Part shown: piece after piece, positions 1 to 64,000 of the stretch
Position numbering within the stretch: the first letter of the stretch is position 1
How the letters are laid out: each line of letters begins with the position of its first letter
DNA from: Crateriforma spongiae
GTDB taxonomy: Bacteria > Planctomycetota > Planctomycetia > Pirellulales > Pirellulaceae
Assembly: GCF_012290005.1 (NCBI RefSeq)
Contig: NZ_JAAXMS010000001.1
Coordinates: 620,001-684,000 of the forward strand
Direction: 5' to 3'
DNA: 64,000 nt
The notes under the pieces: model-generated
What the model was told of the DNA's origin: nothing
Databases searched by the model: none
The model's input: the letters and a program-made list of their open reading frames with translations, nothing else
Position numbers and translations under genes: made by a program

Positions 1-153
1 CGATAGAAGCAATCCCATTCTGGGCACTGTCTAGCAAACGTCGCCCGGGCGGGCAGGACCGCGAGTTCCCGGTGGTGAGTGTCGTCCGTCGGCCGGTCGC
101 GGGCTATCGTCATCGTCTCCAATTCAATGGAAACAGCGATTGATAGACAATCC
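1..153. other. No gene seen
   Basis: This stretch lies downstream of the minus-strand thioredoxin-fusion gene and runs to the window edge. I see no open frame, hairpin with a T-run or repeat in it. Confidence 0.5.
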
Positions 154-3087
154 CTAGTCGACATTGGCCTCGGGCGACGTCATCGAATCAAGTAACGATT
201 TCAGCCGCGCGATCATGAAATCGCCGCCACCCACAAACACACCGGCGACGTTGCCTTCCCGGTCGATCACTACCAACTGTGGAATGGCATCGGCTTGGTA
301 ACGTTCTGCTGCAATGCCATCGATGTCCATCGCAACTTCCGGTTGAATGTTCATCCGTCGCAGGCTGCTTCGGATCTGTGCGTCAGCGTCACTAACGTTG
401 ATCGTCATCAGGCGGACCAGTTCGGACTCGTACTGTGCGGCCACTTCATCAACCTTTGGCATCGTCTGCATGCAGGGGGCGCACCAGGATGCCCAAAAGT
501 CGACCAGAACGATTTCGCCGCGATATTCTGACAACCGAAATCGACCGCCTTCGACCAAGGGCAGATTGATTTCAGGGGCCTTTTGGCCGTTCAACGGGTG
601 TGGCGGCACCGTCAATTCGCCACGCATCGCGGCAGCGACAACCGGTTCTTTCGCAAGCTTCATGACCCAGGAACCATAGGCGGCGGGACCGGAGGCTTGC
701 CCGATTGCACGTCCCAAAACCAGCCGTTCCAGTTGATTCAAGTCAACCTGGCAATCTCCAAAAACACCGTGACGACCCACTAATGTTGGGTCGTCCAGGC
801 CCGCGGGCACAAAGGTCAGCCGGTCATTCCCGTTGCGAAAAACCGCTTGGATGTGATCGTCAAACCTAGTCTCGGGATTCCGGTCATCGGGGGAATCGGA
901 CGGGGTTGGTGAATCCTTGTTTTCCTTTGACGCCAACAAATCTTCCGGATGCAACCAGATGATTTGTGTGATTCGGTTTCGGGGAACGGACAACTCATGC
1001 ATCCGTGCCGTGACCGCGACGGCGTCTTCGTCGATCGAAACCATTTGGCATCGCATCATGTCGCCGTTGGCCGCGATCAGCAAATGCGTTGGCGGCGAGT
1101 CGTGCTGAGATCGTGGCAGCGTCAATAATCGTTGGCGTTTGGCTTGTTCCAGATTCGGGATCTTTGTCTTCAGATCAAATTGCACGGCCTTGATCTGGTT
1201 GTCGGGCAAAATCGACACGCCACTTTCGGCGGAGCGGATCTGTAGACCATCTTTGGCCACCCCCAAGACGTCACAGCTGAAATGGTCTCCTGACACCAGA
1301 TAGACGTGATGCGTAAACGCATCTTTCGCTGGTCCGCTCGACGGAGCATCCTTGATGGAACGATCGGATGATGTCGTTGCGGTGGCTGGATCAGGCGAAC
1401 GGTTTTCCCGAAGTTCGGTTAGTCGTTTGCGAGCATCTTCGATTTGCGACCGTCCCGATGGATCCGGTGTCGCTGAGTTCGTTTGTGCCGTCGAAACGGA
1501 TGCTGATGGTTTGCGAATCACACCGCTGACCGACGGAGCGAAACTTGCGGCGGTCTGGCTGCCGCGTGCCTGCCATGCCAGAGTGGCCAAGCCGCTGCGG
1601 CGTTCCCCATCATCCCCATCAGCGGCGGCGTTGATCGCGGCAGTCAGTCGCCCCAAGGTTCGGTGGTCATCCTGTTGCAAGACCGACAAGTCATCCTCGA
1701 TCGTCTGCCAAGGATGTTCACGCCAATGGATTAGACGCACGCGTCGTCGGGGCAGTTTCCCGAGGTGACCGGTCGCGGCGTGGCGAATCTGAATGTGCGT
1801 TGGTGTGACTTTCTGGACGCGGCCAAGCAAGCGTCCGCCGTCACCAAGCAAAAGGGTTGCGATGTCTTTTTGCTGAATCGCATCGTCAGCCGATTCGATA
1901 TCGGATGGTCGCGGGAAATTGATTCCGGCGATCTGTTTCATTGCAATGGATTCCTGCTGCTGATCCGCAGCCATGACCAAACTTTCACCGTCCGATGTCA
2001 ATTCTGCGGTTCGGCCCGTCACGACCTTGCCATCAATCGTCACGACGCTGATCACCGCGTCGTCTGTATCGGACTGTGGGCCGGCGTCGCCGATCCATTT
2101 CGCCACCCGCAGCCGTCGCAGATAGGTTGTGCCTTCCCGATTGGTGACGGAAATGCCGGTGCCGTTTGCGATGCGGACTCGCGGCAAATCGTCGGACGGC
2201 TCGGTCGCTTCATCGTCTTTCGGTTCCGCAGCGAGCTGACCGGCCAGCGAACCATCGGAATGATAGACGGTGATCGTGTCAGCGTCCTGGTCCAGAAAAG
2301 CGATCAAGCGAATCGATGAATCGTCTTCCAGCGTGGTCAGAATGTCCAAGTCGGCGGAGTGTTGCCGTTCGCGAAAGACCGCCAGCGTGCGTCCGATGCT
2401 GGTGATCGCCCAGCCCGAGGAAACCTCAGGTGATTGCGTGGGGTCACAGCCGAGCGAGACGTGAAAGTTGGGGGCACCTTTCCAGGAAAGTTCCAGTTCG
2501 ATGATGGCGCGATTCGGCACTCCCAGGTCACCCATCAACACTGCATCGGCGCGGTCGGACCCCAATGCGATGCCCTCTTCGAACCAGCCCTCGTTGTTCC
2601 AGTGGTTGCCCGACCAATCTTGCAGTCCGGCCAAGTGCGCGAACACCAGCGTCGGATTATCGGCGACACGATACAGACGGTGCACGGCATCCAGTGGGAT
2701 CTGAAGTTTTCCCAAATCCGGTTCTTTCAGCACCAATTGGTCCGCGTCGATCGAAAGCAAGTCGCACGTCAGCAAATCGCCCTGGTACAGCTCCACGGCA
2801 AACGTGGCCTGTTGTTGGTTGATTTCGTTGGCGTCCTGGAATTCCAATTTCTTGACGTGATCAATTGGAAACACGAAGGGATCGTTAAAGCCGACGCCTT
2901 GCCAGCCAAGGATCGGACCGTCCGGCGCCGGTATCCGGACATCCGCCACCTGCCCGACAATTGATTGATGATCCGAAAGCGTCAAAATTCCATCGGCGAA
3001 CATCGGTGTGCGATGTGATGACGATAACGCGACCGCGATCGACAACACGGTCAGCAAGGGGGGGCGGTAGCAGCTGAATCTGGTCAT
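154..3087 (-). CDS. Secreted multi-module protein with C-terminal TlpA-like thioredoxin domain
   Basis: The predicted protein has about 977 residues and is exported. The last ~135 residues form a TlpA/ResA-type thioredoxin domain with a WCAPC active site (cysteines near 869 and 872) and the usual cis-proline segment AIPQLVV, so a periplasmic thiol-disulfide role is likely. The N-terminal 750 residues contain about seven diverged copies of a ~45-residue beta-rich module with the pattern G-x-x-L-x-G-x-V followed by a short I-P-x-x-x-V-x-x-I tail (for example VVTGRTAEL, RLLGRVQKV, HFSCDVLGV, DMMRCQMVS). I chose the ATG at 3087 because a hydrophobic signal peptide follows directly; the open frame continues 48 codons upstream without one. 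It is the last gene of the minus-strand train. The fold of the module is inference (SH3- or Sm-like). Confidence 0.75.
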   Translation of the reverse strand: MTRFSCYRPPLLTVLSIAVALSSSHRTPMFADGILTLSDHQSIVGQVADVRIPAPDGPILGWQGVGFNDPFVFPIDHVKKLEFQDANEINQQQATFAVELYQGDLLTCDLLSIDADQLVLKEPDLGKLQIPLDAVHRLYRVADNPTLVFAHLAGLQDWSGNHWNNEGWFEEGIALGSDRADAVLMGDLGVPNRAIIELELSWKGAPNFHVSLGCDPTQSPEVSSGWAITSIGRTLAVFRERQHSADLDILTTLEDDSSIRLIAFLDQDADTITVYHSDGSLAGQLAAEPKDDEATEPSDDLPRVRIANGTGISVTNREGTTYLRRLRVAKWIGDAGPQSDTDDAVISVVTIDGKVVTGRTAELTSDGESLVMAADQQQESIAMKQIAGINFPRPSDIESADDAIQQKDIATLLLGDGGRLLGRVQKVTPTHIQIRHAATGHLGKLPRRRVRLIHWREHPWQTIEDDLSVLQQDDHRTLGRLTAAINAAADGDDGERRSGLATLAWQARGSQTAASFAPSVSGVIRKPSASVSTAQTNSATPDPSGRSQIEDARKRLTELRENRSPDPATATTSSDRSIKDAPSSGPAKDAFTHHVYLVSGDHFSCDVLGVAKDGLQIRSAESGVSILPDNQIKAVQFDLKTKIPNLEQAKRQRLLTLPRSQHDSPPTHLLIAANGDMMRCQMVSIDEDAVAVTARMHELSVPRNRITQIIWLHPEDLLASKENKDSPTPSDSPDDRNPETRFDDHIQAVFRNGNDRLTFVPAGLDDPTLVGRHGVFGDCQVDLNQLERLVLGRAIGQASGPAAYGSWVMKLAKEPVVAAAMRGELTVPPHPLNGQKAPEINLPLVEGGRFRLSEYRGEIVLVDFWASWCAPCMQTMPKVDEVAAQYESELVRLMTINVSDADAQIRSSLRRMNIQPEVAMDIDGIAAERYQADAIPQLVVIDREGNVAGVFVGGGDFMIARLKSLLDSMTSPEANVD

Positions 3088-3170
3088 GCGATGTATAGGA
3101 CCGGCCGTGTCGAATCCTGGATTCTTGCCGGTGGTCGGGGAAGATTGATCAAGGTGAATGGCGATTGGCT

Positions 3171-4235
3171 CTAACGTTCGTAAATCGGCAGAAAGCGGTA
3201 ATTCAACGCCAATGCCAATAATGACAGGCAAGTGCTGACCGACTTTCCATAACTGCCGTCAAAGCTTCCATCGGGTTGTTGGCGAGTCTTTAACGTGTCG
3301 ATCAGCTTTTGGTTCCACTTCTTCCAACTCTCTTCGTCGCCTTGGAACAACGCCTGAGCCTGGTAGTAATTCTGGTATTCGACGGAACCCAATCCCGCAC
3401 GTCCGCCACTGACTAACCGACTTTTGAGGTATTCCAGCGTTTGTTTGTATTGCGGCAGGTCTTTTCGACGGGCGACGGCATAGACCAAAGCGGCAATGGA
3501 AATGCGTGCCATGGATTCGTCAAAGCCACCCATGCCGCCGGCATAAGCGACTTGGCCGGAGGGGGATGTCATGCTGACGAAATACTTGATCGCACGATCA
3601 ATGGCTTCGTCAGGGACTTCAATGCCGGCATTACGCGCGGCCAACAGTCCCACCAAGACGCTGCCCGACACGGAGGTGTCCGCATCGTTTCCGCTGGGGT
3701 TGTATCGCCACGCCCCATAGCTGTTTTTCTTTTGTGACGTGACGGCACAACGCACCGCCAGTTCCAGCGATTCGGCCAAAGTGATCTGCTCGGATTCGGA
3801 TTCCCCCGGCCACAGATTCCGATCGTCGACCGTCCCGTAGGCTTCGGCAACCGCCAGCATGGCAAAGCCGTGGTGATACATACTGCCGCCAAAGAAACCT
3901 GTTCGCCGGCTTTGTTGACGCAACATGTTTCGCAACGTCTTACGCATAGGAACCGCATAAGCGCCGAAATTCGGATCTTCGCCCGACGCAAGGAAACACA
4001 TGACCGCCATGCCGTCGACACCGGCCCCGCGATAACTGCTGTTCCAACTGCCCTGTTGGTCTTGAGAATCGATCAGGTACTGCAAGCCCGCGTCGTACAT
4101 TTCACGAACTTCGCGTGGCACTGCTTCGCCGGTGCGAATCTCCAGCACTTGAGCACCACATTCCGCGGTCACAGCAAGCAGCATCCAGCAAACAATGCCG
4201 CAGACGCAGGATCGAAACGTTTTGGATGTGACCAT
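3171..4235 (-). CDS. Secreted prenyltransferase/squalene-cyclase-like repeat (alpha-toroid) protein
   Basis: The protein has about 354 residues with an N-terminal signal peptide (hydrophobic run GIVCWMLLAVTA). It shows repeated terpene-cyclase toroid signatures: a first QDQQGSWNSS repeat, a central GAWRYNPSGNDADTSVSG segment and a terminal QQPDGSFDGSYG repeat, each followed by a small-residue helix. These resemble the QW repeats of the squalene cyclase/prenyltransferase fold, but the DxDD acid motif of true squalene-hopene cyclases is not seen, so I infer a binding or scaffold role. The frame opens at a TTG at 4253, but the ATG at 4235 leads straight into the signal peptide and is preferred. 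It lies 28 bp after the preceding gene in the same train. Confidence 0.75.
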   Translation of the reverse strand: MVTSKTFRSCVCGIVCWMLLAVTAECGAQVLEIRTGEAVPREVREMYDAGLQYLIDSQDQQGSWNSSYRGAGVDGMAVMCFLASGEDPNFGAYAVPMRKTLRNMLRQQSRRTGFFGGSMYHHGFAMLAVAEAYGTVDDRNLWPGESESEQITLAESLELAVRCAVTSQKKNSYGAWRYNPSGNDADTSVSGSVLVGLLAARNAGIEVPDEAIDRAIKYFVSMTSPSGQVAYAGGMGGFDESMARISIAALVYAVARRKDLPQYKQTLEYLKSRLVSGGRAGLGSVEYQNYYQAQALFQGDEESWKKWNQKLIDTLKTRQQPDGSFDGSYGKSVSTCLSLLALALNYRFLPIYER

Positions 4236-4263
4236 TCGGGCGTTCAAATTCAATGCGAGTTAG

Positions 4264-6057
4264 CTAAGGATGGTCGGACTCAGCGTGGGCGACCATGCGT
4301 TCAAGGTCCGAATCGCTGAACGTACCCTTCAACGTTTGGGTGTCCATCGAAACGACCGCCTGACTCAGGTGGTGAAGCCGTTGTGCAAGCGTTTGATCGG
4401 TCGTGTCGGGCAAGTCCAATTTGTGCAAGTGTTCCCGCAGCTGGTGGTGTTGCTGATCGGTCAATGCGACTCGATAGCTGAAGTTGGCCAGCCACACATC
4501 GCAGGCGAATTGACGTTTGATCGCGGCGCGTTGCCGCTGCGACGCCGACCATCGGGATCGATACTCGCCGGGTACTGACCGCCACAGCTTTTGGAATGTA
4601 GAACCTTTCCCGTGCAACCCCTGCCCGATTTGATGGCGGTATTCCAAGGTCTGATGGCGGGCTTCGGCAAGCGTGGTGGTTTTGGCGTCGGGGCCGCGAA
4701 GGCGACGTTTGAACCGGGCGTAGTCATTCAGCAAGCTTTGGATGTCGGCCATCCCACCCAAACGCAGTTTTTCCTGAAGGGGCACGGGCAAGCCAGTCGC
4801 AGCGACGACGACTTCCAGCCTGGCTTCCAAACGTTTTTGCAAAATGTCTTTCACCTCGGACATGCGATTGACGTTGTTGATCAGAAGCTGGTCCAACGCA
4901 TCCGTATTAATCTCGGTTGGTGTGAACGAAAGAAAATCTTGCGCGGCGACAACGACGTCAGCTTCGTCGATCACCACTTCCACGTCGACGTCTGCAACCC
5001 TTTCCAATTGGACTTCCAGTTCCTCGACGGCTTTCATTTCCACAACGTTTGCTGGGGCCTCGACGACGTCTGCTTCGACAGCGTTTTCGATCACCACGAC
5101 GTCGACGGAATCGCCCGAGAGTCCGATTTCACCGGTGGCTGCGACGGGCTGAACTTCATCCTGCGAATGTTCGTTGCGTTTGGCGCGTCGAAATTTGATT
5201 GCCGACTGCCAAAGTTGCTCAATATCGGCACTGACCAGGGGCGACGCATCGGTGATGGCGCAATCAAGCCCGGCCGCAAAACGCAGGCCGTTGGAAAAAT
5301 CCGATGGCCGCCGGCGATCCAATAGCTGGCGCTGGCGTGAATCCAACAGACGCCGCACCGTATTGGTTCGAACCAAAGGAGCGTCCTCTCCATATGACGG
5401 CGACAGTAATACGCCGTCGTGACGATCGCCATTGGCCTTTTCGTAGTCGATGAAGACTTGGTGCAATGGTTCAAGTTGGTCGGTACGCAGCGGAACCACT
5501 TCATCAATGGCATCCACCAAAACGGCGGCATTCGCACGACGCCACCGATCTTGGCGTTTCTGCAGGATGACTTCCCAGCGCTCCAACTGTTGAGCCGACA
5601 ATGTTTCGACGAGTGCTGGTTGAATCCACTGATGAATGATCGACAGCACCGGCGGCATCGCCGTGGATTCAAACTCTCCGTCTGATTTCATGACCCAATC
5701 CGATACTTTGCTGGTCACAGTCACGCCGCGTGCCGCGATCGCCAGACGCTGTTCGGGCGTCAATTCAAAGTGCCGGTCGATCAATTCCAATTCACGCTGG
5801 ACGGTGGCCTGGACCACCGGTTTGGCATCGTTGTTCAGGTCAGGATCGCCGTCGAACTGATAGTACTGCGGCCGTGTCCAGTCGGGTTCGGTCGATAGCA
5901 AACGTTGTGCAACGTTTCCGATCGCCGACAGCGTTTCGCTTAGCGGATCATCGGCGACAGCCGAGGAAAAGGTCCAGACATGCAACAGATAGATCCAACC
6001 GATGATCCGCGCGCACGCAATGCCGTCACGTCGTAATCGCGACTGGTTTGCATTCAT
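4264..6057 (-). CDS. Hypothetical secreted protein with acidic valine-rich segment
   Basis: The protein has about 597 residues. An N-terminal hydrophobic segment (IIGWIYLLHVWTFSSAVA followed by DDP) looks like a signal peptide. Around residues 320-375 there is a low-complexity stretch rich in Val, Glu, Asp and Ala, with repeated VVEA, VDVEV and ADVVV patterns. The rest is helical and charged with no family I recognise. The start at 6057 is chosen because its ATG overlaps the stop of the upstream gene in an ATGA tetranucleotide (6054-6057), indicating translational coupling; the frame extends five codons further. It belongs to the MoxR/VWA train. Function unknown. Confidence 0.65.
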   Translation of the reverse strand: MNANQSRLRRDGIACARIIGWIYLLHVWTFSSAVADDPLSETLSAIGNVAQRLLSTEPDWTRPQYYQFDGDPDLNNDAKPVVQATVQRELELIDRHFELTPEQRLAIAARGVTVTSKVSDWVMKSDGEFESTAMPPVLSIIHQWIQPALVETLSAQQLERWEVILQKRQDRWRRANAAVLVDAIDEVVPLRTDQLEPLHQVFIDYEKANGDRHDGVLLSPSYGEDAPLVRTNTVRRLLDSRQRQLLDRRRPSDFSNGLRFAAGLDCAITDASPLVSADIEQLWQSAIKFRRAKRNEHSQDEVQPVAATGEIGLSGDSVDVVVIENAVEADVVEAPANVVEMKAVEELEVQLERVADVDVEVVIDEADVVVAAQDFLSFTPTEINTDALDQLLINNVNRMSEVKDILQKRLEARLEVVVAATGLPVPLQEKLRLGGMADIQSLLNDYARFKRRLRGPDAKTTTLAEARHQTLEYRHQIGQGLHGKGSTFQKLWRSVPGEYRSRWSASQRQRAAIKRQFACDVWLANFSYRVALTDQQHHQLREHLHKLDLPDTTDQTLAQRLHHLSQAVVSMDTQTLKGTFSDSDLERMVAHAESDHP

Positions 6058-9000
6058 GGCGACGCATTCCACTGTTGGATTTGATGGAAATACTGATCCA
6101 GGCCCGATCGAAATTCCTCCGGCAACGGTGTGCCGGAATTTCCGGTGTTGGTTTCGGTCCGTGTCGCTTCGCGGACTTCGTTGGCATTCAAACCGGCGCC
6201 GACCAATGCCAATGCCGCCACATCGGTATCACCTCCACCGCCGCCACCCGGATTGGCACCGCCGCCTCCGCCACCGCCGCCCTGGCACATGCGTTTGGTT
6301 TCCAACAGCAGTTCGATCACTTCGGTTTCCGCTGCAATCGCCTCGCTGCCCGTTTCAGGAGTCGCCAAAATTCCCACCGCTTCGGTCATCACGATCGACA
6401 CCGAGGTCAACTTTTTCAGCTCCTTGACGAAGTGCTCGCCGGCGTCGGGCAATTCGTTGATGCGTTGCGAAACCAGGTCGGTCCGGTTTCTGAGGTCCGC
6501 CTGTTCCACCGCCAAGTTGGTGGCACGTTGGCGATAGTCATCGGCGTCCAGATCAGGGCGTGCTTGTTGGGCCTCGCGCGTGGATTCTCGCAGCTTGACT
6601 TCGGCTTCCAATATCTGCAGAACCTCCAGCACGATTGACGGGGGCAAGCTTTTCTGTGATTTTCCGCCCGGACACGATCCCGAAATGCTGGGTTCGACCA
6701 AGTCTTCCGCCCACCGGTCCAGCGTGTCGCTCCAGTATTCGGCCATGGCGACGGAAATTCCGCTCTGGTCGACCACGTCGTTGGACAATTGACCGAGTGC
6801 ACCGGTGACATCTTCGCTGCGCATTTCATCCAGGACCGTCTTGAACTGGACGTAGCGGCTGCGTTCATAGTAGGCGTCCATGTCATCCATGATGTACGAA
6901 ACGTCGGTCCGGTATCCGGTCAGCTTTTCGGACACCTCCGATAGGGTTGCACCGGCCTCGGCAACCTCGGATGCATCGCGTCCAAAGGTGGACTGCGAAA
7001 CCGACGTCAACTGATCCGCGACGGCATCTTGTTTTCGCGATGCAGCTTTCAAGCGTTTGACCAGCGTGCTGCCTTCCATGTTGGCCATCAGTTTGTCCAG
7101 TTCGCCGACCACCTTTTCAAATTCGGCCAGCAGGTCGTCCTGTTCGGTGACCGCTTCGTCGATCTCATTTTCCTGAGGCTCGGATTCCGGCGGCTCTTGA
7201 TCGGAAACGGCGTTGCCGGCCAGACGAGTGGTGGGCAGTGACAGACGGCCCGAAGACGCTTTTTGGGGGCCCGATTTAGGTTGCTTTTGCTCGCTCAGAT
7301 CCAACTGAGTCGATTCGACATCGGTGACGCCGGGTGCTTTTGCGGGCGATTCGCCTTCGTCCTCCTGGTCTGATTCTGATTTGCCGGTTTGATTGACACG
7401 GTTTTTGCCAGCAGTCAAACGTTTTCTTGCCGCATCGCTGCGTGCCAGTGATTCGGATTCACCCGCTTTGCGCAACAGATCGGCGACACTAGGCATGCGG
7501 TTGCCCGAGATGTCTTTGAGGACTTGCATCATTTCGGCCCAGGATTCCATGTGCCCCACGCCGATTTCCGGATTACGCATAGCCTGGGCCAACAGCGATT
7601 CGCCCTCGCCGACCAGCCGATTTAAACGATGCCCGTTGGCACGTTCGGCACGGGCCTGAGCTTGCAGCTGACGCCGAGTCTCCGGTGCATTGAGTTGCTC
7701 TTTTGACAAGCGGCGAAGTTCACTGTTCTTTTGGTACAGTTTCAATTCGCGATCGCGAACATCCAATGATTGACGTTGCCATCGTGCCAATTGATTGGCG
7801 ATCCAGATGGCGTGTTCGTCGGCCGTCAGCACATCGAACACACTGATCGGCCCCAGAACGCGTTCACGGTTTGGCAAGTAGTCTTCGACGTACAACTGAA
7901 CGGCGACGCGGTCGAAACGTCGTTCCAGATCTTTGGCAGTAAATGTCCCTGTTGCTTCCAGCAAGTCCGCGTCTGGTCGACCGGCCGCGATGACTTTTTC
8001 GCCACCGTCGATCAAATTGCCTTCGTCATCGACGTGGTGCCAAAGAAGGCCGATACGTCGGATGCCGAAGTCATCACGACCGTATGCGGTGTAGGCGATG
8101 GTTTCGGAATCCAGCAACACTTGATGTCTTGGCAGACCGTCGGCGGTGACCGTCGGTGCGGCATCATTGACATCACTTAATTGCAGTTCGAACGGCTGGG
8201 CAGGCTGCAGGTTGTGGACGTCACGCCAGGAAAGCGTCAAGCGTGATGGCGATTGGACCGATTGTGGCGGCACTTCAAACGCATGCCCCGATACATCGGC
8301 GGGAGAGTCGTTGATTTCGGCCGATCGCAAATCACGCGATGTGTTGACCAGCAGTTCGACCTGGCTGCCGCGGACGACGGACAGGGATCCGCCACGAAGC
8401 GTTTGAATGATCGGTTCATCGCGCTGAAGATAGGCCGGCAAGTGGATGGTCGCTTCGATATCGGCCAATTCCGGACGTGTGACGGGAACCAGTTTGGTGG
8501 TGCCGCGATAATCGCCGGCCGACAGTTCCAACGCGCCTTCCTGGTAACGTCCGGGTAAATGAAAGTGATAGCCTTCGTCGTCAATCGATGCCGATTGTTG
8601 TCCATCGGCCAATCGTGCTGTGGCAATCTCTGGTCGACTTTCGGTGGAACCCGCCAATGCCACATCAAAATCAAACGCTTCGCCGTGAGCGACGATCATC
8701 TGATCCGGCAAAGGTTCGATTTGGGTGAACGTGAATCGAGACACGTCCGACCAAGGCGTCAGGTATCGAGACCAAGCGTTGCCGGTTGCAGCGGCGGAAA
8801 TCCCTGTCAAACACCCCAAGCCGATCAGCATGATGGCGGCGGTCAGCGATCGCTGACCGTGCATCGGGTGTGGGATCGCATGCCGCAAGTCGGCATGGTC
8901 CACATCGTCACTGACCTGATCGATCGCGGCACGCACCAAACGTGGCGATCGGCCCTGTTCGTCCGCGTTGTCTGCAAGCTCGATGACGCCCATCAATCGA

Positions 9001-9326
9001 TCGCCGATGGCCGGGCGGGTGGTGGTCAGTAATTCGGCGACTTGATGAAGCGTCCGACGTCGAACGATCCAGTGATAAATTGCCCAGGGCACCACCATCA
9101 GCACCGCTAGGGAACCGATCAGAATCAGCGTGCGGATCCATGCCGGTGTGTCGACGAAACGGTCGACGATGAACACCAAAAAGAATCCAAACAGTACGCC
9201 CGCCACCGCCAAGGCCAACGCTTCCCACAATTTCAGGGTCCACAATCGGCGTCGAAACACCGTCATCGACCGCTTCAGCGTATCGGGCAGTTGGACGTCG
9301 GGCTGGGGGGCGATGCTGTCGGACAC
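6054..9326 (-). CDS. Large membrane-anchored protein with coiled coil and glycine-rich tail (DUF4175-like)
   Basis: The predicted protein has 1090 residues and a GTG start at 9326, with GGAG about 10 nt upstream. Two membrane helices lie within residues ~35-85 and a third near 155-175. A long extracytoplasmic beta-rich part follows (~200-500), then charged helical and coiled-coil segments from ~510. Near the C-terminus is a run of glycines interrupted by ANP, then a helical end. The layout resembles DUF4175-type proteins that travel with MoxR/DUF58/VWA genes, but the assignment is tentative. The ATGA overlap with the next gene and position in the train suggest a part in envelope assembly or a chaperone-like complex. 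No catalytic motif seen. Confidence 0.7.
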   Translation of the reverse strand: MSDSIAPQPDVQLPDTLKRSMTVFRRRLWTLKLWEALALAVAGVLFGFFLVFIVDRFVDTPAWIRTLILIGSLAVLMVVPWAIYHWIVRRRTLHQVAELLTTTRPAIGDRLMGVIELADNADEQGRSPRLVRAAIDQVSDDVDHADLRHAIPHPMHGQRSLTAAIMLIGLGCLTGISAAATGNAWSRYLTPWSDVSRFTFTQIEPLPDQMIVAHGEAFDFDVALAGSTESRPEIATARLADGQQSASIDDEGYHFHLPGRYQEGALELSAGDYRGTTKLVPVTRPELADIEATIHLPAYLQRDEPIIQTLRGGSLSVVRGSQVELLVNTSRDLRSAEINDSPADVSGHAFEVPPQSVQSPSRLTLSWRDVHNLQPAQPFELQLSDVNDAAPTVTADGLPRHQVLLDSETIAYTAYGRDDFGIRRIGLLWHHVDDEGNLIDGGEKVIAAGRPDADLLEATGTFTAKDLERRFDRVAVQLYVEDYLPNRERVLGPISVFDVLTADEHAIWIANQLARWQRQSLDVRDRELKLYQKNSELRRLSKEQLNAPETRRQLQAQARAERANGHRLNRLVGEGESLLAQAMRNPEIGVGHMESWAEMMQVLKDISGNRMPSVADLLRKAGESESLARSDAARKRLTAGKNRVNQTGKSESDQEDEGESPAKAPGVTDVESTQLDLSEQKQPKSGPQKASSGRLSLPTTRLAGNAVSDQEPPESEPQENEIDEAVTEQDDLLAEFEKVVGELDKLMANMEGSTLVKRLKAASRKQDAVADQLTSVSQSTFGRDASEVAEAGATLSEVSEKLTGYRTDVSYIMDDMDAYYERSRYVQFKTVLDEMRSEDVTGALGQLSNDVVDQSGISVAMAEYWSDTLDRWAEDLVEPSISGSCPGGKSQKSLPPSIVLEVLQILEAEVKLRESTREAQQARPDLDADDYRQRATNLAVEQADLRNRTDLVSQRINELPDAGEHFVKELKKLTSVSIVMTEAVGILATPETGSEAIAAETEVIELLLETKRMCQGGGGGGGGANPGGGGGGDTDVAALALVGAGLNANEVREATRTETNTGNSGTPLPEEFRSGLDQYFHQIQQWNASP

Positions 9327-9413
9327 TCAGACAGACTCCGGTTCACAACGGCAGGCGGGCGGATGGTTTCGGCAGGGGCGAATGAGGGATCATTCAACAG
9401 TGAATCATTCTAG

Positions 9414-9436
9414 GCGACCCCACCCCAATGGGTCGC
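9414..9436 (-). other. Intergenic hairpin inside the minus-strand train
   Basis: GCGACCC (9414-9420) and GGGTCGC (9430-9436) form a perfect 7-bp stem with a 9-nt loop. Six A residues lie to its right on the plus strand, so on the transcribed minus strand the T-run precedes the stem. It is therefore not a standard terminator for the train. It could be a processing or stability element between two cistrons. Confidence 0.35.
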
Positions 9437-9455
9437 AAAAAATCAGGGGACGTTC

Positions 9456-11666
9456 CTAAATCAGTCCGACGATTTTTCGACCGACCCAGAACAACGCCAA
9501 GGCGAACAACAAAATGGCCATCGTCACTGGATGGCACCACAATTGGACCCGTCGGATCTCCGGTGGTGGTAGCGGCAGATCGGCCAATCGATCCAAGATT
9601 TGGTCGACCTGGTCCACGCGGACCGACAATCCGCCGGTCAAGGTTGCCAATTCGTCCAACACTTCGGGGCGGGCTGGTTGCCCGATCGTTTCCACCACTT
9701 GGCCCTGGACGAAAAAGTTGGTCTGTAGATCTGACGGGGACTCGGGCGATGTCACCATCACTTCGTGACGCCCCGGATCTTCGGGAACGAACGTGCCGCG
9801 ATAAACGCCCCATTGATCGCCCTGGGCTGTCAAGCGAACCGTTTCTACCGTGCCGGTCGGCGATTCAATGCGAGCGACAACGTTTCCATTTTCAAGCGGT
9901 TCGCCGCTTTCGGAAATCACATGAGCGGTCAGCGACATGGTTTGGCGTCGCGACGGCTGGTCGGGCGAGTAATAAAAACGCATGGAATCGCCGCGTGCCA
10001 TGTTTCGTTGATACGCCATCCAACGAACGACTTGTCCCCAGAATCGATAGTGGTATTTGTCTTCGACGCCTTTCCGCCAACGCCAGGCGCCGTCGGTCCC
10101 CATGAACAAGACTTTGCCGGCACCAAACGTTCGCGTGACCAATAACGGCAGACGACCGTATTGATTGCTGACTTCGCCATGAACCGCCAGTGTTTCGGTG
10201 CCCGGTCGGCTGCGAACCACCGGCGCGAACCACTGGAAACCGGGCAAGCCTTCCCAGACTTGTGCGTTTTCCTCTTGGGTGTCGGCCAATTTGGTCAACA
10301 GGCTGCGGCGACCCGCTTCGGACAGTTGAAAATGTCCCGCATCGGCCGCGCCCCAGCCTTCCGGTTGCAGTGAATCCAAATCGACCGGATACAGTTGATT
10401 TAGGTCGGTGTCTAACAAATCGAATTGGTTTCCCTGCCAACCCGGCATCAGCACCAGGCCGCTGGCTTGGAATTGAACCAGACCTTTCAGTAGATTCGTC
10501 TGTTCTCGGGTCAGTTGGTCTTCGCCAATGCCAACGTCGCCTAGGAAGACCACGTCAAATGGCGACAGTTCCTCAATGGTTTCCGGAAACGATTTGATGT
10601 AATCGGTCGAACCACCGCCGGTGGATTCCAAGTTGGGATGGAACAACAAGCAAGCGACATCGATTCCCGGATCACGCGACAGCGCGTTTCGAAGGTAACG
10701 GTATTCCCATCGTGGAATCGACTCGATCACCAGCACACGCAGTCGCTCGCGGCGGATGGCGATCGGTGATGTGCGCTGGTTGTTGGATTTGATTTCGTCG
10801 TCCGGGTGGTCAGGCAAGCTGACCGTGATTTCGTAGTCGCCGACTTCGTCTGGTTTCCATAAAAACGCGTCGGCCGTCTTGGACATCGGTTCGATCTCCA
10901 CCGATCGGTCCATCGTTTCACCATCGGATGATTTCAGGCTGACCGTGGCGGCGACCTTGCGGGGCAACGAGCTTTGGATCGTGAATGGAATTCGGACGGT
11001 TTTTCCCAGCGTTGCAAACGTCGGCACGTCCAAGTTGACCAATTCCAGGTCGGGCAATTTTTGTGGGCTGCCCACTTTGACGCCGTACACCGGGACATTT
11101 TGCATTCGCAACTGCAGGGCCCCGTCAGCGGGCGATGCGCCTTCGTTCCAGTCCCCGTCGCTGATCACTACAACGCCCAACAGTTCGCTTATCTCCGATG
11201 CAGCCTTCTGTATCGGGCCGTTCAGATTGGTGCCACGATCAGGTTGTCCGATGGGGGCCATGACGACTTTGCGATCATCGCCGACACTTTGCCAAACGGT
11301 TTCGTCCTTCAGGCCTTCGATCGCTCTTTGCCGTGTTTGACGCTGGGCATCCACTGAAGCCGAATCGACGTCCTGGGTTCGCATGCTGGGCGAATTGTCC
11401 CACAGCACGGCGATGGTCGGTTCAGTTTCCGGTTGATACTGGCTTTCCCACTCGGGCTGGTTCAACAGTACTGCGATCAACAACATGATCAACAGACGCA
11501 GCGTTTCCAAAACGCCCACGCCGATCGCGAAACGGCTGCGTCGCCATGACACGAAACTGGCCCACGCAGTAACGGCAATCAAAATGACGGACAGCAATAC
11601 GGAGAAATTGCTGGGCAAAAAGGTCAAGCTGGATCGTGATTGAGCGATCAAAAGGGTTTCGATCAT
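9456..11666 (-). CDS. Membrane protein with VWA-like and glutamine-amidotransferase-like domains
   Basis: The protein has 736 residues. Two N-terminal membrane helices (~20-40 and ~55-70) are followed by a VWA-like segment with the metal-site pattern D-N-S-P-S starting at D90. A central domain around residues 300-450 (VLVIESIPRWEYRYLRNAL, then FDVVFLGDVGIG and GLVLMPGWQG) resembles the class-I glutamine-amidotransferase-like fold seen in large Bat-associated membrane proteins. A last helix lies at the C-terminus (AILLFALALFWVG). The ATG at 11666 overlaps the stop of the upstream VWA gene by 4 bp. It probably forms a membrane complex with the neighbouring BatA-like protein; the substrate is unknown. 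Confidence 0.75.
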   Translation of the reverse strand: MIETLLIAQSRSSLTFLPSNFSVLLSVILIAVTAWASFVSWRRSRFAIGVGVLETLRLLIMLLIAVLLNQPEWESQYQPETEPTIAVLWDNSPSMRTQDVDSASVDAQRQTRQRAIEGLKDETVWQSVGDDRKVVMAPIGQPDRGTNLNGPIQKAASEISELLGVVVISDGDWNEGASPADGALQLRMQNVPVYGVKVGSPQKLPDLELVNLDVPTFATLGKTVRIPFTIQSSLPRKVAATVSLKSSDGETMDRSVEIEPMSKTADAFLWKPDEVGDYEITVSLPDHPDDEIKSNNQRTSPIAIRRERLRVLVIESIPRWEYRYLRNALSRDPGIDVACLLFHPNLESTGGGSTDYIKSFPETIEELSPFDVVFLGDVGIGEDQLTREQTNLLKGLVQFQASGLVLMPGWQGNQFDLLDTDLNQLYPVDLDSLQPEGWGAADAGHFQLSEAGRRSLLTKLADTQEENAQVWEGLPGFQWFAPVVRSRPGTETLAVHGEVSNQYGRLPLLVTRTFGAGKVLFMGTDGAWRWRKGVEDKYHYRFWGQVVRWMAYQRNMARGDSMRFYYSPDQPSRRQTMSLTAHVISESGEPLENGNVVARIESPTGTVETVRLTAQGDQWGVYRGTFVPEDPGRHEVMVTSPESPSDLQTNFFVQGQVVETIGQPARPEVLDELATLTGGLSVRVDQVDQILDRLADLPLPPPEIRRVQLWCHPVTMAILLFALALFWVGRKIVGLI

Positions 11667-13765
11667 GCCGTCGCCCCTTTGGGATCACTGCCTGGGCCGC
11701 GACTCGGTCCACCGGTGACACGTCCGCCCGAGGGTGGGGCCGACGTCCGGCGGATTCGAGGCAGGCATAACAAAGCCTCCGCCGCAAAAGCGATCATCAT
11801 CAACACCAGGAACGTTCGCCAAACTTCCTGGATCAAGCTGTCGGTCGACCCGCCCACGTTTTCAATCCGGTCGTACCGAAGACCCGCGAAGATGTGATCC
11901 AGTTGATCGTTGGACACGGTCGCTTCGATGTCTTCGGATTCGCCGCGATTGATTGCGATGAATCGGTCATCATCTTGATAGACGCCCCGGTGCAACGAAT
12001 AGGTCGTCGACCGACCCACATTCGGGCCGGTCAAACGCTGCCAGGTGTCGGTACCCGACTGGTTTTGTCCCGCGGTCAATTGTTGCGTCAGCCCCAAGGT
12101 GTCGGCTCCATCGGCCAACGCGCGTTGAATCAACGCATACAAAACCACCCCGTCACGAGCCAGCGAAGACTGGTCCCCGGCCACTGCCGTACCGATGAAA
12201 TACACGCCGGGGGTATCGGCGATCGATCGGGCAATGATCGGGGTGCCGTCGGGCAGGTGCGCCAGGCCGATTTGATCGCCCAACACGGGGCGATGCCAGC
12301 GGATTTTTAGGTCACCCACCGGCAATGACGCACCGCTGCGGACGCCTGACAGAAGATCGTGGTCCCCGATCCAGCGACCGATCTGGACGTCGCTTTCATG
12401 TCGTAAGGCTTCGCCCCAAGAGAGCCCCGCCCAGGAGATACCCAGATCTTCATCGCCACCGGAATCTGGGGCAAAGCAGATCAGGCGTCCGCCGCGGCGC
12501 AAAAAAGGATCCAACAAAGCTTGTGTGCTTTTCGGCGGCAGCGGCCCGGTCCACAGGACCAATGCGACATCATCCAGATCGGCCTTCGCCAAGTCGTTTG
12601 GTGTCATCGCGACCGATTCGCAGCGGATCTCCGGGGTGGTGGAAATGCCCGCGGCAAGCATCAGAGGTCGTGCCGTCTCGGTGTCCCCATCAACGGCATC
12701 CTCGGTCACCACAATCGTCTTTCGAATCACCGGGCTGCCGTAGACAAAGTAATACTCATCGTCGGCCGCATTCGTGTCTGCGGGAATGGACAGCTTTCCC
12801 CAACCGGTTCGTTGTCCCGCATCCAGTGGCACGGCCCACTGGTTGATTTCGGTCAAGTCGCCGGTCTGTCGAACGTTGAATTTGCTGCGTGCACCGTTCA
12901 GGTCCAGTTCGATGGGCAATTCGCGACGAGCGGATTCATTGTTTGACACGCCCACTTGCCGGATCGTGAAGGACAGACGCAATTCACCGGCACCGGAAGC
13001 TTCCGCTGGGTCGGACCCGTTTGCTGCTGATGCGACGGTGGCCGACTGGACGCGAAGACTGCGGTTGTCCGGTGCGGATGCGGCATCGGTCAACAGATGG
13101 AATCGAACCGGTTGGCTGATCTGCCGCAACGACCGATTGATCGCATTCCAACGTCCGCTGTCGACGTTCCAATCGCTGCGTCGCAAGTCCGACACGATCC
13201 AACAATCCACACTGCCCGGTTGGTTTTCGCGGATGTACTTGGCCGCGGTTTCCAGAAGGTCGGCCGTGTCGGTGGTCGCCGCATCCGTGTCGGCTGCCGA
13301 CAACTCGATCAACTGTTCGGGATTCTCCAGTTCCAAGATTTGGTCTTGGTTGGTATCGATCCACACATAGCGATCCGATCGAATGGTGTTCAACGATTCG
13401 ACCAAGCGGCGTGTCAGCGTTTCCAGCTTGGTGCGTCCACCCGGCGTGATCTGGCCCATGCTGGGTGAACGGTCCAACAAGATCAGTGTTGTATCAACAC
13501 GGCTGCCGATCGTTGTGCCCAGCCAACCACTGCTTAGCGGTCGAGCCACGGCGAAGATCAGACCGGCCACCACCAACGTGCGAGCGGCCAAGATCAAGTA
13601 GCGACGTAGCTTGGCATAGCCCCGCGACATGCGGTTGGCGGCCAGCAAAAACGACATCGCCGCCCAAGGTGTCGTCTGAAACCGGCGTTGATTGATCAAA
13701 TGAATGATGATGGGCAAAGCAACCAGCGGCAGTGCCCACAGCATCCAGGGCTGCAGAAACGTCAT
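11663..13765 (-). CDS. BatA-like VWA membrane protein
   Basis: The protein has 700 residues. The N-terminus (FLQPWMLWALPLVALPIIIH, then NQRRFQTTPW) is the typical aerotolerance-regulator BatA N-terminal membrane segment. A VWA domain follows with D-R-S-P-S at residues 98-102, matching the MIDAS pattern. The middle is beta-rich and extracytoplasmic, and a membrane helix near residue 660 (FLVLMMIAFAAEALL) returns the chain to a short basic tail. Starts and stops overlap by 4 bp with both neighbours (13762-13765 and 11663-11666), so the three genes are translationally coupled. In known systems such proteins work with MoxR ATPases and DUF58 proteins in metal-insertion or envelope-stress functions; the exact role here is inferred. 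Confidence 0.82.
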   Translation of the reverse strand: MTFLQPWMLWALPLVALPIIIHLINQRRFQTTPWAAMSFLLAANRMSRGYAKLRRYLILAARTLVVAGLIFAVARPLSSGWLGTTIGSRVDTTLILLDRSPSMGQITPGGRTKLETLTRRLVESLNTIRSDRYVWIDTNQDQILELENPEQLIELSAADTDAATTDTADLLETAAKYIRENQPGSVDCWIVSDLRRSDWNVDSGRWNAINRSLRQISQPVRFHLLTDAASAPDNRSLRVQSATVASAANGSDPAEASGAGELRLSFTIRQVGVSNNESARRELPIELDLNGARSKFNVRQTGDLTEINQWAVPLDAGQRTGWGKLSIPADTNAADDEYYFVYGSPVIRKTIVVTEDAVDGDTETARPLMLAAGISTTPEIRCESVAMTPNDLAKADLDDVALVLWTGPLPPKSTQALLDPFLRRGGRLICFAPDSGGDEDLGISWAGLSWGEALRHESDVQIGRWIGDHDLLSGVRSGASLPVGDLKIRWHRPVLGDQIGLAHLPDGTPIIARSIADTPGVYFIGTAVAGDQSSLARDGVVLYALIQRALADGADTLGLTQQLTAGQNQSGTDTWQRLTGPNVGRSTTYSLHRGVYQDDDRFIAINRGESEDIEATVSNDQLDHIFAGLRYDRIENVGGSTDSLIQEVWRTFLVLMMIAFAAEALLCLPRIRRTSAPPSGGRVTGGPSRGPGSDPKGATA

Positions 13766-14718
13766 CCCACACCGCCGACCGATGAAGAATCAATGGGGGA
13801 CGTTTCGGCGACCGCTTGGCGACCGCCGGCCCGGCCGACCAGAAATCGACGCAATACGATTTCCACATCCTGGTCCGTGATCACCCGGTGATAATCGACG
13901 GCGCTTTCCAACATCATTTGGCGAATGCTGGTCAAGTATTCGGTCATCGCACGATGATATTGTGGTGCGATGTCGTTCGGGTCGGCAAAAACGTATTCGT
14001 CGCTTTCCATGTCGACAAAGCGTGTCGGCCGAGAAAACGTAAAGTCGATTTCTTCACGATCGATCAAGTGGAACGCCGCGACATCATGTTTGCAAAACCG
14101 CAGGTGGTCGATCGCCCGACGCAATTCGGCCGGTTCGACGAACAGGTCGCTGACGATCACGACCAAGGCGCGCTGCCGCGTCGTGTCGGCGAATTCATGA
14201 ATTCGCTGGACCAATTGCGTTCCGCCACCGGGTCGGATGTTTTGCAACACATCGAACATCACCCTCAGATGACTGGGGGTGCGGCGTGGCGGCAACGTTT
14301 CGGTGATCGTTTCACCGATGCCGGTCAATCCGGCCGCATCGCCCTGTTGGATCGCAAGGTGCGCCAGCGTTGCAATGATGCGGCGGGCAAAGGACAGCTT
14401 CGTTGCCGCGGTGGAACCGTAACCCATGGAACCGCTGGTGTCCAAAATCAAGTGGCACCGCAGATTCGTGTCCGCTTCGAATTCTTTGACATAGAACCGG
14501 TCGGAACGTCCATAGGCACGCCAATCCAACCGCCGCAAATCATCGCCGGGAACGTAGCGGCGGTATTCCGCAAATTCGACGCTTGAACCGCGGTGCGGGC
14601 TGGCGTGCATGCCGGACACATTTCCCAACATTGCCTGCCGCGAATACAAAGGGATCGACGACAGTCGAACCAGCATCTGTGGGTCTAGGAAATCGCGGTG
14701 TTGTGCTTGCGGGATCAT
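13762..14718 (-). CDS. DUF58 domain protein
   Basis: The protein has 318 residues. It shows the DUF58 signature: RGSSVEFAEYRRYVPGDD followed by RRLDWRAYGRSDRFYVKEFE, then a VWA-like strand with D-T-S-G-S-M-G at residue 93, giving a DxSxS metal site. DUF58 proteins are the standard partners of MoxR ATPases, whose gene lies just upstream with a 48-bp gap. The C-terminal end overlaps the BatA-like start by 4 bp. Likely a cytoplasmic adaptor or scaffold in the MoxR-VWA complex. Confidence 0.88.
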   Translation of the reverse strand: MIPQAQHRDFLDPQMLVRLSSIPLYSRQAMLGNVSGMHASPHRGSSVEFAEYRRYVPGDDLRRLDWRAYGRSDRFYVKEFEADTNLRCHLILDTSGSMGYGSTAATKLSFARRIIATLAHLAIQQGDAAGLTGIGETITETLPPRRTPSHLRVMFDVLQNIRPGGGTQLVQRIHEFADTTRQRALVVIVSDLFVEPAELRRAIDHLRFCKHDVAAFHLIDREEIDFTFSRPTRFVDMESDEYVFADPNDIAPQYHRAMTEYLTSIRQMMLESAVDYHRVITDQDVEIVLRRFLVGRAGGRQAVAETSPIDSSSVGGVG

Positions 14719-14766
14719 CGCGGTGTGGCTTCATCAAGGTCGCATCGTACGTGTCGGTGTTGGCGG

Positions 14767-15834
14767 CTAGGATGCTTTCGCCGCTCGGTCCTCGGCCACT
14801 TCATCGACCAGTTGTTGCACAATCTGTTTCGCGTCGACCCCTTCGCTTTGCGCCGCGAATGTGGTGATCAGACGGTGGGTCAACACGGGCTGTGCGACGG
14901 CTTGAACGTCTTCGGTGCGGACCATGTATTGGCCTTCCAATGCCGCACGCGTTTTGCCACCCAGGATCAGGTACTGCACGGCGCGTGGTCCGGCGCCCCA
15001 AGACACCAGGCGACGAAGCCAATCCGATGCTTCGGGTTCCCCGGGACGTGTCCGACGCACCAAGTCGACCGCATATTGGTACACATGATCGGGCACCGGA
15101 ATTCGACGTGCCAAATGTTGAAACTCGATGATCTGGTTGCCGTCCAGGATATGTTCCAACGTGGGCATCGAATCGCCCGTGGTGGTTCTGGCGATTTGGA
15201 TTTCTTCCGCTTCGGATGGATAACCCAATTCGATCAGAAACATGAAGCGATCCAACTGGGCTTCGGGCAACGGATACGTGCCTTCTTGTTCCACCGGGTT
15301 TTGTGTCGCCAGCACCAGGAACGGCTCGTCCAGACCGTAAGACTTGCCCAGCACCGTGATGCGTCGTTCTTGCATCGCTTCCAGCATCGCGGCTTGGGTT
15401 TTAGGTGGCGCGCGGTTGATTTCGTCCGCCAAAACAATGTTGGAGAACACCGGGCCGCGGACGAAATGAAACTCGCGTCGGCCGTCGGCGGTGTCTTGCA
15501 AAATGTCGGTGCCGGTGATGTCCATCGGCATCAAGTCGGGCGTGAACTGGATGCGATTGAACTGAAGCGACAACGTTTCAGCCAGCTTGCTGACCAGCAA
15601 GGTCTTGGCCAAGCCCGGAACCCCCATCAGCAAGGAATGGCCGCGAGCAAACAGACAGATCAACAGCTGATCAATGACACGATTTTGGCCGACGATGACC
15701 TTGGCCAATTCGTCTTTCAGTTGCTGGTGGTGCTGGCGTAGACGCTGAAGACTTTCAACATCGTCGTGGCTCAGTTCCGTGGTCGGATTCGACCGGGACG
15801 GATCACCGGTCGGGGTCGGGGCATCGGATGACAC
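14767..15834 (-). CDS. MoxR family AAA+ ATPase
   Basis: The protein has about 355 residues from the GTG at 15834, which has GGAG about 11 nt upstream; the frame also opens at a TTG at 15864. Walker A is GVPGLAKT (~71-78) and Walker B lies in LADEINRAPPKTQAAMLEAMQ, the hallmark of MoxR ATPases. Sensor and arginine-finger regions (ATQNPVEQEGTYPLPEAQLDRF) are intact. It heads the train with DUF58, BatA-like and VWA proteins and probably acts as the remodelling ATPase for these membrane partners. Confidence 0.9.
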   Translation of the reverse strand: MSSDAPTPTGDPSRSNPTTELSHDDVESLQRLRQHHQQLKDELAKVIVGQNRVIDQLLICLFARGHSLLMGVPGLAKTLLVSKLAETLSLQFNRIQFTPDLMPMDITGTDILQDTADGRREFHFVRGPVFSNIVLADEINRAPPKTQAAMLEAMQERRITVLGKSYGLDEPFLVLATQNPVEQEGTYPLPEAQLDRFMFLIELGYPSEAEEIQIARTTTGDSMPTLEHILDGNQIIEFQHLARRIPVPDHVYQYAVDLVRRTRPGEPEASDWLRRLVSWGAGPRAVQYLILGGKTRAALEGQYMVRTEDVQAVAQPVLTHRLITTFAAQSEGVDAKQIVQQLVDEVAEDRAAKAS

Positions 15835-16288
15835 TTGCAGGAGGGCTCCGCGATGGGCGGTCAAATCCCCGTCGGTGGGATTCGGCCGAGATGTCGGTCA
15901 ATGAGGGTGGGAATGCTGGATCGCAGGAATGAATGGTCCCGGGACGCGTCAGGCACATCCGGCGGTGTGACCGTTGTCCCGGTGTGCCGCAGGCAGGACC
16001 GGATGGAATCGTCAAAGCAGACTTTCAGCCGCCAAAGTATCAGCCGACCTTGCGACCCGCAAACGTCGACGCTGTCGCGTTTTCCCGGCCGTCATCATCG
16101 GTGGCGATTTGCCGCGTCGGGGCTGACCGCGATGCATCCCTGTCCGCACCATGATAGTCGCCCGGTCGGGCTTGCGAACCATGGCGTACGACGATCGCAC
16201 CAGATGCCGGCCAGCCGTTGGTGCAGACCAGGGTTCGGCACTAAATGCATCATGTCATGCGCCGATGTTGATCAGCCCGCCGGCCATT
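15835..16288. other. Intergenic region
   Basis: About 450 bp upstream of the MoxR gene and downstream of the DHPS-like gene, both on the minus strand. It must hold the promoter of the MoxR train, but no clear -35/-10 pair stands out. Open frames here are arginine- and proline-rich without recognisable motifs, and I reject them as genes. Confidence 0.5.
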
Positions 16289-17779
16289 TCAATCGGATTC
16301 TTGGCCGTCCGATCCCTTGCGATCCGATCCCTTGCGACCCCGTGCGGTTCGCTCGATGCGGTGGGCGTCTTCTTCCACCGTCAGGATGCCCCAATTCAAT
16401 GCGCGGTCTTGTTCGTATTGCTTGCCCAATTGCATCGCGATCGTGGCTTTGGCCATTTCATAGCCCAAGTAAAAGGCATGTCCCGGATCCATCGAATCAC
16501 CGCGAGGTGATTTCAACAAGGCATCGAACATGGCAAATGCATCACGGTCGCTTAGATGCAGGCCCGACGACACCAAGTGGATCAAATCGTCATCGGCAAA
16601 GATGCGATAGTTTGTATCGCGAATCGTGGTGGCCAGTTCTTTCAAGGCGCCATTGGGCATCGGTCGCAGTTTTGGGTCACGCAGCATGACCAGTGCATCA
16701 CTGATTCGCTTGGGTGGTGTTTGCATGCCAACCGCGTAACGCACCAAACGCCGCGCGTGATCACATTCGCGAACCGAGGATCGTGCCCAGTTGATGACTT
16801 GAGTCGTCAGCACGCTTTCGATGCGCAGTTCTTCGCAGATCGCCAGCAGGATCAAGTTGACACCCGCCGAATCAACGTCGGTCAATTCGGTCAGGTTTCC
16901 GATGCCCATCATCATCTTGATTGCCGGATCATGTTTTCGAAATTCAGCGTATCGTTGCAAGCTGGCAAAGAACCCCGAACCAATGGGCTCCAAGATAGCG
17001 TCGGCGCGAACGCGCACGTCGTGTCGGCGAAGTTCATCGACCGTGTGTTTCAAACTGTTGATGTCGTTCGGCACATCGGGGATCGCTACCACTTCACAGC
17101 CCCAGTCGGTGGCAGCGAAACGGTTGGACGCGTTGACCGACAACACCAAGTCCGCACCCGCGGCGACCGCTCGTTCGGTTTCCGGGATGTCAAAGGTGTC
17201 GATGGATGCGGGCACGCCTTCGTCCAACACGGCTCGAACGTAGTCGGCGATGTTGGGACAGGCAGACGATGGATCGCATCCGATATCGATTCGATCCGCA
17301 CCCTGATCACGCAAGTGTCCGACGGCGGATCGAAAGTCTTGCATCGACAATCGTGGGGCGTGATTGATTTCCGCGATGATTTCGATTCCATGGTCGGTCA
17401 ACTGCACCGGCATCGATTGACCGCCGAACCATTCGTGCAATTCACGACAGTCTTTGGGGCCAATCCACCAGCGGACTTGGTCACCACGGGCAATATCGCT
17501 TTGAAACTCGCTGATCACGGACGCACGTTGATCGGGGTCCATGCAAACAAATCCCGGCAACACGACGTCGGTCGTCTGTGGCGGAATTTCAAGTTTCCGT
17601 TTCAACCAACGTGGCGTCATCAGTGCCGCAACGGTGATGGGGGCAACCCCCACGGTGCAACGAACGTCATGACGCTGTTGCAATTCATCGGCAATGTGAC
17701 GCAACATCGGTTCGGCCAACTTGCCCGTGACCAAGTGGATGCGTTGGCCGGCCGATGGTTGAAAAGCGTCTTGTTGCAT
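16289..17779 (-). CDS. DUF6513/dihydropteroate-synthase-like protein of the archaeal-type C1 pathway
   Basis: The protein has 496 residues. The N-terminal part (LVTGKLAEPMLRHIADELQ, then VAPITVAALMTPRWL) matches the DUF6513 domain, and the middle is a pterin-binding TIM barrel with DRIDIGCDPSS, ASIDTFDIPE and LILLAICEELRI strands. Such DHPS-related genes sit in the tetrahydromethanopterin C1-transfer gene set found in methylotrophs and planctomycetes, where a role in cofactor synthesis is proposed but not settled. No other C1-transfer gene is visible nearby. The C-terminal tail carries an RKGSDRKGSD duplication, from a short direct repeat at ~16312-16340. Family call is good; reaction uncertain. 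Confidence 0.8.
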   Translation of the reverse strand: MQQDAFQPSAGQRIHLVTGKLAEPMLRHIADELQQRHDVRCTVGVAPITVAALMTPRWLKRKLEIPPQTTDVVLPGFVCMDPDQRASVISEFQSDIARGDQVRWWIGPKDCRELHEWFGGQSMPVQLTDHGIEIIAEINHAPRLSMQDFRSAVGHLRDQGADRIDIGCDPSSACPNIADYVRAVLDEGVPASIDTFDIPETERAVAAGADLVLSVNASNRFAATDWGCEVVAIPDVPNDINSLKHTVDELRRHDVRVRADAILEPIGSGFFASLQRYAEFRKHDPAIKMMMGIGNLTELTDVDSAGVNLILLAICEELRIESVLTTQVINWARSSVRECDHARRLVRYAVGMQTPPKRISDALVMLRDPKLRPMPNGALKELATTIRDTNYRIFADDDLIHLVSSGLHLSDRDAFAMFDALLKSPRGDSMDPGHAFYLGYEMAKATIAMQLGKQYEQDRALNWGILTVEEDAHRIERTARGRKGSDRKGSDGQESD

Positions 17780-17834
17780 GTTGAATGATCCATCAAATAT
17801 GACGTGTCAAAGTCGTCTTCGATGTGCGATGGTC

Positions 17835-17862
17835 TTGACGTTTGGCAGATGCGACTTACAAA
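17835..17862 (+). promoter_or_regulatory. Possible sigma70-type promoter ahead of a hairpin RNA
   Basis: TTGACG at 17835-17840 and TACAAA at 17857-17862 are separated by 16 bp. Initiation would fall near 17869, immediately before the long hairpin that ends in seven T residues. The -10 matches consensus at four of six positions, so this is only a candidate. Confidence 0.35.
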
Positions 17863-17871
17863 AGGTAATAG

Positions 17872-17938
17872 CGAGAGACTTGTTTGCGGTCGTTTTTTAC
17901 AAAACGATCGTGACGTGGCCGAGGTCTCTCGTTTTTTT
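17872..17938 (+). ncRNA. Candidate small RNA or orphan intrinsic terminator
   Basis: CGAGAGAC (17872-17879) pairs perfectly with GTCTCTCG (17924-17931). Nested inside, CGGTCGTTTT (17887-17896) pairs with AAAACGATCG (17901-17910) through ten base pairs (one G-U) around a TTAC loop. Seven T residues follow at 17932-17938. The geometry is that of a Rho-independent terminator on the plus strand, but no plus-strand gene precedes it; the flanking gene on that side starts at 17779 and points away. Either a ~70-nt structured RNA is made from the promoter-like sequence just upstream, or it terminates an unseen transcript. No match to a known riboswitch is recognised. Confidence 0.45.
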
Positions 17939-18507
17939 ATGCGCGTTCAGCGGTGCGATGCGTTGCAACATGGGGCACCCGAATCGAGCACATAGACGAT
18001 TCCAAACGCTCGGCCAGCTGATGTCGTTTCGGCGATAAGTCGACGACCTGAATATGCACGCTTAGCGACCGATGATCCGCCGCATCAAGGTTGCATCGTT
18101 GCGTCCTATCGGAAGTGATTGTTTCGACGCGAATGCGAAGGATGGGAGCAAATGCGAAACGATCAGCCTTGTCGGTCTTGGACAGGCCACAACGGGGTGC
18201 TGAACAAATCAGCCCATCTGACTTGATTTAAATGACGGTCGGAGCAGATGGTGGCTCCATTGATCGGTGACGGATGGTCTGGTTAGGCCTGGCCTGCCCA
18301 CGATGAAGATGCCGGTGCGGTGCGGTGCGGTGCGCCTGCGGTGCGGTTCCCGCTGGGGGTGGTGTGACGACTTTGTGGGAAAGTCGATCGGCACCGGGGT
18401 TGCCAGATTGGGTTTTTGCCGGTTAAACGGCGTGAGGAAAGCCGTTTTTGTCATCTACACGGGATGCCGGCTGCTAATCGATTCGTATTCCACCGTCGCA
18501 TTCTTCC
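17939..18507. other. Intergenic region with short GGTGC repeat
   Basis: No convincing gene. A pentanucleotide tract of about four CGGTG/GGTGC units spans 18313-18333, with two further degenerate copies up to ~18347. The remainder precedes mqnA and should hold its promoter, but no clear element is visible. Confidence 0.5.
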
Positions 18508-19323
18508 ATGATTCGCATCGGCGCTGTTTCCTATCTGAACACCAAACCGCTGATCGCAAGCTTGCGTGATCGGTTGGCGGGCCGCGGGCAATTGACGCTG
18601 AATTTGCCCAGCCGGTTGGCCGATGATTTGAATGAAGGGCGGTTGGACGTCGCGTTGATCCCGATCATCGAGTCCTTTCGTACGCCCGGTTTGCGAGTCA
18701 TTTCCGACGCCGGAATCGCTTGCCGAGGTCCGGTGTGGAGCGTTCGATTGCTCAGTCGCGTGCCGATCGACCAGATTCGCACTCTGGCGCTGGACGAAGG
18801 CAGCCGGACCAGCGCCGCGATGGTGCAGGTCTTGTTGTGGGAACGATATGGTTTGCGGCCCCAGACCGTGCCGCTCGGGATGGAGCAGTTGCCCGAATCG
18901 GTGGCAGCTGACGCGGTTTTGATCATCGGCGACCGGGCGATGTACCCCGAGCAAGGCGTCTATGAACAAATTTGGGATTTGGGCGATCAGTGGTGCCGTT
19001 GGACCAAATTGCCGTTTGTTTTCGCCGCCTGGGTTGCCCGGCCCGGCGTCGATGTGAGCGGCCTGGCCGAGATTCTGCAGGCCAGTCGCGACGACGGCTT
19101 GCAAGCCGTCCCGTCCATCGCCCAGCGTGAAGCGGCCCGGCATGGGCTGACGACCGAAGACCTAATTGATTATTTTCGAGTGAATCTGCATTACCGGTTG
19201 GAAGCCGGTGAGTTGCGGGCGATGGAACTATTCCGCGAAAAAGCCGCCGCCATCGGATTGGTCCGTCCCGCCGACGACGATCCCGGACGTCCCCAAGGGG
19301 CCGCCGAGCGAATCGTCGAATGA
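18508..19323 (+). CDS. mqnA: Chorismate dehydratase (futalosine pathway of menaquinone synthesis)
   Basis: The protein has 271 residues, normal for MqnA. It begins with the family signature IRIGAVSYLNTKPLI and continues with the periplasmic-binding-like fold typical of MqnA/MqnD (VALIPIIESFR; CRGPVWSVRLLSR; LALDEGSRTSAAMVQVLL). MqnA dehydrates chorismate to 3-enolpyruvylbenzoate, the first step of the futalosine route. mqnC lies 136 bp downstream on the same strand, which supports the call. The SYLN motif favours MqnA over MqnD. Confidence 0.9.
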   Translation: MIRIGAVSYLNTKPLIASLRDRLAGRGQLTLNLPSRLADDLNEGRLDVALIPIIESFRTPGLRVISDAGIACRGPVWSVRLLSRVPIDQIRTLALDEGSRTSAAMVQVLLWERYGLRPQTVPLGMEQLPESVAADAVLIIGDRAMYPEQGVYEQIWDLGDQWCRWTKLPFVFAAWVARPGVDVSGLAEILQASRDDGLQAVPSIAQREAARHGLTTEDLIDYFRVNLHYRLEAGELRAMELFREKAAAIGLVRPADDDPGRPQGAAERIVE

Positions 19324-19459
19324 CAGTCGGCAACGTCCCGATTTGGCGGCCCGACGTTACCGATTGCGTCACCATCACGCCGAGGCATGACGCGTGTTGT
19401 TGACGCCCCGTTTTGACCTTCCGTAATCCCTTACCATTCGACCCACGTTCAAGCCGATA

Positions 19460-20620
19460 ATGATTGCCGCCGCAAAGCCTGCCGTGCGTGACATCTTAGA
19501 AAAAGCTCTTCAGGGCGAACGGTTGACCGTCGCCGAAGGCGTCACCCTTTTGGAAAGTCACGATCTGGCCGCCATCGGAGCTGCCGCCGATCGAGTGTCT
19601 CGACGAATGCATCCGGAACCCTATCGGACGTACAACGTCGATCGGAACATCAACTACACCAACGTGTGTACGGCGGTGTGTGACTTCTGCGCATTCTATC
19701 GAGGGCCCAAGAGTGACGAAGGCTACGTCCTGCCACGCGACGTTCTGTTGAAGAAGGTGGAAGAGACCGTGGAGTTGGGCGGCAATCAGATCTTGTTGCA
19801 AGGTGGTCTGCATCCCAAGTTCAAGTTGGATTGGTATGAGGAGATGTTGCAGGACATCAAGTCGGCCTTTCCCACAGTCAACATTCACGGCTTTAGCCCT
19901 CCAGAGATCTATCACTTCACCAAAGTCAACAAGTTGCCGTTGGACGAAGTGCTGCGACGACTTCAGGCCGCCGGGCTGGGAAGCATTCCCGGTGGAGGTG
20001 CGGAGATTCTGGTCGATCGTGTTCGAGATGAAATCACGCGTGGAAAGGTGTCCACCGATGATTGGCTGGATGTCATGCGGGTGTGGCACAAGATGGGCGG
20101 TATCAGCAGCAGCACGATGATGTTTGGTCACGTCGAAACGTTGGCCGAGCGGGTCGAGCACCTGCAACGGCTGCGCGACTTGCAGGACGAGACCGGGGGA
20201 TTCACCGCGTTCATTTGCTGGACGTTCCAACCCGACAACACGGAAATGTCCGACACGCCGCCGGCCGGTTCGTTTGAGTACCTGAAGATGTTGGCCGTTG
20301 CTCGGCTGTTTCTGGACAATATCCCCAACATGCAAAGCAGTTGGGTCACCCAGGGGGCCAAGATCGGCCAGCTTGCGCTGGTCTTTGGGGCCAATGACAT
20401 GGGCAGCCTGATGATCGAAGAAAACGTGGTGGCCGAAGCCGGTACGGTGCACTACCTGACCATCGAGCAAATCCGCGATTCGATTTCCGAACTGGGGTAC
20501 CAACCGCGTCAACGCGACGTCTTCTACAAATTGGTCGACCCGGCGTTGGAAGCGAAGGCGATCGAGGTGAACGGATCACGCAGCAACTGCGATCCGAACG
20601 TAGTCGCGCTGGAGGTCTGA
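19460..20620 (+). CDS. mqnC: Cyclic dehypoxanthinyl futalosine synthase (radical SAM)
   Basis: The protein has 386 residues. The radical-SAM motif CxxxCxxC is C70, C74 and C77 (TNVCTAVCDFCAFYR). GGNQILLQGGLHP and GSIPGGGAEILVDRVRDEI are conserved in the MqnC/MqnE/CofH group, and the context and length favour MqnC, which cyclises dehypoxanthinyl futalosine. MqnE, a close relative, is the main alternative. With mqnA upstream this indicates menaquinone synthesis by the futalosine route; mqnB and mqnD are not in this window. Confidence 0.88.
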   Translation: MIAAAKPAVRDILEKALQGERLTVAEGVTLLESHDLAAIGAAADRVSRRMHPEPYRTYNVDRNINYTNVCTAVCDFCAFYRGPKSDEGYVLPRDVLLKKVEETVELGGNQILLQGGLHPKFKLDWYEEMLQDIKSAFPTVNIHGFSPPEIYHFTKVNKLPLDEVLRRLQAAGLGSIPGGGAEILVDRVRDEITRGKVSTDDWLDVMRVWHKMGGISSSTMMFGHVETLAERVEHLQRLRDLQDETGGFTAFICWTFQPDNTEMSDTPPAGSFEYLKMLAVARLFLDNIPNMQSSWVTQGAKIGQLALVFGANDMGSLMIEENVVAEAGTVHYLTIEQIRDSISELGYQPRQRDVFYKLVDPALEAKAIEVNGSRSNCDPNVVALEV

Positions 20621-20922
20621 CGGCCAACCTTGGGGCGGCCCGATGTTGGAGACTTGTCGACCAGGCCGGCCCATTAGAGGCTGATTTTGCTAGCAAGTAA
20701 GAATCGTCCTGACGTGTCTTTTGCGTCAACTTTCCTGGATTAACAATCGTTCGCGACAAGGCGCAAAAGAGAGCGGTTTCCCGCCACTTTTTTCTCGAAT
20801 GTGAAGACTTTCTCGGCTTCGCGAAGCCTTGAATTGTTAGTCTAGAAATATGGCGGACGTAACGTCTTGGGATGGCGTTACTAACGTGAACCGAATGGCC
20901 AATGGATGGAGAGTGAGTTCTC
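20621..20922. other. Intergenic region with 14-bp palindrome
   Basis: No gene seen. A perfect palindrome GGCTTCGCGAAGCC lies at 20815-20828, about 95 bp upstream of the BON-protein start. It could be a regulator site or a small hairpin for mqnC mRNA; there is no T-run after it. Confidence 0.4.
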
Positions 20923-21261
20923 GTGACGATTCAAACGCATGGCTTTGCTGCCACCGCGAACGTCGAAGTCAAACCGACGAATCAGCCGGATGCCTATCGC
21001 ATCGCATTTCAACAGTTGACCCGGCTGTTTCAAGATTGCTGCTACGGAGATCTACACCGGGTGCGCGTCGTGTTGCATGGCAGCGTGGTGCAATTGTTGG
21101 GTGATGTTTCCAGTTACCACATGAAGCAAACCGCTCAAGAAATGGTGCGACGGGCCATGCCCAGTCATCGCGTGATCAACGACCTGACCGTTCAATCACC
21201 CGACCCGGTGACCACCATCGGCAAGTTGCGAAATCAACGAATGCCACAGCAGCCTCGCTAG
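20923..21261 (+). CDS. Small BON-domain protein
   Basis: The protein has 112 residues with a GTG start. The segment from residue ~40 (VRVVLHGSVVQLLGDVSSYHMKQTA, then RRAMPSHRVINDLTV) is a single BON domain: a G-x-V-x-L-x-G-x-V strand pair followed by a helix and a final strand. There is no obvious signal peptide, so it may be cytoplasmic, unlike OsmY-type proteins. It stands alone, with a convergent neighbour downstream. Proposed role: binding of lipid or another macromolecule; substrate unknown. Confidence 0.75.
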   Translation: MTIQTHGFAATANVEVKPTNQPDAYRIAFQQLTRLFQDCCYGDLHRVRVVLHGSVVQLLGDVSSYHMKQTAQEMVRRAMPSHRVINDLTVQSPDPVTTIGKLRNQRMPQQPR

Positions 21262-21604
21262 GTTTGACACCGGCTGATCGGTGAAATTCATCACTGCTCG
21301 CGATTGCCATCGCAGAGCCAAGGTGATGTTGAATACCGGCATATCTAGATAGATGCCGGTCGATGGTGAGCCGTGCTACGGATCGAATATTTCCGTGTTT
21401 CCGCCGGCTTGTTGATGATCGACTGTTGGTCGAGTCCGACGACTCTTTTCGCGATCGACGAAGTCACGCTTCGATGAATCCATGCCTGTTCGCCTGATGA
21501 TATCCGCGTTCTTGCGTCATCCGCGGATTACCTTCGGACATCTCGTCCAGACACGGGCAGCTGGTCAGCGATAGCTTGCCCGCCCAATGTTACCGGTCTT
21601 GGGA
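21262..21604. other. Convergent intergenic region with hairpin
   Basis: Between two converging genes. ACCGGCAT (21335-21342) and ATGCCGGT (21353-21360) form a perfect 8-bp stem whose 10-nt loop contains the palindrome ATCTAGAT. There is no T-run on either side. It may act as a bidirectional mRNA-end hairpin. Nothing else is seen. Confidence 0.4.
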
Positions 21605-23197
21605 TTATCGAGCGCCGACGATTCGCAATCGCGGACGCGATCCACCGGCCCGATCTTTTTTCGGTTGACGGTTTTGTTGTTTGCGGATGTTGTTGGCCAG
21701 CGATTCCAGTTCCAAACGCTCGGTTCTGGCGTTTCCCCGGCTTGCCCCGCAAAGGACCAGCACCGTGTCGTCAGCGCCGGCTTCGCTGATCGCCCACTGC
21801 AACGCACGGTCGCTGTCGGCAACCAAACGAAATGCGGCGCACTGCGTGACACCGTCCAATACATCATGCGATCGCTTCAGAAAGGATCGCTTCTGGTCTT
21901 TCGATGTCGTGATCACGGCTTGGTCGCCGAAGCGTTCGATCAGGTGACCGACTTCGGCTAAGTCTTCGGACGAGTGTGTTTCGCGAATGCTGAAAACGCA
22001 CCAAAGTTTTCCTTGACCTTTGCTTGCCCGTGCCGCACGAATCGCCGATGTGATGGCGGTCGGGTTTCCTGCGACGTCGATCACCGCGTTGGCGGCATGT
22101 TCGCAAGTGATCTGCTGCATCCGCCCGGGAAAAGATCGCATGGTGTGCATCGTTTCGACGAGGCGATGCAACGGACGATCGATCAGCAGTCCGAAGGCCA
22201 CCGATGCCAATTGATCGGCCAGCATTCCGCCGCCACTCAGCATCGTTTCCATTGCGATGGTCGTGTCGTCGTAGTTGACCAAGGATGTGGTCACGCCATC
22301 AGCCTGGTCAATGATCTTGGCCGTCACATCGGCAGCACCGCGAAGCGAATAAGTGACCATCCGCACGCCGGCGTCACGAGCCGACCGCATGCCGACTTGA
22401 TCATCTGCCGATAGGATCAGAACACCTTCGGGCGTCAAACGCTCCAGCGCGCAGTTCAGGCCGGTGGGGCCAAAATCGTGTCCGGCGACGGTTCGGCCTG
22501 TCGCGATCAACACATCAAATTCGATCGCATCGTGACGTCCGTGACGCAAATCGGCATCGGTCAATTCGATCACCGCGGCCTGGCATCCCGCGTCGACCGC
22601 TTCGGCCAACCAACGCAATGAATCGGATCCGCATTGTGGGCCATGTTCGGGTGTCGTCTGCAGAACGCCGTCGGATTCGCCGAGGTCGGTCTGGTAGGCC
22701 GTACGGATTTGGGCGTCGCGAAGCACCGCGGCGACCAGCAAGCTAGCGGTGGTTTTCCCGGTCGACCCTAACACGCCAACGGTCAGCATTTGACGATCCG
22801 GTCGACCGATCAGCGTGGCTTCGATTCGAGCCGCCGCATGTTCGACATCGGGCACGATGCATTGTGGCAGGGGGCAAGGCAACAGTTGTTCGGTCAAGAT
22901 TCCCGCGGCACCGCGCGCCATGGCTTCGGCAATCAACTGAACTGGTTCGCATTGTCCGATTCGATAGACCACGACCGCGTCTGACCAAGTTTGGTCGTCG
23001 CTTGCGTCGGTCTCCGGTGCATCGCCTTGGAATTCCACCAAGCGTGTTGCGCGGATGTCGTCGACCGACTCGTCGAAGAATCGTGCCTCGGGCAAAATCT
23101 GGCCCAGAGCCGCCACCGTTTGTTTTCCAGACGGATGGCCAAAGCCGCGAAGTTCAAAAGAAGTGGTTTGGGCTTCGGTCGATTTCATCTGACGCAT
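21605..23197 (-). CDS. Mur-ligase-family protein, degenerate MurE-like
   Basis: The protein has 530 residues. Its layout follows MurE: an N-terminal UDP-sugar-binding-like domain, a P-loop GSTGKTT (144-150) in the ATPase domain, and a C-terminal Mur ligase domain. Two MurE signatures are changed. The start of the C-terminal domain reads VIDVAGNPTAI where MurE usually has a V-D-Y-A-H-T-P pattern, and where the D-N-P-R diaminopimelate-recognition motif is expected it reads TTSKDQKRSF. It may therefore ligate a different substrate or have lost activity. GGGAGG about 7 nt upstream supports the start at 23197. It stands outside any division/cell-wall cluster, so the canonical murE is presumably elsewhere. 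Confidence 0.75.
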   Translation of the reverse strand: MRQMKSTEAQTTSFELRGFGHPSGKQTVAALGQILPEARFFDESVDDIRATRLVEFQGDAPETDASDDQTWSDAVVVYRIGQCEPVQLIAEAMARGAAGILTEQLLPCPLPQCIVPDVEHAAARIEATLIGRPDRQMLTVGVLGSTGKTTASLLVAAVLRDAQIRTAYQTDLGESDGVLQTTPEHGPQCGSDSLRWLAEAVDAGCQAAVIELTDADLRHGRHDAIEFDVLIATGRTVAGHDFGPTGLNCALERLTPEGVLILSADDQVGMRSARDAGVRMVTYSLRGAADVTAKIIDQADGVTTSLVNYDDTTIAMETMLSGGGMLADQLASVAFGLLIDRPLHRLVETMHTMRSFPGRMQQITCEHAANAVIDVAGNPTAITSAIRAARASKGQGKLWCVFSIRETHSSEDLAEVGHLIERFGDQAVITTSKDQKRSFLKRSHDVLDGVTQCAAFRLVADSDRALQWAISEAGADDTVLVLCGASRGNARTERLELESLANNIRKQQNRQPKKDRAGGSRPRLRIVGAR

Positions 23198-23394
23198 CGG
23201 TTGCCTCCCTGCGTGACGTCAGTCGGTTTCACGACATTCCTTGCCGCGGACAACGCACTCGTTGCGTCGTCATGCGGAAAATTGTTGGGATGTCGGCGAT
23301 ACGGTCAATAGCGAAAACAGACGCGATGCTAAGCTTTCATTTGCTAGCAAATGCCGAGAATCGCCGAGCGAAACGACGATCATGATGGGCGTGA

Positions 23395-24342
23395 TCACTG
23401 GCCGGTGCGGATGCCTGCGTCACGCAACATTAGCTGTAAATCTTCCCAAGCGGCACGTTTCGCCGACGGATTTCGCAATAGATATGCCGGGTGATACGTC
23501 ACCAAGACTTTGCTATCAAAATACCGATGAAGCTTGCCCCTTAGACGTCCCACCGACAGTTTGCTTTGCAACAAAGTTTGTGCGGCGACGGCGCCAAGAC
23601 AGACCACATATTCCGGACGCAGGGTGGACAGTTGGGTCGTGAAATATTCACGACAATTTTCGATTTCTGTTGGTTCCGGATTCCTGTTTCCCGGCGGACG
23701 ACACTTCACCGTGTTCAAGATGTAGACGTCGTCACGCCGCAGCGTGCAGGCTTCGATCATCTTGGTCAGCAGTTGTCCGGCGCGTCCGACAAACGGGCGT
23801 CCCGTCCGGTCTTCGTCGGCGCCGGGGCCTTCGCCGAAGAATGCAAAACGCGGCGTCACGCTGCCTTCCCCGAACACCGTTTGTTTACGACAGGACGCCA
23901 AATGGGGGCATCGCTGGCACTGCGCGACCGTGTTCGCCAGGCTTTCCAGGACCTCTACACGTTGCGGGGCCAACAGGTTTTCACCCGGGTACGGACCGTC
24001 GGAGACTTCCATCGGCGGCACCCCCGCCAAACGCGACCGAGTCGCATCACCCAGGTGGTCGGGGGGCGACGGGGCGGGACGTCGCCCTGGCTGACCCCGG
24101 TCGGCCGCTCGAGATGCCGCAGACTTGCGGGGCCCATCGGCGGGCGTGGATGCTGGTTTGCGTGACGCTGCAGACTGGCCGGGCGTCTGGGCACCGTCCG
24201 GTGGACGGGCATCAGGCAGCTGAAAGGATTCGGCCAGTCGAGCCACATTTTCCGCGTCGGGCCCCGGCATCCACTGGACCCCGGACCGCTTAAGGTGTCG
24301 GGCAAGTTGCGATGCGGCGTATAGCAATTCGTCGTTTCGCAT
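23395..24342 (-). CDS. Family-4 (UDGa) uracil-DNA glycosylase with N-terminal linker
   Basis: The protein has 315 residues. The catalytic domain (~125-315) contains FFGEGPGADEDRTGRPFVGRAG, the family-4 active-site motif, and YHPAYLLRNP near the end. Iron-sulfur cysteines are present as CQRC at the domain start and as VKC followed fifteen residues later by ENC, matching C-x2-C and C-x15-C. It removes uracil from DNA in base-excision repair. About 75 residues before the domain form a Pro/Ala/Ser/Arg-rich linker joined to a short helical N-terminus, so the protein is longer than the ~200 residues usual for the family. Confidence 0.88.
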   Translation of the reverse strand: MRNDELLYAASQLARHLKRSGVQWMPGPDAENVARLAESFQLPDARPPDGAQTPGQSAASRKPASTPADGPRKSAASRAADRGQPGRRPAPSPPDHLGDATRSRLAGVPPMEVSDGPYPGENLLAPQRVEVLESLANTVAQCQRCPHLASCRKQTVFGEGSVTPRFAFFGEGPGADEDRTGRPFVGRAGQLLTKMIEACTLRRDDVYILNTVKCRPPGNRNPEPTEIENCREYFTTQLSTLRPEYVVCLGAVAAQTLLQSKLSVGRLRGKLHRYFDSKVLVTYHPAYLLRNPSAKRAAWEDLQLMLRDAGIRTGQ

Positions 24343-24595
24343 CGCTGGGATGACTTGTCACGTTTGGCGGAATCTGGCGATGCCGATTCCAGAACGGGGA
24401 TCGGCTGCGACATCATTTTCTACGTCCGGGCGGGCCTTGTCAGCGGGGCGGACGATTGCACGCCAGTTTTTGTGGGATCGGCGGCTCGATCCACTAGGTC
24501 GATCCGCCGAATCGGTCTACCCTAGCCCGTTGATCACCCCGCCCCGTTGGTCCGATCGGATCCGGGCCCCGTTTGCGTCGACCTTTTGTCCCATC

Positions 24596-25960
24596 ATGCC
24601 TGTTCCCCAAGTCGCCATCGTCGGTCGCCCCAACGTCGGCAAAAGCAGTTTGTTCAACTGGTTGGCACGTCGCCGACTGGCCATCGTCGATGATTTCGAG
24701 GGGGTGACCCGAGATCGGATGACGACGCTGATCGAAATCGGCGAAACCGAAAAGTTCTTTGAATTGGTCGATACGGGCGGGATGGGAATCGAAGACCCCG
24801 ACGATCTGACCGCCGATGTCCAGCGGCAAATCGAGGCGGCAATCGCGTCGGCCGATGTCATCCTGTTGGTGGTGGACATTCAAACGGGGCTAATGCCGTT
24901 GGATGAAATGGTCACCGAGCGTTTGCGTGCGGTTCAGCGTCCGGTGATTTTGGTGGCCAACAAAGCGGACCAAGAACACATGGACACGCATGCCGAAGAA
25001 TTCCATCGGCTGGGACGTGGTCATTTGATTTGTGTCAGCACGACCCAGAATCGAAATCGTGACAAGTTACTGGATCTGATCCAGGATCGCTTGCCCGAAT
25101 ATGATGACGATGATGTGGTGGAAACGCCGCAGATGAAAGTCGCCATTGTGGGGCGTCGAAACGTTGGCAAAAGCACCTTCGTCAACACGTTGTCCGAGTC
25201 GGATCGGATGATCGTCAGCGAAGTCGCCGGGACCACCCGTGACAGCGTTGACGTGTTGTTTGAAATGGACGGCCAAAGCTTCATTGCGATTGATACGCCG
25301 GGGCTTCGCAAACGCAAAAGCGTTCGCACCGACCTGGATTTTTACGGCACCCACCGCGCCCAGCGAAGCATCCGACGCGCCGATGTCGTTTTGATGTTCT
25401 TCGACGCGATGGAAAAGACCAGCAAAGTCGACAAGCAATTGGTCGGCTACATCATGGAACACCACAAGCCGTGCATCTTTGTGGTCAACAAATGGGACTT
25501 GCTGAAAGGGCAATTACCCACCGATCGCTGGGTCAAGTATTTGCGGGGGCAATTCCCAACACTTGCCTATGCACCGATCGCGTTCATCACGGGTGAAACC
25601 GGCAAGAATGTCAAAACGTTGTTGAATCACGCGACGATGCTGTACAAGCAATCGATGCACCGTGTATCGACGGGGTTGTTGAATCGCATCATTCGCGACG
25701 CCGTGACCGCTCACCCACCGGCGATGTATCAGAACCGGCGCCCCAAAATTTACTACGCGACTCAGGTGTCGACCCAGCCACCGACGATCGTGCTGATGTG
25801 CAGCGACCCGAAGGCATTCGGCAAGGACTATCAGCGGTACTTGTTGAACACCTTTCGTGATCACCTGCCGTTTGGCGAGGTTCCGATCAAGATGTATTTG
25901 AACAAGCGGGCGCGAAACGACGAGAAAGCCGAAGCGTTGCCAAAGGAAGGCGGCGGCTAG
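24596..25960 (+). CDS. der: Ribosome-assembly GTPase Der (EngA)
   Basis: The protein has 454 residues with two tandem GTPase domains: GRPNVGKSSLF with DTGG and NKAD, then GRRNVGKSTF with DTPG and NKWD, followed by a C-terminal KH-like domain. Der acts in maturation of the large ribosomal subunit. The open frame extends 82 codons further upstream, but that part lacks homology and the ATG at 24596 gives the normal Der N-terminus. A TACCCTAG element at 24518 could be part of a -10 region; the same octamer precedes the gene starting at 26174. Confidence 0.95.
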   Translation: MPVPQVAIVGRPNVGKSSLFNWLARRRLAIVDDFEGVTRDRMTTLIEIGETEKFFELVDTGGMGIEDPDDLTADVQRQIEAAIASADVILLVVDIQTGLMPLDEMVTERLRAVQRPVILVANKADQEHMDTHAEEFHRLGRGHLICVSTTQNRNRDKLLDLIQDRLPEYDDDDVVETPQMKVAIVGRRNVGKSTFVNTLSESDRMIVSEVAGTTRDSVDVLFEMDGQSFIAIDTPGLRKRKSVRTDLDFYGTHRAQRSIRRADVVLMFFDAMEKTSKVDKQLVGYIMEHHKPCIFVVNKWDLLKGQLPTDRWVKYLRGQFPTLAYAPIAFITGETGKNVKTLLNHATMLYKQSMHRVSTGLLNRIIRDAVTAHPPAMYQNRRPKIYYATQVSTQPPTIVLMCSDPKAFGKDYQRYLLNTFRDHLPFGEVPIKMYLNKRARNDEKAEALPKEGGG

Positions 25961-26173
25961 TTTCAATCGGCGGGACCAAAAGGGCTCGGCGGGGCTTGTG
26001 CAAGACGCGAACGATAGCGTGGTGTTTGCACCTCGGAAGTTTGTCTATGGACACAGGGCGGAGGACACGGGGCTGAGGGCACAGACCCATAGATACTCGG
26101 CCTGCGGCAGATTGGCACATCCGGCGGGCGGATCGGGTACCCTAGAAGGGACTGCCCCGCCCCACCCTGCCCG

Positions 26174-28243
26174 ATGCCCGCCATGCGATCTTCGCTATTT
26201 CGACAAACGCATCCGCCCCACGGTGGTGCGGGACCCCGCCCATCGTTGACCGGGGCTTTCAAACTTTCGCTTCGTTTTCTGGTGCTGGTGCTGGGCAGTA
26301 TGGCGGCTGTTGGCAACGTCGGGCGGGCTGAAAGCAGCGTCACTGAGACGATGTTTCGTGAGGAAGTCGCGCCGATTTTGGCCCGTCACTGTATCGGGTG
26401 CCACGACGCGTCCACCGCCGAGGCGGGACTGGATCTGTCGCATCGCGATGCGGCGCTGCGCGGTGGGCACGATGGTGTGGTGATCGTCGAGGGCCAGGCA
26501 GATCACAGCGCGTTGTGGCAAGTCATCGACGCCGATCTGATGCCGCCGGACCGTCCGCCGCTGACCGATACCGAAAAGGCGGTCATTCGCCGCTGGATTA
26601 ACAACGGTGCTTCCTGGACGATTGATTTCGTCGATCCGGCGATCTACTCGGGTACCCCGGTCAGGCCCCAGCAATGGGTCCGTCGTTTGACCGTGGACGA
26701 ATACGTTCACACGGTTGCGGATGTTTTCGGCGTGGACGTGCAAGCCCAGGCCGCACGCTTGTTGCCCGCCGATCCTCGAGCGGATGGCTTTCGAAACACG
26801 GCGTATAGTCTGAACGTGGATTTGAAAAACGTTCAAGCGTATGCGCGGTTGGCCGAGCAGATTGTGGATTCGATCCCGATCGAACGCTTTGCCAAACAGT
26901 TTCATCGTGGAACCAAGTTCACTGACAAGGACATGCGTGGGCTGATCGATGCGATGGGGCGACATGTCTATCGCGGACCACTGAATGAATCGGAGATTGC
27001 GTCGTTGCGTGGCATCACGACCACCGTCGCAGCAGCCGGCGGGACGTACGAGGAAGCGGTGCGCTACGTGCTGCTGGCCATGCTGCAGTCGCCCCGATTC
27101 TTGTACCGAATCGAACAACAGGTGATCGATGGCCCAAGAGGGAAACCGGGTGTTGCACCGGAGCGATCTGTGGCGGTGTCCGACTTTGAAATGGCCAGTC
27201 GGCTGAGCTATGCGGTTTGGGGAGGCCCGCCGGACAAGCGTCTGTTCGATCTGGCGTCCAAGAAACGCTTGCATGAACGCGAAGTCGTTGAAGCGGAGGT
27301 TCGGCGAATGCTGGATGATCCGCGAGCGCGTCGACAGTCATTGCTGTTCGCCTCGCAGTGGTTGGACTTGGACCGCTTGGCGAACCTGAGCCCGGATCAA
27401 AAGCGTTTTCCGAAATGGCAGGCTGCTTTGGCCGATGACATGCGTCGTGAAACGCTAGCGTTTTTCGAGGAAGTCGTCTGGAATCGCCGCCGTCCAATGG
27501 TTGCCTTGTTGAATGAACCGGTGACCTTCGTGACGCCTCGTTTGGCCGACCACTATGACTTGGCCGTCGATCTTCCCGCGGATGATGATCAAGCCTTGAA
27601 TCTGGTTTCGTTGGTGGACGTTCCCCAGCGCGGCGGGTTGTTGACGCAAGGCAGTCTTTTGACCATCGGCGGCGACGATGCGTCCATGGTGACTCGTGGG
27701 TTATTCGTCCTGAACGATCTGCTTTACAGTCGCGTCGGTGATCCGCCGCCGGGCTTGGACACCACCCCGATTCCGCCCAGTCCGGGACGATCTCATCGTG
27801 ACATCGCTCTGGATCGCGTGCGAAATGATGCGTGTGGCGGTTGCCATGCGAAGTTCGAACCGCTGGCGTTTGGCTTGGAACGCTATGACGGCTTGGGGAC
27901 GTATCGGTTGACCGATGAATACGGCAACGAAAATCGTCAGGATGGTGCGATTCAATTTCCTGGTGACGCGATGCCGACGCCGTTTGATGATTCGGCTCAG
28001 ATGATGGATCTGTTGGCCCGAAGCGATCGCGTGTCCAAGGGAATCACGCGGAAGCTGATTCAGTTTGTGATGGGGCGTCCGCTGACCATGAACGATGTGT
28101 CAGACGTCGACCAAATTCATCAGGCTGCGTCGGCCGAAGGCGGGACGTACATGGCGACAATGATCGCCATCGCGACCAGCGATTTGATGGCTCGTGGGCG
28201 AGCCGATTTACAATCTTCAGATTCCAATGGGAGCCAGCCATGA
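26174..28243 (+). CDS. Planctomycete cytochrome-c-like DUF1592-family secreted protein
   Basis: The protein has 689 residues with a hydrophobic export segment (LRFLVLVLGSMAAVGNVG). An N-terminal PSCyt1-like heme site C-I-G-C-H lies at 73-77, and a second C-G-G-C-H lies within the DUF1588-like segment (NDACGGCHAKFEPLAFGLER). Between and after these are the DUF1587/1595/1592/1585 domain series recognisable by LTVDEYVHTVADVFGVD, LQSPRFLYRIEQ and LLTQGSLLTIGG. Such proteins are abundant in planctomycetes and probably take part in periplasmic polysaccharide or alcohol oxidation; the reaction is not established. The stop overlaps the next start in ATGA. Confidence 0.9.
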   Translation: MPAMRSSLFRQTHPPHGGAGPRPSLTGAFKLSLRFLVLVLGSMAAVGNVGRAESSVTETMFREEVAPILARHCIGCHDASTAEAGLDLSHRDAALRGGHDGVVIVEGQADHSALWQVIDADLMPPDRPPLTDTEKAVIRRWINNGASWTIDFVDPAIYSGTPVRPQQWVRRLTVDEYVHTVADVFGVDVQAQAARLLPADPRADGFRNTAYSLNVDLKNVQAYARLAEQIVDSIPIERFAKQFHRGTKFTDKDMRGLIDAMGRHVYRGPLNESEIASLRGITTTVAAAGGTYEEAVRYVLLAMLQSPRFLYRIEQQVIDGPRGKPGVAPERSVAVSDFEMASRLSYAVWGGPPDKRLFDLASKKRLHEREVVEAEVRRMLDDPRARRQSLLFASQWLDLDRLANLSPDQKRFPKWQAALADDMRRETLAFFEEVVWNRRRPMVALLNEPVTFVTPRLADHYDLAVDLPADDDQALNLVSLVDVPQRGGLLTQGSLLTIGGDDASMVTRGLFVLNDLLYSRVGDPPPGLDTTPIPPSPGRSHRDIALDRVRNDACGGCHAKFEPLAFGLERYDGLGTYRLTDEYGNENRQDGAIQFPGDAMPTPFDDSAQMMDLLARSDRVSKGITRKLIQFVMGRPLTMNDVSDVDQIHQAASAEGGTYMATMIAIATSDLMARGRADLQSSDSNGSQP

Positions 28244-29724
28244 CGACACTCGGCCATTGCGATTCCAATCATCCGGTTCGCGCGCGACGGCAAACAACGG
28301 TGGCACGGCGGATCAGTCGACGGACGCTTCTTCGTGGGGCGGCGGGCGTCACGGTGGGCTTGCCGCTGTTGGAAGAAATGATGCTGTCCACCGCAGTGGC
28401 CGGGCAAGCGACGAGCGTTCCGGTGCGGGCGTTCAACGTTTTCTTCGGACTGGGGATCCCCGCCCCGTTGCAGCGGGAAGGATACGGCGGCGTTCTGGAA
28501 CCGCTGGAGTCATTGAAAGACAAGCTATTGGTGATGCGAAATGTCGATCAGGTTCGCTGTGACCAATCGGGGATCAACGCCCACTTCGACGGGGCCAGCG
28601 GCGCGTTTACGGCCGAACCACCCAGTGGTGAAGCCAAAGCGGGTGGACCGTCGATCGATCAGATGATTCGCCGAACCCACTATGCCGACGGTTTGCCGAC
28701 CGGAATGGTCCCCACGCTGATCGGCGGTACGTTCTTTCGACGCAGTCGTGTCAGCCGATATGTGCACAGCTACAACATCGACGGCACGGTCGCGGCGAGC
28801 ATGCAGGAAAGGCCTCGCGATTTGTTTGATCGCGTATTCGGTCGCGTCGATAGCGGTGGCAATGCGGACGAGTCCACGGTCCGTGAAAAACGCTTGCGCA
28901 AAAGCGTGTTGGATAGCGTGGTTGATCAATACAAGTATTACACCGGTCCGGCTTCGCCGTTGGGAACGGCATCTCGCGGCCGCGTCGCCGACCACCTGGA
29001 CCGCATTCGGGAATTAGAACAGCGTGCGTTTTCGCTGCAGCGTTCTCAGCACACGCCCGTGGATCCGCCGCCGGAATCGTCGATTCTGCACGGTGGATTG
29101 GCTGATCCCGGTGGTGAAGGCATCGACATCACACTGGATGAATTGACCGGCGAATGGCGGCTGATGGCAGAACTTTATGCGTTGGCCGTCCAGGCTGACC
29201 GCGTTCGATTCGGTTCGCTGACGTTTCTGGCCGCGGGTGAAAGAATCCGGTTGACCGGCGATTACCACTACGGCGGTCGTTTGGTTCACACCTTTGACGA
29301 TGCGTCTCGACTGAAGGCGTCGGGCAGCAAAGGTTGCAGCCACGAATGGTGGCACAAATTCAATCCGAAGAAGGACAACACGGAATTGCGTGCACACGCC
29401 CACCTGAAGATGCGTGAAGTTGCCTTCTTCTTGAAACAGTTGGATGCCGTGACCGAGGCCAATGGCAAAACGATCCTGGAAAACAGCCTGGTCACGATAT
29501 CGACCGAATCAGGCGACGGTCGTCACAATGACCCGAAGCGTGAATTATCCGGCGTCTTCCATGCCATCAGTGGTGGTGGCGGACGGTTCAAGACGGGACA
29601 GATCATAGACGTCGGGCGTGAAGGCTTAGACGTTTACAACACGATGCTGTCGGCCTTCGGCGCCGCGTCGACGTTGGGGCCCAAGCGACGCGACCATCAA
29701 ACGGTCGACGCGATCCTTGCCTGA
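28240..29724 (+). CDS. Tat-exported DUF1552 protein
   Basis: The protein has 494 residues. The N-terminus carries a twin-arginine signal (RRISRRTLLRGAAGVTVGLP). The body matches DUF1552 proteins that accompany DUF1592 cytochromes in planctomycetes (FFGLGIPAP; INAHFDGASGAFT; SIDQMIRRTH; LVTISTESGDGRHND). The 4-bp overlap with the preceding gene and a GGGAG just upstream point to coupled translation, and the two proteins probably work together in the periplasm. Function not established. Confidence 0.9.
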   Translation: MTTLGHCDSNHPVRARRQTTVARRISRRTLLRGAAGVTVGLPLLEEMMLSTAVAGQATSVPVRAFNVFFGLGIPAPLQREGYGGVLEPLESLKDKLLVMRNVDQVRCDQSGINAHFDGASGAFTAEPPSGEAKAGGPSIDQMIRRTHYADGLPTGMVPTLIGGTFFRRSRVSRYVHSYNIDGTVAASMQERPRDLFDRVFGRVDSGGNADESTVREKRLRKSVLDSVVDQYKYYTGPASPLGTASRGRVADHLDRIRELEQRAFSLQRSQHTPVDPPPESSILHGGLADPGGEGIDITLDELTGEWRLMAELYALAVQADRVRFGSLTFLAAGERIRLTGDYHYGGRLVHTFDDASRLKASGSKGCSHEWWHKFNPKKDNTELRAHAHLKMREVAFFLKQLDAVTEANGKTILENSLVTISTESGDGRHNDPKRELSGVFHAISGGGGRFKTGQIIDVGREGLDVYNTMLSAFGAASTLGPKRRDHQTVDAILA

Positions 29725-29768
29725 TCGGATGGCGTACGTCCACGGCGGTTGACCAACGACGACGTGAA

Positions 29769-30083
29769 CTAGGCCTTGAAACGTTGATACGCCTTTGACG
29801 AAGCGCGGCGGGATGCGATGCGTGCGATGCCGACGACGGCGCCGGACACCGCGCCCCAAAGCAGGGCGTCTTTCCAAGCGACCTCATGCGACGCCGGGTT
29901 CTTTGGCGGGTCACGGTCAAACGTGGTTCGCCAACCGGCTTGCAGCGTTTGTCGAGCCAAGAAGGTCATTCCCAAAGCGACGGCAAACGCCAACGCGTTC
30001 TCTGCGGGTTCGATGCCCGCGTTTCGTTCATCAGGAGCTTCGGAAACAGTTTCAGCGACTTTTTCTTTGATGGATTCAATCAT
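29769..30083 (-). CDS. Small DUF4235-like membrane protein
   Basis: The protein has 104 residues with two hydrophobic segments (ALAFAVALGMTFLARQTL and ALLWGAVSGAVVGIARIAS) joined by a WRTTFDRDPPKNPASHEVAWKD linker, matching the DUF4235 pattern. The N-terminus is polar (MIESIKEKVAETVSEAP). It converges on the DUF1552 gene with a 44-bp gap. Function unknown. Confidence 0.7.
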   Translation of the reverse strand: MIESIKEKVAETVSEAPDERNAGIEPAENALAFAVALGMTFLARQTLQAGWRTTFDRDPPKNPASHEVAWKDALLWGAVSGAVVGIARIASRRASSKAYQRFKA

Positions 30084-30290
30084 TGGATCGTTTGTCTGGC
30101 GGATCGGTTTTCGTTACCCGCCGTATCGCTGGCCGTTTCCGGCCGCCACTGGATCAATGCGGTGGGCGACAACAGGCGGGCAAGTCCATCCAATGCAAGA
30201 ACGATGCCATGATCCGGCAGACGAGGTAGCGGTACGCCTGTGACGGACGTCATGGTCGCTCGGCAGCCGATCTGGACGACGATCCGTCGT

Positions 30291-30731
30291 TCAACGGGGT
30301 GCGATCGACGCCAGCCAGGCCAACGTTTGTTGCGGCGACATGTAGCCGGATTTCTGCGTGACGAATTCGCCGTCGGGTGTGTAGATCAGTGTGGCCGGAT
30401 AGCCATTGAGACCCAGCTTTTTCACAACGGCTTTGTCCCGGTCGCCGTCCAGCATCAGCGTTTGGAAATTGGCCGCGACGACACTGCTGGCGGTGCGATC
30501 GGACCACGTGTCCTTTTTCATCTTCTTGCAGTAGTGGCACCATTCCGCGGTGACGAAGACCAGGATCGGCTTGCCTTCGGATCGTGCCGCGTTCAACGCA
30601 GCTTCCGGCGAATTCTTCCAAGGAATTTCGGCGGCGGCCGGTGACGTTGCTGAGAGTGCGGTCAGGAAGATTCCGACAATCGCCAGCCCGATTGCCCGAC
30701 CAGAAAGGGCGGTCTGTTGCTGATTCGACAT
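30291..30731 (-). CDS. Secreted thioredoxin-fold protein with CHYC site
   Basis: The protein has 146 residues. An N-terminal signal segment (IGLAIVGIFLTALSA) is followed by a thioredoxin-like domain with W-C-H-Y-C at 64-68 and a cis-proline region GYPATLIYTPDG. This resembles small DsbD-gamma/thioredoxin_7-type reductases. It probably acts on thiols in the periplasm. No operon partner is evident. Confidence 0.85.
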   Translation of the reverse strand: MSNQQQTALSGRAIGLAIVGIFLTALSATSPAAAEIPWKNSPEAALNAARSEGKPILVFVTAEWCHYCKKMKKDTWSDRTASSVVAANFQTLMLDGDRDKAVVKKLGLNGYPATLIYTPDGEFVTQKSGYMSPQQTLAWLASIAPR

Positions 30732-30949
30732 TCAACTGCCTCCGTGCAGTGAACGGGGAACGTGATGGGGTGCCGCCGTAAGTACAACGGCGCGACTAGG
30801 CGGTGCAATGTGCGAAGGACATTTTGGTCCGCCATTCCACTGAAAATCCCATGAATTTGCTGTTTTTGCATTGAGTTCGTCGCAACAAATCCGATAGACG
30901 CCCACTGAACCCAAAGTTGATACGTCCGCTTGCTAAAGGCGAAACTGCG

Positions 30950-31300
30950 ATGAAATCCATACTGATCCGCGATCCGCGGCGATGGGCTCTGGCCGCGACG
31001 GCGGGACTGGTCCTGGCGACTGCGGGGTGCCAAACCGCATCCTTTCCTCGAATGCCCTGGTCCATGACCGCCAAAAAAGACGTTGCCGAAGTGGCGCCGC
31101 AGTGTGAGGGTGGTGCTTGTGAAATTCCCAGCGACGGAAAGGACGTCATGCTGACCGGCGGCGAAGACACGCCCGCGTCGTTGTTCGCCAAACTGAATCA
31201 GGCGGACTACGTCGAAAAGCATCGCGAACAAGCCGAACAGGCTGAACGCGTCGCCAATATTCCCGACGGTCCCGACAGTTTGTTCGCGCCGTATCGCTAG
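30950..31300 (+). CDS. Small predicted lipoprotein
   Basis: The protein has 116 residues from the ATG at 30950; a TTG opens the frame at 30917 but adds no export signal. The signal peptide (WALAATAGLVLATAGC) ends in a T-A-G-C lipobox, so lipidation is likely. The mature part is short and polar with two nearby cysteines (CEGGACEIP). No family recognised. Confidence 0.65.
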   Translation: MKSILIRDPRRWALAATAGLVLATAGCQTASFPRMPWSMTAKKDVAEVAPQCEGGACEIPSDGKDVMLTGGEDTPASLFAKLNQADYVEKHREQAEQAERVANIPDGPDSLFAPYR

Positions 31301-31479
31301 GACCGTTGGTTGTCGGCTTGGAAGTCTGGAGCCGTTTCGGCCGTGGGACGTTTCTGCTGCGACACCATGCGACATCGGGGAATGTCTGCGCATCGTCCCG
31401 AACTCGTTTCGTTTGAAGTATGCTTTGCGACCAGCGTGACCTTGGGCACGTGCGTGATTGACAAAGCAACCTCGATGAA

Positions 31480-32910
31480 ATGAGCCTAATGTTTGATCTG
31501 ATGCGATGGGCGGTCCTGTTCCTGGGGATGGTCGTTTTTTACATGCCGACTCAGGCTCAACGACCCAACGTGGTTTTGATTGTGGCCGATGACTTGGGCT
31601 ACAGCGATGTCGGTTTCAATGGCTGTAAAGAAATTCCCACGCCGAATCTGGATGCCTTGGCCGACCGCGGCGTCGTCTTTGAATGTGGGTATGCATCGCA
31701 TCCGTACTGCAGCCCCAGTCGCGCCGGGCTGTTGACCGGTCGGTATCAACAGCGATTTGGTCATGAATGCAATCCGGAACCGTCGGAGTCCTTTGACGCG
31801 TCACCCAATCCGCCGGGCTTGCCGCTGACCGAACAGACCATCGCCGATCGCTTGCGTGCGTCGGGGTATTCGACCGCGGCGATTGGTAAATGGCACTTGG
31901 GGGATCAAACGCAATACTGGCCCAACCGGCGTGGGTTTGATCACTGGTTTGGATTCAGCGGTGGCGGGCTCAGCTACTGGGGGGATCTGGGCAACAAGCC
32001 CGCGTCGATGGCGGTACATCGGGGTGACACACCGGTCGATCGAAAAAGCTTGACCTATCTGACGGATGATTTTTCCGATGAAGCCGTCCGGTTCGTTCAA
32101 CGCCCGTCGGATCAACCGTTTTTTCTTTACTTGGCTTACAACGCGCCGCATGCGCCCGATCAGGCCACCCGCAAGCACTTAGAAAAGACAGAGCATATCG
32201 AATACGGCGGCCGCGCTGTTTATGGTGCGATGGTCGCAGGGATGGATGAAGGCATCGGCAAGGTCGTCGATGCGCTGGAGCGATCTGGAAAATTGGACAA
32301 CACGCTGATTGTGTTTTTCAGCGACAACGGCGGCCGGAAGGAACACGCGATGAACTTTCCCTATCGCGGTCACAAAGGCATGCTTTTCGAAGGCGGCATA
32401 CGCGTGCCATTCGTGATCAGCTGGCCGGCCGGAATCGCCCCCGGGCAACGCGTCGCCGATCCCGTCACATCGCTGGATTTGTGCCCGACCATTTTGGCGG
32501 CGACGTCGACCGATGTGGATGCCGATGAACTGGACGGCGTCAATTTGATGCCGATGTTGGATGGGTCACGGCCGGGCCCGTTCCCGGCGCGTACGTTGTT
32601 CTGGCGCTACGCGATGGGCGACGATCAATATGGATACGCGGTGCGGTATGGCGATTGGAAACTGGTCGACAGCGGTTACAAGAATCGAAAGCTCTTGTTT
32701 GATTTGTCCCGCGACCCCTGGGAACGCGACGACTTGGCCGATGGGAACCCACAGAAAGTACAGGAGTTGTCGTCGCTGATTCGTCAGTGGGACCGGGACA
32801 ATGTTTCGCCTCGCTGGAGTGACGCCCACGGTCCACACGTGCGCGAAGAAGAACTGGCCCGCCAAGCGATCGTCAATGCGGCTAGCCGTGGTGACAAATC
32901 AGCCGAGTGA
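31480..32910 (+). CDS. Secreted S1 sulfatase
   Basis: The protein has 476 residues with a signal peptide. Metal-binding Asp37-Asp38 (VADDLGYSD) and the maturation motif C77-S-P-S-R define an S1 sulfatase whose cysteine should be converted to formylglycine. GKWHLG, FFSDNGG and GHKGMLFEGGIRVP complete the active-site set. Planctomycetes use many such enzymes to desulfate marine polysaccharides. The substrate cannot be told from sequence. The preceding lipoprotein may not be functionally linked. Confidence 0.93.
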   Translation: MSLMFDLMRWAVLFLGMVVFYMPTQAQRPNVVLIVADDLGYSDVGFNGCKEIPTPNLDALADRGVVFECGYASHPYCSPSRAGLLTGRYQQRFGHECNPEPSESFDASPNPPGLPLTEQTIADRLRASGYSTAAIGKWHLGDQTQYWPNRRGFDHWFGFSGGGLSYWGDLGNKPASMAVHRGDTPVDRKSLTYLTDDFSDEAVRFVQRPSDQPFFLYLAYNAPHAPDQATRKHLEKTEHIEYGGRAVYGAMVAGMDEGIGKVVDALERSGKLDNTLIVFFSDNGGRKEHAMNFPYRGHKGMLFEGGIRVPFVISWPAGIAPGQRVADPVTSLDLCPTILAATSTDVDADELDGVNLMPMLDGSRPGPFPARTLFWRYAMGDDQYGYAVRYGDWKLVDSGYKNRKLLFDLSRDPWERDDLADGNPQKVQELSSLIRQWDRDNVSPRWSDAHGPHVREEELARQAIVNAASRGDKSAE

Positions 32911-32973
32911 TCGGTGCTTGAGGCTTGTTTTTCAAAGTCGTCGCGCCGAAATACTCAGCTGCTTTTGCCCAGG

Positions 32974-34122
32974 TTATTGGGCCCCTGATCCGGTCGCCTC
33001 GCTGGGCGTTGTAGCCGAATTCCAGCCGGCAATCTTTTCCCGGCGGAATTCTTCAAAGCGGTCCGCTTCGATCGCCGATCGAGTCTCAGACATCAAACGC
33101 TGGTAGTACGTCAGGTTGTGAATCGACAACAGGATCGGGCCCAACATTTCACCGGCGTTGAACAGGTGCCGGATGTATCCACGGCTGTGTCGGCACGCGA
33201 TACAGGGGCATCCCTGTTCGACCGGACGGCGGTCTTCGCGATGGACGGCATTGCGAAGCTTGACCGGTCCCGCGTCGGTGAACGCAATGCTGTTGCGTCC
33301 GTTTCGTGTCGGCATGACGCAGTCGAACAGGTCGATGCCGCGAGCGACATTTTCCAATAGGTCGATCGGGCGGCCGACACCCATCAGGTAACGCGGATGA
33401 TCCGCCGGCAAATGTTCGGTGGTGGCCGCGGTCACTCGATACATTTCCGATGGTTCTTCGCCGACGCTCAGCCCGCCGACCGCGTAGCCATCGAAGTCCA
33501 TCGACGTCAATTCACGTGCACATTGGGCCCGCAGGGTTTCGTCCAGCCCGCCTTGGACGATGGCAAATTTCGCCTGACGATCGCTGTTGGCGTATTCCAG
33601 GCATCGTTTGGCCCATCGAATCGATCGCTCCATCGCATCGGTGACGGCACCGGTGTCGGCGGGAAGTGCGATGACGTGATCCAGCACCATCGCGACATCG
33701 CTGCCCAGGGCTTCCTGGATTTCAATGGAATGCTCGGGCGTCAGTTCGACGATCCGTCCGTCGATGTGGCTTCGGAAGGTTGCCGCGTGTTCGGTGACCT
33801 TGTTGATTTCGCCCAGGCTGAAGACTTGGAATCCGCCGCTGTCGGTCAGGATCGGGCCTTCCCAGCCGCACATTGCATGCAGGCCGCCCAGACGTCGAAC
33901 GGTCTCGTGCCCTGGTCGCAGCGCCAAGTGGTACGTGTTGCCCAGGATCATTTGGGCACCGGTCGCGGCGACCTGGTCGATGGTCACACCCTTGACGGTT
34001 CCTTGGGTGCCGACGGGCATGAAGCCCGGCGTCTGGACGGGGCCGTGGGGGGTGACAAAAACACCGCGGCGGGCACCCGTGGCCGCGTCGCGGTGTTGAA
34101 GATCAAAGTGAAAATTGGACAT
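32974..34122 (-). CDS. tgt: tRNA-guanine transglycosylase
   Basis: The protein has 382 residues from the ATG at 34122; a GTG at 34140 would overlap the previous gene. It contains [11 protein letters not shown], the nucleophile region [14 protein letters not shown] and the zinc site [19 protein letters not shown]. The enzyme inserts queuosine precursor at the wobble position of GUN-anticodon tRNAs. It follows the TPR/alpha-CTD gene by 7 bp and is probably co-transcribed with it. Confidence 0.95.
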
Positions 34123-34129
34123 GCAGCGA

Positions 34130-35461
34130 TCAGTCGCCACGCATCTTCAGACCCAGATCGGCCAGCTTTTCCCGAACCTCGTTCAGGCTGGTCACGCCGA
34201 AGTTCTTGCATTCCAGCATGTCGTCGCCGGTCTTGCGAATCAGTTCGCCGATCGTGTTCAGCTGCAGCCGTGCCATGCACTTGCGAGCACGTACGGACAA
34301 GTTCAGATCGCTGATCGGACGTTCCAGCAACGCCTGTTCGTCGGGCGACATATGGCTGGTGTCGATCGGCGGATCGTTGCTTTTCTTTTCGTGTGCGAAT
34401 TGTCCCAGGGACAGGCCCTTGGACGTCAACATTTCACGAATTTCGAACAGGCTGGTTTCGCCGAAGTTCTTGCTGCTTAGCAATTCGGCTTCGGTCGTGC
34501 GGGTCAGATCTCCGATCGTGTCGATGCCCATCTTCTGCAGGCAATTGCGACTGCGAACGCTGAGTTCGAAATTGTTGACCGGCATGTTCAAGATCTGCGC
34601 CAGCTTGTCGTTGCGACGCTGGGCTTCTTCGTCATACAGCTGGTTGCCGGTCGCCGAAGCGTCCTTGATGTACAGGCTGGCCTGCGGGTGTTCGGGATAG
34701 CAATCGAGAATCCGCTTGTAACAAGACTGGGCCCGGTCGTACTGATCACGGTCTTCGTAGATCAGTCCCAAGTTGATCAGTGCACCGATGCCGGTCGGAA
34801 AAGCCTTGGCGGCACGCTCGTACAGGGCCAAGCTTTCTTCGTCGTTACCCAGCCGGTCGTTTTCCAGTGCCAGACCGAACAACGCGCCGGCGTGATTGGG
34901 GTCGGTGTTGATGGCACGCTCGTACAGCGTCATCGCTTCTTCCAGACGTCCACCGACCGCTGCGACGGTGGCGGCACGCTGGTACATGTATTCCGGGGTC
35001 TGTTCGGCTGGGCCGAAAATATCGTCCAGAATCGCCAGCGACTGTTCGATGCGTCCGGCGTAACGGTGACTTTCGGCGGTGCGAATCTTGCACTCGTCTT
35101 CGTTGTACCCGGATTTCTGAGCGGCTTCGTACGTCGCGATCGCTTCGTCGTAATGACGCAATTCGAACTGGCATCGGGCCTGGTAGAACAACGCCATCGC
35201 GCTGCCGTCGGCCGACTGGAGCGTTTCCAGCGAATCTCTGAACCGCCCCAGCAAAAACTGGCACACGCCCATCTTGGTTTTGCCGGCGGGGCTGAGCATC
35301 GTGTCAGCTTCCATCTCGCCGACTGCGTCGCGCAGTTCACCGAAATGACCGTAGTTTTCGGTGATGGCATTGCGGATGGAGGTCACATCCGACGGGCCGA
35401 ACGAATTGTTCGACAAAACCAGTTCTTTCAAATCGAGGACTTCGATTTCGAGGTCACTCAT
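34130..35461 (-). CDS. TPR protein ending in two RNA-polymerase alpha-CTD-like domains
   Basis: The protein has about 443 residues. Residues ~30-280 form TPR-type helical repeats ([59 protein letters not shown]). The C-terminal ~150 residues contain two copies of the alpha-CTD helix-hairpin domain ([20 protein letters not shown]...[32 protein letters not shown]...[11 protein letters not shown]). Copy 1 keeps the R and N-C of the DNA-contact motif, copy 2 has R but K-C. This is not the polymerase subunit, since it lacks the alpha N-terminal domain. AGGAG upstream of 35461 supports the start; the frame runs on a further 39 codons. Immediately followed by tgt. Role unknown, possibly protein-protein or promoter contact. 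Confidence 0.85.
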
Positions 35462-35603
35462 GTCTTGCAGACTCCTGAACGCGTGATACCGCATCTGAAA
35501 AACGCCCACGCAAGGGACGACCGACCTGACGATCGGGCGACCGAAGATGCCCGGCATCAGAGAACCGGGATTTCGCATTGGGGGCGGACCGGCGGACCGG
35601 CTA

Positions 35604-35677
35604 AGCCAGCGGCGGGATTTGAACCCGCAACCCTCGCATTACGAATGCGATGCTCTGCCAATTGAAGCTACGCTGGC
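35604..35677 (-). tRNA. tRNA-Thr (anticodon CGT)
   Basis: On the minus strand the 5' acceptor GCCAGCG pairs with CGCTGGC, the anticodon stem TCGCA/TGCGA encloses TTCGTAA, and the T arm is GCGGG-TTCAAAT-CCCGC. The anticodon CGT reads ACG (threonine). The length is 74 nt with a U discriminator; CCA is not encoded. Confidence 0.95.
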
Positions 35678-35869
35678 GAAATGGTGTGCCGAAGAGCAAG
35701 AAAATACGCTCTGGACCCAAAATTAGTCAAGAAGGTCCTGGCGGTGCGGGCGGGCAATTCGACCGCACAAGTGAAAGTAAGTCGTATTGTGCCAGCCCGG
35801 CACGATCGACGGCAAGGCGGATCGGCGGACAATTGCCGCAAATACAGCACCGCAACCTATCGTTTCAAA

Positions 35870-37345
35870 TCAGCTGACCGGACGACGCAGATCCAGCCAT
35901 TCGCTGTGGAAGGTGCCTTCCCGGTCCACCCGTTTGTACGTGTGGGCACCGAAATAGTCACGCTGGGCCTGCAACAGGTTCGCCGGCAAGCGGTCCATTC
36001 GATAGCCGTCGTAATAATTCAGTGCCGCACCGAAGGCCGGGACTGGGATCCCCGCGATGCTGGCGGCGGCCACCACGCGACGCCACGCCGGTTGGCATTT
36101 CTCGATGGCGTCCTTGAAATAGGGATACAGCAACAGGTTTTCCAGGTTTGGTTGGTCGTCGAACGCTTCCTTGATCCGGTCCAAGAACTGAGCCCGGATG
36201 ATGCAACCGCCCCGCCATAGCAGTGCCGATTGCCCGTAATCCAGATCCCAGTCGTGTTCGGCCGACGCGGCTTGCAGCTGAACGAATCCCTGGGCATAGC
36301 TGACGATCTTTGACGCGTACAGTGCGTCGCGGACCGCGTCGATGAAGCCCTGCTTGTCGCCGATGACCGATTCGGTCAGTGCCGACCACTGGGGATTCGA
36401 TTCGGCGCCGGGGCCACGCAGCGATTCGCTGGCACGAACGCGGGCGTCCTTTTGGGCCGACAATCCGCGGGCGAACACGGCGGTGGTCACCAGGGTGCTG
36501 GGGACGCCCAGGTCCAACGCCAATTGGCTCATCCATTTTCCGGTCCCCTTGGCACCGGCGACGTCCAGAACCTTGTCGACCAGATAGCCGTCACCGCCCT
36601 GGTCATCTTTGACACTGAAGATGTCGCGGGTGATTTCGATCAGGTAGCTTTGCAGTTCACCCTGATTCCACTTGGCAAACACGTCGTACAGTTCGTCATT
36701 GGTCAGCCCCGCCAGTTCCTTCAGCAACTGATAGGCTTCGCAAATCAGCTGCATGTCGCCGTATTCGATGCCGTTGTGGACCATTTTGACGTAGTGACCT
36801 GCGCCACGTGGGCCGACCCATTCGCAACAGGGAATGTCATCATTGGGCCCAACCTTGGCCGCGATGGCCTGGAACATGTCCTTGATTTCCGGCCAGGCCT
36901 CTTTGCTGCCGCCCGGCATCAAACTGGGGCCTTTGAGCGCGCCTTCTTCACCACCGCTGACCCCGGCGCCGACGTACAACAGCCCCGCGTCTTCGACCGT
37001 CTTGGTGCGTCGCTCGGTGTCGACGTAGTACGTGTTGCCGCCGTCGATGATGATGTCACCGGGTTCGCACAGGGGGATCAACGATTCAATGATCGCGTCG
37101 ACCGCCGGGCCGGCTTTGACCAGCATCATCAACTTCCGCGGACGTTTGACGGCTTTGACAAAGTCTTCGATCGAGTGAGTGCCGACGAAGTTCTTGCCCG
37201 CGGCACGTCCCGCAATCAGATCGTCGACTTTGGAGGTCGTGCGGTTGTAAACAGCAACCTTGTAGCCGCGTGATTCGACGTTCAGGGCCAAGTTTTCGCC
37301 CATCACGGCCAGCCCGATCAGTCCAAAATCACAGTCGCCGCTCAT
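35870..37345 (-). CDS. gnd: 6-phosphogluconate dehydrogenase, decarboxylating
   Basis: The protein has 491 residues. The N-terminal Rossmann fold begins GLIGLAVMGENLALN with NRTTSK for NADP choice. The catalytic helix GAGHYVKMVHNGIEYGDMQ carries the conserved Lys and His-Asn, and the helical C-terminal domain is complete. It oxidises 6-phosphogluconate to ribulose 5-phosphate in the pentose phosphate pathway. The ATG at 37345 gives the normal start; the 27 codons upstream are unconserved. Confidence 0.96.
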   Translation of the reverse strand: MSGDCDFGLIGLAVMGENLALNVESRGYKVAVYNRTTSKVDDLIAGRAAGKNFVGTHSIEDFVKAVKRPRKLMMLVKAGPAVDAIIESLIPLCEPGDIIIDGGNTYYVDTERRTKTVEDAGLLYVGAGVSGGEEGALKGPSLMPGGSKEAWPEIKDMFQAIAAKVGPNDDIPCCEWVGPRGAGHYVKMVHNGIEYGDMQLICEAYQLLKELAGLTNDELYDVFAKWNQGELQSYLIEITRDIFSVKDDQGGDGYLVDKVLDVAGAKGTGKWMSQLALDLGVPSTLVTTAVFARGLSAQKDARVRASESLRGPGAESNPQWSALTESVIGDKQGFIDAVRDALYASKIVSYAQGFVQLQAASAEHDWDLDYGQSALLWRGGCIIRAQFLDRIKEAFDDQPNLENLLLYPYFKDAIEKCQPAWRRVVAAASIAGIPVPAFGAALNYYDGYRMDRLPANLLQAQRDYFGAHTYKRVDREGTFHSEWLDLRRPVS

Positions 37346-37498
37346 TGCCGCTCTCGTTTCCCAGGGGGTGGTGAAATGTGTCAGGCAGGATTCTAGGCGA
37401 TTGACGGCATCCCGAAAGACCGTCAACGGGAATCGGACCGGTCGACGTACAGGGCGTGTGTGACCTCGCTGGTCGATTGAAGCAGGCCGATTGACGGA

Positions 37499-38302
37499 CT
37501 AATTGCCGCCCAGTGCCCGGGCGATCGCGGCGATGATGTAGAAGTGGGCGACATAGATCGACAAAGGATGGCGACCCAACCAATCCAAACCGATCACGCG
37601 GAAGTCTGAGAATCGTCGACCAAGATCAACCAAGATCGTCGCCGGAAGGCTGAACCAGACCACAAAACGGTGCGTGTCGGTCGGCCGAATCCATTGTCCG
37701 CTAATCGTGATGCCCAGCAACGCCAAACCGCTGGCGATCGCCGGTCCGATCCCGAAACGACGCAGCATCGCACCCTGACCGACCAGTGCGAACACCAGCG
37801 TGGGCTGATAATCGAACCAGCGAGACACAGGATCCAGACGATAAAACAGAATCGACGCCAGCATCAGCGGTGCCGCCCGCCCCATTGCGGTGCCCACCAC
37901 CGCCGCCAGCAACAGGCTGGCCAGAATCTCCAGTTGGTGATTCAGCGGCCAGTAGACCAGGTTCACCGCGACTGCCGCCGCCAGGATCTGTAGTAAACGA
38001 ACGACGCGAAAACGCCGGTCGCTGGGCAAAAAGTATCCCAACAGCAGGCAAAACAGGGGCATGCTTAGCCGAGTGATCAGCCGAACGCTGGTCAATTCGA
38101 TCCGGACATCAAACCAATAGGCGGCCGCGTGGTCGACAAGCATCAGGACGATCGCCAAACCGCGAAGCGTGTCCAAGGCTGCGTTTCGAGGGGGCAAGGT
38201 CGCCGCTTCGGATGGACGTCCACCGGGCACCTTGGACCGGGACGAGGCCGATGATTTTCGGCTCGATTTCGGTCTGACGCGGCGTTTTTTGGCTTTCTTC
38301 AT
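37499..38302 (-). CDS. Membrane acyltransferase-like protein (HGSNAT/DUF1624-type)
   Basis: The protein has 267 residues and about eight hydrophobic helices. After a basic, Ser/Lys-rich N-terminal tail comes LDTLRGLAIVLMLVDHAAAYW, the opening motif of heparan-alpha-glucosaminide acetyltransferase-like and acyltransferase-3 membrane proteins, with a conserved R-G and D-H pair. The C-terminal GRHPLSIYVAHFYIIA fits the same group. It probably transfers an acyl group across the inner membrane; the acceptor is unknown. TraX-like proteins are the alternative. Confidence 0.7.
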   Translation of the reverse strand: MKKAKKRRVRPKSSRKSSASSRSKVPGGRPSEAATLPPRNAALDTLRGLAIVLMLVDHAAAYWFDVRIELTSVRLITRLSMPLFCLLLGYFLPSDRRFRVVRLLQILAAAVAVNLVYWPLNHQLEILASLLLAAVVGTAMGRAAPLMLASILFYRLDPVSRWFDYQPTLVFALVGQGAMLRRFGIGPAIASGLALLGITISGQWIRPTDTHRFVVWFSLPATILVDLGRRFSDFRVIGLDWLGRHPLSIYVAHFYIIAAIARALGGN

Positions 38303-38628
38303 CGTCCCCCATCATGCAAAACAATCGGCCACAACGCAGCACCGCGATCCGGCACACCACGTTTCCTCAACCCGATGATGCACTGGTGACAGCGGTCCTG
38401 ACGGTTGTATCGACGGCGGCCGATTCGGCCGGCCGGTGATGCCGCCCACGAAAATTCTGGTCTCGATCGGTGTGCCCGGATGGGGGGCCGATTTCGACGG
38501 CTCGGCAAGCCGAAAAGTCCTGCGATTTGCTTGTTGATGCGATGGGGCCCGACTATTCTCAAAGGCTGGCGACCCGACCGCACCGCCGCTGCTTCGGCGT
38601 GCGATCTTCCTACCCACTCTTTTCCCCG
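38303..38628. other. Divergent intergenic region
   Basis: Separates the minus-strand acyltransferase from the plus-strand DUF1598-type gene and should hold both promoters. No clear -35/-10 pair, terminator or gene is visible. Confidence 0.5.
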
Positions 38629-40062
38629 ATGGCAGTCTTTTCGATGCAAGCCAGTCGATCTCCATTCCGCTTCGCCCGTTTCGCCTGCTTGGCAGCGCTT
38701 GCCACGCTCCTGGCCGCCAGTCCCGCGTCCGTCTTGGCCGACGGTGGTGACGGCGGTGACGGTGGTGATGTGATCTTTGACTTCGTCCAGCCGATTGCCG
38801 GTGTGGACGTCGATGCGTCCGGTGTCTTGAAGGTCAAACGATTCGACGCGTCCCTGGCTCGCCAGCGTTTCGAAGCGGCCCGCCGCCAAGCCGAATCGCA
38901 GCTGATGAAGACCAGTCCGATGCGAAAGGTCTCGCTGAACCGCTTGGAAGCCGAAGTGGCACGACGAATCGCCGCCGGTGAAGAAATCGATGATCCGATC
39001 CGTGCGTTGGCCGGTCTGACCAGCATTCGATATGTCTTTTATTACCCCGAAACGCAAGACATCGTGGTCGCCGGGCCCGCTGAAGGCTTCTTTGCCGACG
39101 CCACCGACCGCCTGATCGGGATGCGATCGGGCAAGCCGGTTGTCTTGTTGGAAGACTTGGTGGTCGCACTGCGTGCTTTTGCACCGCACACCCCACCGAC
39201 CAACGTGATCAGCGTGTCGATCGATCCGACCGCCGAAGGGCTGCAGCAATTGCAGCAATTCATGGCCCGTGTCGGACGCAACGTCCAACCCGCACAAACG
39301 AAGTGGTTGGCCGCCAACTTGCAAAAAAATCTGGGCCTGCAAACCGTGTCGATCCGCGGCATTCCGGCTGACACCCACTTTGCCCGCGTCTTGGTGGAAG
39401 CCGATTACCGAATGAAGTTGATCGGCATCGGACTGGAACGCTTGCCGGTTCCGGTCAAGAGCTATGTCGAACGAGCCAATCCGGCCGCGGTATCCAGCAA
39501 CGCCATGGAGCGTTGGTACTTCCAGCCGAACTACGACGGTGTCGCCATCAGCGAAGACGGATTGGCGATGCGGATCGACGAACGTGGCGTTCAGTTGGTC
39601 GGTGCCAATGAACGTGTCGCCGGCGGCAAACGCAAGGCAACCGGCCGCGTGAATCGCGCCAGCCAAGCGTTTTGCCAAGACTTCACCGACAAATATCCTC
39701 AGATCGCCGGCAAGGTTCGCATTTATGCCGAACTGGAACAGTTGATCGATTTGGCAATCGCCGCGGCGTATATCCAAGAACAAGATTTCTACAGCCAGGC
39801 CGACTGGAACCTGGGCGTGCTGGCCGACGAGGATTCGTTGGCGGTACAAACCGAAACCGCTCCACAACAAGTTCAAACCGCGGTCAACGCGATTTGGCGC
39901 GGTAACCAGCTGATGACTCCGCTGGGCGGTGGCGTGCAAATGCAGCCTCGTTTGGCGTTACGCGATGATCATTTGGTCCGCGATTCGGCCGTGAAGCAAC
40001 TGCAACAGAAAACGGCTGGCACGTTGGAAGGCCTGAAGGATGGCCAATGGTGGTGGGACTGA
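38629..40062 (+). CDS. Secreted DUF1598-type protein, copy 1
   Basis: The protein has about 477 residues from the ATG at 38629 (an ATG at 38644 is possible) with a signal peptide (FACLAALATLLAASPASVLA). The mature part is a planctomycete-type DUF1598 domain: SIRYVFYYPETQDIVVAGPAEG, SVSIDPTAEGLQQLQQF, ADTHFARVLVEADYRMKL and a C-terminal WWWD. The 41125-42750 gene shares all these landmarks in the same order, so they are paralogues. An intrinsic terminator follows 34 bp downstream. Role unknown. Confidence 0.8.
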   Translation: MAVFSMQASRSPFRFARFACLAALATLLAASPASVLADGGDGGDGGDVIFDFVQPIAGVDVDASGVLKVKRFDASLARQRFEAARRQAESQLMKTSPMRKVSLNRLEAEVARRIAAGEEIDDPIRALAGLTSIRYVFYYPETQDIVVAGPAEGFFADATDRLIGMRSGKPVVLLEDLVVALRAFAPHTPPTNVISVSIDPTAEGLQQLQQFMARVGRNVQPAQTKWLAANLQKNLGLQTVSIRGIPADTHFARVLVEADYRMKLIGIGLERLPVPVKSYVERANPAAVSSNAMERWYFQPNYDGVAISEDGLAMRIDERGVQLVGANERVAGGKRKATGRVNRASQAFCQDFTDKYPQIAGKVRIYAELEQLIDLAIAAAYIQEQDFYSQADWNLGVLADEDSLAVQTETAPQQVQTAVNAIWRGNQLMTPLGGGVQMQPRLALRDDHLVRDSAVKQLQQKTAGTLEGLKDGQWWWD

Positions 40063-40095
40063 TCCCACGCCGCTTGCATCGATGATTTCACGGTG

Positions 40096-40131
40096 ACGGC
40101 CGCCCCTGTGACGGGTGCGGCCGTTTTTTTT
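40096..40131 (+). terminator. Intrinsic terminator
   Basis: ACGGCCGC (40096-40103) pairs with GCGGCCGT (40117-40124), extended inside by CCC/GGG, and is followed by an eight-T run. It ends the DUF1598-type copy 1 transcript. Confidence 0.92.
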
Positions 40132-40270
40132 CGGATCGGGATCCGCCGCCAGGCGATCCGGTGCCACACCGGAATTTTCATCACCCGCGGGCAGCGGACT
40201 TCGCTACAGTGAAAAGGCGGACGGTCGTCGGTGCGATCGTCACTGTCGACACGCCTCGGAGCGAATCGGG

Positions 40271-41035
40271 ATGCGTCATCCGCCCAAACAGCCGACGGCT
40301 ACCGGGACGCCGTACCGAATGGTCGTGGTGCAAGACATGCCTCAGACATGTCCCTATCTGCCCGATCAAATCGCCCGAATGCCGCTGCAGTTGCCGGTCG
40401 TTCCCATTGACCCCGGCTTTACCGATTGGACGTTGGACCGCGGGTATCGACGCAGCGGCGATTTCGTCTATCGGACCCGATGCGCCGAGTGCCAGGAGTG
40501 TCAGCCGACGCGAATTCGTGTCGACGACTTCCGTTGGACCCGGTCCTTCCGTCGTGTTTTCAAACGCGGGCAACGTGACTTGATCCAGCATTGGGATCGC
40601 CCCGTGGTGACCGAAGATCGGGTGAACTTGTTCAATCGCCACCGGACTGTCCGCGGGTTGGATCACACGGACGAAGCCGTCGACAGTCACGCCTATCACG
40701 CTTTTTTGATCTCGTCCTTCGGCCAGGTCGATGAGTGGAGCGTCTGGGACGGAGATCGGCTGATCGGCATTTCCATCGTCGACGTCGGGCAAGACTGTCT
40801 GTCGGCGGTTTACACGATGTTCGATCCGGACTATTCACGCTACAGCTTGGGGACCTACGCAATTCTGCAGCAGATCGTGCGTGCCCAGCGGGAAAAGTTG
40901 TCGTTCGTCTATTTAGGCATGTACGTCAAAGACAATCCGCATCTGAATTACAAGGCAAGGTTTGGTCCCCAGGAACGCTTGCGGGACGGAGCTTGGTCGA
41001 CCTTCGATCGCGAAACCCTGACCGACCAGCCTTAG
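40271..41035 (+). CDS. bpt: Leucyl/arginyl-tRNA--protein transferase, Bpt type
   Basis: The protein has 254 residues. An N-terminal Cys segment (C27, TCPYLP) and the R-C-A-E-C-Q-E-C cluster (71-77) match the N-terminal ATE domain, and the C-terminal half (VDEWSVWDGDRLIGISIVDVG; YLGMYVKDNPHLNYKARFGP) is the ATE_C acetyltransferase-like fold. Bpt adds leucine from Leu-tRNA to proteins with N-terminal Asp or Glu, feeding the N-degron pathway. The ATG at 40271 gives the normal family length; the frame opens 52 codons earlier. It lies between the two DUF1598-type genes. Separation from eukaryote-like arginyl transfer is by family, not by a seen residue. Confidence 0.88.
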   Translation: MRHPPKQPTATGTPYRMVVVQDMPQTCPYLPDQIARMPLQLPVVPIDPGFTDWTLDRGYRRSGDFVYRTRCAECQECQPTRIRVDDFRWTRSFRRVFKRGQRDLIQHWDRPVVTEDRVNLFNRHRTVRGLDHTDEAVDSHAYHAFLISSFGQVDEWSVWDGDRLIGISIVDVGQDCLSAVYTMFDPDYSRYSLGTYAILQQIVRAQREKLSFVYLGMYVKDNPHLNYKARFGPQERLRDGAWSTFDRETLTDQP

Positions 41036-41124
41036 ATTCTTTCGCCGCTGTCGGGGCGTCGATCGCATCCCAAACGATGCCGAATCTCTTCTCTCCTTTT
41101 CTTGTTTGAGGTCACGTCGAAACC

Positions 41125-42750
41125 ATGCGAACGAACATGCTGCTTGGGCCAAGCCGGCTGGGACCATTTTTGGCCATTTGTGTTGCGATACCGTTGGGCG
41201 TTGCGACGGGCCAGGATCTGGGAGGAGCGTTGGGCTTGGAATCATCCGCAGCACCATCAGTGGTGCCAGCCGGCGATGCAACATCAGCGACCATCGGTTC
41301 GGACAACCCGGCGGGCGGCGGATCGATGGCCGATTTTTCTCAGCTGATGATGCTGATCCAAACGACGATTGAACCGGAAACCTGGGAGGCACTGGGCGGT
41401 ACTAGCACGATGTTTCCGTACGCGGCGGGCATCTATGTCGACCCGGAGGGAATCGTTCGCGACGTCGACCAGATACCACGCGAAGACATGGCCACCGAAA
41501 TCGATGCGTTGATCGCAGCGTCGGCAGGTGGCGATGGTGTGAAGCTGAAAAACCAGAGCCCACAGGGGGCGTGGCGTGGTGCCACCAAACTCCGGTGCAT
41601 TTCGTTGAAACAGATGCTGGATCAGTATGCGGAAAAGCGATCGTCCATGCAGTCGCCCGACAATGACCTGCTGCACTGCGCAGGGCTGTCACAAATTCGT
41701 TTTGTCCGCTTCACCGAAAACGACGTGATTCTTGCCGGTCCGGTGGGCGGGATTCAGCGCGTCGATGGTCATTGGCGGGATCGATCCTCGGCGGCCGCTC
41801 CGGTCCGTCTGGACGCCCTGGCCGCTTGTTTTGCGGCGACATCGGATGACGGCGTGTTCGGTTGTTCGATCGATCCGACCACCACGGGGTTACAACGGGC
41901 CGCCGTCGTCGCTCAGCAGATCCAACACGGCGATGTTCCTAAAGGCTTGGCCGCCAACACGCTGGCATCGGCCGTGGGACGCCAGGAAGTTTCCATTTTC
42001 GGGATCAATCGCGATAGCTCTCTCGCGTGGCTGTTGGTCGAAGCCGATCGACACATGAAGCAATTGGCGTTGGGCAAGCACGCGATGCCTGACGGCGCGA
42101 CGAATTACTTGGACCAAATCGAATCACACATTGATCAGGGCGTTCCGACCGATTTGATGTTGCGGTTGTGGTTCACGTCCAACCCGCTCGCGGCACGGCA
42201 GAGCATTGACGGCAGCGTGGTCGAATTGGCCGGACGACCAATTCGTTTAAGCGGCCAGAATGAATTGGCCGTCGCCAGCGGACGACGTGGGATCGTCGCC
42301 AAGGATCCACGTACCGACGCATTCGTCGCTGATTTCAATCGCCACTGGAATAACGTCCGTGACATGTATCCGGTGTATGCGTCGCTGGAAAGCGTTTTTC
42401 AATCGGCGGCCATCGTTCGTCTCGTGCGCGGCAACGCGGCGAAAGCAAGTCCCACCTCCAATGCCTCGCGATTGATCGCCGATGCAATGGCTGCGATCGC
42501 CAGTAGCGACCAGCACGGCTTTGCGCCGCCAAGCCAAGTGGAAACACTGGCCGTGTCGCACACATTCAGGCATGGTCGGCAGCGTCACAACGTGATCGTC
42601 GCCAGTGGCGGCGTGACGGTGCGTAGCGATCAAAGCCTACGCGATGACATTGCCCGATACCCGGCGTTGGATTCGCTGGCAGGTCGATTAACCAGGAACG
42701 TTGATGCGGAACCATCGCGTTGGTGGTGGGACGTGCCGCCGCGGCCATGA
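41125..42750 (+). CDS. Secreted DUF1598-type protein, copy 2
   Basis: The protein has 541 residues with a signal peptide (GPFLAICVAIPLGVATG). It shares with copy 1 the segments CAGLSQIRFVRFTENDVILAGPVGG, GCSIDPTTTGLQRAAVV, SLAWLLVEADRHMKQL and a WWWD C-terminus. It is longer by about 60 residues in the N-terminal part. No catalytic motif is evident, and the role is unknown. Confidence 0.8.
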   Translation: MRTNMLLGPSRLGPFLAICVAIPLGVATGQDLGGALGLESSAAPSVVPAGDATSATIGSDNPAGGGSMADFSQLMMLIQTTIEPETWEALGGTSTMFPYAAGIYVDPEGIVRDVDQIPREDMATEIDALIAASAGGDGVKLKNQSPQGAWRGATKLRCISLKQMLDQYAEKRSSMQSPDNDLLHCAGLSQIRFVRFTENDVILAGPVGGIQRVDGHWRDRSSAAAPVRLDALAACFAATSDDGVFGCSIDPTTTGLQRAAVVAQQIQHGDVPKGLAANTLASAVGRQEVSIFGINRDSSLAWLLVEADRHMKQLALGKHAMPDGATNYLDQIESHIDQGVPTDLMLRLWFTSNPLAARQSIDGSVVELAGRPIRLSGQNELAVASGRRGIVAKDPRTDAFVADFNRHWNNVRDMYPVYASLESVFQSAAIVRLVRGNAAKASPTSNASRLIADAMAAIASSDQHGFAPPSQVETLAVSHTFRHGRQRHNVIVASGGVTVRSDQSLRDDIARYPALDSLAGRLTRNVDAEPSRWWWDVPPRP

Positions 42751-42769
42751 CCGATCGTTTCAAGCACGC

Positions 42770-43705
42770 TTAGCCTTTGATCGCCATGTAGACATCGGTG
42801 ATCAGATCGGCCGGATCGGTGTCTTTCGGCGAATTAGGATAAAACTCCAAACCGGGTTCTTTTGCCATCTTCAATTTCTTGTACTGGCAATACTGTGCCG
42901 CACCGGACCACGCGTTGCCCAGATGTTGATAGCAACCGGTGTGTCGAACTTTCAAGTAACGACCGGCGTCGACGGTCAATTCGTCCAGTCCGTCGACGGT
43001 GACATCGTTGTCCGTCGTTTGGATGCCGCAAGTAAAATCAAAGTATCGCGTTTTCAAATCGCAGGTCGGGTGATAAACGCTGATCATGTTCCCGGGAACA
43101 TTTGCGTCTGAGGCGGCGATCTGTTGATGGACTTTCTCAAAGACCTTTTCCATCACCGGACCGATGTCGTCCATGCTGCAAGATTCACGAATTCCCAAGA
43201 CGCGAAGTCGATCCAGTGATTGAACGCCCTCGACGTCCAGTTTTGATCTGACGGTGCCGGTTTCCACAAACTCGGCCAGCATGAGCAGACCCCGTTCGTA
43301 GTCCATGCCGACGAACATTTCCATGCTGGACTTCATCCAGAACAGAAACCACGGCAGTTTGCCGATCATGTGCCAAGTGACTTCGGTTTCATCGCCGACC
43401 GACCGAATGTCGAATCGCACTTCGGATTGAGATTTGAACGGCTTGATGAAATGAAGATCGATTTCGATTTTGCGTGGACGATCCAGCCAGCGATGCTTCA
43501 TGCCGCCCTGCCCGACCAGGTCACCCTGCCAATCATAGGTGGACCCGACGCTGGATGGATCGGTCGAAATGGTCACGGTCGGATCGGGGTCGATCTTCAG
43601 CCATGGCGACCATGTGGTCCATGTGCGAAAGTCGGCAATCGCGTCGAACACTTGTTCGGCGGATGCGGCGATTCGATGCGTACGTTGAATATGGAAAGCT
43701 GGCAT
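42770..43705 (-). CDS. SRPBCC (START-like) protein fused to a GyrI-like domain
   Basis: The protein has 311 residues. The first ~145 residues (RTHRIAASAEQVFDAIADFRTW through WHMIGKLPWFLFWMKSSMEMFVGMD) form a polyketide-cyclase/SRPBCC ligand-binding domain. The C-terminal half contains a GyrI/AraC-effector-like fold (NMISVYHPTCDLKTRYFDFTCGI; AGRYLKVRHTGCYQHLGNAW). Such two-domain proteins bind small hydrophobic ligands, and no DNA-binding domain is present here. It converges on the DUF1598-type copy 2 gene with a 19-bp gap. Confidence 0.85.
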   Translation of the reverse strand: MPAFHIQRTHRIAASAEQVFDAIADFRTWTTWSPWLKIDPDPTVTISTDPSSVGSTYDWQGDLVGQGGMKHRWLDRPRKIEIDLHFIKPFKSQSEVRFDIRSVGDETEVTWHMIGKLPWFLFWMKSSMEMFVGMDYERGLLMLAEFVETGTVRSKLDVEGVQSLDRLRVLGIRESCSMDDIGPVMEKVFEKVHQQIAASDANVPGNMISVYHPTCDLKTRYFDFTCGIQTTDNDVTVDGLDELTVDAGRYLKVRHTGCYQHLGNAWSGAAQYCQYKKLKMAKEPGLEFYPNSPKDTDPADLITDVYMAIKG

Positions 43706-43772
43706 GGTCGGATCGGCGAAGGCATGTGGAAAAGAGTTTGGCGGTCAGGCAATACAGCATTCAAAATCGGGC

Positions 43773-45095
43773 TTACGTCACCGGCAACTCATAACCGCTG
43801 CGTCGCGGACGCGTCAGCAATGAATTGGCTTCATCGTCGTTGACGAAGGTTTCGCGTTTCGGATCCCAGTTCAGCTCGCGACCCAATTCGCGTGTGACAT
43901 TCACCAGATGGCAAAACGTGATGCTGCGGTGTCCGATTTCGACATCCGCGTTGGGGCGTTGTCGTGTGCGGATGCACTGCAGCCAATTGGCCAGGTGCGG
44001 GCCGGCGATCCAGCCCGGTTTTTCCCACTTGGCTTGCAACGCCGGATCGGGGGCGTTCTTGATCAAGTCAGCTGGATTGGTCGCAAAACGATTTCGGTTG
44101 ATTTCAACCTTGCCCGCCTCGCAATGAAAAATGGCACCGCCCTGCGGCCCCTGGTCCAATTCGAATCGCACTTCCAATCCGTCGTCATAGCGTGCCGTGA
44201 CCTTTCCGTTGGGTCCGCCGGTGACCGGAACAAACCGTGTTGGTCCGGTCAGGCTTTTCCCCAGAGCCCACTGAATCTGGTCGACCCCGTGGGCGCCCCA
44301 GTTGGTCATTTCACCGCCGCTGTAGGCACGCCATTGCATCCAGCCGAACTGTAACGACGAATGAAACGGTCGCAGCGGTGTGGGGCCACACCAACGATCC
44401 CAGTCGTCGCCTTGCGGGACCGGTTCGGCGGGCAGGGGGTGGTAGCGTTTCGGCCCGGTGTAGTTCACTGCTTGGACGAAACGGACGCGACCCAAGTTGC
44501 CTTCGCGAATTTGGCGGCATAGATGGTCATTGATCTCCATCGTGCGTTGTTGCGTGCCGACTTGAAACACCGTGTTGTTCTGGCGTGCGGCACGAACAAT
44601 CTCGCGACCTTCACTGACATAGGCGGTCAGTGGCTTTTCTGCATAAACGTCCAGCCCCGCCTGGCAGGCATCGATGCACGGCAGCGATCGGCCGTGGTCG
44701 GGCGTTGCGACGATCACCGCGTCAAGCGATTCACTGTCCAGCATTTGGCGGTGATTCGAATAGGTCGGCCACTTTGCGTCAAACTTGGCCAGGGTTTCAT
44801 CGGCACGCTTTTGATAACAATCGCAAATTGCCACGATCCGGGCCGCCTTGGGCAGCTGGTCCATCAGTTGACGTGCACGGTTTCCTGTTCCAATCACACC
44901 GATACGGATGACGTCCGAGGGTGCGTTGGATTCCAAGGGGGATGTGGCGGTGGCCGCGGCGTGATAACCCAGCCCCACGGTTGCCGCCGCAGCGGATCGC
45001 AATGCGTCACGCCGGGTCGGCTTGTGATTCGATTCCAAAGAGCCACCACCGGAGTTGATGTGATTGTGCTTCGGCACTGGTGGGTTCGACATCAT
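43773..45095 (-). CDS. Tat-exported Gfo/Idh/MocA oxidoreductase
   Basis: The protein has 440 residues. A Tat-type signal (TRRDALRSAAAATVGLG) is followed by the NAD(P)-binding domain (IRIGVIGTGNRARQLM) and the catalytic E-K-P motif in DVYAEKPLTAYVSEG. The C-terminal domain (MTNWGAHGVDQIQWAL) is typical of planctomycete family members acting on periplasmic sugars. It heads a minus-strand segment with the amidohydrolase upstream (114-bp gap). Substrate unknown. Confidence 0.9.
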   Translation of the reverse strand: MMSNPPVPKHNHINSGGGSLESNHKPTRRDALRSAAAATVGLGYHAAATATSPLESNAPSDVIRIGVIGTGNRARQLMDQLPKAARIVAICDCYQKRADETLAKFDAKWPTYSNHRQMLDSESLDAVIVATPDHGRSLPCIDACQAGLDVYAEKPLTAYVSEGREIVRAARQNNTVFQVGTQQRTMEINDHLCRQIREGNLGRVRFVQAVNYTGPKRYHPLPAEPVPQGDDWDRWCGPTPLRPFHSSLQFGWMQWRAYSGGEMTNWGAHGVDQIQWALGKSLTGPTRFVPVTGGPNGKVTARYDDGLEVRFELDQGPQGGAIFHCEAGKVEINRNRFATNPADLIKNAPDPALQAKWEKPGWIAGPHLANWLQCIRTRQRPNADVEIGHRSITFCHLVNVTRELGRELNWDPKRETFVNDDEANSLLTRPRRSGYELPVT

Positions 45096-45208
45096 GGAAC
45101 GATGGCTCCGCGCTAAAGGACTTTGAATCAGTCATTTGCCGAGTGACGAACCAACGTTTTGAACGTCCGAGTTCACGTCGGTCGGCGGTGATGTCGATCC
45201 TCACTTCA

Positions 45209-46504
45209 TCATGGGACCGACCGCGGCAAACGTTCGGCGACACCTGGGATGAATTTCGCCGCGTTCAGATGATAAATCTTTTTTAGCACGTCCGGGGGTA
45301 GCCCAACCCCGTGAATGTTCCACATGCCTTGCGGAGGCGGGATCTTTTCGCTGTAGGCAAACGATTCATCCTTGGTTTCCAAGAAACGCCAATAGGCATT
45401 CAAGCGTGCTTCGGGCTGTGGTCCATCGGTGCCGAACATGATGCGGTCGGCATAGCGAATCATAAATCGACGCGCCGTGTACGGCTGTCTTCCCAGTTCG
45501 CCGATGCGTGAAGCAAATTCGACAACCAAGTTGGGCATTTGGTCCAGCCATGCTGCAACTTCGTTCAGGTCTTCTGGGTTGTTTGCAACGTGAGCGCCGA
45601 TGAACGTCGTTTCGGGATGCCGCCGGATGACACGATTGCGGGCTTCCAGCAATTCGCTTCGGCTGGGAAATTCATCTCCGTAGAAACTCCAGTCGGGATG
45701 CCGGCTCAGTTCTTCCCAGCGTTCGTTGGTGGCATCGACCGGATCAAAAAAAGCCGCCGGATCAGCGGTGTGCATGATCACGGGGATGCCTAGTTCGCCA
45801 CAAGCCTTCCAGATCGGATCGAATCGACGGTCGTCGATCTTGATCAGGCTGCCGTCGGGATAGCGATAACGCAGCCCAAAATTTTTGAAGATTTTCAGTC
45901 CGCTGGCGCCTTCGTCGACGGCGTGTCGGATCCGGGCAGCCGCACGCTGGGCAAAGCCAGGCTGATTGCAGGCCCATGTGGATGGCTGATCTTCCACACC
46001 ATCGCCACGCCAATCCAAGTGAGCAAAGATGACAAAACGATCGCGATGATGTTTCCAAAGGAAATCGCGATGACGGACAAACGTCCCGTCCAGTCGACCA
46101 TCCAAAGAAACGCACACCGCGATCCCGTTTCGGTCCATGACGGCGACAAAGTCGTTCAGTGCTTGTCGGTTTTCACGCAGCTTGAACATGAAATGTGTGT
46201 GAACATCGACAACCGGGAAGGACGCTTTGGGAATCTCGGTCCGGTGAACCTTCAATTTCGATTGCGGACGGAAATTCCGCAGCAACAAATCGCGTCCCTC
46301 GGAGCCATCCAGCGGAGCGGTCGAGTCAGCAGGTGGGCGAATCGGCGATTGGATCGTTTCGGCGGTTGATGCGTCGACGTCGGCCGCGGGCTTGGACTGT
46401 GTCTGGGACGTTGTCGTCAATGTCGGTGGCGTCGCATCGGACCACGAGATTTCCGCCTGTGCGACGATAAAGACACAACATGCCAGGATGGCGAACCGGC
46501 ACAT
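45209..46504 (-). CDS. Secreted amidohydrolase family 2 protein
   Basis: The protein has about 431 residues from the ATG at 46504, which opens into a signal peptide (FAILACCVFIVAQAEISWS). Metal ligands are placed as expected: VVDVHTHFMF, GIPVIMHTADP, TFIGAHVANN and RIMFGTDGPQ. The ORF extends 89 codons upstream but lacks homology there and crosses the divergent kinase gene. Likely a decarboxylase/hydrolase on a small carboxylated molecule; substrate unknown. Confidence 0.85.
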   Translation of the reverse strand: MCRFAILACCVFIVAQAEISWSDATPPTLTTTSQTQSKPAADVDASTAETIQSPIRPPADSTAPLDGSEGRDLLLRNFRPQSKLKVHRTEIPKASFPVVDVHTHFMFKLRENRQALNDFVAVMDRNGIAVCVSLDGRLDGTFVRHRDFLWKHHRDRFVIFAHLDWRGDGVEDQPSTWACNQPGFAQRAAARIRHAVDEGASGLKIFKNFGLRYRYPDGSLIKIDDRRFDPIWKACGELGIPVIMHTADPAAFFDPVDATNERWEELSRHPDWSFYGDEFPSRSELLEARNRVIRRHPETTFIGAHVANNPEDLNEVAAWLDQMPNLVVEFASRIGELGRQPYTARRFMIRYADRIMFGTDGPQPEARLNAYWRFLETKDESFAYSEKIPPPQGMWNIHGVGLPPDVLKKIYHLNAAKFIPGVAERLPRSVP

Positions 46505-46570
46505 TTGTTCTCCCGTCTGGATCATGGTGTAAACTGCGTTTTTAAAGACATCGGCACCAAGGAAGCAGGC

Positions 46571-48913
46571 TTGACTGACGATCATACGCTCGACCAGACG
46601 CCCCTGGCTCGCTCGGCCAGCAAACGGCTGTCCATGCAGGCGACGACGCCTCCGGCCGAGGTGCCGGGGTATCGGTTGATCAAGTTTTTGGGATCGGGAG
46701 CGTTCGGCCAAGTCTGGGTCGGTCGTGACTTGAACACCGGTCGCGGTGTGGCGGTGAAGTTTTATCTGCACCGCGGGGGTGTCAATTGGTCGTTGCTAAG
46801 TCGTGAAGTCAAAAACTTAGTCCAACTGTCGGCCAACCGGCATGTGGTTCAGGTCTTGGAAGTCGGCTGGGATGCGGACCCACCTTACTACGTGATGGAA
46901 TTGATCACCGGTGGCTCACTGGAGGAGATGTTGAAGTCGCGGGGGCGATTGCCGGTCGAAGAGGCGGTGGAGATCTTTCGCAAAATTTGCGTCGGTTTGA
47001 ACCATTGCCACAGCAAGGGGGTGCTGCACTGCGACGTCAAGCCGGCCAATATCTTGATGGGCGACGACCAAGAACCTCGGCTGGCGGATTTTGGTCAAAG
47101 TCGCATGTCGCATGATCAAACGCCAGCTTTGGGAACGCTGTTTTACATGGCACCCGAGCAAGCCGACTTGGACGCAAACCCGGATGCCAGTTGGGACGTT
47201 TACGCCGCCGGCGCGATCCTGTTTCAGATGCTGGTGGGCAAGCCGCCTTATCGCGATGAATCGCTGATCTCGCGAATCGATACCGCCGGATCCCTGCCCA
47301 AGCGTTTGCGACAATACCAGCAAGCGATTGCTTCCCAACCGCCCGTCATGGAACGGCTGGCCCGCAGCGGTATCGATCGTCCGCTGCAACGCATCCTGGC
47401 AAAATCGCTGGCGAACGATCCGGAAGATCGCTACCGAAACGTTCAACAGATCTTGGCCGATTTGCAGGAACGCGAAAACAATCGCGCCCGCCGCCCTTTG
47501 TTGCTGCTGGGAATCGTCGGGCCGCTGTTGCTGCTGGCGGCGACATCGATCTTTGCCGCTCGAAGCATCAACCGGGCCAGCGAAAGTACGACCGAAGCAT
47601 TGCGGACCGAAGCCTTTGGCAGCAACCAATTGGCCGCTCGGTTCGCCGCCAAAACACTGCAGTCGGAAATCGAACGTTATTTCGCATTGGCGATCGAAGA
47701 GGCCAAGCGGCCGGAGTTCCAACAAACGCTGCGAGAATTTCTGACGGATCCCGAAATCAAACGACAGCGTGAACGCATCGCAACAGCCGATGGCAATGAC
47801 GCGGGAAACATGCGTGTCGATGCCAGAGAACAAATCTATGACGCGCCCAAACGCGTCGCCTTGGACGAATACCTATATCAACGGCTCGGCAATCACGTGG
47901 GGGAAGATGCACGTCGACCTTTGGCGACGATGTTCGTTACCGATCGCTTTGGGACGATCGTCGCCATTGCGTACGACAATCCGGTGACCAAGGATCGCAA
48001 TAGCGCAGGCCGCAACTTTTCGTACCGGAACTATTTTCACGGAGGCCGTGACGATCTGCAAAAGCCCGCATCGAATGAACAGGTCGCACAGGTCCCGCCT
48101 CTGACGGAAACCCGGTTTTCCGCCGCCTTTCAAAGCACGGCATCTGGATTGTGGAAGGTGGCAATCAGCACACCGGTTTATTTGGCAAAGGATTCCGATA
48201 CGCCCGATGCGGTGTTCGTGACCACGATCAATTTGGGTGAGTTCCCGTTGCTGCAACGTCAGCAGAATCCACTGGATGCCAAGCAGGCTGATTCCGGTCA
48301 ATTGGCGGCCGACAACCAAGTGGCCGTTTTGGTCGAGGCCCGTCAGGGTGATCAACGCGGTACCATCTTGGAGCACCCTTTCTTGCGTGACCGGCGGGCG
48401 GCGGGTGATGCCACGATCGATAAACAGTTCAAGATCTCACCCAGTCTGATGGATCGGCTGATCGAAGGTGGCGATGTCGATTACCGTGATCCGGTTGCCA
48501 GCGATCCCGAGGGCCAAGCTTATCGGGGTGAATGGATCGCCGCCATGCAACCGATTGAATTGCCCAATCTGGATGTCGAATCGGTCGCTACGCCGAACGC
48601 GACGTCTGGCGAAGATAATGCCGGAAGCAATTCGAACGCCGAAAGCAAATCTGGTACGCAGGCGAACAGGTCAATGCCCGATACCGATCTTTTGGTGTTG
48701 GTCCAATATCGGCTTTCCAAGGTGTTCGCACCGGTTGGTCAAATGCGACGATCGCTATTCATCGAAGGGGCAGCCGCCATGCTGTCGGTCCTTTTGGTCA
48801 CGATGGTGATGTGGTATTTCGTGTGGCGTGCGAACAACAAGACTCAAGAAGAGCTTTCCGATTCGGTCATGGAACACTCTGGATTGACCGAAACCATTCC
48901 CGTTCAAAACTGA
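46571..48913 (+). CDS. Transmembrane Ser/Thr protein kinase with Cache-like sensor
   Basis: The protein has about 780 residues. The kinase domain (~34-300) has GSGAFGQVW (41-49), lysine K63 in VAVKF, H-C-D-V-K-P-A-N (153-160), DFG (173-175) and APE. The usual R before the catalytic Asp is C, so this is a non-RD kinase. One membrane helix lies at ~310-332 and a second at ~734-752; the ~400 residues between them look like an extracytoplasmic Cache-type sensor (REFLTDPEIKRQRERIA; FGTIVAIAYDNP). I chose TTG 46571, because AAGGAAG lies 5 nt before it; ATG 46634 is an alternative. It is divergent from the amidohydrolase and 16 bp ahead of the sulfatase. Confidence 0.85.
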   Translation: MTDDHTLDQTPLARSASKRLSMQATTPPAEVPGYRLIKFLGSGAFGQVWVGRDLNTGRGVAVKFYLHRGGVNWSLLSREVKNLVQLSANRHVVQVLEVGWDADPPYYVMELITGGSLEEMLKSRGRLPVEEAVEIFRKICVGLNHCHSKGVLHCDVKPANILMGDDQEPRLADFGQSRMSHDQTPALGTLFYMAPEQADLDANPDASWDVYAAGAILFQMLVGKPPYRDESLISRIDTAGSLPKRLRQYQQAIASQPPVMERLARSGIDRPLQRILAKSLANDPEDRYRNVQQILADLQERENNRARRPLLLLGIVGPLLLLAATSIFAARSINRASESTTEALRTEAFGSNQLAARFAAKTLQSEIERYFALAIEEAKRPEFQQTLREFLTDPEIKRQRERIATADGNDAGNMRVDAREQIYDAPKRVALDEYLYQRLGNHVGEDARRPLATMFVTDRFGTIVAIAYDNPVTKDRNSAGRNFSYRNYFHGGRDDLQKPASNEQVAQVPPLTETRFSAAFQSTASGLWKVAISTPVYLAKDSDTPDAVFVTTINLGEFPLLQRQQNPLDAKQADSGQLAADNQVAVLVEARQGDQRGTILEHPFLRDRRAAGDATIDKQFKISPSLMDRLIEGGDVDYRDPVASDPEGQAYRGEWIAAMQPIELPNLDVESVATPNATSGEDNAGSNSNAESKSGTQANRSMPDTDLLVLVQYRLSKVFAPVGQMRRSLFIEGAAAMLSVLLVTMVMWYFVWRANNKTQEELSDSVMEHSGLTETIPVQN

Positions 48914-48929
48914 CGAATCGAATCGACGG

Positions 48930-51050
48930 ATGAATCACAGAAAAGTCATTGCCGTTTTTTGCGTTGCGTTTTCATTCTTTTCGGTATTCGCGGTCCAAGC
49001 GAACGCCGACGCAAACGATCCCAAAACCAAGCAACCGAACATCATTTTCATCTTGTGTGATGATCTTGGTTGGGGCGATCTAAGCGTTTACGACGACAAT
49101 CGTTCACGTGGCGGCAAAGATTTTCAAACACCCTCGCTGGATCAGATGGCCCAGGACGGTGCACAACTGCGGAATCATTATTGTCCCGCACCGGTTTGTG
49201 CCCCCAGTCGCGCGTCGCTGTTGTTGGGAAAGCACCAGGGATCGTCGGACATCCGTGACAACCAATTCGATAAACAGTTACCGCCACAGCACTCCGTCGC
49301 GTCGGTCCTGAAATCGGCCGGTTATCGCACTGCGATCATCGGAAAATATGGCCTGCAAGGCGATCAGAGGTACGCGCTGGCAAAGAATGGAACCAAGCCC
49401 GCCCAATGGCCGGGGTATCCGACCAATCGTGGCTTTGATGAATTTTTGGGCTATGTCCGTCATGTCGACGGCCACCTTCACTATCCGGCCCATGCTTGGG
49501 AGTTGGGAAATTCGGACAGTCACAAGGAACCGAAAGAAGTCTGGCACAACGATCGTGAGATCAGCGGTGATTTGACCAACTGTTACACGACGGATCTTTT
49601 CACCGCTTACGCCAAGCATTGGATTTCCGAACAAGTCCGCCAGGATTCGGTTGATCCGTTTTTCCTGTACTTGGCCTATGACACGCCCCACGCCGCACTT
49701 CAAATTCCCAGTTGTCAGTATCCCGAATCAAAGGGCCTAAATGGCGGTGTGCAATGGACAGGCAAACCTGGCGCGATGATCAATACCGCGAAGGGACCGA
49801 TCGACAGTTACCGTTATCCTCAAGTGACCAATCAAGGTTGGTCCGATGTGGAAGAACGATTCGCGTCGATGGTGTTGCGTATCGATGATGCTGTCGGTGA
49901 CTTGCTTCAAACCTTGAAAGACTTAGGAATCGACCAAAACACGTTGGTGGTGCTTAGCAGCGACAATGGTCCGCACCATGAATCGTATTTGGCCGATGCA
50001 TCGTACCAGCCCACGTCGTTCCGCTCTTATGGTCCATTCGACGGCACCAAACGTGACGTGTGGGAAGGTGGCGTGCGTGTTCCCACGGTGGCCTATTGGC
50101 CGGGCAAGATTCCGTCCGGCCACGTCGATCAACAACCCAGCCAGTTCCACGACTGGATGGCTACGTTTGCCGATGCCGCCAATTGCCCCGTACCCGCGGG
50201 ATGCGATGGCGTTTCCCTGTTGCCGGGATTGATCCGATCGGGAACACGGCAAAACAGCACGGTCTATGTCGAGTATTCACAGAATGGACGCACGCCCGAT
50301 TATCAAGATTTTCAGCAGCGGAAACGCAAGCAGAAACGCGGGCAGATGCAGATCGTTTTTGTCGATGGCTATAAGGGCGTCCGATTGGACATCGACAACC
50401 ATGATGACGATTTCCAAATCTATGACTTGGAGAATGATCCAAAGGAGCTGAACGACTTGGCGGGATCGTCGGATGCGATTTCTCAAATTCAGCAGAAAAT
50501 GAAAGACCGCGTTTTGCGTTTGCGGACGATGAACGAAAGTGCCAAGCGGCCTTACGATACCGCTTTGGTCCCGTCGATGAACGTTGCCGATCCAAAGCCG
50601 GGTGCGATCATGGAGTATCAGATCGGAGAGTTTCCGTATGTGCCCAAAGATTTGGCCGCTGGGCATGGACGTGTCTTTTTGACGTCCTATCACCGTGATC
50701 GCAAAGAACTCGATGCCGTCAATTCCACCGCCGCCGTTTGGTTCCGCGGTTATCTGCGGGTGCCTGATGACGGAAGCTATCGTTTTCGTGTTGTCGGGCT
50801 GGATCGTGTTGCCGCCCGTTTGCACGAAATGCTGTTGCTGGAACATGATCCGCCGGCGGGCGCAGGTGATTCGGCCGCAAAAGAACCGGTTGTCGAAAGC
50901 CCCACGGTACACCTTGCGTCGGGGATGCATCCGATTGCCATCGGGACGGTGGTGCACCCGAGCGATTCCCAATGGAAACTTCAGTGGTCGTTTCAGAACG
51001 GCGACTGGATAGACGTGCCCGACGATTCGTTTGTGATCGAATCGGAATGA
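48930..51050 (+). CDS. Secreted S1 sulfatase with C-terminal extra beta domain
   Basis: The protein has 706 residues with a signal peptide. Asp44-Asp45 (CDDLGWGD) and C90-A-P-S-R mark the S1 sulfatase active site with a formylglycine precursor cysteine. The sulfatase domain ends near residue 540; the last ~130 residues (TAAVWFRGYLRVPDDGSYRF, LHEMLLLEHDPP, IAIGTVVHP) resemble a PA14-like carbohydrate-binding domain. The kinase upstream and the panE-like gene, which overlaps its stop by 4 bp, suggest one transcript. Confidence 0.9.
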   Translation: MNHRKVIAVFCVAFSFFSVFAVQANADANDPKTKQPNIIFILCDDLGWGDLSVYDDNRSRGGKDFQTPSLDQMAQDGAQLRNHYCPAPVCAPSRASLLLGKHQGSSDIRDNQFDKQLPPQHSVASVLKSAGYRTAIIGKYGLQGDQRYALAKNGTKPAQWPGYPTNRGFDEFLGYVRHVDGHLHYPAHAWELGNSDSHKEPKEVWHNDREISGDLTNCYTTDLFTAYAKHWISEQVRQDSVDPFFLYLAYDTPHAALQIPSCQYPESKGLNGGVQWTGKPGAMINTAKGPIDSYRYPQVTNQGWSDVEERFASMVLRIDDAVGDLLQTLKDLGIDQNTLVVLSSDNGPHHESYLADASYQPTSFRSYGPFDGTKRDVWEGGVRVPTVAYWPGKIPSGHVDQQPSQFHDWMATFADAANCPVPAGCDGVSLLPGLIRSGTRQNSTVYVEYSQNGRTPDYQDFQQRKRKQKRGQMQIVFVDGYKGVRLDIDNHDDDFQIYDLENDPKELNDLAGSSDAISQIQQKMKDRVLRLRTMNESAKRPYDTALVPSMNVADPKPGAIMEYQIGEFPYVPKDLAAGHGRVFLTSYHRDRKELDAVNSTAAVWFRGYLRVPDDGSYRFRVVGLDRVAARLHEMLLLEHDPPAGAGDSAAKEPVVESPTVHLASGMHPIAIGTVVHPSDSQWKLQWSFQNGDWIDVPDDSFVIESE

Positions 51051-52015
51051 AGTCGATGCAACGTTACGCAATCATCGGCAGTGGTGCGCTGGGCGGACTG
51101 TACGGCGCCCGTTTAGCGGCGGCGGGGCACGAAGTTCATTTTCTGTTTCGTTCCGATTTTCAGCATGTCCGGCAATACGGATTGAAAGTCGAAAGCGTCT
51201 GGGGCGATCTGCACCTGCACGACGTGAACGCGTATCAGTTTGCGGATGACATGCCGCCTTGTGATGTGACCATTGTCGGTTTGAAGACGACGCAAAACCA
51301 TCACTTGCCGAAACTGTTGGCCGGGCCAACCGCCGGCGGCGGGGCTGTCTTGGTGCTTCAAAATGGTCTGGACGTGGAAGCGGATTCAGCTGAAGTCGTC
51401 GGCACGCAGCGTACGCTGGGGGGATGTTGTTTTCTGTGCAGCAATAAGGTGGGCCCCGGGCACATCAAACACATCGATTACGGGCGGATCGTGTTTGGTG
51501 AATACAGCCCAAAAGCCGGCGTGTCGGATCGGGCAGCACGAATCGCATCCGAATTGAATGCCGCGGGTGTGGAAGCGATCGCGACCGACGATCTTCTGCT
51601 CACGCGTTGGCGAAAGCTGATGTGGAACATCACGTTCAACGGATTGTCGGTGGTCTGTGACGCCAGCACCGACCAGCTGATGGACGGCCGGTGGGGAGAA
51701 CAGCTTTCGTTGTCGTTGGTCCGCGAAGTGCACGCTGCCGCCGCGGCCTGTGGGGTTTCCATCGCGGATGATGCGATCGAAACGACGATCGAGCACACTC
51801 GCAAGATGGTGCCCTATGACAGCAGCATGCGGCTGGACTTTTTGAATGGTCGTCCGATGGAAGTGGAAGCCATCTTTGGAAATCCGTTGCGGGCGGCACA
51901 GGCTGCCGGGTTCGACGCCCCACGCATTGAAATGCTGTACCGTCAACTGAAAGTGCTGGATCAGCTAAGACAGGGCTCTCAGGCTGCTTCTGGTTCAAGC
52001 CGCACCGCGACTTGA
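51047..52015 (+). CDS. panE: 2-dehydropantoate 2-reductase-like protein
   Basis: The protein has 322 residues. It starts with the Rossmann signature RYAIIGSGALGGLYGARLAAAGH and includes KLMWNITFNGLSVVCDAST, typical of ketopantoate reductase. It would make pantoate with NADPH. The ATG overlaps the sulfatase stop as ATGA. Lone PanE-like genes outside pan operons can have other 2-keto acid substrates, so the symbol is provisional. Confidence 0.82.
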   Translation: MKSMQRYAIIGSGALGGLYGARLAAAGHEVHFLFRSDFQHVRQYGLKVESVWGDLHLHDVNAYQFADDMPPCDVTIVGLKTTQNHHLPKLLAGPTAGGGAVLVLQNGLDVEADSAEVVGTQRTLGGCCFLCSNKVGPGHIKHIDYGRIVFGEYSPKAGVSDRAARIASELNAAGVEAIATDDLLLTRWRKLMWNITFNGLSVVCDASTDQLMDGRWGEQLSLSLVREVHAAAAACGVSIADDAIETTIEHTRKMVPYDSSMRLDFLNGRPMEVEAIFGNPLRAAQAAGFDAPRIEMLYRQLKVLDQLRQGSQAASGSSRTAT

Positions 52016-52861
52016 CTAGGACGCTTGGCGTACATCGGCGGGGCTGGCCAAACTGTGTAACGCGTCGTCGATCTTTACGTCGTGGCGACGTCGTTGCAAA
52101 AAGAAGCTGACCTGTTGAAAACCGCATTCGGACAACAGATTCAATGCTTCGACGAATCGATCCCCCACGCGTTCGGGCACGTGTGCATCGGCACCCAGGG
52201 TGATGGGAATGTTGCGTTTGGCGATTTCCCGCAACATTTCGGGATACGGGTTCATCTGCTGGATCGTTTTCAAGGCCCCGGACGTGTTCAGTTCCATCGC
52301 AACGCCCGTCTTGGCGATTCGATCAAGCGAAGGCGCGATGATATCCATCATGTTCGGCTCGTCCCAAACCTTGACGGTAAAGTTCTTGATCAGGTCAGGG
52401 TGACTGATGGAATCGAACAGTCCGGTTTCTGCGGCATCGGCGAGCAACCGAAAGTAGGTTTTCTGGACTTCGCGTAGATCTTCCTGCCAGTAGCGGTCGC
52501 GAAACTCATCCAATTGGGGATGCACACTGCCCAGCACGAATTGGAAGTCGGCGCCGGCCAACTGTTCTTCCACGTAGGATTCGTATCCTTGGAAATAGTC
52601 CGCTTCCAGACCCAAGCGGACGTCCACGCGATCTTGCCATTCTTCGCGTGTCTGGGCGACCATCGCGATGTACTGGTCCAGTTCATTTTCCGCCATGCGA
52701 ACGCGAGCGGAAAATCCGTCGGGCATGGGGTTATGACAAGTGACGATCAGCCCCTTGAGGTTCTTTTCCAGTGCCTGAGCGGCATACTCGGTCGGTTCGC
52801 CACTGGCATGTTTGCACAAAGGCGTATGGCAATGGGATTCGTATAGGATCGGTGCAGGCAT
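52016..52861 (-). CDS. PHP-domain phosphatase, HisJ-like
   Basis: The protein has 281 residues from the ATG at 52861. The N-terminus LYESHCHTPLCKHASGEP is the PHP metal motif of HisJ-type histidinol-phosphatases; later residues VLGSVHPQ, SISHPDLIK and TLGADAHVPERVG carry more metal ligands. It probably hydrolyses histidinol phosphate, but other phosphate esters are possible. The 107 codons further upstream in the frame are not conserved and are excluded. Confidence 0.85.
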   Translation of the reverse strand: MPAPILYESHCHTPLCKHASGEPTEYAAQALEKNLKGLIVTCHNPMPDGFSARVRMAENELDQYIAMVAQTREEWQDRVDVRLGLEADYFQGYESYVEEQLAGADFQFVLGSVHPQLDEFRDRYWQEDLREVQKTYFRLLADAAETGLFDSISHPDLIKNFTVKVWDEPNMMDIIAPSLDRIAKTGVAMELNTSGALKTIQQMNPYPEMLREIAKRNIPITLGADAHVPERVGDRFVEALNLLSECGFQQVSFFLQRRRHDVKIDDALHSLASPADVRQAS

Positions 52862-53231
52862 CGTTTTCGAAAATCGCGATGGAGGCGGAGCGATTGCTTC
52901 GTGAAAGGAATCCCGGCGATGATCGTCGTGATTGGTCAGTGCCGTTGCTGGATCACACGCATCCGTTCGCCATTGATCGTGCGGTGGCACTGATGATCGA
53001 TACGTAGATTCGTGCCCTAGAGGTCGGGCATGCAACGTCGGGCACGAAGTGGTCATTGCGCCGGGGAAACGACAGGAGCCTAGAAGGCTTGGCCGATACT
53101 GACCACCCCGATGCCGGAGGGCAGGTAACCGCTTTGCAGGAAATTCATCGCGACCAACAAACGGGCCGTATGGCGTGCGCATTGCGATCGCCGTGCGGCA
53201 GAATCATCGCCGCAATGCTGCGCCGCTGGGA
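52862..53231. other. Intergenic region with a possible frame remnant
   Basis: No complete gene. On the minus strand a frame ending in TAG at 53080-53082 reads RHTARLLVAMNFLQSGY before its end and overlaps the tail of the next gene. It has no upstream start that makes a plausible protein. It could be a decayed gene end or chance. Confidence 0.4.
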
Positions 53232-54422
53232 TTAGCGATCCGCTTCGCTGCGAACAAGAATCTGCACCGTTTTGACATCGGACGTTGCCGCTGCCCCGGT
53301 ATTGGGCACCAGACGTCCGAGAGCCAGAAACGGTGAACCATCTTGATTCTCGGGCAAATCACCACGCACGTTGACCATTTCTCCGCCCGGCAATCGGACG
53401 TAGGCGGGGCCGACGGAATTCAAAAGTCCGGCGACGATCACACCGTCGTTCATCAGTGGTTCGGTGGCGCGACGCTTGGAATCCAGCGAAATCCACTGGG
53501 CCGTTTTAGAACTCAGGTCTTCCAAGCGATCGGATCGGCGGACTCGGTCCAAGACGGCTTGCTGCTGCGCGGTAGTGACATCATCGTCCACGGCCATCCC
53601 CGCGACCTGTGAGTAAACGGTGACGACCCGGCGCCAATAGTCACGACTGTTGGAGCGAGTTTCTTGTTCCAATTCGTCAATCGCCGCAAATGTTTCCTGC
53701 AACTTGGCGGCTCCGGCGTCCTGGGCCACGATGTCTTCGGATGCCGGTTCGGCCGGCGCGAGTGTGCTGGTCGTTTTGCCTCGATCGGATTGTTCGCGAT
53801 AGGTCAACATGCTGGCCGATTCGATGTCATCCATGTGCGACGCCGGATCGGTCACGTCACGCTGGTCGTCGTTTTCATCCGATTCGGTTTCATCGGGAAG
53901 TGGAAACGCGCGAATGGCGGATCGTGATTCCGCAAAAGGCCAGAATCCCAATTTCACCGGTGATCCAACCGCGTACAAGATTGCCAGAGCCATGGGAATC
54001 GCCAGGATCAATCCGTAAAACATCTGGGCAATGGGATGCAGGAAGATGCTCTTGTTGCGATTGGATGCTCGTTCGTTCCGGCTTTCCGGATCGAAATCGA
54101 ACGACGGCATTGATGCCCCGTCGCTTTCGGGCGATCCTACAGTTGCATCGGGTTCGACAGAAAACTCGTGTTGGCCGAACACGAACGGTGCGTCAACGCC
54201 AGGGGCTTGTTCGCCGACCGGTGGTTCCGATCCGCCGATGACTTCCACTTCGTCATCAGGTTCGGGGAGATCCAGGATCAATTCCGGGGGAAGAAGTTCC
54301 TGGATCTCGGCCAGAAAAAACGAGCCGCGGCACCACGGGCAGGTGGCTTTTGTGTCACCCGGAACGTCCGCTGCGGGTAATCGCACGGATTCGTTACATC
54401 GTGGGCAGGAAGCTTGCATCAT
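53232..54422 (-). CDS. Zinc-ribbon membrane protein of unknown function
   Basis: The protein has 396 residues. An N-terminal zinc ribbon has cysteines 6, 9, 28 and 31. Acidic low-complexity sequence follows, then one membrane helix near residue 145 (YGLILAIPMALAILYAVGS), then a helical extracytoplasmic part. The C-terminal ~70 residues (DGVIVAGLLNSVGP; MVNVRGDLPENQDGSPFLALGRL) are beta-rich. The layout, zinc ribbon plus single TM, occurs in planctomycete MJ0042-type proteins. Role unknown. Confidence 0.75.
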   Translation of the reverse strand: MMQASCPRCNESVRLPAADVPGDTKATCPWCRGSFFLAEIQELLPPELILDLPEPDDEVEVIGGSEPPVGEQAPGVDAPFVFGQHEFSVEPDATVGSPESDGASMPSFDFDPESRNERASNRNKSIFLHPIAQMFYGLILAIPMALAILYAVGSPVKLGFWPFAESRSAIRAFPLPDETESDENDDQRDVTDPASHMDDIESASMLTYREQSDRGKTTSTLAPAEPASEDIVAQDAGAAKLQETFAAIDELEQETRSNSRDYWRRVVTVYSQVAGMAVDDDVTTAQQQAVLDRVRRSDRLEDLSSKTAQWISLDSKRRATEPLMNDGVIVAGLLNSVGPAYVRLPGGEMVNVRGDLPENQDGSPFLALGRLVPNTGAAATSDVKTVQILVRSEADR

Positions 54423-54634
54423 GGGTGGTTCAGCGACGCGTGTGTGTTCGGATTCAAATCCGATCCTTCGATCATTGGCCCCGGGAAAGGTAACTGCTAG
54501 TTCGTGTCATCGTCGGGGGCGATCGGTCGCCAAGTCGTGGTTAATCGAAGGCGTCGGCTTTCCCTTTTTCGAATATGCAGTTTGTTCCGATGGTTTGGAT
54601 CGTCGCGAATGCGTCACGCGAATCAATTGGAGGA

Positions 54635-56155
54635 TCAGATTTGGTACAGCGAAGACAGCTTGCCCTTGAGGTAGCTGATCAGTGGCGCCGCCGACAAATC
54701 GTTGCCGGTCACTTTCTGCACCAGTTGGGTCGTCCGGAAACACTTGCCCGGTTCGTGAACGTTCTTCCGCAACCAATGGCGAAGTGGTCCAAATTCACCG
54801 GTGGCGATCTGGTGTTCCAGATCCGGCATTGCCGCTTGAACGGTCGCAAACAATTGCGCGGCGATCAGATTTCCCAGGGTGTAGGTCGGAAAATATCCGA
54901 ATAACCCTGCGCTCCAGTGCACATCTTGCAGAACGCCATCGGCATCGGAATTCGGGCGGATTCCCAGGTCCGATTCGTATCTCGCATTCCAGGCTTCGGG
55001 CAACTGATCCACCGACAAGTCGCCCGCGATCAACTGACGTTCCAGGTCAAAGCGGATGATGATGTGCAGGTTGTAAGTGGCTTCGTCGGCTTCGACGCGA
55101 ATCAGGCTGGGGCCGACCGCGTTGGTCGCAAAGTAAAACTCGTCCGCCGACACGCCTTCCAAGCTGGAATCCAGCATTTCGGTAGCCTGCGGCAACAACC
55201 ACTGCCAAAACGCACGGCTGCGGCCGACTTGGTTTTCCCACAGACGCGATTGCGATTCGTGCACGCTGAGCGAAGCGTACGATCCAGGCGGCAGACCGAA
55301 CCAATCGGCACGCAAACCCTGTTCATAGATTCCGTGCCCCGCCTCGTGCATCGACCCGTACAGGCCACCGGGTAACCACGTCGATTCGTAGCGTGTCAGG
55401 ATGCGGATATCGTCCGGCCCCAGTGTGGTGCAAAACGGGTGCGAAGTTTCGTCCAACCGGCCACGTGAGAAATCAAACCCGATCGATTCGCAGACCCGAT
55501 GGCTGAACGCACGTTGCCGATCCAAATCAAAGGGTCCGCGAACGCATTGAAGATCAGGTTGGTTCGGCGAACGACCGATCGCCTCGATCATCGGTACAAG
55601 TTCGGATCGCAGTTGTTGAAAGACTTCCGCCAACTTCGCTTCGCGACCGCCGGGTTCGAACTCGTCCAACAGGCTTTCGTACAGCGTCGCATCGCTGCCC
55701 TCGCGATACCGATCGGCCTGTTCCTTTTTCAGTGCAAGGATTTCTGCCAGCGCAGGTTTGAACTGTCGATAGTCGTCCGCCTTGCGAGCGGCATCCCACG
55801 ACTGTTGGCCACGAACGGTGGCAAGCGAAAGTCGCTGCACCAAGTCTTCGGACAGTTTGCTGTCGCGGCGAAAGTCCACATGCAGTTCACGAATGGTTGC
55901 CGCGTGATCACCGTGTGGCGGAAATTCGGCCGCCTGTTCGGACAATGTCGCTAGCTGTTCGCCGTACTTCGCATCGGTTCTTAAACGATGCACCTGAGCA
56001 CGAAGTGTGGAAACCTGCTGGGCGCGATACTCGCCGGCGGCCGAAGGCATGCCGGTACGTTCATCCCATTCCAATGTGTCGGCGATGGTCTGCAGCATCG
56101 CCGCCTTTCGCGCGTGGTCACATACGTCGGCAAAGATGCGGTCGTCGATCGACAT
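54635..56155 (-). CDS. Metallocarboxypeptidase, M32 (Taq) family
   Basis: The protein has 506 residues from the ATG at 56155; the frame opens 55 codons earlier without homology. The zinc motif is H-E-A-G-H in MHEAGHGIYEQG, and the downstream HESQSRLWENQVGRS holds the third ligand region. DTLEWDERTGMP near the start is also family-typical. M32 enzymes remove C-terminal residues from peptides in the cytoplasm. The gene is monocistronic as far as can be seen. Confidence 0.93.
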   Translation of the reverse strand: MSIDDRIFADVCDHARKAAMLQTIADTLEWDERTGMPSAAGEYRAQQVSTLRAQVHRLRTDAKYGEQLATLSEQAAEFPPHGDHAATIRELHVDFRRDSKLSEDLVQRLSLATVRGQQSWDAARKADDYRQFKPALAEILALKKEQADRYREGSDATLYESLLDEFEPGGREAKLAEVFQQLRSELVPMIEAIGRSPNQPDLQCVRGPFDLDRQRAFSHRVCESIGFDFSRGRLDETSHPFCTTLGPDDIRILTRYESTWLPGGLYGSMHEAGHGIYEQGLRADWFGLPPGSYASLSVHESQSRLWENQVGRSRAFWQWLLPQATEMLDSSLEGVSADEFYFATNAVGPSLIRVEADEATYNLHIIIRFDLERQLIAGDLSVDQLPEAWNARYESDLGIRPNSDADGVLQDVHWSAGLFGYFPTYTLGNLIAAQLFATVQAAMPDLEHQIATGEFGPLRHWLRKNVHEPGKCFRTTQLVQKVTGNDLSAAPLISYLKGKLSSLYQI

Positions 56156-56329
56156 CGTTTCGGTTTTGGTTACAGGGACACTAGGAACACAAGCAAAGCC
56201 AAACGTGGGCGGATCAGGGGCGGGATTCACCCTGTTTGCCCGCCCCACGGCAAACATCGAAAGGCAACGATCAATTCTAAGTCGTCCGGAACGGCTGACC
56301 AAACCGTTCGCAACGACCAAAGGATTGGT

Positions 56330-57007
56330 TTACGGATCTAGTTCGTCCAGTTCATCCAGCAATCGATCTAAGGCTTGGTGGCTATCTGGGTTTGTTGCCG
56401 GTTTCGTCGCCCGTTGGTTTTCGGCCCTTATCGGATCGGCAAGCGATGCCGCGTCTGAATTGTTGGACGATTCACCCACCCCCGGGTTTGCGCGGGGCGA
56501 CGTTGGTCGTCGGTCGCTATTCTCTCGGATTCCGCCCTTCGTTCCCACCGGATCAACGTTTGTTTTCTGCGGCGCCGCCGTTGTGCCCAACAGCTGAAAA
56601 GTGCGAACCTGTCGCGACTCTTGGATTCGATGAATAGCGTCGACCACATCGACCGCCGTTTCAAATTGCCCCAGATCGAACAGAAACAGGCACTTGGATC
56701 CCCCTCGTGGCGGCGGAGCGACCACATCGTTTTCGTGACGGGTTCGGGCATGGTCCTGGCACACTTGCCGGAGCGCATCGGCGGATTGTTCGATGGGAAC
56801 CCAGTCCAAAACCGCGACGTCATTCTGAAGATTTTCCAGGGTCAGATGATCCGTCGATCCTGGTTCCCAGTGTTGGGGGCTTCGGACCAGCATCAGATCG
56901 ACGCCTGGAACCGCGATCAGTTGTCCCACGATCTCGTCGATCATCGAGCCCGCCGCCGATGTCGGTGGCGGTGTTTGGATCAGCAAGACGTTCAATCGGA
57001 CGGCCAT
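56330..57007 (-). CDS. Unknown protein at the end of the ATPase/beta-sandwich operon
   Basis: The protein has about 225 residues from the ATG at 57007, with an AGGGGC before it. Residues ~1-130 form an alpha/beta region (VRLNVLLIQTPPP; VDLMLVRSP; KCLFLFDLGQFETAVDVVDA). The last ~90 residues are Asn/Ser/Pro-rich and disordered, ending in an acidic LDELDELDP tail. No family recognised. It is the last of four genes on the same strand, 52 bp after the ATPase. Confidence 0.55.
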   Translation of the reverse strand: MAVRLNVLLIQTPPPTSAAGSMIDEIVGQLIAVPGVDLMLVRSPQHWEPGSTDHLTLENLQNDVAVLDWVPIEQSADALRQVCQDHARTRHENDVVAPPPRGGSKCLFLFDLGQFETAVDVVDAIHRIQESRQVRTFQLLGTTAAPQKTNVDPVGTKGGIRENSDRRPTSPRANPGVGESSNNSDAASLADPIRAENQRATKPATNPDSHQALDRLLDELDELDP

Positions 57008-57059
57008 GGGAATGCCCCTGCCCCTTCGGAACATGGAGTGAATTTTGTGCCGGTGCAGG

Positions 57060-57743
57060 CTAGCGAACCGCCGCGGTCCGGTCCTGAGTTTCAAAGTCTG
57101 CCACCAAGTCGTACAGCTCAAACCATAACGCGCGAAGGTCGGTCGTCGTATGAAGGTCGCGTGACGAAAGGTTGTTCAAAACCTTCTTGCGCAAACTCGA
57201 ATCAGCATCCGCCAGCAACTGATCGCACAATCGATGGATCAATTCCGAATTCAAACGGGTGGCAAAAAAGTGGTCCCACCCCAGGATGCGTCGATGGCTG
57301 GTGGCCAAACAGCGTGTTCCGGATCGACGTAGGTACCTGGTCAGCAACCAACCGTTCAATCGGCCGAGTTGCTCAATACCATCGATCACCAACCAGGGAT
57401 CCCGATGACGGTGATGGTTGGCCTTGCCCATCGACCGGCGCAGCAGATTCTGATTTTCACCCGGGCTCAGATCCGATGAAAGTGTCACCCAGATTTCTGT
57501 GCCCCAGTACTGTCTGATCCGGGGGACCAACTGGTGCAGCAGGGTCGTTTTGCCAGACCCGTGCGGACCGACGATCAACTTGGGTCCGGTCGGTTTGGGC
57601 CCCGTGTCAGGGGTGATGATCCGACGAACCAGATCGTCTTGCTGAATTTCCGGATCGACAAACTGATAGGGAATCGCGCCCGGTTTGACGCGTCGGACTC
57701 GAAACGGATTGTCGCTGGGAAAGACCGGCGACATTTCGGTCAT
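57060..57743 (-). CDS. Small P-loop ATPase of the uncharacterised cluster
   Basis: The protein has 227 residues. Walker A is GPHGSGKTT at 59-67 and a Walker-B-like strand LVIDGIEQL ends with D121. CLATSHR at ~145-151 is sensor-1-like and the C-terminal part is helical. It resembles small AAA+/STAND-type ATPases without a clear family. The start overlaps the upstream stop by 4 bp. It probably powers or switches the neighbouring membrane and beta-sandwich proteins; this is inference. Confidence 0.75.
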   Translation of the reverse strand: MTEMSPVFPSDNPFRVRRVKPGAIPYQFVDPEIQQDDLVRRIITPDTGPKPTGPKLIVGPHGSGKTTLLHQLVPRIRQYWGTEIWVTLSSDLSPGENQNLLRRSMGKANHHRHRDPWLVIDGIEQLGRLNGWLLTRYLRRSGTRCLATSHRRILGWDHFFATRLNSELIHRLCDQLLADADSSLRKKVLNNLSSRDLHTTTDLRALWFELYDLVADFETQDRTAAVR

Positions 57744-58372
57744 GACCGATCGACGAATCGCCGAAAAGTGCGGGGACGTTTCAGGCGTCGAAAGATCACC
57801 GTTTCCTCGCCCGACTTTTCCGCAGGCGTTGTTTCCGTCGATGCGTCCGCCAGGTTCCGTCGACCGGCCGGGGAAACGTCTTTGCCGTTTCCAGTCGTCT
57901 TTTCCAGGCCCGGCGCCGCGATGGGCCCGTCGGGCGATGTGTCAGCGACGACGAAGAAATGTTGTTCGGTGACGATTTCTTTCCCACCGTTCATGAACAA
58001 CCGGACACGCAAGCACCATCGGATCGACAGAAGCCGTCCGTGGTAGCTGAGCGGTGTCGCCGGCAAGCGGCAATCGAGTGCTTGGGGCGATCCCAAATCC
58101 ATCGCGGATAGTTCGGCGGTGTCGATGCGATGGAAATGATGGACCTGCAGATCTTCGTCGCCTTTGCCATCGGTGTGCCACAGAACGGACACTTCGATGC
58201 ACCGGATGCGATCGGGTTGGACTCGCGATACACGCCAAGACGCACGCAGCAACCCACCGGCGTTGTACCGGCCGTCTTCACGACACAAAGTGACGTTCAA
58301 CGCGGGTTGCGTCTCATGGACAAGCCCGGTGGATGAACGACGACGGGGAAACTGCGGCAGAACGATGGCCAA
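57740..58372 (-). CDS. Cytosolic beta-sandwich (arrestin/Spo0M-like) protein of the cluster
   Basis: The protein has 210 residues. The core is beta-rich (LNVTLCREDGRYNAGGLLRA; CIEVSVLWHTDG; RLLSIRWCLRVRLF; TEQHFFVVAD) and resembles an arrestin-like sandwich. Its IRWCLRV strand matches the IRWRLVV strand near the end of the upstream membrane protein, so the two may share a domain. The C-terminal 60 residues are Thr/Lys-rich and basic. TTG 58372 has GGAG 10 nt upstream and overlaps the upstream gene by 76 bp; TTG 58300, in a TTGA overlap with that stop, is an alternative start. Confidence 0.6.
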   Translation of the reverse strand: MAIVLPQFPRRRSSTGLVHETQPALNVTLCREDGRYNAGGLLRASWRVSRVQPDRIRCIEVSVLWHTDGKGDEDLQVHHFHRIDTAELSAMDLGSPQALDCRLPATPLSYHGRLLSIRWCLRVRLFMNGGKEIVTEQHFFVVADTSPDGPIAAPGLEKTTGNGKDVSPAGRRNLADASTETTPAEKSGEETVIFRRLKRPRTFRRFVDRS

Positions 58373-59400
58373 GGACGTGATTCTCCGGAAACGACTAATC
58401 GCCAGCGTATGGCGTTGTGGTTGCCCACGAACGAATGCATGACGTCGGGGGGCAGGTCCAAGTTGAATTGTTGCTGCCAGGGTGTGTGCGGGTCAACTCG
58501 GACGTTGTGTTCTTTCGCCAGATCTTGGTGAAATGCGTCGTAACGTTCGACACGAACGTCCGTGCCCTGATGAAAGAACGCTTCTTCCTGACAGGTCAGG
58601 TAAACCCTGAGGTTTTTGAGGCGTAACCGGCCCATTTGCGACACGTGGACGCGATATTGATTGCCGGGAACCAGCGGGTGATCGCTGATTTCAACAATCG
58701 TGGGGCCCACACCGGCCTGGCGTCGCAATTGGGCGACGAAGTGCCGAAACATTCGGACGCCCAGAAAACCGGTCGGGATCAACAATCCCGCCAGAACCCA
58801 ACGCGGACGCGAAAACCAAAATCCGCTCAGCACCACTGATAAAAGAGTGAACCAAGCGGCATTCCACAGCATGGTCAGTGCGGCGGTGCCGACGATGCCG
58901 GTTTCCTGGGTCGATGCGCCCAGGCGATACGTTTGACGTTCCCCCGGACTTTCGGTCAGCCGTTTGCCTTGGGGAACGCCCGGCAACTTGACCGTTTGAT
59001 CGGCCGTTGGACCGATCAATTCGATCTGTTTGGCGCGGGCCCGGATGGCCGAACGACGCTCGTTGCTGGCACCGATCTGCGAGATTCGATACAGAAGTCC
59101 CGCAATACCGGTCAGGATCGCGACGGCCGAAAGAATGCCCAGGATCCAAGTGCCCAGGCCGCTGGAGGTGATCTCCGGCGATACCTCGGGCAACGGAATC
59201 GGCGCCTGGCGGATGACGGCAACCCGACTGGCGATGATCAGCGACAGCCCGAACACGCCCAGCAAAAACAACCCGGCGTAGAACAGGGCTTCACCGACGA
59301 TGCCACGGAATGTCTGTCCCAGCACGCGGCTGCCACGCTTCTTGATCCAAGGACGCAGAAGGGCGGGACCGAAATCACGCGAACGGGACGAACGCGGCAT
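58297..59400 (-). CDS. Membrane protein with C-terminal beta-sandwich, first gene of the cluster
   Basis: The protein has 367 residues. Four hydrophobic helices lie at ~35-60, 80-105, 175-195 and 200-220; a polar loop between helices 2 and 3 carries SNERRSAIRARAKQIE. The last ~150 residues (VEISDHPLVPGNQYRVHVSQ; LRLKNLRVYLTCQEEAF; FNLDLPPD; AIRWRLVVSG) form a beta-sandwich resembling the downstream small protein. No catalytic motif. Its neighbours suggest a membrane complex run by the ATPase. It follows the stand-alone alpha-CTD gene by 46 bp. Confidence 0.65.
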   Translation of the reverse strand: MPRSSRSRDFGPALLRPWIKKRGSRVLGQTFRGIVGEALFYAGLFLLGVFGLSLIIASRVAVIRQAPIPLPEVSPEITSSGLGTWILGILSAVAILTGIAGLLYRISQIGASNERRSAIRARAKQIELIGPTADQTVKLPGVPQGKRLTESPGERQTYRLGASTQETGIVGTAALTMLWNAAWFTLLSVVLSGFWFSRPRWVLAGLLIPTGFLGVRMFRHFVAQLRRQAGVGPTIVEISDHPLVPGNQYRVHVSQMGRLRLKNLRVYLTCQEEAFFHQGTDVRVERYDAFHQDLAKEHNVRVDPHTPWQQQFNLDLPPDVMHSFVGNHNAIRWRLVVSGESRPWPSFCRSFPVVVHPPGLSMRRNPR

Positions 59401-59446
59401 GCTCGTGGCTCAGCGGGGCTGATTCTTGATCAATGGGTGAATGGAA

Positions 59447-59719
59447 TCAGCGGGGCTGATCCGGGCGATGGCCGGATCGGTAAAAGCCCAGGTCTTCCAG
59501 AGCACCGTAAACTTCTTCCAGCGTTTTTTCGCCGAAATTGCTGATGCTAAGCAGACGCTTGGGCGTCGCGTTGAGCAGATCGCGGACGGTCAAAATGCCG
59601 GTTTCTTCCAGACAGTTGGTCGTCCGAACCGTCAACTTCATCTCCGCGATACTCAGATCCATCCGCTCACGACGCAGTCGGGCCTGTTCGTCCGCTTGGC
59701 TCAGTGGAATGCGGGTCAT
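59447..59719 (-). CDS. Stand-alone RNA-polymerase alpha-CTD-like protein
   Basis: The protein has about 90 residues and consists of little more than one alpha-CTD domain: MKLTVRTTNCLEETGILTV, then LLSISNFGEKTLEEVYGAL. By eye it keeps the R, N-C, G and K of the DNA-contact set in E. coli alpha-CTD. It is not the polymerase subunit. The ATG at 59719 is chosen because AAGGGAG lies about 7 nt upstream; the frame opens 12 codons earlier. It lies between wecB and the ATPase cluster on the same strand and may regulate either. Confidence 0.8.
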   Translation of the reverse strand: MTRIPLSQADEQARLRRERMDLSIAEMKLTVRTTNCLEETGILTVRDLLNATPKRLLSISNFGEKTLEEVYGALEDLGFYRSGHRPDQPR

Positions 59720-59957
59720 CGCAAACTCCCTTTTGATGTGATCGATGATCGTCACCGGCGTGGGCCGGCCAAATTCAATTGACCGATATCACCAACCCGG
59801 CTGACTACCTAATTCCATGGCGGGGAAAGATAGCCGATCCTGCGAAATCTGGCAAACATCGACGCCGAATTGTCGCCATCGGGGCAGGAACCCGGTGTGC
59901 CGGTTCGCCGTTCGACTGGACAAGAGAGCCATCCGGAAACCCGCCCCTTGCCGGCGT

Positions 59958-61088
59958 TTAGGAAAACACTTCCGCCATCCAGTCGGCGATCTGGACCGAC
60001 GACGTGCCGTCACCGTAGGGATTGTCGCGAATATTGGCTGCATCGGTTGATCCGCCCGCGGCCCGACCGGATTGCAGCGACTGCGAGACACTGTCGACGA
60101 TCTTTTGCCGGTCGGTACCGACCAAGTGTGCCAATCCGGCGTCGACCGCTTCAGGCCGCTCGGTTTTTTCGCGAGTGACGAAGACGTCACATCCCAGCGA
60201 CGGCGCTTCTTCCTGCACACCACCCGAATCGGTCAGCACCACGCGGGCACGGTCCATCAGCCAGACAAATTCGCGGTAGTCCGCCGGTGGCACCAAGTGG
60301 ATGTTGTCATGTCCGTCCAGACGCTGATGGACCGGGCCTTTGACGTTGGGGTTCAGGTGCACCGGATAAATGAATTGGGCCTGGGGATGGCGATCGGACA
60401 GTTCGGCAATGGCGTCACACATGTCCGCCAATCCCTGCCCAAAGTTCTCGCGGCGATGGCCGGTAATTAGGACGACGTCGTCGGCCATCGCGAAAGGATA
60501 CTTTTGCGACCAAGTTTCGGAGTTCGCGCGTTCGCGGCCAACCGCCCACATTAGCGCGTCGATCACGGTGTTGCCCGTCACACGAATCTTTGATTCATCG
60601 ATGCCTTCGCGTCGTAATGCATTGGCCGCGCCTTCGGTGGGGGCACAGTGCAGCTGAGTGACGATGGCCGCGACGCGACGATTGAATTCTTCCGGCCAAG
60701 GCGCCCAAAGATCTCCGGTGCGAAGACCTGCTTCGACATGCACCACCGGAATCTTCTGATAAAAGGCGGCAACCGACGCGGTCATCACGGTGGTGGTGTC
60801 GCCTTGCACCACGACGCAGTCCGGCTTGGCTCTGACCAACGCATCGGTGACCGCCTGCATGCATGAAGCGGTCAATTCAGCCAACGTTTGACCGTGCTTC
60901 ATCAGACGCAAATCAACGTCCGGCCGGATTTCAAAATACCCAAGAACTTGTTCCAGCATTTCGCGGTGTTGACCGGTGCTGCAAACGATCGGATCAAAGT
61001 CGTCGCTGCGTTCCAGGCAATGACGGATCAGCGGGGCTAGTTTAACGGCTTCGGGACGAGTTCCCAGCACGATGAAGGGGCGTATCAC
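59958..61088 (-). CDS. wecB: UDP-N-acetylglucosamine 2-epimerase
   Basis: The protein has 376 residues with a GTG start. FIVLGTRPEAVKLAPL, VQGDTTT, HVEAGLRTGD and TDSGGVQEEAPSLG are conserved through the non-hydrolysing 2-epimerase family. It converts UDP-GlcNAc to UDP-ManNAc for surface polysaccharides. The nearest neighbours are not polysaccharide genes. Confidence 0.95.
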   Translation of the reverse strand: MIRPFIVLGTRPEAVKLAPLIRHCLERSDDFDPIVCSTGQHREMLEQVLGYFEIRPDVDLRLMKHGQTLAELTASCMQAVTDALVRAKPDCVVVQGDTTTVMTASVAAFYQKIPVVHVEAGLRTGDLWAPWPEEFNRRVAAIVTQLHCAPTEGAANALRREGIDESKIRVTGNTVIDALMWAVGRERANSETWSQKYPFAMADDVVLITGHRRENFGQGLADMCDAIAELSDRHPQAQFIYPVHLNPNVKGPVHQRLDGHDNIHLVPPADYREFVWLMDRARVVLTDSGGVQEEAPSLGCDVFVTREKTERPEAVDAGLAHLVGTDRQKIVDSVSQSLQSGRAAGGSTDAANIRDNPYGDGTSSVQIADWMAEVFS

Positions 61089-61767
61089 GGTTGCTTGCTT
61101 ACCTTTTCACTTGGCAATTTCGTTTTTCGTTTTCAAAGACGCTTTGACCAAAACCGTGGGCATCGCTGGCCGGACGGTTCGCCCCAGGCAGCTTGGTTTT
61201 CCGGCGTCGCAGGACGTCCAGGATGATAGTCCGAAAGCGGTGCGTCATTTCAGTACGCGTCCAAATGTCGTCTCCGGCGCACGTGTTGTCTCCGGCGGAA
61301 GGCGGCGTGACGCTGTCTTATCGGAACCACGCCGGAGACTGGCTTTGTTGGTGAAACCGACTTTCCGGTTTGTAACGCTTTTGCCGGGAAACAGGCGGCC
61401 GTCTTGAACGGTTCGGGCGTCCGGGCGGTGTGGTGAAAAGGCAACGACTGTGGCGTGGACTAAACAGACCGGGCGGTTTGGCGAAGATTCCGGGGCCTGG
61501 GGGCACAGAAAGCGTCGTTTTTCCACAGATTTTTCACCAAATTGCTAAAGGCTTGCGTAGTCTTGATTTGTCGGGATACCGGCGTGTGGCGGGTCTTTTC
61601 CCCACCCCGCGTCGCGCGAATGATTTCGACAACGTGACTGCCGTCGCCGGTTGGTCACGTCCATCGCCGCTGTTGGCGGCCGTTCCCGAGTCGAAAGGCC
61701 ACCACCGGCTGCTTCGCTCCTTCGGAACGCCAGTTTCACAACATCGATCGACCGACCCAACACCACC
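61089..61767. other. Divergent intergenic region with repeated GTCTCCGGCG
   Basis: Between wecB (minus) and the repeat-protein gene (plus). The 10-mer GTCTCCGGCG occurs directly at 61270-61279 and 61288-61297, 18 bp apart, and inverted at 61330-61339. No other copies of this density are noticed. No gene is supported here; both genes' promoters must lie in this stretch. Confidence 0.5.
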
Positions 61768-63384
61768 ATGTTTGACCGATCCATTCGCCGTCTGGCCGCT
61801 AGTGTTTTGTGCGGGACCGTTTCGCTGTCCCAAGTCGGTGGTTTTGCGCTGGCACAAGACGCCTGTTGTTTCGAACCTGCCTATCGACTGCAGTGCGAAA
61901 CCGTGGTCCAGAAAGTACCCCAAACGCGGTACCGTCTTTCGACCAAGACCGACTATGTCGAAGAGACTCAGCTGTCCTATCGACCGGTGTTGAAGTACCG
62001 CCAAGAGGAACGCGAATACCGTGTCGCCAAGCCGGTCACCGAAACCCGGTATGTCGAAGAAACCTATTCGGTGCTCAAGCCCGTCACCGAAACGTCGTAT
62101 CGCGACGAAGAAGTGACACGGACACGATACGTCGATGAAACGTCCGAACGTGAAGAATCGGTGACTCAGTATCAGCCGGTTACCGAGACAAAGTACTACC
62201 AAAAACAGTACACGGTCCAGCGCCCGGTCACCGAAACCCAGATGCGCGAACAGCAATACACTGTTCAGCGTCCGGTCACCGAAACGATCATGCAGACGCA
62301 GCAGTACACGTCGATGCGACCGGTCACCACGGTTCAAAACCAAGTGGTCGACGCCGGTGGCTACGTCGCCCAACAAGTCGTGACTCCGGGACAACTGCAA
62401 TACGGTGTCGGTTGGCAGCGTAATGCCTATGCCGTCCCCGGTCCGCTGGGAATCTTCTCCCTGAATCGGGGTGCACCGGTATTGGTTCCTCAGGTGACGC
62501 CCCCGACCGTGCAAACACAGATGGCATACCGTCCAAACTACGTGAATCAACAAGTCGCTCGGACGACATACGTGCCGGAAGTCCAACAGGTCCAAACGCC
62601 TGTTCAAGTCCAACGAATGCAAACCGAAGTCGTTCGGCAACAAATTCCGGTGCAGGTTCAACGTATGGAAAGCGAAGTCGTCACGGAAAACGTGCCCGTG
62701 CAAACGACTCGTATGGTGCCCGTTCAGCTGACCCGCAAAGTTCCCGTGACGGTTCGGCGTCCGGTGACCGAAACGCTGACTCGACGGGTACCGGTCACCA
62801 GCCAACGTTGGGTTCGTGAGGAAAAGGTTCGTAAGGTGCCGGTCCAGACGACACGCATGGTTTACGAGACGAAGAAGGAAGTCGTGAACGTGCCGTACTA
62901 CGAACAAGAGGCCGTTGAACGCAAAGTCATGCGTCCCGTGACACGTCAGGAATACGTCCCCTACACCGTCATGGTGGACATGCCACAAACGGTCGTGCAG
63001 CGAACTCCGCTCAGCTACATCGATCCGTTCAGCCCGGCGATCAGCCAAGGCTACAGTTCGTTCAGCGTTCCGGTTTCCGGATCAACAATTTATGAATCTC
63101 CGATCGTCACCGGATCCACGGTCGTTCAGCCGTCGGAGGTCGTCGAAAGCCGATCACCGGCCAAAGAGGATGACGAGGACGCGGAAATGACCGAAGATGC
63201 ACAAACCGAGTTAGAAGGCGTGCGCCGGGATTATTCCGATGATGACAACGCCGACGCCGATGATTTGCAAGAGCTGCCGCAACCGCAATTGAATGGCGAC
63301 GATGTGCAATTGAATCCCGCCACCGAAGCGACCACCACTGGTTTTCGCGTGACTTGGAGTCCGATGGTCGATCGGGAAGCCTGA
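61768..63384 (+). CDS. Secreted 16-residue-repeat (PVTET-type) protein
   Basis: The protein has 538 residues with a signal peptide (RLAASVLCGTVSLSQVGGFALA). Nearly all of the central part is a 16-residue repeat led by P-V-T/Q, in two arrays separated by about 77 residues. A Glu/Asp-rich C-terminal tail follows. There is no catalytic motif or membrane helix beyond the signal. The ATG at 61768 gives a proper signal peptide; the frame runs 39 codons further upstream. Likely a cell-surface or periplasmic structural protein; the family is known mainly from planctomycetes. Confidence 0.85.
   Translation: MFDRSIRRLAASVLCGTVSLSQVGGFALAQDACCFEPAYRLQCETVVQKVPQTRYRLSTKTDYVEETQLSYRPVLKYRQEEREYRVAKPVTETRYVEETYSVLKPVTETSYRDEEVTRTRYVDETSEREESVTQYQPVTETKYYQKQYTVQRPVTETQMREQQYTVQRPVTETIMQTQQYTSMRPVTTVQNQVVDAGGYVAQQVVTPGQLQYGVGWQRNAYAVPGPLGIFSLNRGAPVLVPQVTPPTVQTQMAYRPNYVNQQVARTTYVPEVQQVQTPVQVQRMQTEVVRQQIPVQVQRMESEVVTENVPVQTTRMVPVQLTRKVPVTVRRPVTETLTRRVPVTSQRWVREEKVRKVPVQTTRMVYETKKEVVNVPYYEQEAVERKVMRPVTRQEYVPYTVMVDMPQTVVQRTPLSYIDPFSPAISQGYSSFSVPVSGSTIYESPIVTGSTVVQPSEVVESRSPAKEDDEDAEMTEDAQTELEGVRRDYSDDDNADADDLQELPQPQLNGDDVQLNPATEATTTGFRVTWSPMVDREA
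61936..62367 (+). repeat. Array 1: nine in-frame 48-bp units
   Basis: Units begin every 48 bp at 61936, 61984, 62032, 62080, 62128, 62176, 62224, 62272 and 62320. The unit encodes P-V-T-E-T-x-Y-x-x-E-x-Y-x-V-x-R/K. The best copies start at 62032, 62080, 62176, 62224 and 62272; the first, fifth and last are diverged. Confidence 0.85.
62599..62982 (+). repeat. Array 2: eight in-frame 48-bp units
   Basis: Eight units of 48 bp from 62599. The encoded unit is P-V-Q/T-x-x-R-x-x-x-E-x-V-x-x-x-V, with clear copies at 62599, 62647, 62695, 62743, 62791, 62839 and 62935. The seventh copy (62887) is diverged. Confidence 0.85.
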
Positions 63385-63425
63385 TCGAAGACGGGCCCCC
63401 CCTCACATAAATAAATCCAGCGAGC

Positions 63426-63461
63426 AACCGCGGATGCACCGATGTGTATCCGCGGTTTTTT
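63426..63461 (+). terminator. Intrinsic terminator
   Basis: AACCGCGGAT (63426-63435) pairs with ATCCGCGGTT (63448-63457), with further pairing inside the loop, followed by six T residues (63456-63461). It ends the repeat-protein transcript. Confidence 0.92.
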
Positions 63462-63608
63462 GCGTTCCATCGCGCCTCCATGGGACCGGCCGATGCGGCG
63501 AAGCCGTCGCTATCACAAAGCCGCCCGGCGGTCGTCTATCATGATTGCGGATTTGTTTCGCTGGTTCATCAAGAAGTCGCTGCTGGTGGCTTCGGTAACG
63601 GCTTGGTC

Positions 63609-64000
63609 ATGGCACATCAACAAAACGACCGTTCGGGTTTCCGTCGATCGGCCAATGGGCTGCGACGCAGCTTGATCACGGCATTGTCAATTTTGCCGTT
63701 CCGATCATGGGCGGACGACACCCCAAGCGTGAAGGCCGACGCGGCAGCCTTGGAGGAAAACGAAAAACAAATCCTGGTGGTGGTCGGACCCAGCACGCAT
63801 CCGCCGGGAACTCATGAGGTGGCGGCGGGCGGACGGTTGGTCGCACACTGTATGATGCACCCGCTCAATGCACCGCCCATTCGTGCCACCGTTGTGGATC
63901 ATTGGCCGGATGCCCAGACGCAATCCAAGGCTGATTCCGTTGTCTTCATCGGCGACATGTTTCCGCCGACCAAGTTTGCCAACACCGAATCCATTCTGGA
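63609..64000 (+). CDS. Secreted ThuA-like protein, 5' part only
   Basis: A frame opens at the ATG 63609 and runs to the window end (130 codons and two bases). A signal-like segment (SLITALSILPFRSWA) is followed by QILVVVGPSTHPPGTHEVAAG and ADSVVFIGDM, which recall the start of ThuA-like domains in planctomycete secreted proteins. The gene is cut by the window edge, so the family is tentative. Confidence 0.65.
   Translation, partial: MAHQQNDRSGFRRSANGLRRSLITALSILPFRSWADDTPSVKADAAALEENEKQILVVVGPSTHPPGTHEVAAGGRLVAHCMMHPLNAPPIRATVVDHWPDAQTQSKADSVVFIGDMFPPTKFANTESIL

Follow-up and report, generated by a model that had tools for sequence, protein, structure and literature searches.

The major wall proteins of planctomycetes are named after a three-letter motif, YTV. 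In Gemmata they have been reported as major constituents of the wall (PMC5287468), and in Rhodopirellula and the Gemmataceae, including Tuwongella, as cysteine-rich proteins of wall preparations, in which pores were also seen in the case of Tuwongella (PMC8567305). The genes essential in Planctopirus include a YTV gene as well (PMC10632474). The Pfam model of the family (PF07639) describes 43 residues of local repeat, and a two-arm architecture lies outside its scope. Among the matches listed in a search of the open-access literature, to which most subscription papers do not belong, we found no account of YTV structure or of a hairpin architecture. As far as we found within that literature, the family is known, and its molecular build, including the two-arm hairpin architecture proposed here, is apparently undescribed.

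The window that we analyzed is a 64,000-nucleotide stretch of the Crateriforma spongiae genome (contig NZ_JAAXMS010000001.1), and the gene of interest is an open reading frame on its forward strand (positions 61768..63384, stop codon 63382-63384). Its 538-residue product, the window protein, scores 77.3 bits against PF07639 (cut-off 21, E 9e-22) over six stretches and by its sequence is a YTV-family member; NCBIfam returned no family match for it. Residues 1 to 30 (61768..61857) resemble a signal peptide when judged by eye, with the conserved ...AQ site falling at ...FALAQ/DACC and Q30 invariant in 17 sequences. Like the described YTV wall proteins, the window protein matches PF07639, and by eye its start looks like that of a secreted protein. 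The family match, together with the reports from other planctomycetes of YTV proteins in SDS-insoluble wall preparations, supports the view, put forward in a first-pass annotation of this DNA, that the gene encodes an apparently secreted, elongated, structural protein of a planctomycete, probably of the wall. It differs from the described proteins in not being cysteine-rich: only 4 of its 538 residues are cysteines, one of them in the signal peptide, and the three of the mature protein (C33, C34, and C43) all lie in an N-terminal motif, DACCFEPAYRLQC (61858..61896).

The most conspicuous feature of the window protein is its repeats. Array 1 (61936..62367) comprises nine 48-bp units, the ninth of which runs into the tip described below (VDAGGYV), and array 2 (62599..62982) comprises eight. 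Unit starts fall at 61936+48k and 62599+48k, so that all 17 are in frame on the exact 48-bp grid that the first-pass annotation had reported; in the protein they occupy residues 57 to 185 and 278 to 390 in steps of 16. Self-identity of residues 30 to 430 at lag 16 lies 15.7 standard deviations above 2,000 shuffles (10.0 at lag 32 and 7.4 at lag 48), and the 16-residue period is thus far beyond chance; the same region also carries an 8-residue subperiod (z 5.4). The unit leaders proposed earlier were broadly right but less uniform than claimed. P-V opens seven of the nine units of array 1, with the full P-V-T-E-T in only five, and PVQ or PVT opens seven of the eight units of array 2, one unit differing. 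By eye, a degenerate form of the repeat extends outward of both arrays (approximately residues 39 to 56 and 406 to 414). A tandem array is called at the DNA level only at 62209-62328 (2.5 copies of 48 bp); with the DNA repeat weak and the protein period strong, it is the protein and not the DNA that preserves the period. The protein ends in an acidic tail (residues 415 to 538; 63010..63381), which is poorly predicted, with ten-residue pLDDT means of 40 to 48 from residue 421 onward.

YTV genes are widespread among the relatives of this bacterium. Its own genome holds three: the window gene, one near 499 kb (G000:C4), and one near 283 kb (G000:C8), to which we refer as the C4 and C8 paralogues. 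Counting that genome, the window protein found matches in 40 of 40 genomes. With its homologues as queries, matches came from 144 of the 146 genomes searched within the order and from 147 of the 148 within the class. The PF07639 model matched 23 of 294 genomes across the phylum, 21 of them within the window's class, and none of 14 control genomes. The two matches outside the class are weak (E 4.7e-5 and 7.8e-4); these apart, the phylum sample agrees with the restriction to a single class (Planctomycetales or Planctomycetia) given in the literature.

Structure prediction divided the window protein into two long arms. With an alignment of 51 sequences as input (the window protein and 50 of 58 homologous loci), strand assignments in the AlphaFold2 model gave unbroken strands at residues 39 to 195 (arm 1, 61882..62352, holding array 1) and 258 to 414 (arm 2, 62539..63009, holding array 2), each of 157 residues. 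Between them lies a tip domain of short strands (residues 196 to 257; 62353..62538), in which the alignment shows G197, P207, and G208 to be conserved, and beyond them an unstructured tail. Mean pLDDT was 64 and pTM 0.24, and most mid-arm residues (approximately 131 to 164 and 290 to 316) fell below a pLDDT of 50. A second model, of the cysteine-rich homologue L085 with 29 others, gave strands at 42 to 205 and 230 to 393, both of 164 residues (mean pLDDT 70, pTM 0.23). The first-pass annotation had suggested such a prediction as a check against a disordered chain, and the arrays did come out as strands, though with this low confidence in mid-arm. Equal strands are what one antiparallel hairpin would give, in models whose confidence is too low for them to stand alone.

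Neither the window protein nor its alignment profile retrieved a solved relative by sequence. A Foldseek search with the window model gave no match under 1e-3, the best being the phi29 collar (6qz9) at an E value of 3.4e-2, and the L085 model gave a single one under that value, a local match to the same collar (E 6.7e-6). Among the top neighbors of the models were lysenin, aerolysin, MAC/perforin, and the phi29 collar, with TM-scores of about 0.1. All of these contain long antiparallel hairpins; we found no sequence relation between them and the YTV arms, which are longer and whose proline pattern speaks against a barrel. With beta-solenoids and repetitive surface adhesins the window protein shares a short exact period and the character of an elongated surface protein, but these pair neighboring repeats, whereas in the window protein the pairing links two distant arrays.

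The arms are matched in length across the family. We measured them between four sequence anchors, one at either limit of each arm. Besides the window protein, 85 homologues were measured, which makes 86 proteins in all; L002 to L008 (overlapping pieces of the window gene and paralogues), L010 (a 99% copy of the window protein), L001 (a paralogue), and L096 (a fragment) were left out. At the loosest threshold the two arms were exactly equal in 80 of the 86 rows (76 and 74 at stricter ones), with anchor-to-anchor lengths of 130 (n=51), 146 (n=15), 174 (n=12), 162 (n=1), and 128 (n=1). A second set of 60, which includes near-copies of the first, had equal arms in 54 rows (53 at 130 and one at 114). 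Pooled, and with near-copies and the window protein included, 134 of 146 rows were exactly equal, although these rows are related to one another and do not represent 146 independent cases, and the tree described below calls for only four changes of length. The 12 rows unequal by automatic anchors were L014, L022, L025, L026, L027, L038, L128, L136, L144, L150, L151, and L156; eight were inspected, all but L014, L038, L150, and L151, and of these four, L014 and L038 were equal under our first anchors, though with poor anchors. Those first anchors had given equality in 70 of 86 rows, most of the 16 exceptions arising from an N-anchor placed on a later unit or a missed C-anchor. The leftmost and rightmost anchors were adopted after these exceptions, among which L048 had a wrongly trimmed start. 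Tip length varies apart from the arms, with anchor spacings of 51 to 74 in relatives.

A tree of 83 rows implied at least four changes of arm length, and both arms agree at each length. It was drawn without L025, L034, and L038 and with arm labels set by hand, ambiguous rows (114, 98, and similar) being taken as 130 and L048 as 146. L012 offers the simplest example: each of its arms is short by exactly one unit of 16 residues and the register is kept, whereas the first-pass annotation had named a loss of register in close relatives as evidence against its reading. No change in the number of units is seen in a same-genus homologue, which is 99% identical across the same 538 residues, and the difference of the 174-residue group is not made of whole units. 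Lengths of 174 and 146 differ by 28 and lengths of 128 and 130 by 2, neither a multiple of 16, and the arms are still equal; such steps, matched in both arms, imply that each arm is coupled to the length of its partner and does not change by whole repeats only. Pairwise global alignments did not serve as proof that changes come in whole units only: the gap was a multiple of 16 in 64 of the 124 cases for arm 1 and in 26 of the 205 for arm 2, and many gaps were split, for which reason we relied on anchor distances.

Covariation between the arms showed which residues are coupled. Mutual information between the two arms was computed over 141 diagonals (d), the offset of each position being its distance from the tip and no pairing being assumed. 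The first set was restricted to 130-residue arms; leaving out L009, L034, L038, and other arm lengths left 55 proteins, and removal of those at least 90% identical or too short left 50. Of the 60 further proteins, 23 were dropped as too short or at least 90% identical to another, which left a hold-out set of 37, all less than 90% identical to the first. The group to which the window protein belongs, with 146-residue arms, lies outside both sets. In the 50 proteins, mutual information was highest on the diagonal d=0, with a z of 8.5, followed by d=-2 with 5.2 and d=+2 with 3.4. The 37 hold-out proteins gave nearly the same values (7.8, 5.6, and 3.4), and every other diagonal stayed below z 2 in both sets. 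With all 87 proteins, d=0 reached z 8.6. It also ranked first in each quarter of the 132-residue arm in both sets, and 72 of the 132 strongest pairs in the joint set had d between -3 and 3. The strongest pairs at d=-2 fell on even offsets in 23 of 23 cases and those at d=+2 on odd offsets in 12 of 14, a split that a twisted ladder, with its two faces, would be expected to show.

In the 87 nonredundant proteins, every one of 1,465 arm prolines (561 in arm 1 and 904 in arm 2) sits at an even offset, as do 205 arm tryptophans against 1 at an odd offset. In a two-stranded ribbon, the residues of one parity point their NH groups outward, where proline is harmless; a sheet or barrel would need those NH groups. 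Facing charged pairs at d=0 were opposite in 989 cases and alike in 45, compared with 1,275 to 182 at the next best offset (d=+2), and the favored facing partners of proline were methionine, phenylalanine, tyrosine, or tryptophan. The features of a giant antiparallel beta-hairpin, namely, equal arms, in-register covariation, and one-sided proline, are all found.

To locate the fold in proteins of other arm lengths, we scanned every possible fold sum with pair scores derived from the d=0 pairs of 130-residue arms. The window protein gave i+j=453, with 113 bits, pairing residues 38 to 192 with 261 to 415, compared with 43 bits for the second-best sum and 25 for the highest-scoring of 30 shuffles. 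The expected sum came out on top in 29 of 29 rows of other arm lengths, the window protein included. Both paralogues in the genome show the same two-arm symmetry. For the C4 paralogue the scan gave an arm length of 222 residues at 165 bits, against 75 for the next sum and 26 for the best of 10 shuffles. The C8 paralogue had its top sum at 820, which scored 154 bits where the next sum scored 76 and the shuffles 30; its arms are about 300 residues long by eye without glycine-rich stretches, and the scan itself extended them to 377. In 12 of 12 further YTV frames, hand-picked from other genomes, the top sum stood well above the shuffles; their arms measure 150 to 364 residues, and their prolines keep to one parity apart from two in L166. 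The register is less sure in some long and very regular paralogues: the margin over a shifted sum is small for L165 (204 versus 184 bits), L168 (203 versus 184), L167 (179 versus 150), and some others of the 12.

The cysteines for which YTV proteins are known vary widely among homologues, from 0 to 44. Past residue 60, the commonest spacing between cysteines is 16 (138 of 2,897 pairs at most 80 apart), and multiples of 16 account for 422, counts that are uncorrected for the relatedness of the homologues; in arm 2, one repeat phase is a cysteine in 46% of cases. The window protein, L011, and L012 are without this cysteine ladder and keep only the N-terminal CC...C motif, C33, C34, and C43 being identical in all three. 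We considered cross-strand disulfides within the hairpin and rejected them: facing cysteine pairs numbered 0 at d=0 and 17 over d=-3 to +2, against a mean of 15.6 per offset, although a count of zero is by itself not rare (6 of 121 offsets have none). The arms of the C4 paralogue contain 2 and 39 cysteines, none of them facing. Among the 12 further frames, 10 had no facing pair, L166 had one, and L167 had eight, a count biased by pair scores that penalize Cys-Cys. Since cysteines rarely face each other, disulfides would be expected between neighboring ribbons or chains; in the window protein, which has no ladder, cross-linking would be limited to the base of the hairpin. Separately, we observed that the C4 paralogue (L158) carries a one-sided cysteine comb at approximately residues 448 to 669 of its 724-residue frame, with 39 on one arm versus 2 on the other.

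Taken together, these observations make it highly probable that the window protein is a secreted YTV wall protein whose arms, residues 39 to 195 and 258 to 414, pair (i+j=453) into one two-stranded antiparallel beta-ribbon. The pairing itself, its register, the equal arm lengths, the one-sided proline, and the generality across the family are well supported by the computation; we infer the assembly, the location of the window protein, and its function. The alternative that deserves most attention retains the antiparallel pairing of the two arms and places it between different molecules, as domain-swapped dimers or an endless linked chain. Covariation, equal lengths, and charge matching would look identical whether the partners belong to one chain or to two; a tip of variable length (anchor spacing 51 to 74) could open, and a wall needs links among its molecules. 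Yet AlphaFold2 twice gave two equal adjacent strands from single chains, albeit with one chain as its only input, and no further covariation diagonal that might hint at assembly stands out, the highest (z 3.2) being two unrelated sums within arm 2. We regard pairing between molecules as improbable, if well worth keeping in mind.

A different arrangement would set the hairpins side by side as a giant beta-barrel or continuous sheet, such as a pore wall of the aerolysin type. The Foldseek neighbors fit this idea, because subunits of the phi29 collar, lysenin, aerolysin, and MAC each put one long hairpin into a barrel. So do the pores seen in Tuwongella wall preparations (PMC8567305). The absence of a second covariation diagonal that stands out and the 1,465 prolines on one parity both argue against it, the latter on the textbook ground that the strands would need their outward NH groups, and we consider it distinctly unlikely. 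The regular solenoid proposed in the first-pass annotation, with one turn per 16 residues, is the least probable of the readings that we weighed. It would account for the exact period, and it predicts parallel contacts between i and i+16 inside an array and no relation between arrays. Covariation at a within-arm offset of 16 was weak (z 2.5 in arm 1 and 1.7 in arm 2, among 99 offsets), a level that homogenization of repeats would also give, against z 8.6 across the arms; moreover, nothing in a solenoid leads one to expect arrays of equal length, covariation between them, or matched charges, and both models show one unbroken strand per array, of 157 residues in the window protein. Hardly more credible is the reading of the window protein as a common YTV repeat protein that lacks much fixed structure, its repeats serving as binding motifs along a flexible chain. 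The low AlphaFold2 confidence in mid-arm and the disordered tail point that way, but such a chain would keep neither residue-by-residue coupling along a whole arm nor proline parity.

Under the two-stranded ribbon within one chain, the following course of events can be envisaged. After export, the chain would fold back at its tip (residues 196 to 257), and the arms would zip by matched charges into about 157 residue pairs. At 0.33 nm per residue, the value for an extended strand, the fully extended ribbon would be about 50 nm long. The 16-residue period may correspond to about one full twist of the ribbon, every 16th residue facing the same way, and the prolines at outward-NH positions may keep the free edges from recruiting further strands. 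A two-stranded ribbon is usually unstable alone, and the YTV ribbon must therefore pack against something; within the wall, ribbons would presumably lie next to one another or face to face. Interchain disulfides could cross-link them, through the cysteine ladder in many relatives and through the N-terminal CC...C alone in the window protein, and tip and tail might mediate attachment. The end product would be a rigid, SDS-resistant protein wall.

If the two-arm hairpin is correct, it would explain how planctomycetes could build a wall of protein. A residue-exact fold predicts which residues face each other, a molecule of about 50 nm, disulfides between rather than within chains, and a ruler-like control of length through matched changes in both arms. 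Its length would, to our knowledge, be unusual for a single beta-hairpin, and it would thereby be of interest for protein folding, export, and materials. We lean, with some reserve, toward a broader view in which YTV proteins form a new fibrous class: two-stranded beta-ribbons, each made by a single chain, whose arms range from 130 to over 300 residues in length (about 40 to 110 nm) and which twist once per 16 residues, with proline-guarded edges and with disulfide ladders linking them to their neighbors, constituting a protein chain-mail that does part of the role of peptidoglycan in Planctomycetia and whose length is set gene by gene via matched insertions.

The YTV gene (61768-63384) looks, from its sequence surroundings, like a stand-alone unit. 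A terminator-like structure, made up of a 14-pair stem and a T-run after it (63426..63457, forward strand), has its stem beginning 42 bp past the stop codon. Four terminator-like sites were found in the region versus 3.6 expected in shuffles, the stems of the other three having 5 to 8 pairs. None of five flanking window proteins was found in any of 58 related loci, several of them short, at 1e-5 or at 1e-8, while all 58 contain YTV. Upstream and divergent lies a UDP-N-acetylglucosamine 2-epimerase gene (59958-61088, reverse strand; PF02350, 364 bits), which was not found beside the YTV gene in the 58 related loci.

Several minor features of the region were also recorded. A stand-alone 102-residue frame (59447-59755, reverse strand) consists mostly of the C-terminal domain of the RNA polymerase alpha subunit (PF03118, 71 bits), the rest of the subunit being absent. 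A small P-loop-like protein (57060-57743, reverse strand) has weak STAND/AAA-type matches, the best to nSTAND_NTPase5 at 28.5 bits, under the cut-off of 34, and adjoins two proteins without a Pfam match (57740-58372 and 58297-59400). The strand opposite the YTV gene holds an antisense open frame of 504 residues (61534-63048, reverse strand). At the locus of the C8 paralogue (L157), the longest antisense frame has 820 residues and gives a false signal in the fold-sum scan (176 bits, shuffles 164). Long antisense frames of this kind are probably a by-product of the codon usage of the repeats and can be misannotated.
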